Notes under the pieces: model-generated | What the model saw: only the letters and a program-made list of their open reading frames with translations | What the model was told of the DNA's origin: nothing | Databases searched by the model: none | Source: Planctomycetota bacterium | Lineage (GTDB): Bacteria > Planctomycetota > UBA1135 > GCA-002686595 | Length of the DNA: 19,637 bases | Reading direction: 5' to 3' | NCBI GenBank assembly: GCA_027623615.1 | Contig: JAQBVH010000001.1 | Location: 1-19,637 of the forward strand | In this document: positions 1 through 19,637 of the stretch, piece by piece | Layout: each line of letters opens with the position of its first letter | Position numbering within the stretch: the first letter of the stretch is position 1 | Program-made: the position numbers and the translations under genes

Positions 1-566
1 AAGCGCTTGGGGGAGAGCAGCGTCACCTCCCGCGTGTGGTCGCTGACGTCGCCCTGGTGGGTCGTCGCCCAGTCCTCGATGCTGTCCCGGGTTCGTTCCT
101 GGGCAGCGTCGAGCTGGACGCTGGAGGTCCACAGGGCCTGACCGGTCTCGGCGGACACGAGGTCCATCGACAGGCCAAGGCGCTGGGGCGGATGGACTTG
201 TAGGTCGGTCACGGTCGGGATCAAGAGCCCGTCGAGGCGATAGCGGCTCGCGACCGCCAGGACCGTGCGTCCGGAATACGTCCCCTTGCGATGCGGTTCG
301 AGGCTCGGGATCGCCTCCAGGTCGAGGGCCGTCAGGCGCACGATCTCGATCGCGGAGCCGGCGCTGAACTCGGCCAGGCACGCGGCCTGGATGTCGTCCT
401 GTTGCTGCTCCGTCAGGCGTGTGCCGACCGGCGGCATCAGGCCGATGCGCCGTAGTTCGTAGGAGCCGAAGTCGGAGACCATGCGCGCGCTGGCGAGCGG
501 CGCGACGGCCTTGGGGCTGGCACAGGCAGCAGCCAGGACGAGGGCGGCCAGGGCGATGGCTCTCAC
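1..566 (-). CDS. Predicted lipoprotein, FlgO/CsgG-like fold possible (3' end outside window)
   Basis: The visible 188 residues begin with a lipoprotein signal (MRAIALAALVLAAAC, lipobox LAAAC), so the mature protein should be lipid-anchored, most likely in the outer membrane. After a short linker there is an alternating strand/helix pattern (RRIGLMPPVG, then a polar helix and IEIVRL, later SMDLVSAETGQALW) that recalls the TolB-N/CsgG-type fold of small outer-membrane lipoproteins such as FlgO. The match is by pattern only. The start is GTG at 566, which overlaps the stop of the preceding lipoprotein gene as GTGA and has AGGGGAG just upstream. It is the last visible gene of the flagellar operon, so a role in the outer-membrane part of the flagellum or its assembly is inferred. 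The C-terminus is missing. Confidence 0.75.
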   Translation of the reverse strand, partial: MRAIALAALVLAAACASPKAVAPLASARMVSDFGSYELRRIGLMPPVGTRLTEQQQDDIQAACLAEFSAGSAIEIVRLTALDLEAIPSLEPHRKGTYSGRTVLAVASRYRLDGLLIPTVTDLQVHPPQRLGLSMDLVSAETGQALWTSSVQLDAAQERTRDSIEDWATTHQGDVSDHTREVTLLSPKR

Positions 567-1225
567 GGCTGGCTCCCCTCACCTTCCGTGGCCAGGCGGC
601 GGCGCGCGGTGTCGTTCAGCTTCGTGAAGTCACGCCATTCGATCGCCGACTGGAGCCACGCCTTCTCCGCCTGCAAGCGCCGGATCTGGGCCGTGGTCAA
701 GCGCGCCGCCAACTCGCGGCGCTGCTCCTCGACCGCGGTCTTCTCGGTGGCCAGCGTGGCGTAGCCGCGCTCGAGCTCGGCGTAGCGCCGGTCGAGCTCG
801 CCGAAGCGGCGCTCGGACTGCTCGAGGGCGGCGTTCAGCACCTCGACCTGCAGCGCCAGCTCCTCGCGTTCCTCGACGGCCAAGCTGTAGGACTCGAGCA
901 GCACCAAGCGGCTGCCGCCCGTCCCGTCGCTGCCGGCGAGGGTGTGGTTCATGCCACCACTGGTGACCTGCACGGTGCCCGCCCCGGGCGAGCGCATCGG
1001 ACCGGTGCCGCTGCCGACCGGGGCGCCATCCCAGCCATACACGGTGTCGTCGGTGCGCGGCACGCCGGTACCCCAGCCGTTGGGGTCGTCGGCTGGCGCC
1101 AGCATGGTCTCGGGTGCCTGCTTCGAGAAGGGGTTGATCGCCGAGTACTGGGAGGCCTTGCAGGAGGCCACGCCCAGGAGGACGACGGCGGCGCAGAGGG
1201 GACGGAGGTTCATGGTGGGGCTCAC
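563..1225 (-). CDS. Coiled-coil lipoprotein in flagellar operon
   Basis: This 220-residue protein carries a lipoprotein signal with lipobox VASC. The GTG at 1225 overlaps the upstream stop as GTGA, but the ATG at 1213 (MNLRPLCAAVVLLGVASC) gives a more usual 18-residue signal and may be the true start. Residues of about 20-110 are Gly/Pro/Asp-rich and probably unstructured. Residues of about 115-200 form a long charged heptad-type helix (EEREELALQVEVLNAALEQ, RRYAELERGYATLATEK), a likely coiled coil. No enzyme motif is seen. A lipid anchor, a flexible linker and a coiled coil fit a periplasmic structural or spacer protein. Its place behind fliA and in front of a second lipoprotein gene suggests a flagellar envelope component. 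The family is not recognised. Confidence 0.8.
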   Translation of the reverse strand: MSPTMNLRPLCAAVVLLGVASCKASQYSAINPFSKQAPETMLAPADDPNGWGTGVPRTDDTVYGWDGAPVGSGTGPMRSPGAGTVQVTSGGMNHTLAGSDGTGGSRLVLLESYSLAVEEREELALQVEVLNAALEQSERRFGELDRRYAELERGYATLATEKTAVEEQRRELAARLTTAQIRRLQAEKAWLQSAIEWRDFTKLNDTARRRLATEGEGSQP

Positions 1226-1461
1226 GGCTGGGTCGGTTGTTCGTCGTACTCGAGGGTGACCACGGTCTGTTCACCGCAGGAGCAGGTCAGCTGGATCGCG
1301 ATCACCCGGCCGCGGTCCTGGACCAGCTCGACCTGCTTCTCGCAGGTGTCGCCGCCGCGCTTGGCGCGGATGGCCGCGTGCGCGCGTTCTGCGGGGGTCA
1401 GCTCGCGCAGGTCGACGCGACTCTTCTTGATGATGGCGGCCATGGCTTCAGGCAGTGACAT
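1222..1461 (-). CDS. Small 79-aa protein with Cys-x-Cys motif
   Basis: The chosen start is the ATG at 1461 (MSLPEAMAAIIKKS), which overlaps the 70-aa gene upstream by 14 nt. A further ATG at 1443 gives MAAIIKKS and is an alternative. The N-terminal half is basic and helical (residues of about 7-35). The C-terminal half looks like beta strands carrying cysteines (GGDTCEK, then QLTCSCGEQTVVTLEY), which could be a minimal metal-binding hairpin. The stop overlaps the next gene as GTGA, so it sits inside the coupled operon. The family is not recognised. An open frame continues upstream in this phase, but there it runs through the 70-aa gene and its composition is arginine/proline-rich in the manner of antisense or out-of-frame translation. 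Confidence 0.65.
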   Translation of the reverse strand: MSLPEAMAAIIKKSRVDLRELTPAERAHAAIRAKRGGDTCEKQVELVQDRGRVIAIQLTCSCGEQTVVTLEYDEQPTQP

Positions 1462-1660
1462 CCAGCCGGCGGCCGGCCTCGTCCTCGGCGGCGCGGCCCA
1501 GGGAACGATCGACTTCGCGCGGGGCCAGCTCCTCCTCCTCGGGGAGCGCGCGCGCTTCGCCGTCGACGACGAAGCGTTGCCTCGTTCGTCCTTGCCGCCG
1601 CTTGGGAGGCAGGATCCGCACCTGGGGGGGCACACGGTCGATGGGTCGCTCCATGATCAT
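1448..1660 (-). CDS. Small 70-aa charged protein coupled to fliA
   Basis: The start ATG at 1660 overlaps the fliA stop as ATGA (a second ATG lies at 1654), and the stop overlaps the next gene by 14 nt. That arrangement is the main support for it being real. The product is short and highly charged: a basic first half (PPQVRILPPKRRQGRTRQ) and an acidic middle (ALPEEEELAPREVDRSL). No signal peptide, membrane segment or known domain is visible. Being translated directly after the flagellar sigma factor makes a role touching FliA, such as an anti-sigma or adaptor protein, worth considering. However, it does not show the pattern of FlgM that I know. It could also be a spurious frame between fliA and the 79-aa gene. 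Confidence 0.5.
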   Translation of the reverse strand: MIMERPIDRVPPQVRILPPKRRQGRTRQRFVVDGEARALPEEEELAPREVDRSLGRAAEDEAGRRLDVTA

Positions 1661-2394
1661 TGCTCCGCAGTTCCCGTCAGCGCCGCGAAGGTCCGGTTCA
1701 ACCGGTAGATCGCGCGGCTGTGGATCTGACTGACTCGTGACTCCGTGACGTCGAGGACCTCGCCGATCTCCTTGAGGAGCAGCTCCTCGCCGTAATACAG
1801 CGTGATGACGGTCTTGTCCTGTTCGGGCAGCTCCTCGATCGCTTCGATCAGCAGCGCGCGCATCTCGTGGAACTCCGCGCTCTCGACCGGGTCGTCGCAG
1901 TGCGGGTCGGAGAGCATCGCGCTCAAGCCTTCCGAGATGCCGTCGTCGAGGGACACCTTCGACGCGCTGGTCGCGGAGAGCAGGATCTCGTCGACCTCCT
2001 CCAGCGAGGTCTCCATCGCCTCCGCGACCTCCTCCGGCGAGGGCGGCACGCCGCGCTCGTGTTCGAGACGCTCGACGATCGCGTCGAGCTGGCGCACCTT
2101 CTCGCGACGGCCGCGCGGAAGGAAGTCGTCCTTGCGCAGCTCGTCGAGGATCGCGCCGCGGATCTTAGCGTAGGTCGAGAACTTCAGCCCGCGCTCGGGC
2201 TCCCAGCTGTCGGCCGCGGCGATCAACCCGAGCATGCCGATGCCGTACAGGTCGTCGCGGTCCATCCCGCCGGGCACGTCGAAGCACATGCGCCCGACCA
2301 GGTGCTTGAGCAGCGGAATGTGCTCGAGGATCAGGGCATCACGCTGCGCCTCCACGCCGGCGGCTCGTTCGGACCAGCCGCTCATGCGGGGCAC
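1657..2394 (-). CDS. fliA: Flagellar sigma factor FliA (sigma-28/WhiG family)
   Basis: This is a 245-residue sigma-70 family protein of the size and domain layout of FliA/WhiG. Region 2 is at about residues 18-92 (DDLYGIGMLGLIAA and FSTYAKIRGAILDELRK, the -10 recognition helix area). Region 3 is at about 96-170. Region 4 is at about 185-238 with a helix-turn-helix (LLLKEIGEVLDVTESRVSQ) that would read the -35 element. Region 1.1 is absent, as usual in this class. It should direct RNA polymerase to late flagellar genes such as flagellin and cap. The start is GTG at 2394 or, equally likely, ATG at 2385 (MSGWSERAAG); neither has a strong ribosome site. It sits 63 nt downstream of a small membrane-protein gene, the largest gap within the operon. 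No recognisable flgM lies in the window. Confidence 0.95.
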   Translation of the reverse strand: MPRMSGWSERAAGVEAQRDALILEHIPLLKHLVGRMCFDVPGGMDRDDLYGIGMLGLIAAADSWEPERGLKFSTYAKIRGAILDELRKDDFLPRGRREKVRQLDAIVERLEHERGVPPSPEEVAEAMETSLEEVDEILLSATSASKVSLDDGISEGLSAMLSDPHCDDPVESAEFHEMRALLIEAIEELPEQDKTVITLYYGEELLLKEIGEVLDVTESRVSQIHSRAIYRLNRTFAALTGTAEQ

Positions 2395-2399
2395 CCCGC
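2386..2399 (-). repeat. Inverted repeat at the fliA start codon
   Basis: GCGGGG-CA-CCCCGC forms a perfect palindromic stem that contains the possible GTG start (2394-2392) and ends one base before the ATG at 2385. In mRNA it would fold as five G-C pairs with a four-base loop, and could reduce access to the fliA start. GC-rich DNA produces such repeats by chance, so the functional reading is tentative. Confidence 0.4.
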
Positions 2400-2457
2400 G
2401 CTCGAGGGGTCAGGATCAAGGATGGAGGACGTCATCGATGGATCTCTTCAACCCCGG

Positions 2458-2760
2458 CTATCGGCCCGGCGCTTCCGAACCCTTGAGGGTGGAATCGTTT
2501 TCAGGCCGCCCTTCTCCGGGCTCCGGAACCAAGTTCGGGACGGGCTCGACATCGGGCGTCACGTGCCGCAACAGCGAGGTCAGGACTCGCGCCGTGAGCA
2601 ACGCCGCCGCCCAGGCCAGCGCGCCCCGCAGGCAGGCGATCGTGACCGGCGCGTCGTTCCAGAGGGCCACCACCGCAGCCGTCGCGCCCGCGAGCGCTGC
2701 GACCTGATGGGCGAAGGCCTTCCAGGCCAGTTCGAGGGGCGGGGTGGTCGGCGCGTCCAT
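2458..2760 (-). CDS. Small two-helix membrane protein between flhG and fliA
   Basis: The 100-residue product has two hydrophobic stretches, at about residues 17-34 (VAALAGATAAVVALW) and about 40-63 (ACLRGALAWAAALLTARVL), joined by a short turn. These are followed by a hydrophilic tail rich in Pro, Glu and Gly (PDVEPVPNLVPEPGEGRPE). This predicts a helical hairpin in the inner membrane with the tail in the cytoplasm. The ATG lies one base after the flhG stop, so it is part of the same coupled unit. No family is recognised. Position alone suggests a link to FlhF/FlhG-based placement or to FliA control. Confidence 0.75.
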   Translation of the reverse strand: MDAPTTPPLELAWKAFAHQVAALAGATAAVVALWNDAPVTIACLRGALAWAAALLTARVLTSLLRHVTPDVEPVPNLVPEPGEGRPENDSTLKGSEAPGR

Positions 2761-2761
2761 C

Positions 2762-3550
2762 TCAGACTGTGGTCAGGGTGTGTCGCAGGCTGCGGTCCAG
2801 GCGCAACCCGAGTTGGCGCAGACACAGGACCTCGAGGCCCTCGCTCTCGAGGGCGAAGGGCCGACCGGCCGCGCCGCGCGCGATCCGCTGTGAGCGCGGC
2901 AGCCAGCCCGCGTGGCGCGGCGAGCGGCACAGGAAGCGCTGGCAGATCGAGCGCAGCTTGCGCGCGATGCCATCCGCCTCAGCCACGTCCGAGGCCTGGT
3001 TGATCACCAGCTCGGGGGTGGGCACGTCGGCGCCAGTGCGCTCACCGTAGCGATCGAGGGCCTTGATCAGACCGTAGGCATCCGTCAACGCGGTCACGTC
3101 CGGTGTCGTGGTGACGAGGACACGATCGGCGAGGCACGCGAAGGCGAGCACGTCCGGCCCGATGCCGGCGGCGCTGTCGCCGAGGACCAGCTCGTAGCGA
3201 CTGGCCAGCTGGGCGAGGGCCGCGACGAAGCGCCCACGCAGGGCCTCGTCCCCCCGGGCCAGCGCCTCGGCGCCGTTGGCTGCCGGCAGCACGTCGAGGC
3301 CACAGGGACCAGCGCGCACGCAGGCCGCGAGGCCGGGGCCGTCGAGGGCGTCCTCGAGGCTCGGACCCTCGGGCAGCGCCAGCATCGTCTCCAGGTCCCC
3401 GAGGCCCAGGTCGAGATCGACGAGCAGGGTGCGGCGCCCCTCGCGCGCCATGGAGATCGCAAGGTTGGCGGCCAGGGTGCTCTTGCCCACCCCGCCCTTG
3501 CCACCCGTGACGAGCACGAAGGGAACCGGAAGTCTCTGGAGGGCGCTCAC
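2762..3550 (-). CDS. flhG: FlhG (FleN/YlxH), MinD-like ATPase regulating flagellar number
   Basis: This is a 262-residue ParA/MinD-family ATPase. The deviant Walker A motif GGKGGVGKST is at residues 16-25, followed by the switch-type LLVDLDLGLGDLETML and, further on, the conserved LVLGDSAAGIGPDV. FlhG restrains flagellar number and works with FlhF at the membrane and on the export apparatus. The GTG start at 3550 overlaps the flhF stop as GTGA; a longer open frame upstream is only an antisense-like extension through flhF. With this start only about ten residues precede the first strand, so the N-terminal DQAxxLR activator motif typical of FlhG proteins is absent. The C-terminus (LRQLGLRLDRSLRHTL) may be the amphipathic membrane-targeting helix. 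Gene order flhA-flhF-flhG-fliA is conserved in many polar flagellates. Confidence 0.93.
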   Translation of the reverse strand: MSALQRLPVPFVLVTGGKGGVGKSTLAANLAISMAREGRRTLLVDLDLGLGDLETMLALPEGPSLEDALDGPGLAACVRAGPCGLDVLPAANGAEALARGDEALRGRFVAALAQLASRYELVLGDSAAGIGPDVLAFACLADRVLVTTTPDVTALTDAYGLIKALDRYGERTGADVPTPELVINQASDVAEADGIARKLRSICQRFLCRSPRHAGWLPRSQRIARGAAGRPFALESEGLEVLCLRQLGLRLDRSLRHTLTTV

Positions 3551-4554
3551 CTGGCGATCCTCCCGCGCAACAAGAGGTCGGCGAAGACGCTCTCGGTCGC
3601 GCGATGCAGGTGCGCGTCGATCGCCGGCCCGTCGCACAGGAACGCGACCGGCAGCTTGCCGGAGAGCGCCTGCTCGAGGACAGGCGCGGGGCGCTCGGTC
3701 TCGTCCAGGCGCGTCACCACGCAGCCGTCGCAGGTGGCGGTCGCGCAGGCGCGCGCGAGGGCCTCGTTGTTGGCGCTCGCGGGGAGCACCAGGAAGCGTA
3801 CGAGCTGAGCCTCGACGTTCTCGAGCGCGAGGGCTTCGGCGAGGCGGTCGAGGGCTGCGCCGTCCTCCGCCGGGCGCCCGGTCGTGTCGATCAAGACCAC
3901 GTCCGGCGCGGGCTCCGCGCTGGCGAGCGCCTGGGCCAGCTTGGCCGGATCGCGCAGCGCAATCGTCGTGCAACCGATGTGCTTGCCGAGGGCCTTGGTC
4001 TGCTCGACCGAACCGACCCGATGGGTGTCGGTGGTCACGATCGCGACCCGCTTGCCGGCCTTGCTGAGGCGCAGGGCGAGCTTGGCCGCGGTGGTCGTCT
4101 TGCCTGCGCCAGGGGCGCCGAGCAGGGCGAAGATCGTGGTCGTGCCGCGGCGCATCTTCGCCTGGGCGACCGAGAAGATCGCTCCGAGTTCGTCCCCGGC
4201 CAGGTCGAGGGGGTGACGCCCCTCATCCGCGCGACCGGCGACCGCTTCGAGTACACGCTCGGTCAGGCGCTGGGAGGTGCCGGACATGCGCAGCCGCTCC
4301 TCGACCTCCGCGGTCGAAGGCCGCGGCTTGGGCACGCGGCCGACCTCGGGCGAGTGCGCGAGGATCGCGCGGGCGCGGCCGCGGAGGCGCGACAGCTCGT
4401 CCTTGGTGCGCGGCGCCGTGTCGGCTACGGCCAGGGTAACCCCCCCTGCGGCGGTGCGTTGTGAGAGCACGACCGCCCTCTCGCCGACCGCGTCGCGGGC
4501 GCGCTCGAGCGCGTCGTTCAGGTCGCGACCTTTGACTTGGTGAATGCGTGTCAT
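3547..4554 (-). CDS. flhF: FlhF, SRP-type GTPase for flagellar placement
   Basis: This 335-residue protein belongs to the SRP54/FtsY/FlhF GTPase group. The N-terminal about 80 residues are the FlhF-specific basic region (MTRIHQVKGRDLNDAL, AVVLSQRT). A helical N domain follows at about 85-130 and the G domain at about 138-335. Nucleotide motifs are visible: P-loop GAPGAGKTT (146-154), TTDTHRVGSVEQ (174-185), DTTGR (223-227) and the guanine-specificity motif as TRLD (281-284), where TKxD is usual. FlhF recruits early flagellar components to the site of assembly. The ATG directly follows the flhA stop with no gap, with GGAGG inside the flhA end serving as ribosome site. It overlaps flhG by 4 nt. 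Confidence 0.95.
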   Translation of the reverse strand: MTRIHQVKGRDLNDALERARDAVGERAVVLSQRTAAGGVTLAVADTAPRTKDELSRLRGRARAILAHSPEVGRVPKPRPSTAEVEERLRMSGTSQRLTERVLEAVAGRADEGRHPLDLAGDELGAIFSVAQAKMRRGTTTIFALLGAPGAGKTTTAAKLALRLSKAGKRVAIVTTDTHRVGSVEQTKALGKHIGCTTIALRDPAKLAQALASAEPAPDVVLIDTTGRPAEDGAALDRLAEALALENVEAQLVRFLVLPASANNEALARACATATCDGCVVTRLDETERPAPVLEQALSGKLPVAFLCDGPAIDAHLHRATESVFADLLLRGRIAR

Positions 4555-6636
4555 CTAGTCCTCCATCTTCACGACCGCGACGGTCTCGACCGCGCGGGCA
4601 GGGATCACTTCGTTGTAGGAAAGCACCGCGACCTTCGGCAGCGAGGAGCGCACCAGCTCGCCGACGAAGCGGCGCACGTTGGAACGCACCAGCAGCACGA
4701 CGTCGAGGCCGGCCTGTGTGGCCTGGGCGATCTGCTCACCCACTTGAACCATCAGCGACTGCAACCAGGCCGGGTTGACCGGCGCAGCGTCGCTGTCCGT
4801 CGCGCCGACCGCCGCGGCCAGACGCAGCTCGACATCGGGGTCGAGCGTGATGGCGCGCACCGTGCCGCCGGCGCTGCCGTGCTGCTCGCACAGGGCGCGC
4901 GCGAGGCGCTGGCGCACGAGCTCGGTCAGGGTGTCGACGTCCTTCGAGCGGCCGATATTGTCGGCCAAGGCCTCGAGGATCGCGGACATGTTGCGGATCG
5001 GCACGTCCTCGGCGAGCAGGTTGCGCAGCACCTGCTGCACGTCGCCGTAGGACATCTTGTCGGGGATCAGCTCGGCGACGACCGAGGGCGAGACCTCCTT
5101 GGCTGCCTCGACGAGGTCCTTGACGTCATCGCGGGTGAGCAGCTCGCCGAGGGTGTCACGCAGGGTCTCCGACAGGTGCGTCACGAGCACGCTGGTCGGG
5201 TCGATGACCGTGTAGCCCATGACCTCGGCCTCGTCGCGACGGTTCTCGTCGATCCACCAGGCCGGCAGCCCGAACGCCGGGTCGACCGTCTGGTCGCCTT
5301 GCAGCTTGCCCGAGGCGCCGCCGGAGTCCATCGCCAGGAAGCGACCCGGGTGGATCTCTCCGCCGGCGACCTCCTGGCCGCCGATCGTCAGGCGGTACGT
5401 GCGCGGGGGCAGCTTGATGTTGTCCTTGATGCGCACGGGCGGCAGGACGACGCCGTGGCGCAGCGCGAAGCGACGCCGCAGCTGCGCGACGTGATCGAGG
5501 ATCCCCCCGCCGGCCTTGTCGTCGACGAGCGGGATCAGTCGGTAGCCGATCTCGAGGCCGACGCGATCGACCCGCAGGAGCTCACTGACCTCTTCCTCTT
5601 CCCTGGCCTTCGGATCGACCTCGGGCTCGGGCTGCTTGGCGGCCATTTGCTCCGCCTGGGCGGCGGCCTGGCGGGTCGAGTTCCAGAGGACGGCCAGGAC
5701 GGTCGCGAGCAGGAAGAAGGGCAGCTTGGGCATGCCGGGCAGGAGCCCGATCATGAACATGGTGCCGGCCGCGATCAGGGTGGCCTTCGGGCGACCTCCG
5801 ATCTGCCCCAGCAGCTTGGGTCCGAGGCTCGACTCGCCCGTGTCCTTGGTGACGAGCACGCCGGCCGCGGTCGAGATGAACAGGGCCGGGATCTGACTGA
5901 CGAGGCCATCGCCGATGGTCAGCTTGGAGTACGTGTCGACCGCGTCGCCGATGCCCATGCCGGCCATCGTGCCGATCGTCACGCCGCCGACCAGGTTGAG
6001 GGCGGTGATGATCAGGCCGGCGATCGCGTCGCCGCGGACGAACTTCGACGCGCCGTCCATCGCGCCGTAGAACTCGGCCTCGGCGCCGATCTCGACCCGG
6101 CGGCGCTTGGCCTCCTCCGAGTCGATCAGGCCCGCGTTGAGGTCCGCGTCGATCGCCATCTGCTTGCCAGGCATCGCGTCGAGCACGAAGCGCGCGGCGA
6201 CCTCGCTGATCCGTCCGGAGCCCTTGGTGATCACCACGAACTGGATGATGATCAGGATCAGGAACACGACCAGGCCGACCGCGAGGTTGTCCCCGCCGAC
6301 GTACTCGCCGAAGGCGGAGATCACGCTACCGGCCTCGCCCCCGGACAGGATCAAGCGTGTGCTCGCCACGTTCAGCCCAAGGCGGCACAGGGTGCTGAAC
6401 AGCAGGATGGTCGGGAACGTCGACAGCTCGGTCGAGGAGCGCGCGTTCATGGTGACCATGAGCAGCAGCACCCCGGCGGTCATGTTGGCCGCCAGCATCA
6501 GATCGAGCATCCACGGCGGCATCGGCGTGACCAAGGTCACGAGCAAGCCGATCACGCCGAGCCCCAGGAAGAGGTCGGAGTAGCGCCGCAGCGCACCGCC
6601 GAGGCGGTCGGTTTTGATCGCGGGGTTCGCCATCAC
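4555..6636 (-). CDS. flhA: FlhA, export gate component of flagellar type III secretion
   Basis: This is a 693-residue FHIPEP-family protein of standard length. The N-terminal about 330 residues hold the membrane helices and the signature cytoplasmic loop (LCRLGLNVASTRLIL, RISEVAARFVLDAMPGKQ, AIDADLNAG at about 161-169, YGAMDGASKFVRGDAIAG). The C-terminal about 350 residues form the soluble ring domain that docks chaperone-substrate complexes and ends in VKMED. It is the proton-driven export channel gate together with FlhB, FliP, FliQ and FliR. The start is GTG at 6636 or the adjacent ATG at 6633; the flhB stop lies 1-2 nt upstream. Nothing is missing or broken. A long open frame on the opposite strand is its shadow. 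Confidence 0.98.
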   Translation of the reverse strand: MMANPAIKTDRLGGALRRYSDLFLGLGVIGLLVTLVTPMPPWMLDLMLAANMTAGVLLLMVTMNARSSTELSTFPTILLFSTLCRLGLNVASTRLILSGGEAGSVISAFGEYVGGDNLAVGLVVFLILIIIQFVVITKGSGRISEVAARFVLDAMPGKQMAIDADLNAGLIDSEEAKRRRVEIGAEAEFYGAMDGASKFVRGDAIAGLIITALNLVGGVTIGTMAGMGIGDAVDTYSKLTIGDGLVSQIPALFISTAAGVLVTKDTGESSLGPKLLGQIGGRPKATLIAAGTMFMIGLLPGMPKLPFFLLATVLAVLWNSTRQAAAQAEQMAAKQPEPEVDPKAREEEEVSELLRVDRVGLEIGYRLIPLVDDKAGGGILDHVAQLRRRFALRHGVVLPPVRIKDNIKLPPRTYRLTIGGQEVAGGEIHPGRFLAMDSGGASGKLQGDQTVDPAFGLPAWWIDENRRDEAEVMGYTVIDPTSVLVTHLSETLRDTLGELLTRDDVKDLVEAAKEVSPSVVAELIPDKMSYGDVQQVLRNLLAEDVPIRNMSAILEALADNIGRSKDVDTLTELVRQRLARALCEQHGSAGGTVRAITLDPDVELRLAAAVGATDSDAAPVNPAWLQSLMVQVGEQIAQATQAGLDVVLLVRSNVRRFVGELVRSSLPKVAVLSYNEVIPARAVETVAVVKMED

Positions 6637-6637
6637 G

Positions 6638-7729
6638 CTACGCCGTCACCGGCGCGCCTCCTTGAACGCGGTAGACATAGGCCAGCACGCCAGCGACAGC
6701 CTGGAACAGGTCCTCGGGCACCTCGTCGCCGATCTCGCAGTCACGGTGCAGCGCACGGGCGAGGGGCGGGTCTTCGTAGACGAGCACGCCCTCCTCCCGT
6801 GCGATCTCCTTGATGCGCCGCGCCACCTCGTCGATGCCCTTGGCGACGACCTTCGGGGCACCGGGCGCGTCCTCGTCGTACTTCAGCGCGACCGCGAAGT
6901 GGGTCGGGTTGGTGACCACCACCGTCGCGTCAGGAACGTCCTGCATCATGCGCCGACCGGCGACCTCGCGCTGGATCTGACGGATCTTGGCCTTGACGTG
7001 CGGGTCGCCCTCGCTGCTCTTGTGCTCGTCCTTGATCTCCTTCTTGCTCATGCGCATCTCCTTGGAGAACTGCGTGCGCTGGAACCAAAGGTCGAAGAGC
7101 GAGATGGCGAGCACGGCCAACACGCCCGCGATCGCTGCCTTGCTGGCCAGGCGTAGCACAGCGGCGAGGCAAGGACCCAGGTCCGCGCCCGCCAGCGCGC
7201 CTACCTGCAGCACGTCCTTCCAGATCACGAGGACCACGGTCGTGGCCAGGGCGAGGAGCTTCAGCGCGGCCATGCCCGTGCGCATCCACGCCTTGGCGCC
7301 GAACATGCGCTTGAGGCCCGCGATCGGGTCCAGCTTGTTCCACTTGGGGGCGATCGCCTGCGGCGACAGGCGGACGCCGCCGACCTGGCTGTAGCCCACG
7401 ATGACCGCCATTAGGAGCACGGGCAGGAGCAGGCCGCCGATAGCGGGCAGGATGTTCTTGATCGTGCTGGCCATCAGACCGGCGAAGGCGTGGTGATCAA
7501 GCTCGGCCATGCCCAGGTCCCCCATCCGGTTCAGGCCGTCGACGACGCCGGCGCCCGTGGCCTCGGCCAGTGCCGGGCCGGCGAGGGCGAAGCCGATCAA
7601 GGCTGCGACCAGCCCGAAGGCGGACATGGTCTCGGTCGAGAAGGCCACCTGGCCCTTCTCGCGCGCGTCCGACAGCCGCTTGGGCGTCGCCTCTTCTGTC
7701 TTGTCTTCCTTGTCCGTTTGCTCGGCCAC
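6638..7729 (-). CDS. flhB: FlhB, export substrate-specificity switch
   Basis: This 363-residue protein starts with the typical hydrophilic FlhB leader (KTEEATPKRLSDAREKGQ). About four membrane segments follow between residues 32 and 215. The cytoplasmic domain holds the autocleavage motif NPTH at residues 274-277, in the context VTNPTHFAVALKYD. Cleavage between Asn and Pro lets the export apparatus switch from rod/hook to filament substrates. The C-terminal part (APKVVAKGIDEVARRIKEIA, then DVPEDLFQAVAGVLAYVYR) matches the family. The start is GTG at 7729, one base after the fliR stop; no better ATG is available upstream of the KTEEATPKR leader. Confidence 0.97.
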   Translation of the reverse strand: MAEQTDKEDKTEEATPKRLSDAREKGQVAFSTETMSAFGLVAALIGFALAGPALAEATGAGVVDGLNRMGDLGMAELDHHAFAGLMASTIKNILPAIGGLLLPVLLMAVIVGYSQVGGVRLSPQAIAPKWNKLDPIAGLKRMFGAKAWMRTGMAALKLLALATTVVLVIWKDVLQVGALAGADLGPCLAAVLRLASKAAIAGVLAVLAISLFDLWFQRTQFSKEMRMSKKEIKDEHKSSEGDPHVKAKIRQIQREVAGRRMMQDVPDATVVVTNPTHFAVALKYDEDAPGAPKVVAKGIDEVARRIKEIAREEGVLVYEDPPLARALHRDCEIGDEVPEDLFQAVAGVLAYVYRVQGGAPVTA

Positions 7730-7730
7730 G

Positions 7731-8507
7731 TCACACCACCAGGGCGTCCAGGGTTTGGTTCAGTCCGTCCATCAGCTTGCTGAGCAGCCGACTGAGAGCA
7801 GGACCGAGCATCGGAGCGAAGAGGAACATGGCCACGAGCCCGCCGCTGATGCGCAGGCTGAAGCCGAACTCGAGCACGTTGATCTGGGGCACCGCGCGGG
7901 TCAGGAGACCCAGCACCAGCGAGACCATCATCAGGAGCACGAGGATGGGCGCCGCGAGGGTCAGACCGGCGGCGAACATCTGGACGAACTGGGTCAGCAC
8001 GACGTGGGGCAGCTCGTCGGAGAGGGAGAGCTGCGCCACCGGCGCGCGCTCGTAGGACTCGACCAGGGCGCGCACCAACCAGTGGTGGCCGTCGACCGAC
8101 AGGAGCGCCAGGAAGAAGAACAGCTCGTAGAAGTGAGCGATCAGGGGCACGCGCATGCCGCTGGCCGGATCGACCACGTTGGCCATGTTGAAGACCATCT
8201 CGTGACCGATCAGCTCGCTGCCGACGCGCACGGCCAGGGCCGCCGTGTGGACGCTGAAGGCCAGCACCAGCCCGATCAGGAGCTCGCGCAAGCCCATCAT
8301 GCCCATGGCCAGCACGCCCATGTCCGCGGGCACGGTCGGGAAGCCGGCCAGGGTGTAGAGCAGCGCCCCGAGGATCCCGATCAGGCCGAGCTTGTAGCCG
8401 CTGAAGGTAGACCCCGTGCCCAACAGGGGCGACGCGAGCACCAGAGCGCTGGTACGCACGAGGAAGAGGCCGAACGCCTCGAGGGTTCCCGGCGGCGGCA
8501 AGATCAC
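7731..8507 (-). CDS. fliR: FliR, export gate membrane protein
   Basis: The 258-residue, almost wholly hydrophobic protein matches FliR in length and order of helices. Recognisable stretches include LFLVRTSALVLASPLLG near the N-terminus, MMGLRELLIGLVLAF at about residue 70, the loop ELIGHEMVFNMANVVDP, and PQINVLEFGFSLRISGG near the C-terminus. FliR forms the helical export gate with FliP and FliQ. The start is GTG at 8507 and overlaps the fliQ stop as GTGA. flhB begins one base after its stop. Confidence 0.96.
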   Translation of the reverse strand: MILPPPGTLEAFGLFLVRTSALVLASPLLGTGSTFSGYKLGLIGILGALLYTLAGFPTVPADMGVLAMGMMGLRELLIGLVLAFSVHTAALAVRVGSELIGHEMVFNMANVVDPASGMRVPLIAHFYELFFFLALLSVDGHHWLVRALVESYERAPVAQLSLSDELPHVVLTQFVQMFAAGLTLAAPILVLLMMVSLVLGLLTRAVPQINVLEFGFSLRISGGLVAMFLFAPMLGPALSRLLSKLMDGLNQTLDALVV

Positions 8508-8782
8508 GACAGGCCGAACTCCACCATCTGGGAGAAGACGCGGCGCGTGAAGTCACTGAGCAGCTGCAGCGCAGGAGCGAGCAGGATCAGCGTGGTGAGC
8601 ATCACCGCCATCATCTTGGGGACCAGGGCCATGGTCTGTTCCTGAACGCTGGTCAGCGCCTGGAACAGGGAGACCAGCACCCCGACGACCAGGCCGACGA
8701 GCAGCACTGGTCCGGCCAGGGCGAGCGTGGTCATGAGGAGATCGCGGGCGAGGTCCACGATTCTGAGATCGATCGTCTCCAT
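8504..8782 (-). CDS. fliQ: FliQ, export gate membrane protein
   Basis: The 92-residue protein has the two-helix hairpin of FliQ: LLMTTLALAGPVLLVGLVVG and MAVMLTTLILLAPALQLL, joined by the conserved polar turn LTSVQEQTMALVPKM. Four copies normally surround the FliP/FliR gate. The ATG at 8782 is one base after the fliP stop, with GGAG in the fliP end as ribosome site. It overlaps fliR by 4 nt. Confidence 0.97.
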   Translation of the reverse strand: METIDLRIVDLARDLLMTTLALAGPVLLVGLVVGVLVSLFQALTSVQEQTMALVPKMMAVMLTTLILLAPALQLLSDFTRRVFSQMVEFGLS

Positions 8783-8783
8783 A

Positions 8784-9632
8784 TCAGACTCCGGCGAAGC
8801 TGGTCACCACGGACTGGCAGACCAGGTGCCAGCCGTCGACGAGCACGAACACCAGCACCTTGACTGGCGTCGAGATCATCACGGGCGGCAACATGAACAT
8901 GCCCATGGACAGCAGCACGCTGCTGACCACCAGGTCGATGACCAGGAAGGGCAGGAAGAGCAGGAAGCCCATCTGGAAAGCGGTCTTGAGCTCGGACAGC
9001 ACGAAGGCCGGTACGACCACCCGCAGGGGCAGCTCGCCGGGCTCGGGCAGGTCGGCTTCGGTGTCGGCGGCGAGGATGATCTCCTCCTCGGCGAGCTCCG
9101 CGAACAGGGCCAGCTCGTTCTGGCGCGTGTTGCTGACCAGGAAGGTGGCCATCCGGGACCAGGCGACGTTGCTCGCCTCGGAAGCGGTCAGCTCCTGGGC
9201 CTCGTAGGGCTTGTACGCGTCCTCATAGATGTCCGTTCCCACTGGCCCCATGACGAACAGGGTCAGGAACAGGGCCAGACCGATCAGCACGGGGTTGGGC
9301 GGCAGCTCGTTGACCGAGAGCGCTCGGCGCACGAACGAGAGGACGATGACGATGCGCGTGAAGCTCGTGACGGTGATCAACACCGCCGGCAGGAGCGACA
9401 GGACCGTCAACAGGAGCGCGATCTCGATCGCGCTCGACATGCGGCCGCCGGCCTCGGAGGCCGCGTCCTCGGCGACGCCGCTCAGCGCTTCGATGCTGAA
9501 GGGGATACCGGGGGTCTGGGTGTCCGGCAACTCGACGGCGGGCGCCGAATCCTGAACGACCGCGGCAGACGCCTCGGGAGCGAGGAGCCCGCACAGCGCG
9601 GCCGCGAGAAAGAACCAGAGGATGCGCTTCAA
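8784..9632 (-). CDS. fliP: FliP, export gate membrane protein (TTG start)
   Basis: This 282-residue protein has a cleavable signal peptide (MKRILWFFLAAALCGLL...ASA), as FliP often does. A variable stretch and the family core follow: SLLPAVLITVTSFTRIVIVL, NPVLIGLALFLTLFVMGP, and the C-terminal SMGMFMLPPVMISTP and VLVFVLVDGWHLV. The Met-rich gate loop usually reads GMMML and here has Phe in place of one Met. The chosen start is TTG at 9632, which overlaps the fliO stop as TTGA and has AAGGAG at proper distance; it is the only start that gives a complete signal peptide. It works as a pentamer in the export gate. Confidence 0.96.
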   Translation of the reverse strand: MKRILWFFLAAALCGLLAPEASAAVVQDSAPAVELPDTQTPGIPFSIEALSGVAEDAASEAGGRMSSAIEIALLLTVLSLLPAVLITVTSFTRIVIVLSFVRRALSVNELPPNPVLIGLALFLTLFVMGPVGTDIYEDAYKPYEAQELTASEASNVAWSRMATFLVSNTRQNELALFAELAEEEIILAADTEADLPEPGELPLRVVVPAFVLSELKTAFQMGFLLFLPFLVIDLVVSSVLLSMGMFMLPPVMISTPVKVLVFVLVDGWHLVCQSVVTSFAGV

Positions 9633-10060
9633 CCCACCAGCTCCTTGGTCGGCAGGGGACCCGGCTCTTCACCGCGCCGGCGCAGGGCCAGGCGGGACTT
9701 GGCGACCTCGAGCAGTCGGTCGAAGGGCGCCTCGTCCGCGGCGGCCGTGCTCTCGGCGCCGATCACGGCGTCGAGCTCAGCGACCAGGGACACGTCCTTT
9801 TCCCCGAGGCCGAGGGCGAAGGTGCGGTCGTAGCAACGCACGACGGCGAGCTGGCGCTTGCCGCCGAGGGGCAGCACCTCGACGATCGCGAGTGAGCGCT
9901 TGGCTGCGCGGCCCTTGAGGGAGCCGGACATCATGCGGCGCAGCAGGAAGGCCGCGCCGACGATCGCCGCGAGGAGGAGCCCGACCACCATCAGGTAGCG
10001 CGTCAGGTCGATTCCAGAGGAGCCGAGGCGGGCCGGAACATCGAGTGCGAGGAGGAACAT
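9629..10060 (-). CDS. fliO: FliO, export gate assembly protein
   Basis: The 143-residue product has a short N-terminal segment, one membrane helix (residues of about 20-38, YLMVVGLLLAAIVGAAFLL) ending in RR, and a small cytoplasmic domain with the FliO-type pattern SLAIVEVLPLGGKRQLAVV, then RTFALGLGEKDVSLVAELD. FliO helps FliP assemble. The ATG at 10060 is chosen because longer frames upstream lack support and run through a sigma-54 promoter. That promoter would start transcription about 3 nt before this ATG, so the message may be almost leaderless. It is the first gene of the long operon. The family is poorly conserved, so the call rests on position as well as sequence. Confidence 0.88.
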   Translation of the reverse strand: MFLLALDVPARLGSSGIDLTRYLMVVGLLLAAIVGAAFLLRRMMSGSLKGRAAKRSLAIVEVLPLGGKRQLAVVRCYDRTFALGLGEKDVSLVAELDAVIGAESTAAADEAPFDRLLEVAKSRLALRRRGEEPGPLPTKELVG

Positions 10061-10074
10061 GGCCCTCGCTCTTC

Positions 10075-10089
10075 GCAAGGGATGTGCCA
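10075..10089 (-). promoter_or_regulatory. Sigma-54 promoter of the fliO-flhA-fliA operon
   Basis: On the minus strand the sequence TGGCAC-ATCCC-TTGC matches the -24/-12 consensus at every key base. The GG and GC doublets are separated by exactly 10 nt. The predicted start of transcription is near 10063, about 3 nt before the fliO ATG. Sigma-54 promoters need an enhancer-binding activator; a candidate is encoded at 16117-17481. Confidence 0.85.
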
Positions 10090-10150
10090 AGGCTCGAAAG
10101 TGGCCTGCGCAGCTCCTGGAGCGGGTTGCGGCCCGTGCCCCTGTCGAGAT

Positions 10151-10166
10151 CCACAACAGGGTGTGG
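10151..10166. promoter_or_regulatory. Possible activator-binding palindrome upstream of the sigma-54 site
   Basis: CCACA-ACAGGG-TGTGG is an inverted repeat about 62 bp upstream of the -24 element of the fliO promoter, at a distance where enhancer-binding activators often bind. No clear second copy was found before the other sigma-54 site, so this is only a suggestion. Confidence 0.25.
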
Positions 10167-10245
10167 AGAATGCCAACGCCCCGGCCCGCGAGGTCCTCCG
10201 TATGGTGGACGAGGACCAGGACGGACCGCTACCCCACCTTCGACC

Positions 10246-11301
10246 ATGACCTCAGCGAGCCTGAGATTCCTCGTATTGCTCCTCATCCCCGGGGCCGCCG
10301 CGGGCCAGACCTGCGACTCGTTCGTTGAGGGCTTCGACCTGTTCCAGAACGAAGGTGGATGGGTCTGGAGCGGCACGTTCCAGGCCAGCGTCAGCGCCGG
10401 CGGAGTGCCGACCTGGCACGTCTACAGCGAGCCGCTGCACATGGCGCTGCCGAGCTTCCGGTCGACGCAGCCCGCGCCCCCGTTCACGGGCGACTACCGC
10501 TCGGCGGAGGTCACCTCGCTCGGCCTCGACCTGCAGTCGTTCACCATCGACGCGGCTGCCTGCCTGCGCCCCCTCTCCCTGGTGCTCAGCTCCGACCAGG
10601 GCACGAGCGACCCGAGCGACGACCTGATCGTGACCCAGGTCAGCTCGCAGGCCCTGCCCTGCGCGGATGGGACCTGGCACAGCTTCACCCTCGAGGTGCC
10701 CTCGCGCGAGTCGACCCTCCCGCTCGGTTGGCGGGTGGAGCAGAGCTCGCTGCCCGATGACGACGCGACGTGGAACGCGCTGATCACGGACGTGACCCAC
10801 GTGCGCTGGTCCCTCGGCGACCCGCTCGAGACCGCGGGGCCGACCGACTGGCGCATGGGCGCGGACAACGCGCGCGTGGCCTACGGCGGCGGGCCGACGA
10901 GCTATTGCGTCTCGAAGACGACCAGCGCGGGCTGCAGCCCGGGCCTGACCTGGATCGGGCGCCCGAGCGTGAGCAGCGGCGCGTTCGTCATCCATGCCAA
11001 CCAGATGATCACCGGGCAGGCGGGCCTGTTCTTCTACGGCTTCGCCGCCTCGGGTGCGCCCTTCATGGGCGGGACGCTGTGTGTCGCCGGCCCGCACACG
11101 CGCACCCCGGTCATGCCAGCCCAAGGCGCGGACAAGTGCTCGGGGCGCGTCTTCTGGAACGCTGGCGACGACATCCAGTCGGGTTCGAACGCAGCCCTCG
11201 CGGTCGGTGCGACCGTCTACGCGCAGGCCTGGGGTCGCGATCCACAGGGCACGGCGGGGTCGAGCCTCTCGAACGCGATCCGCTTCACGATCTGCCCTTG
11301 A
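10246..11301 (+). CDS. Secreted protein, beta-sandwich (laminin-B-like) plus Cys-bearing C-terminal domain
   Basis: The 351-residue product starts with a signal peptide (MTSASLRFLVLLLIPGAAAG, cut before QTCDSF). Residues of about 20-210 look like a beta-sandwich of the laminin-B/lectin-like type (GDYRSAEVTSLGLDLQSF, LSLVLSSDQG, ALITDVTHVRWSLGDP, DWRMGADNARV). Residues of about 214-351 form a second domain with spaced Cys (SYCVSKTTSAGC, GLFFYGFAASGAPFMGG, CSGRVFWN, AIRFTICP) that I recall as widespread in secreted planctomycete proteins. It is predicted to be exported to the surface or medium. It lies between two flagellar blocks and is transcribed in the opposite direction to both, so a flagellar role is not implied. 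The ATG at 10246 is preferred because it begins the signal peptide; no strong ribosome site is seen. Confidence 0.85.
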   Translation: MTSASLRFLVLLLIPGAAAGQTCDSFVEGFDLFQNEGGWVWSGTFQASVSAGGVPTWHVYSEPLHMALPSFRSTQPAPPFTGDYRSAEVTSLGLDLQSFTIDAAACLRPLSLVLSSDQGTSDPSDDLIVTQVSSQALPCADGTWHSFTLEVPSRESTLPLGWRVEQSSLPDDDATWNALITDVTHVRWSLGDPLETAGPTDWRMGADNARVAYGGGPTSYCVSKTTSAGCSPGLTWIGRPSVSSGAFVIHANQMITGQAGLFFYGFAASGAPFMGGTLCVAGPHTRTPVMPAQGADKCSGRVFWNAGDDIQSGSNAALAVGATVYAQAWGRDPQGTAGSSLSNAIRFTICP

Positions 11302-11361
11302 GGGCGGGCGACCTTCTGCCAACCGGGCCATTGCGCCAGGAACCGGCGCCGCGGCGCGGGG

Positions 11362-11724
11362 TCACGCGCTCGTGTCGACGCCCGTGCCGGTCACGACCTC
11401 GGTCAGGCCGCGGCGCTGGACCCTCGAGCGTGCTTGGCGGGCCTGCTCGAGGAGCAGGCAGAGCTTGTCCCGGTCGCGCGAGACCGTCGCAGTCAAGACA
11501 GCGTGCAGGCGGGTGAGCTCGTTGAGCTCGTCTGCGAGGGCTGCGCGCTCCTCGCCAGCCTGCGCAAGGAGGGCGCGCAGGTCGCCCAGGTCCTCGAAGC
11601 CCTGGGCGAGGCGTGAGAATGCGCGCCCGACCTCAGGGTCGTCGGGGGCAGCCGCGTCGAGGGCCGAGAGGCACTCGCGCACGGTCGCGCGCAAGGCGCG
11701 CACGCCCTCGAGGACGGCCGGCAC
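11362..11724 (-). CDS. Small helical protein after fliS, FliT/FlgN-like chaperone candidate
   Basis: The 120-residue protein is predicted to be entirely helical and soluble (AGEERAALADELNELTRLHA, SRDRDKLCLLLEQARQARSR) and has no signal or membrane segment. Its size, helical make-up and place directly after fliS match FliT or FlgN-type export chaperones, but sequence identity is too weak to name one. The GTG start at 11724 shares one base with the fliS TAG stop, so translation is likely coupled. It ends convergently to the secreted protein gene, with 60 nt between the two stop codons. Confidence 0.65.
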   Translation of the reverse strand: MPAVLEGVRALRATVRECLSALDAAAPDDPEVGRAFSRLAQGFEDLGDLRALLAQAGEERAALADELNELTRLHAVLTATVSRDRDKLCLLLEQARQARSRVQRRGLTEVVTGTGVDTSA

Positions 11725-12107
11725 TAGGCCGCCTCCTCGAGTTCGATGTGACGCCAGGCGTCGAGCAGGATCCGCAGCACCTGCTGGACTCCAGGCAGCC
11801 GCGAGGCGTCGCGCTCGTAGCCGGATTGGCCGAGCTCGGCCTCGCAGAAGAGGTACAGGCGCTCGAGGTTCTCGGTCACCTCGGGGGCATCGACGGAGTG
11901 GTCGATGGCCAGACGCAGCTCGGTCACGATCGCGTCGGCGCGGCCGACGAAGTGACAGAACTTCGAGTGGGGGTCCTCGGCGTCCTCGCGCAACGCCGCG
12001 TCGAGAAAGCGGAGTGAACCCTCATAGAGGAGTCGCACGATCTGGATCGGCGGCGCGTTCTCGATCGAGGAGTTGCGGTAGACGTCGGCTGCGGCGCGGG
12101 GGTCCAT
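11724..12107 (-). CDS. fliS: FliS, flagellin export chaperone
   Basis: The 127-residue product has the FliS layout: an N-terminal Tyr-bearing segment (ADVYRNSSIENAPP), the signature helix IQIVRLLYEGSLRFLD at about residues 22-37, then helices with HFVGRADAIVTELRLAID and NLERLYLFCEAEL. FliS binds the C-terminal helix of flagellin in the cytoplasm, prevents early polymerisation and hands it to FlhA. The ATG at 12107 is chosen because it gives the usual N-terminus; it lies 19 nt after the fliD stop without a clear ribosome site, consistent with coupling to fliD. Confidence 0.92.
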   Translation of the reverse strand: MDPRAAADVYRNSSIENAPPIQIVRLLYEGSLRFLDAALREDAEDPHSKFCHFVGRADAIVTELRLAIDHSVDAPEVTENLERLYLFCEAELGQSGYERDASRLPGVQQVLRILLDAWRHIELEEAA

Positions 12108-12126
12108 GGTGGCGTGGAGTTGGGGA

Positions 12127-13653
12127 TCAGGCGAAGGCGTTGCTGAGCGCGGCACCCTGTGCGTTGAGTGCAGCCATGAGCTCCTCGAGGCGCGCGAAGC
12201 GCAGCACGAGGTTGCGCTCGAAGCCCTCGAGGCGGCGCTCCATCGTCTCGATCTGACTGTCGAACCGCTTCATCGAGTCGCGGATCGTGTCCTCCTTCAG
12301 ATCGAACAGCGCGTCCAGGACGATGTGGTCGCCGGTGTCGGAGTCGATCGGACCATCGTAGGTCCCGAACATGCGGTCGATCTCGCGCGACAGGGTCGCC
12401 GCCAGACCGGAGTCCGCAGTCGTATCCGTGTAGAACTCCTCGGTGTTCGGCTCGGCGTCGCCGTTGTCGAAGCCGTCCGAGTCGACGAAGAGATCCGCGA
12501 ACAGGTGGATGTTCTCGGCGATCTTCTCGTCGAACCTGGTTTCGTCGATCGAGAGGGTGCCGTCGTTGCCCTGCTTGATGCCCACCAGCGACAGGGTGGA
12601 GTAGCCCTGGGTGTCGTTGGCCACGTCTTCGACGTTCGCGTAGAACAGCGCGCGGTTCAGGGTCGAGCGCACCCGGCTCAGGATCGGGTCACCGAACAGC
12701 TCGCCGGCGGTCCCGGCTTCACCATCCTCCTCGGCCGGCGTGAACGAGGACTGCGTGTTGATGAAGCCCAGCACGTCGTTGTAGGAGCTGATGAAGGCGT
12801 CGATGTTCTCGCGCATCGACTCCTTGTCCGGGTCGATCGAGAAGGTGATCGGCTGCCCCACCTCGGTGGTCGAGAGCAGGTTGATCTCCAGGCCCTCGAA
12901 CACGTCCGACAGGTCGTTGGTCGTGCGCTCGACGGGGAGGTCGTCAACCAGCACCAGCGCGTTGCTACCCACCGTCAGGTTGTTCGCGCTGGTCGGGTCT
13001 CCGTTGGCGTCGGGGGGCGTGTAGGTGAGGCCCAGACCCGGAATGTCGGTCACGATGTTCGCGATGCGGTTGTCCTCGCCGGGCTGACCCGAGGACAGCA
13101 CCAGCCGGTACTTGGGGTTGCCCGCGGTGCCGGCGTTGATCACCTCGGCGTTGACGTCGTCGCCCACCATGTCCTCGATGGCGCTGGCGATCTCGTTGAG
13201 GGAGGACTGGCTCTGGTTGATCGTCAGCGAGTACTGGGTCGTGCCGACCTCGAAGACCAGCTGCTGGCCGTCGGCGGTCGCCAGGTCGGTGGACGGGTCG
13301 ATCACCGCGTCGAAGGCCCAGCGATCGACCGCGGCCAGCTCGAGCACCTCCAACGTGTGCACGCCCGACTGGGCGCCGCCGGTCGCGTTGATCGTGGCCA
13401 CGCTCGGGTCCGAGCTCTGCACGGCCCAGGCATAGAACCCGTCGGTGGTCGCCAGATTGTCCGCCTTGGACTGCAGGTCCTTCAGCTTGGCTCCGAAGTC
13501 TCCCAGCTTGTCGAGCTTCTTCTGCGCGGTCTGCTTCTTCGTCTCCAGGAGCTGGATCGGGATCCGCTCGAGGGCGAGGAGCTGCTTCACGATGGCCTGG
13601 GTGTCCAGACCGCTCGCGAGTCCACTGAAAGAGATGCCGGAGCTGTTGACCAT
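12127..13653 (-). CDS. fliD: FliD, flagellar filament cap (hook-associated protein 2)
   Basis: This 508-residue protein has the FliD N-terminal domain at about residues 6-100 (SFSGLASGLDTQAIVKQLL, KLGDFGAKLKDLQSKADNL) and the FliD C-terminal domain over about 250-490 (FEGLEINLLSTTEVGQPITF, FISSYNDVLGFINTQ, MFGTYDGPIDS). It closes with a heptad helix (MKRFDSQIETMERRLEGFE), as in other caps. The cap sits at the filament tip and folds exported flagellin. The ATG at 13653 has GAGGT upstream and gives the standard start MVNSSGISFSG; the open frame runs further upstream only because of high GC. It is separated from the flagellin gene by a terminator, so it probably has its own promoter. Confidence 0.96.
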   Translation of the reverse strand: MVNSSGISFSGLASGLDTQAIVKQLLALERIPIQLLETKKQTAQKKLDKLGDFGAKLKDLQSKADNLATTDGFYAWAVQSSDPSVATINATGGAQSGVHTLEVLELAAVDRWAFDAVIDPSTDLATADGQQLVFEVGTTQYSLTINQSQSSLNEIASAIEDMVGDDVNAEVINAGTAGNPKYRLVLSSGQPGEDNRIANIVTDIPGLGLTYTPPDANGDPTSANNLTVGSNALVLVDDLPVERTTNDLSDVFEGLEINLLSTTEVGQPITFSIDPDKESMRENIDAFISSYNDVLGFINTQSSFTPAEEDGEAGTAGELFGDPILSRVRSTLNRALFYANVEDVANDTQGYSTLSLVGIKQGNDGTLSIDETRFDEKIAENIHLFADLFVDSDGFDNGDAEPNTEEFYTDTTADSGLAATLSREIDRMFGTYDGPIDSDTGDHIVLDALFDLKEDTIRDSMKRFDSQIETMERRLEGFERNLVLRFARLEELMAALNAQGAALSNAFA

Positions 13654-13672
13654 AATGAGTGACCTCAGCCTG

Positions 13673-13700
13673 TTGTCGGCGACCGCCGGCTCGGGGTGAG
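13673..13700 (-). promoter_or_regulatory. Candidate FliA-type promoter of fliD
   Basis: On the minus strand CTCAC-N15-GCCGACAA resembles the sigma-28 pattern TAAA-N15-GCCGATAA: the -10-like element matches at 7 of 8 positions, but the -35-like element is weak. The expected transcript start is about 13 nt before the fliD ATG, and an upstream terminator makes a promoter here likely. A nearly identical pair with the same spacing precedes the flagellin gene at 15104-15925. Confidence 0.4.
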
Positions 13701-13762
13701 GACTTCTTCCGCTCGGATCGAGCCGATCGCGTGGGACCCCAATAGAAAAGGGTTCCACCCAC

Positions 13763-13797
13763 GAAAACGGAGGCCCCGCCAACCGGCGAAGCCTCCG
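13763..13797 (-). terminator. Intrinsic terminator after the downstream flagellin gene
   Basis: Read on the minus strand, CGGAGGC pairs with GCCTCCG and an inner CGCC pairs with GGCG, giving a strong interrupted stem. It is followed directly by TTTTCG. It lies about 50 nt past the flagellin stop and before fliD, so it should separate the abundant flagellin transcript from the cap operon. Confidence 0.75.
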
Positions 13798-13816
13798 AGA
13801 GTCTCGGGGGAGAGAC

Positions 13817-13839
13817 GTGGGCGGGCGGCGCCCGCCCAC
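13817..13839 (-). repeat. Perfect hairpin just after flagellin stop
   Basis: GTGGGCGGGC and its exact complement GCCCGCCCAC are separated by three bases, 11 nt downstream of the flagellin stop codon. There is no T run after it, so it is not a classic terminator by itself. It may protect the 3' end of flagellin mRNA or act together with the terminator at 13763-13797. Confidence 0.6.
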
Positions 13840-13849
13840 GGGGTCTTTA

Positions 13850-14665
13850 CTATCCGAGCAGCGACAGGGCGAGCTGCGGCTGGGTGTTGGCCTGGGCGAG
13901 GACCGCGGTGGCGGCCTGCTGCAGGATGGAGTTCCGCGTGAGGTCCGCGGTCTCGGAGGCCACGTCCACGTCGCGGATGCGGCTCTCGGCCGCGGACAGG
14001 TTCTCACGCACGTTCAGGATCGACGAGAGCGAGGAGCTGAGGCGGTTCTGGTCCGCGCCCAGCTGACCGCGCGAAGTGTTGATTTCACCGATCGCGGAGT
14101 CGATCTGCTCGAGAGCAGTCGAAGCGTTGGTCACGTCCAGCACGTCCAGGGTGTCGATCGACAGGGCGGTCGACTGGGTGTCGACCGTGCTGACGGTGAT
14201 CGTCTGACCGGAGTCGAGGCCGACCTGAATCGCGACTCCGTTCGAGTTGTCGAGCAGGGAGATGCCGTTGAACTCGGTCTGGGTGGCGATCCGATCGATC
14301 TCGTCGTCCAGAGCCTGGAACTCGGCGTTCAGGGTCTGGCGGTCCTCGGTGTCGAGGGTGCCGTTGGACGACTGCATGGCCAGCTCCCGCATCCGGTTGA
14401 GGATGTTGGAGACCTCGCTCAACGCGCCTTCGGCGGTCTGAGCAAGCGAGATGCCGTCCTGTGCGTTCCGCGCAGCGACGCCGTACGAGCGGATCTGGGA
14501 GCGCATCTTCTCGGAGATGCCCAGGCCGGCCGCGTCGTCAGCTGCGGAGGAGATGCGCAGACCGGAGGAGAGGCGGGCGTAGTTGCCCTGCAGGCGCGAA
14601 GTCACTCCGAAGAGGTTCTTCTGGGCCGTCAGGGAAGCCACGTTAGTGTTGACTCGAAGTCCCAT
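13850..14665 (-). CDS. fliC: Flagellin (downstream paralogue)
   Basis: This 271-residue flagellin contains only the conserved D0/D1 parts: the N-terminal block (MGLRVNTNVASLTAQKNL, SSGLRISSAADDAAGL, EGALSEVSNILNRMRELA) and the C-terminal block (RENLSAAESRIRDVDVASE, then LQQAATAVLAQANTQPQLAL). They are linked by a short middle of about 60 residues, so the surface domains D2/D3 are missing. It is exported through the FlhA/FlhB gate with FliS and polymerises under FliD. The ATG at 14665 has AAGGA about 10 nt upstream. By eye it is about three quarters identical to the flagellin encoded upstream, pointing to tandem duplication. No convincing promoter was identified in the 438 nt before it. Confidence 0.97.
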   Translation of the reverse strand: MGLRVNTNVASLTAQKNLFGVTSRLQGNYARLSSGLRISSAADDAAGLGISEKMRSQIRSYGVAARNAQDGISLAQTAEGALSEVSNILNRMRELAMQSSNGTLDTEDRQTLNAEFQALDDEIDRIATQTEFNGISLLDNSNGVAIQVGLDSGQTITVSTVDTQSTALSIDTLDVLDVTNASTALEQIDSAIGEINTSRGQLGADQNRLSSSLSSILNVRENLSAAESRIRDVDVASETADLTRNSILQQAATAVLAQANTQPQLALSLLG

Positions 14666-14846
14666 TCGGTTCGGTTCCTTGGATGAATTGCGGAAGAAAT
14701 GCGGACTGAGGTGTCTCCAGAGGCCTGGGGGGACGCATCGGTTTCCTCTGCGGACCCGACCCCGTTGTCCGCGACGCGGGGGAGGTCCGAAGCGATGCCC
14801 GACACGGCATCCGGATGGACGGTTGTTCCTCACGCGCGGGTGCTGC

Positions 14847-14906
14847 TCCAGGACGCCACCGGGAGCTCCACCGATGGGCACGGTCGGTGGAAGGTGGCGT
14901 CCTGGA
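14847..14906 (-). repeat. Large hairpin in the flagellin leader region
   Basis: A 14-bp perfect outer arm pair (TCCAGGACGCCACC at 14847-14860 with its complement at 14893-14906) encloses a 7-bp inner pair (CCACCGA at 14868-14874, TCGGTGG at 14884-14890) with a 9-nt loop and a 7/2-nt bulge. It lies 182-241 nt upstream of the flagellin ATG, with no T run. It could be an mRNA leader structure, a processing site or a protein-binding site. Confidence 0.7.
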
Positions 14907-14943
14907 TCCCGCGCCAGCTGACTGGACGGCGCGGGGCTCCCCG

Positions 14944-14965
14944 CCCGGACAGGCACGTGTCCGGG
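14944..14965. repeat. 8-bp inverted repeat
   Basis: CCCGGACA and TGTCCGGG are separated by GGCACG, and partly overlap a second GC-only palindrome (GCGGGG-CT-CCCCGC at 14931-14944). It lies between the flagellin genes next to the large hairpin. Function unknown. Confidence 0.5.
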
Positions 14966-15042
14966 ACCGGTGAGGTTGTTCTGAGATGGAAGAGAGCGGG
15001 AAGGTCGCGGGAGGTTTCGGGCCTCTCCGAGCGCGGGGTAAA

Positions 15043-15068
15043 GGGGGACCGCCTTGCGACGGCCCCCC
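15043..15068 (-). terminator. Probable terminator of the upstream flagellin gene
   Basis: On the minus strand GGGGGGCCGTC and GGCGGTCCCCC pair over 11 positions (two G-U pairs) around a GCAA tetraloop, followed by TTTA. The structure is strong and begins 35 nt after the flagellin stop. The T tract is short, so release may be partial. Confidence 0.6.
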
Positions 15069-15103
15069 CCCTCAGCGATCGGCACTAGGCCGTTTTTCTC
15101 TGT

Positions 15104-15925
15104 TTAACCTTGGAGGAGCGAGAGAGCGATTTGCGGCTGGACGTTGGCCTGCTGCAAGACCGACACACTCGCCTGCTGCATGATGCTGTTGCGCGTCAGG
15201 TCGGCCGTCTCCGACGCCACGTCGACGTCGCGGATCCGGCTCTCGGCGGCGGAGAGGTTCTCGCGCGCGCTGAGGATGCTCGCCAGCGCGGAGGTCATTC
15301 GGTTCGTTGTGGCGCCGAGGTTGCCTCGGGGTGTGTTGATCGAGCTGATCGCGCTGTCCAGGGCCTCGAGAGCAGTGTTCGCCTGGGTGACATCGAGCAG
15401 CTCGAGGGAGTCGATGCCGAGCACGGCGGACTGGGTGTTTCCGCCGGAGACGCTGATCGTGTCGCCGGAGTCGAGGCCAACCTGGATCGGGATCCCGGTC
15501 GAGCTCCCGTCGAGCAGGCTGATCCCGTTGAACTCGGTGGTGGTGGCGATGCGATTGATCTCCTGGTCAAGAGCCTGGAACTCGGTGTCCAGGGTCGCGC
15601 GGTCCTCGGTGTCGAGGGTGCCGTTCGCCGACTGCATGGCGAGCTCGCGCATCCTGGAGAGGATGTTGGAGACCTCACTCAGCGCACCTTCTGCGGTCTG
15701 GACGAGGGAGATGCCATCCTGGGCGTTCCGGCCGGCGACGGCGTAGGAACGAATCTGAGCGCGCATGCGCTCCGAGATGGCCAGCCCGGCCGCGTCGTCT
15801 GCAGCCGTCGCGATGCGCAGGCCGGACGCCAAGCGGGCGTAGTTGCCTTGCAGGCGAGAAGTCACTCCGTGGAGGTTCTTCTGCGCTGTCAGCGAGGCGA
15901 TGTTGGTGTTGATGCGAAGGCCCAT
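15104..15925 (-). CDS. fliC: Flagellin (upstream paralogue)
   Basis: The 273-residue flagellin has the same compact D0/D1-only layout as its neighbour. The N-terminal block is MGLRINTNIASLTAQKNL, with ASGLRIATAADDAAGLAIS. The C-terminal block is RENLSAAESRIRDVDVASE, ending PQIALSLLQG. The short middle differs most (DGSSTGIPIQVGLDSG, VSGGNTQSAVLGID). The ATG at 15925 has AAGGA upstream. It is the first gene of the flagellin-cap block, has its own probable terminator, and is divergent from the sigma-54 activator gene. Two paralogues suggest a filament of two subunits or conditional use. Confidence 0.97.
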   Translation of the reverse strand: MGLRINTNIASLTAQKNLHGVTSRLQGNYARLASGLRIATAADDAAGLAISERMRAQIRSYAVAGRNAQDGISLVQTAEGALSEVSNILSRMRELAMQSANGTLDTEDRATLDTEFQALDQEINRIATTTEFNGISLLDGSSTGIPIQVGLDSGDTISVSGGNTQSAVLGIDSLELLDVTQANTALEALDSAISSINTPRGNLGATTNRMTSALASILSARENLSAAESRIRDVDVASETADLTRNSIMQQASVSVLQQANVQPQIALSLLQG

Positions 15926-16004
15926 GCCCTAGATTTCCTTGCAACGGTCCTTGGTCGAAAGCTGAGTAGTGCTCGCGGCGTTGCGTTCCTTGAGCACGCC
16001 GTGG

Positions 16005-16032
16005 TTGTCGGTGGTCCCTCAGCGCGGATGAG
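16005..16032 (-). promoter_or_regulatory. Candidate FliA-type promoter of upstream flagellin gene
   Basis: On the minus strand CTCAT-N15-ACCGACAA has the same spacing and nearly the same boxes as the candidate in front of fliD. The expected start point is about 73 nt before the flagellin ATG. The -10-like box resembles GCCGATAA; the -35-like box is weak. Confidence 0.4.
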
Positions 16033-16116
16033 CCGTCCGTGGGATTTTCTCGATCCCGCGCCACGGAGCCGGAAAGAACTTCCAGGTGCCCTAAGCGGGT
16101 CCGTACGATCCGCCCG

Positions 16117-17481
<1,365 letters not shown>

Positions 17482-17867
17482 GAGCTCTGGCGGCGTGTCC
17501 TGTCGGCGACCTCCCCCGGAATTCAGCCGGGACACCGCGTCAGTCACTTTCCTCCGGCCCCGGCCCCGCGTAGCAACGCACGCACGACGGGGTCGAGGAA
17601 GGTTGGCCGGAAGAGTGTTTCTGACGCCGTAGGTCGGGCTAGCGCCGTTGGGGTAGGAGCCTCCTGCTACCGCGCAACCGCTTCGCGGTGCGCACGCCGG
17701 GCCTTCCTTTCCTTCCACACCGTCGAAGAATTCGACGGGTGTCGGGATTCTCGACCATGCAAGGAAGGTCCCCCGCGAGGGCCTCCGGGTCCCGCGTCGT
17801 GAACTTTGTTCCGGTTTCCGACGGGAGACCCTCAACCCGAGACACGTGGCAGGACGACACACGAGCT
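17482..17867. other. Gap after the activator gene: no gene, several hairpins
   Basis: No frame here has coding character. Hairpins follow one another at 17653-17670 (GTAG/CTAC with AGGAG/CTCCT), 17672-17693 (GCGC-A-ACCGC/GCGGT-GCGC with a TTC loop) and 17702-17768. A weak stem at 17515-17531 (CCCGG/CCGGG) lies after the activator stop but lacks a T run. The sigma-54 site of the next operon follows at once. Confidence 0.55.
17702..17768. repeat. Nested inverted repeat upstream of sigma-54 promoter
   Basis: Outer arms CCTTCCTT (17702-17709) and AAGGAAGG (17761-17768) enclose a perfect 8-bp hairpin CCGTCGAA-GAA-TTCGACGG (17720-17738), which can extend through ACACC/GGTGT with one bulged G. It may be an RNA structure or an operator region. 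Function unknown. Confidence 0.5.
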
Positions 17868-17882
17868 TGGCACCGGCATTGC
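17868..17882 (+). promoter_or_regulatory. Sigma-54 promoter of the pseudokinase/REC-ATPase operon
   Basis: TGGCAC-CGGCA-TTGC is a full match to the -24/-12 consensus, with GG and GC 10 nt apart and a T before TGGCAC. The expected start of transcription is near 17894, leaving a 20-nt leader before the ATG at 17914. Together with the site at 10075-10089 it places this operon in the same sigma-54 circuit as the export genes. Confidence 0.85.
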
Positions 17883-17913
17883 GCCCCGCACTGTCGGCAA
17901 ACGCCACCTCGCC

Positions 17914-18531
17914 ATGTCCGTCACCAACCTCGATCTTCCCAAGAGCCCTGAGCTCGCGTTCGTCCTCGAGCGCTGCCTGGCCGGTCCCCTGCGCGCCGTC
18001 GTGGCTGCGCTCGGCGCCGAAGACGGACGCCTCGATGGCCCGCGCTCCTCCCTGGAGGAGGTCCTGCGCCAGGCCGAGGCCACGGTCGACCTGTTCGCCT
18101 GCCGCGGCCTGACCGACGACAACACCAGCCTGCGCGAGCTGGCCTGGTGCGCCCGCGCCCTGGTCCCGATCAGCCAGCGCGAGTCCGTCTGGATCGCGAC
18201 CGAGCCCGGCGGCGCGACCATCGTGACCGACGCCCCCGCCTGCTCGCGCGCCCTGGCCGCTTACCTGATGCGCGCCGTCCGCGCGGGAGGAGAGGTCCTC
18301 CTGCACGGCCACCAGGCGGACGGGACGAGCACCTTCGCGATCGTCGACGACCTCAGCGCGAGCGAGGACGTCCTCGGCCGCGCGCGCACGAGCGAGGACA
18401 GCCTCGAGCTGTGGCTCGCACGCGCGGACCTCGAGCGCCTGGGCGCCCAGGCCACCGAACACAGCGCGGGCCCGCACCGCTGCACGACGATCCGCATCCC
18501 CAACCAACCCTGCAAGGGAGAGCTCCGATGA
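17914..18531 (+). CDS. Degenerate histidine kinase-like protein (no phospho-His)
   Basis: The 205-residue protein can be laid over the core of a FlrB/FleS/NtrB-type histidine kinase. Residues of about 11-90 resemble the two dimerisation helices: RCLAGPL at 20-26 stands where HEIRNPL would be, so Arg replaces the phosphorylated His. SSLEEVLRQAEATVDLFACR forms the second helix. Residues of about 91-197 follow the order of an ATPase domain, but the N-box Asn is replaced (YLMRAVRAG, 117-125), the glycines of the DxGxG box are gone (IVDDLSAS) and no G2 box is seen. It should neither bind ATP in the usual way nor phosphorylate. It has no signal or membrane segment, so it is cytoplasmic. The start ATG at 17914 is 20 nt after the predicted sigma-54 transcript start, and it overlaps the next gene as ATGA. 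The assignment is by eye. Confidence 0.7.
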   Translation: MSVTNLDLPKSPELAFVLERCLAGPLRAVVAALGAEDGRLDGPRSSLEEVLRQAEATVDLFACRGLTDDNTSLRELAWCARALVPISQRESVWIATEPGGATIVTDAPACSRALAAYLMRAVRAGGEVLLHGHQADGTSTFAIVDDLSASEDVLGRARTSEDSLELWLARADLERLGAQATEHSAGPHRCTTIRIPNQPCKGELR

Positions 18532-19490
18532 GGGTCCTGCTCGTCGAGGACGACCGCGCGGTCGCCGAGGGACTCGCCCTGGCGCTGAGCCAGAGCGGCC
18601 ACGAGGTCGTGCACGCTGCCAGCGCCGAAGAGGCCCTCCTGCACAAGGAGTGCGACGTGCTCGTCGCCGACCTGGGCCTGCCCGGGATCAGCGGCCTCGA
18701 GCTGATCGCCCAGGTGCGCGCCCGTGGCGAGCACCCGCGCATGATCGTGATGACCGGCTCGCCGCACCTCGAGGACTGCCGCCGCGCGATGCACCTGGGC
18801 GCCCACGACTTCCTCACCAAGCCCTTCGCGATGGAGGAGCTCGTACGCGTCGTCGAGGCCGAGCCGATCCAGTGGCCGCACCGGGAGGCGACCCAGTCCC
18901 GGGTCTACACCGTCGACGAGCACACCTCCGACCTGGCTGCGCGCGAGGTCGGCGCCTACGCCATGCGCTGCGCGGTCTCCCCCGCCGCGCGCACTCGCAT
19001 CGCGACGACCTGCAGTGAGCTGGTCGACAACGTCGAGCGCCACGCCTACCCCGGCGCCTGCGGCGGCCAGGTGCGCGTCAGCGTGACCCTCGACCAGCGC
19101 CAGCTGCGCCTGACCGTCGAGGACGATGGCGCTGGCTTCGACCCGCTGGCCGAGGACCTCGATCACCTCAGCGACTGCCGCGCGGGTGGCCTGGCCCGCG
19201 CCTCTTGCCTGGCCGAGGACATGGCCATCGAGTCCGCACCCGGCGCCGGCGCCCGCATCGTCGCTCGTTTCCAGGTCGCGCGCGCCCTCTTCGACGAGGA
19301 GGAGCAGGTCGACCTCTCCGAGCTGGACTTCCTGACCCCCGACGTGACGCGTCAGGTCCTGGCTGCCTGCCAGGACGACCCGGACGGAGCCTCGCGCTTC
19401 GTGCTCTCTCCCGCGCTCGCTGTCTCTCTCGGCCGGCTGCTCGCCGGTCCCGACCCCCGGCGCGTGCTCCGCACCGCCCTCTGGAGCTGA
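18528..19490 (+). CDS. Response regulator with RsbW/SpoIIAB-like ATPase output domain
   Basis: This 320-residue protein has a receiver domain at 1-112 (acidic pocket E7/D8/D9, phospho-acceptor Asp48 in VADLGLP, Thr76, Lys98 in LTKPF). A GHKL ATPase domain of the anti-sigma kinase type (RsbW/SpoIIAB) follows at about 128-245: N-box ELVDNVERHAY with E164 and N168, G1 box DDGAGFD at 199-205, and a glycine-rich later part (RAGGLARAS, APGAGARI). The last about 70 residues (ELDFLTPDVTRQVLAA, LSPALAVSLGRLLAGPD) form an unrecognised tail. RsbW-type domains phosphorylate or bind anti-anti-sigma partners; here the activity would be set by phosphorylation of the receiver. ATG at 18528 with AAGGGAG upstream, overlapping the pseudokinase gene by 4 nt. 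The next gene starts 2 nt after its stop. Confidence 0.9.
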   Translation: MRVLLVEDDRAVAEGLALALSQSGHEVVHAASAEEALLHKECDVLVADLGLPGISGLELIAQVRARGEHPRMIVMTGSPHLEDCRRAMHLGAHDFLTKPFAMEELVRVVEAEPIQWPHREATQSRVYTVDEHTSDLAAREVGAYAMRCAVSPAARTRIATTCSELVDNVERHAYPGACGGQVRVSVTLDQRQLRLTVEDDGAGFDPLAEDLDHLSDCRAGGLARASCLAEDMAIESAPGAGARIVARFQVARALFDEEEQVDLSELDFLTPDVTRQVLAACQDDPDGASRFVLSPALAVSLGRLLAGPDPRRVLRTALWS

Positions 19491-19492
19491 CC

Positions 19493-19637
19493 ATGGCACT
19501 CGAGGACTTCGACGAAGCCGGCGACGAGCTGGAACTCGACCTGGACCAGCTGGACCTGTCGCCCGCGGCCGGGATCGACCTGGACGATCCCCTGAACGAG
19601 GACCTGTTCGACTTCCCTGTGATGGCGGTCTTCCAGA
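19493..19637 (+). CDS. Start of an acidic protein (3' end outside window)
   Basis: Only 48 residues are visible. They are strongly acidic, with a repeated Leu/Asp pattern (ELELDLDQLDLS, GIDLDDPLNEDLFDFP) before VMAVFQ, where a folded domain may begin. The ATG at 19493 follows the REC-ATPase stop by 2 nt and has GGAG about 7 nt upstream, so it belongs to the same operon. No family can be assigned. As third gene after a pseudokinase and an RsbW-like protein it could be their target, for example an anti-sigma antagonist, but the visible part does not show this. Confidence 0.7.
   Translation, partial: MALEDFDEAGDELELDLDQLDLSPAAGIDLDDPLNEDLFDFPVMAVFQ

What the first reader, a model, noticed from the sequence alone, without database searches (positions are those of the whole stretch)
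17868..19637. Sigma-54-driven operon of pseudokinase, REC-RsbW ATPase and acidic protein next to flagellar genes
A perfect sigma-54 site precedes three tightly linked genes: a histidine kinase relic, a receiver fused to an anti-sigma-type ATPase, and an acidic protein. Partner-switching modules that act on flagellar sigma control are known, for example HsbR/HsbA acting through FlgM in Pseudomonas, but this gene combination is not one I know. No FlgM is recognisable here, so the module could take over control of FliA or of the sigma-54 activator. The sequence shows the domains and promoter; the circuit is inference.
Basis: partly seen in the sequence, partly recalled or inferred. Interest (0 to 1): 0.75.

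Follow-up and report, generated by a model that had tools for sequence, protein, structure and literature searches.

The report
Pseudo-kinase switch that outlives its flagellum
In one family of Planctomycetota bacteria, a worn-out sensor kinase and an ATPase-type regulator sit at the head of a flagellar operon, and the ATPase regulator has repeatedly been kept, beside a DNA-binding activator, after the flagellum was lost, so it probably works through that activator and does more than run the flagellum.

Summary
In detail: a perfect sigma-54 site (17868-17882) precedes a degenerate histidine kinase (G1), a receiver plus SpoIIAB/RsbW-type ATPase (G2) and the start of an acidic protein (G3), cut by the contig end. 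In relatives the operon continues G3-X1-X2-PAS kinase-NtrC2-flgB-flgC-fliE-fliF; G2 and fliF lie 7.1-8.7 kb apart in 39 of 39 same-contig genomes. The FliA inference is not supported: relatives have an intact kinase/NtrC2 pair in the operon and a FlgM beyond the window's left edge. G2 is not tied to the flagellum: 10 of 11 FliF-less genomes at least 85% complete keep it, from four losses on the NtrC2 tree. All ten such loci have G2 next to NtrC2 (seven also G1); G3, X1, X2 and, fragments aside, the kinase and flagellar genes searched are gone, and FliA is absent in 3 of 3 genomes tested. There NtrC2 keeps its DNA-binding helix while its receiver and, in two genera, its sigma-54 loop decay. Closest known: LvrB/LvrC of Leptospira. 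Best reading: a decayed LvrB/LvrC-like pair that acts on NtrC2 and a non-flagellar regulon; direct contact is inferred.

The parts
16117..17481 (+). NtrC1, NtrC-type activator upstream of the operon (start uncertain, 16039 or 16117)
   Evidence: Sigma54_activat E 6.5e-66, receiver, HTH_8; receiver Asp and GAFTG intact in the window
17868..17882 (+). sigma-54 promoter element TGGCAC-N5-TTGC of the operon
   Evidence: p<=0.01 at the same place in 12 of 36 flagellated loci
17914..18531 (+). G1, degenerate histidine kinase (DHp + CA fold, His and N-box Asn lost)
18528..19490 (+). G2, receiver + SpoIIAB/RsbW-type ATPase + C-terminal extension; receiver Asp, Thr and Lys present in the window
18534..18854 (+). 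G2 receiver domain (residues 3-109)
18933..19274 (+). G2 Bergerat ATPase domain (residues 136-249)
19290..19487 (+). G2 C-terminal extension (about residues 255-320), ends in ALWS
   Evidence: alignment and table; helices in the model
19493..19637 (+). G3, 5' part of the acidic, membrane-type protein; cut by the contig end
19598..19615 (+). EDLFDF motif of G3

Best explanation
G1 and G2 descend from a two-protein pathway: a soluble histidine kinase (G1) and a response regulator with an anti-sigma-type Bergerat ATPase as output (G2), built like LvrB/LvrC of Leptospira. In this planctomycete family the pair sits at the head of the basal-body operon, which in relatives also encodes an intact PAS kinase and its activator NtrC2. 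Most likely G2 works on NtrC2: its ATPase domain binds the activator and adjusts its activity, as NifL does with NifA, while G1 is kept in most species as a binding partner and not as an enzyme. The circuit governs genes beyond the flagellum, which is why G2 and NtrC2 (and G1 in three of four genera) stay when the flagellum is lost. Shown here: domains, promoter, operon order in relatives, decay of G1, co-retention after four losses on the NtrC2 tree, purifying selection in three of the four genera, conservation of the NtrC2 DNA-binding helix. Inferred: physical contact of G2 with NtrC2, the direction of control, the regulon, and the presence of NtrC2 in the window's own organism.
For: 10 of 11 FliF-less genomes at least 85% complete keep G2. 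In all ten loci read, NtrC2 is the next gene after G2 or is parted from it only by a kinase fragment (L167); seven have G1; nfA and nfC, which flank the flagellar cluster elsewhere, are both on the stretch in eight of ten. No match to G3, X1, X2, FlgB, FlgC, FliE, FliF, FliG, FliA, FlhA, FliC or FliD in the ten loci, while three flagellated control loci match. Four changes on the NtrC2 tree, 4-4 in bootstraps. dN/dS 0.07-0.32. NtrC2 keeps 30-32 of 32 conserved helix-turn-helix columns. FliA absent in 3 of 3.
Against: No interaction could be tested. The ATPase is closest to anti-sigma factors, so a sigma factor may be the client. 15 of 64 flagellated genomes score no G2 (at least one, G093, has a divergent copy) although they have FliF, so G2 is dispensable. 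G1 is lost in genus g22. In g5 and g22 NtrC2 has lost its sigma-54 loop, so it cannot be governed there as an ordinary activator. The window's own genome gives no NtrC2 orthologue.
Confidence: 0.47

Rival explanations
1. G2 is a true anti-sigma factor for a sigma-70-family factor other than FliA, as proposed for LvrC; NtrC2 stays beside it as part of the same circuit, not as its binding partner.
For: ATPase closest to SpoIIAB (1.2e-12) and RsbW (2.6e-10); full-length structural match to LvrC; other sigma-70-family hits at 28-37% identity exist in the flagella-less genomes.
Against: Does not explain why NtrC2 of all flagellar-operon genes is retained with G2; no sigma gene was recognised beside G2 in the loci read.
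Confidence: 0.28
2. [quoted passage not shown]
For: FliA is in the window; SpoIIAB's client, sigma-F, belongs to the same broad sigma group (recalled).
Against: FlgM-like genes in relatives; G2 kept in three genomes without FliA; G2 scored absent in 15 of 64 genomes with FliF.
Confidence: 0.07
3. G1-G2 are relics on the way out, and their survival after flagellar loss is passive.
For: G1 His in 4 of 31 loci, G2 receiver Asp in 18 of 42; NtrC1 without receiver Asp in 16 of 26 and without GAFTG in 8 of 26 gene calls.
Against: dN/dS 0.07-0.32 in three flagella-less genera; full-length frames in several species per genus; the kinase between G2 and NtrC2 was removed while both neighbours stayed.
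Confidence: 0.12
4. HsbR/HsbA-type partner switch with a STAS protein encoded elsewhere.
For: Receiver plus kinase/anti-sigma domain in one protein, as in HsbR (PMC6482189, passages).
Against: No PP2C domain in G2; no STAS match among the operon proteins scanned.
Confidence: 0.06

Closest known systems
LvrB/LvrC of Leptospira (PMC13269768, passages; PDB 9qih)
   Same: LvrC is a receiver joined to an RsbW/SpoIIAB-like Bergerat domain and is phosphorylated by a histidine kinase; best full-length structural match of G2 (E 1.1e-16, 304 columns), and a profile match over residues 5-181.
   Different: G1 is degenerate in most loci, G2's receiver Asp is often lost, G2 has a conserved C-terminal extension, and the pair lies in a flagellar operon beside a sigma-54 activator.
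NifL/NifA (PMC9866876, passages)
   Same: A GHKL-domain protein that controls a sigma-54 activator by binding, without use of ATP hydrolysis.
   Different: NifL has PAS domains and no receiver; the fold group of G2's ATPase is the anti-sigma type; binding is not shown here.
HsbR/HsbA, CrsR/CrsA (PMC6482189, passages)
   Same: Receiver plus kinase/anti-sigma domain, link to motility.
   Different: HsbR has a PP2C domain and a STAS partner; G2 has no PP2C and no STAS neighbour was found in the operon proteins scanned.
FlrBC/FleSR-type flagellar kinase/activator pair (recalled)
   Same: The PAS kinase and NtrC2 downstream in relatives have this form.
   Different: They are not G1/G2, and NtrC2 outlives the flagellum here.
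RetS, DivL (non-canonical kinases; roles recalled)
   Same: Fold of G1; kinases that act by contact.
   Different: No sensor or hybrid parts in G1; no target shown.

Membership tests
LvrC-type receiver/anti-sigma response regulator | Receiver followed by a Bergerat ATPase, no PP2C | tested here: met
LvrC-type receiver/anti-sigma response regulator | Phosphorylated by a partner kinase on the receiver Asp | tested here: inconclusive
   Asp present in the window, absent or altered in 24 of 42 rows including the same-genus L114; neighbouring G1 lacks the His
LvrC-type receiver/anti-sigma response regulator | Sequesters a sigma factor | not testable with these tools
   no complex prediction or binding assay; unknown sigma for LvrC too
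Active histidine kinase (G1) | Phospho-acceptor His in the first DHp helix | tested here: not met
   Arg in the window; His in 4 of 31 loci (L135, L138, L147, L157); L116 and L156 not covered by the gene call
Active histidine kinase (G1) | N-box Asn for ATP binding | tested here: not met
   Arg in the window; Asn in 10 of 31 loci
HsbR-type partner switch | PP2C phosphatase domain | tested here: not met
   Pfam scan of G2
HsbR-type partner switch | STAS antagonist partner | tested here: inconclusive
   none among the operon proteins scanned; genome not searched
NifL-type anti-activator | Encoded with a sigma-54 activator | tested here: met
   NtrC2 in the same operon or next to G2 in relatives; not seen in the window's own genome
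NifL-type anti-activator | PAS domains | tested here: not met
NifL-type anti-activator | Inhibits the activator by binding | not testable with these tools
   needs biochemistry or complex modelling
FlgM anti-sigma-28 | FlgM domain PF04316 in G1, G2 or G3 | tested here: not met
   Pfam scans of G1 and G2 and of G3 orthologues

The most novel reading that the evidence does not exclude
An RsbW/SpoIIAB-type ATPase has changed its client from a sigma factor to a sigma-54 activator: G2 holds NtrC2 as an anti-activator, with a dead kinase as scaffold. After loss of the flagellum the complex lives on, and in two genera NtrC2 has lost its sigma-54 loop and become a sigma-54-independent DNA-binding regulator, still governed by G2, of an unknown non-flagellar regulon.
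Probability: 0.32. Interest if true: 0.8.

Novelty: new variant of a known kind. Interest (0 to 1): 0.6.

Why it matters
Repeated loss of the flagellum works as a natural experiment that shows which regulators belong together. If the reading is right, the clients of RsbW-type ATPases include sigma-54 activators, a two-component pair can be kept for its contacts after its chemistry has gone, and a flagellar regulator of Planctomycetota has a second job that can be found by mapping NtrC2 sites in species without flagella.

Tried and rejected
The genome-contig scan with full-length G2 gave matches over the receiver part (query residues 1 to at most 180); its loci L034-L113 were not used. NtrC2 in the window's own genome: only paralogues up to 48% identical. 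FlgM in the own genome: none, as expected if the contig ends before it, but the genome is 72% complete. Correlated decay of NtrC1 and G2 is suggestive by eye, but only 2 independent pairs on supported branches (3 on all) were available, so it is not used as evidence. The sigma-54 site as a universal feature: rejected, 24 of 36 flagellated loci have no match at p<=0.01 (in L123 only 62 bases could be searched; L158 none). G3 as a partner of G2: rejected, G3 is present in flagellated loci without a recognised G2 (L148, L174, L175, L176) and not found in the ten flagella-less loci. Wider spread: of 294 phylum genomes, matches outside two families of one order cover the ATPase part only; the second genome of the outgroup family is. 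Literature searches (open PMC papers, listings) showed no account of this operon; PMC12316311 (passages) reports sigma-54-dependent motility genes in Planctomycetia in general. PMC9927559 was seen as abstract and outline only and is not used.

Limits: genes in fetched loci come from a home-made codon-model finder with uncertain starts, so a missing N-terminal receiver or helix may be a start error; 12 G1 genes were also entered by hand by position; L165/L166 genes were taken from tblastn. Dropped before counts: a G1 candidate in L120 (tail of NtrC1), a duplicate L165 fragment, short NtrC2 fragments. A5 contains the G001 and G030 FlgM rows, so only the G016 hit (8.1e-11) is independent of it; the G001 gene scores PF04316 at E 0.016, under the cut-off. 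The NtrC2 tree stands in for a species tree. dN/dS could not be computed for g7 (one genome), and its controls are from g22 alone. The presence table was compared by hand and is not corrected for kinship. Most genomes are drafts. G2's domain arrangement is uncertain (pTM 0.63). In some flagella-less loci other genes or remnants also lie between nfA and G1 (L147; a 563-residue gene before G1 in L167 and L168; lipoA-like in g22).

Full report
What is in the window. The window is a complete contig (19,637 bases) of a draft genome, 72% complete in 847 contigs. The family belongs to Planctomycetota: G016's 6,902,109-base contig matches the record of Engelhardtia mirabilis. On the minus strand lie flhA, flhB, fliR, fliQ, fliP, fliS, fliD and two flagellin genes (Pfam over cut-off), fliA (TIGR02479 over cut-off), flhF (SRP54 over cut-off; FlhF model under its cut-off); fliO and flhG are my reading from order and weaker matches. 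On the plus strand lie NtrC1, G1, G2 and the first 48 codons of G3. A perfect sigma-54 site ends 32 bp before G1; the only other perfect site ends 15 bp before fliO. In 56 sequences scanned, 16 perfect sites (TGGCAY form) had a gene start on the same strand within 350 bp; all 16 lie before G1/G2 (8) or fliO (8). Sites without such a gene were not listed.

What the proteins are. G1 has no Pfam match by itself, but orthologues do: L135, L147 and L157 match HATPase_c, and HisKA at or below its cut-off; a profile of 30 matches KdpD, ZraS and KinB; the window protein is predicted with mean pLDDT 88.9 and its fold matches ZraS, KdpD, RetS and DivL. The His survives in 4 of 31 loci and the N-box Asn in 10 of 31. 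Of the two outgroup loci, L157 has His, N-box Asn and G2 box, L138 has the His but not the Asn, so the ancestor was probably, not certainly, an active kinase. G2 is a receiver plus an ATPase closest to SpoIIAB and RsbW. The ATPase Asn is kept in 39 of 42 rows (L155 and L173 lack it, L158 is a fragment), the receiver Asp in 18 of 42; 12 of 42 end in LWS. Its best full-length structural match is LvrC of Leptospira, a receiver joined to an anti-sigma domain and phosphorylated by the kinase LvrB (PMC13269768, passages). G3 orthologues have [DE][DE]LFxF near the N-terminus in 29 of 29 scanned and one strong hydrophobic segment; the outgroup L138 keeps only DDLF.

What follows beyond the contig end. 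In relatives the operon reads G1-G2-G3-X1-X2-PAS kinase-NtrC2-flgB-flgC-fliE-fliF-fliG; FlgB, FlgC and FliE models are over cut-off, FliG under it (E 2e-54), FliF and the PAS kinase by Pfam. X2 has TPR matches over cut-off, X1 only weak ones; signal peptides and an STN-like start of X1 are my reading. The PAS kinase has HE[IL V]RNP in 28 of 29 gene calls, the other a fragment, and NtrC2 has its receiver Asp and G[AS]FTG in every flagellated gene call that covers them. G2 and FliF are on one contig in 39 of the 49 genomes with both, 7,096 to 8,686 bases apart in all 39. Not all flagellated relatives keep the order: G1 is missing before G2 in several loci, L174, L175 and L148 have G1 without G2, L176 has neither.

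FlgM. PF04316 is over its cut-off in 6 of 61 relatives and at E<=0.1 in 22. In the five relatives read (G001, G011, G017, G024, G030) the gene lies on the opposite strand between lipoA and nfA, adjacent to lipoA in three, with two genes between in G001 and three in G030. The G001 gene scores under the cut-off (E 0.016). A custom model found one more in G016 (8.1e-11) and none in the four flagella-less genomes tested or in the window's own genome. The window begins inside lipoA, so a missing FlgM is explained by the contig edge; it is not shown to exist in this organism.

Flagellar loss as a test. All 81 family genomes held were searched: G2 in 61, FliF in 64, both in 49, G2 alone in 12, FliF alone in 15, neither in 5; no association (Fisher p 0.75; kinship not corrected). 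Among FliF-less genomes at least 85% complete, 10 of 11 keep G2; the exception is G086, whose flagellated congener G019 also lacks it. Loci of all ten were read (g5: L121, L169; g7: L147; g22: L115, L170, L171; g61: L165-L168). In nine NtrC2 is the next gene after G2; in L167 a 197-residue kinase fragment lies between. Seven have G1, the three of g22 do not. nfA and nfC, the genes found on the two sides of the flagellar cluster in flagellated relatives (nfC with IspG in 5 of 5 checked), are both present in eight of ten. tblastn with G3, X1, X2, FlgB, FlgC, FliE, FliF, FliG, FliA, FlhA, FliC and FliD queries found nothing at E<=1e-6 in the ten loci, with a FliP remnant in L147 and the kinase fragment in L167 as the only leftovers; three flagellated control loci matched. 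NtrC1 queries hit only NtrC2 and G2 there. The NtrC2 copies fall inside the NtrC2 clade and the flagella-less state needs four changes on the careful tree, 4-4 in bootstraps, which I read as four losses. FliA is missing in the three genomes tested; sigma-54 is present in 15 of 15 tested. Pairwise dN/dS is 0.07-0.10 in g22, 0.14-0.20 in g61 and 0.26-0.32 in g5, against 0.056 and 0.070 for two g22 control genes.

What decays and what stays. After flagellar loss NtrC2 keeps 30-32 of 32 conserved helix-turn-helix columns (flagellated 15-32, the low value a truncated gene), while the receiver (17-41 of 44; flagellated 39-44) and AAA part (89-143 of 150; flagellated 139-149) erode; GAFTG is gone in g5 and g22, changed to GAFIG in L166, and Walker B is altered in g22 and L169. 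L147 is nearly intact throughout, as for a recent loss. A sigma-54 site at p<=0.01 is found in 12 of 36 flagellated loci and 0 of 10 flagella-less (L165 p 0.045); in g61 the best matches of all four loci lie at -46, imperfect, where the flagellated sister L172 has a perfect site at -43. The trio is thus two things: G2, mostly with G1, which goes with NtrC2, and G3, which goes with the flagellum.

Reading. G1-G2 most likely act on NtrC2 and, through it, on genes other than flagellar ones. A GHKL protein that controls a sigma-54 activator by binding is known (NifL/NifA; PMC9866876, passages). The receiver is intact in the window, so phosphorylation is possible there, but it cannot be general. 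The main rival is a sigma factor other than FliA as the client of G2. HsbR/HsbA (PMC6482189, passages) differs by its PP2C domain and STAS partner. What is shown is co-retention and constraint; contact and direction are inference. On re-checking, 'one gene beyond lipoA' for FlgM was mended and confidence lowered slightly (0.5 to 0.47) because lineages with other genes before G1 make the deletion picture less simple.

Noticed in passing
window 10075-10089 (-): A second perfect sigma-54 site, 15 bp before fliO; perfect sites before fliO also in L116, L118, L119, L122, L124, L128 and L161.
   Followed up: partly
window 16117-17481; L114-L156: NtrC1 decays across the family: 16 of 26 gene calls have no receiver Asp and 8 of 26 no GAFTG, several in loci where G2 is lost or degenerate.
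   Followed up: partly
G000 C318 and C85; 14 other genomes: Two sigma-54 genes in the window's genome and in G001, G016, G011, G071, G005, G069 and G007, one in the seven g22 and g61 flagella-less genomes.
   Followed up: no
L165-L168, 46 bases before G1: Imperfect sigma-54-like sites at one fixed position in four flagella-less genomes, as if the promoter had decayed after flagellar loss.
   Followed up: partly
window 19493-19637; L114 10001-13443: G3, X1 and X2 look like a membrane/periplasmic TPR set special to this flagellar operon; [DE][DE]LFxF of G3 is a likely binding motif of unknown partner.
   Followed up: partly
window 19476-19487: G2 ends in ALWS; 12 of 42 orthologue rows end in LWS, among them both outgroup loci.
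   Followed up: no
window 10246-11301 (+): A 351-residue gene between fliO and the fliS operon with no Pfam match and no relative among the first 26 loci.
   Followed up: no
L115, L170, L171 (g22): A lipoA-like gene also survived flagellar loss next to G2 in this genus.
   Followed up: no
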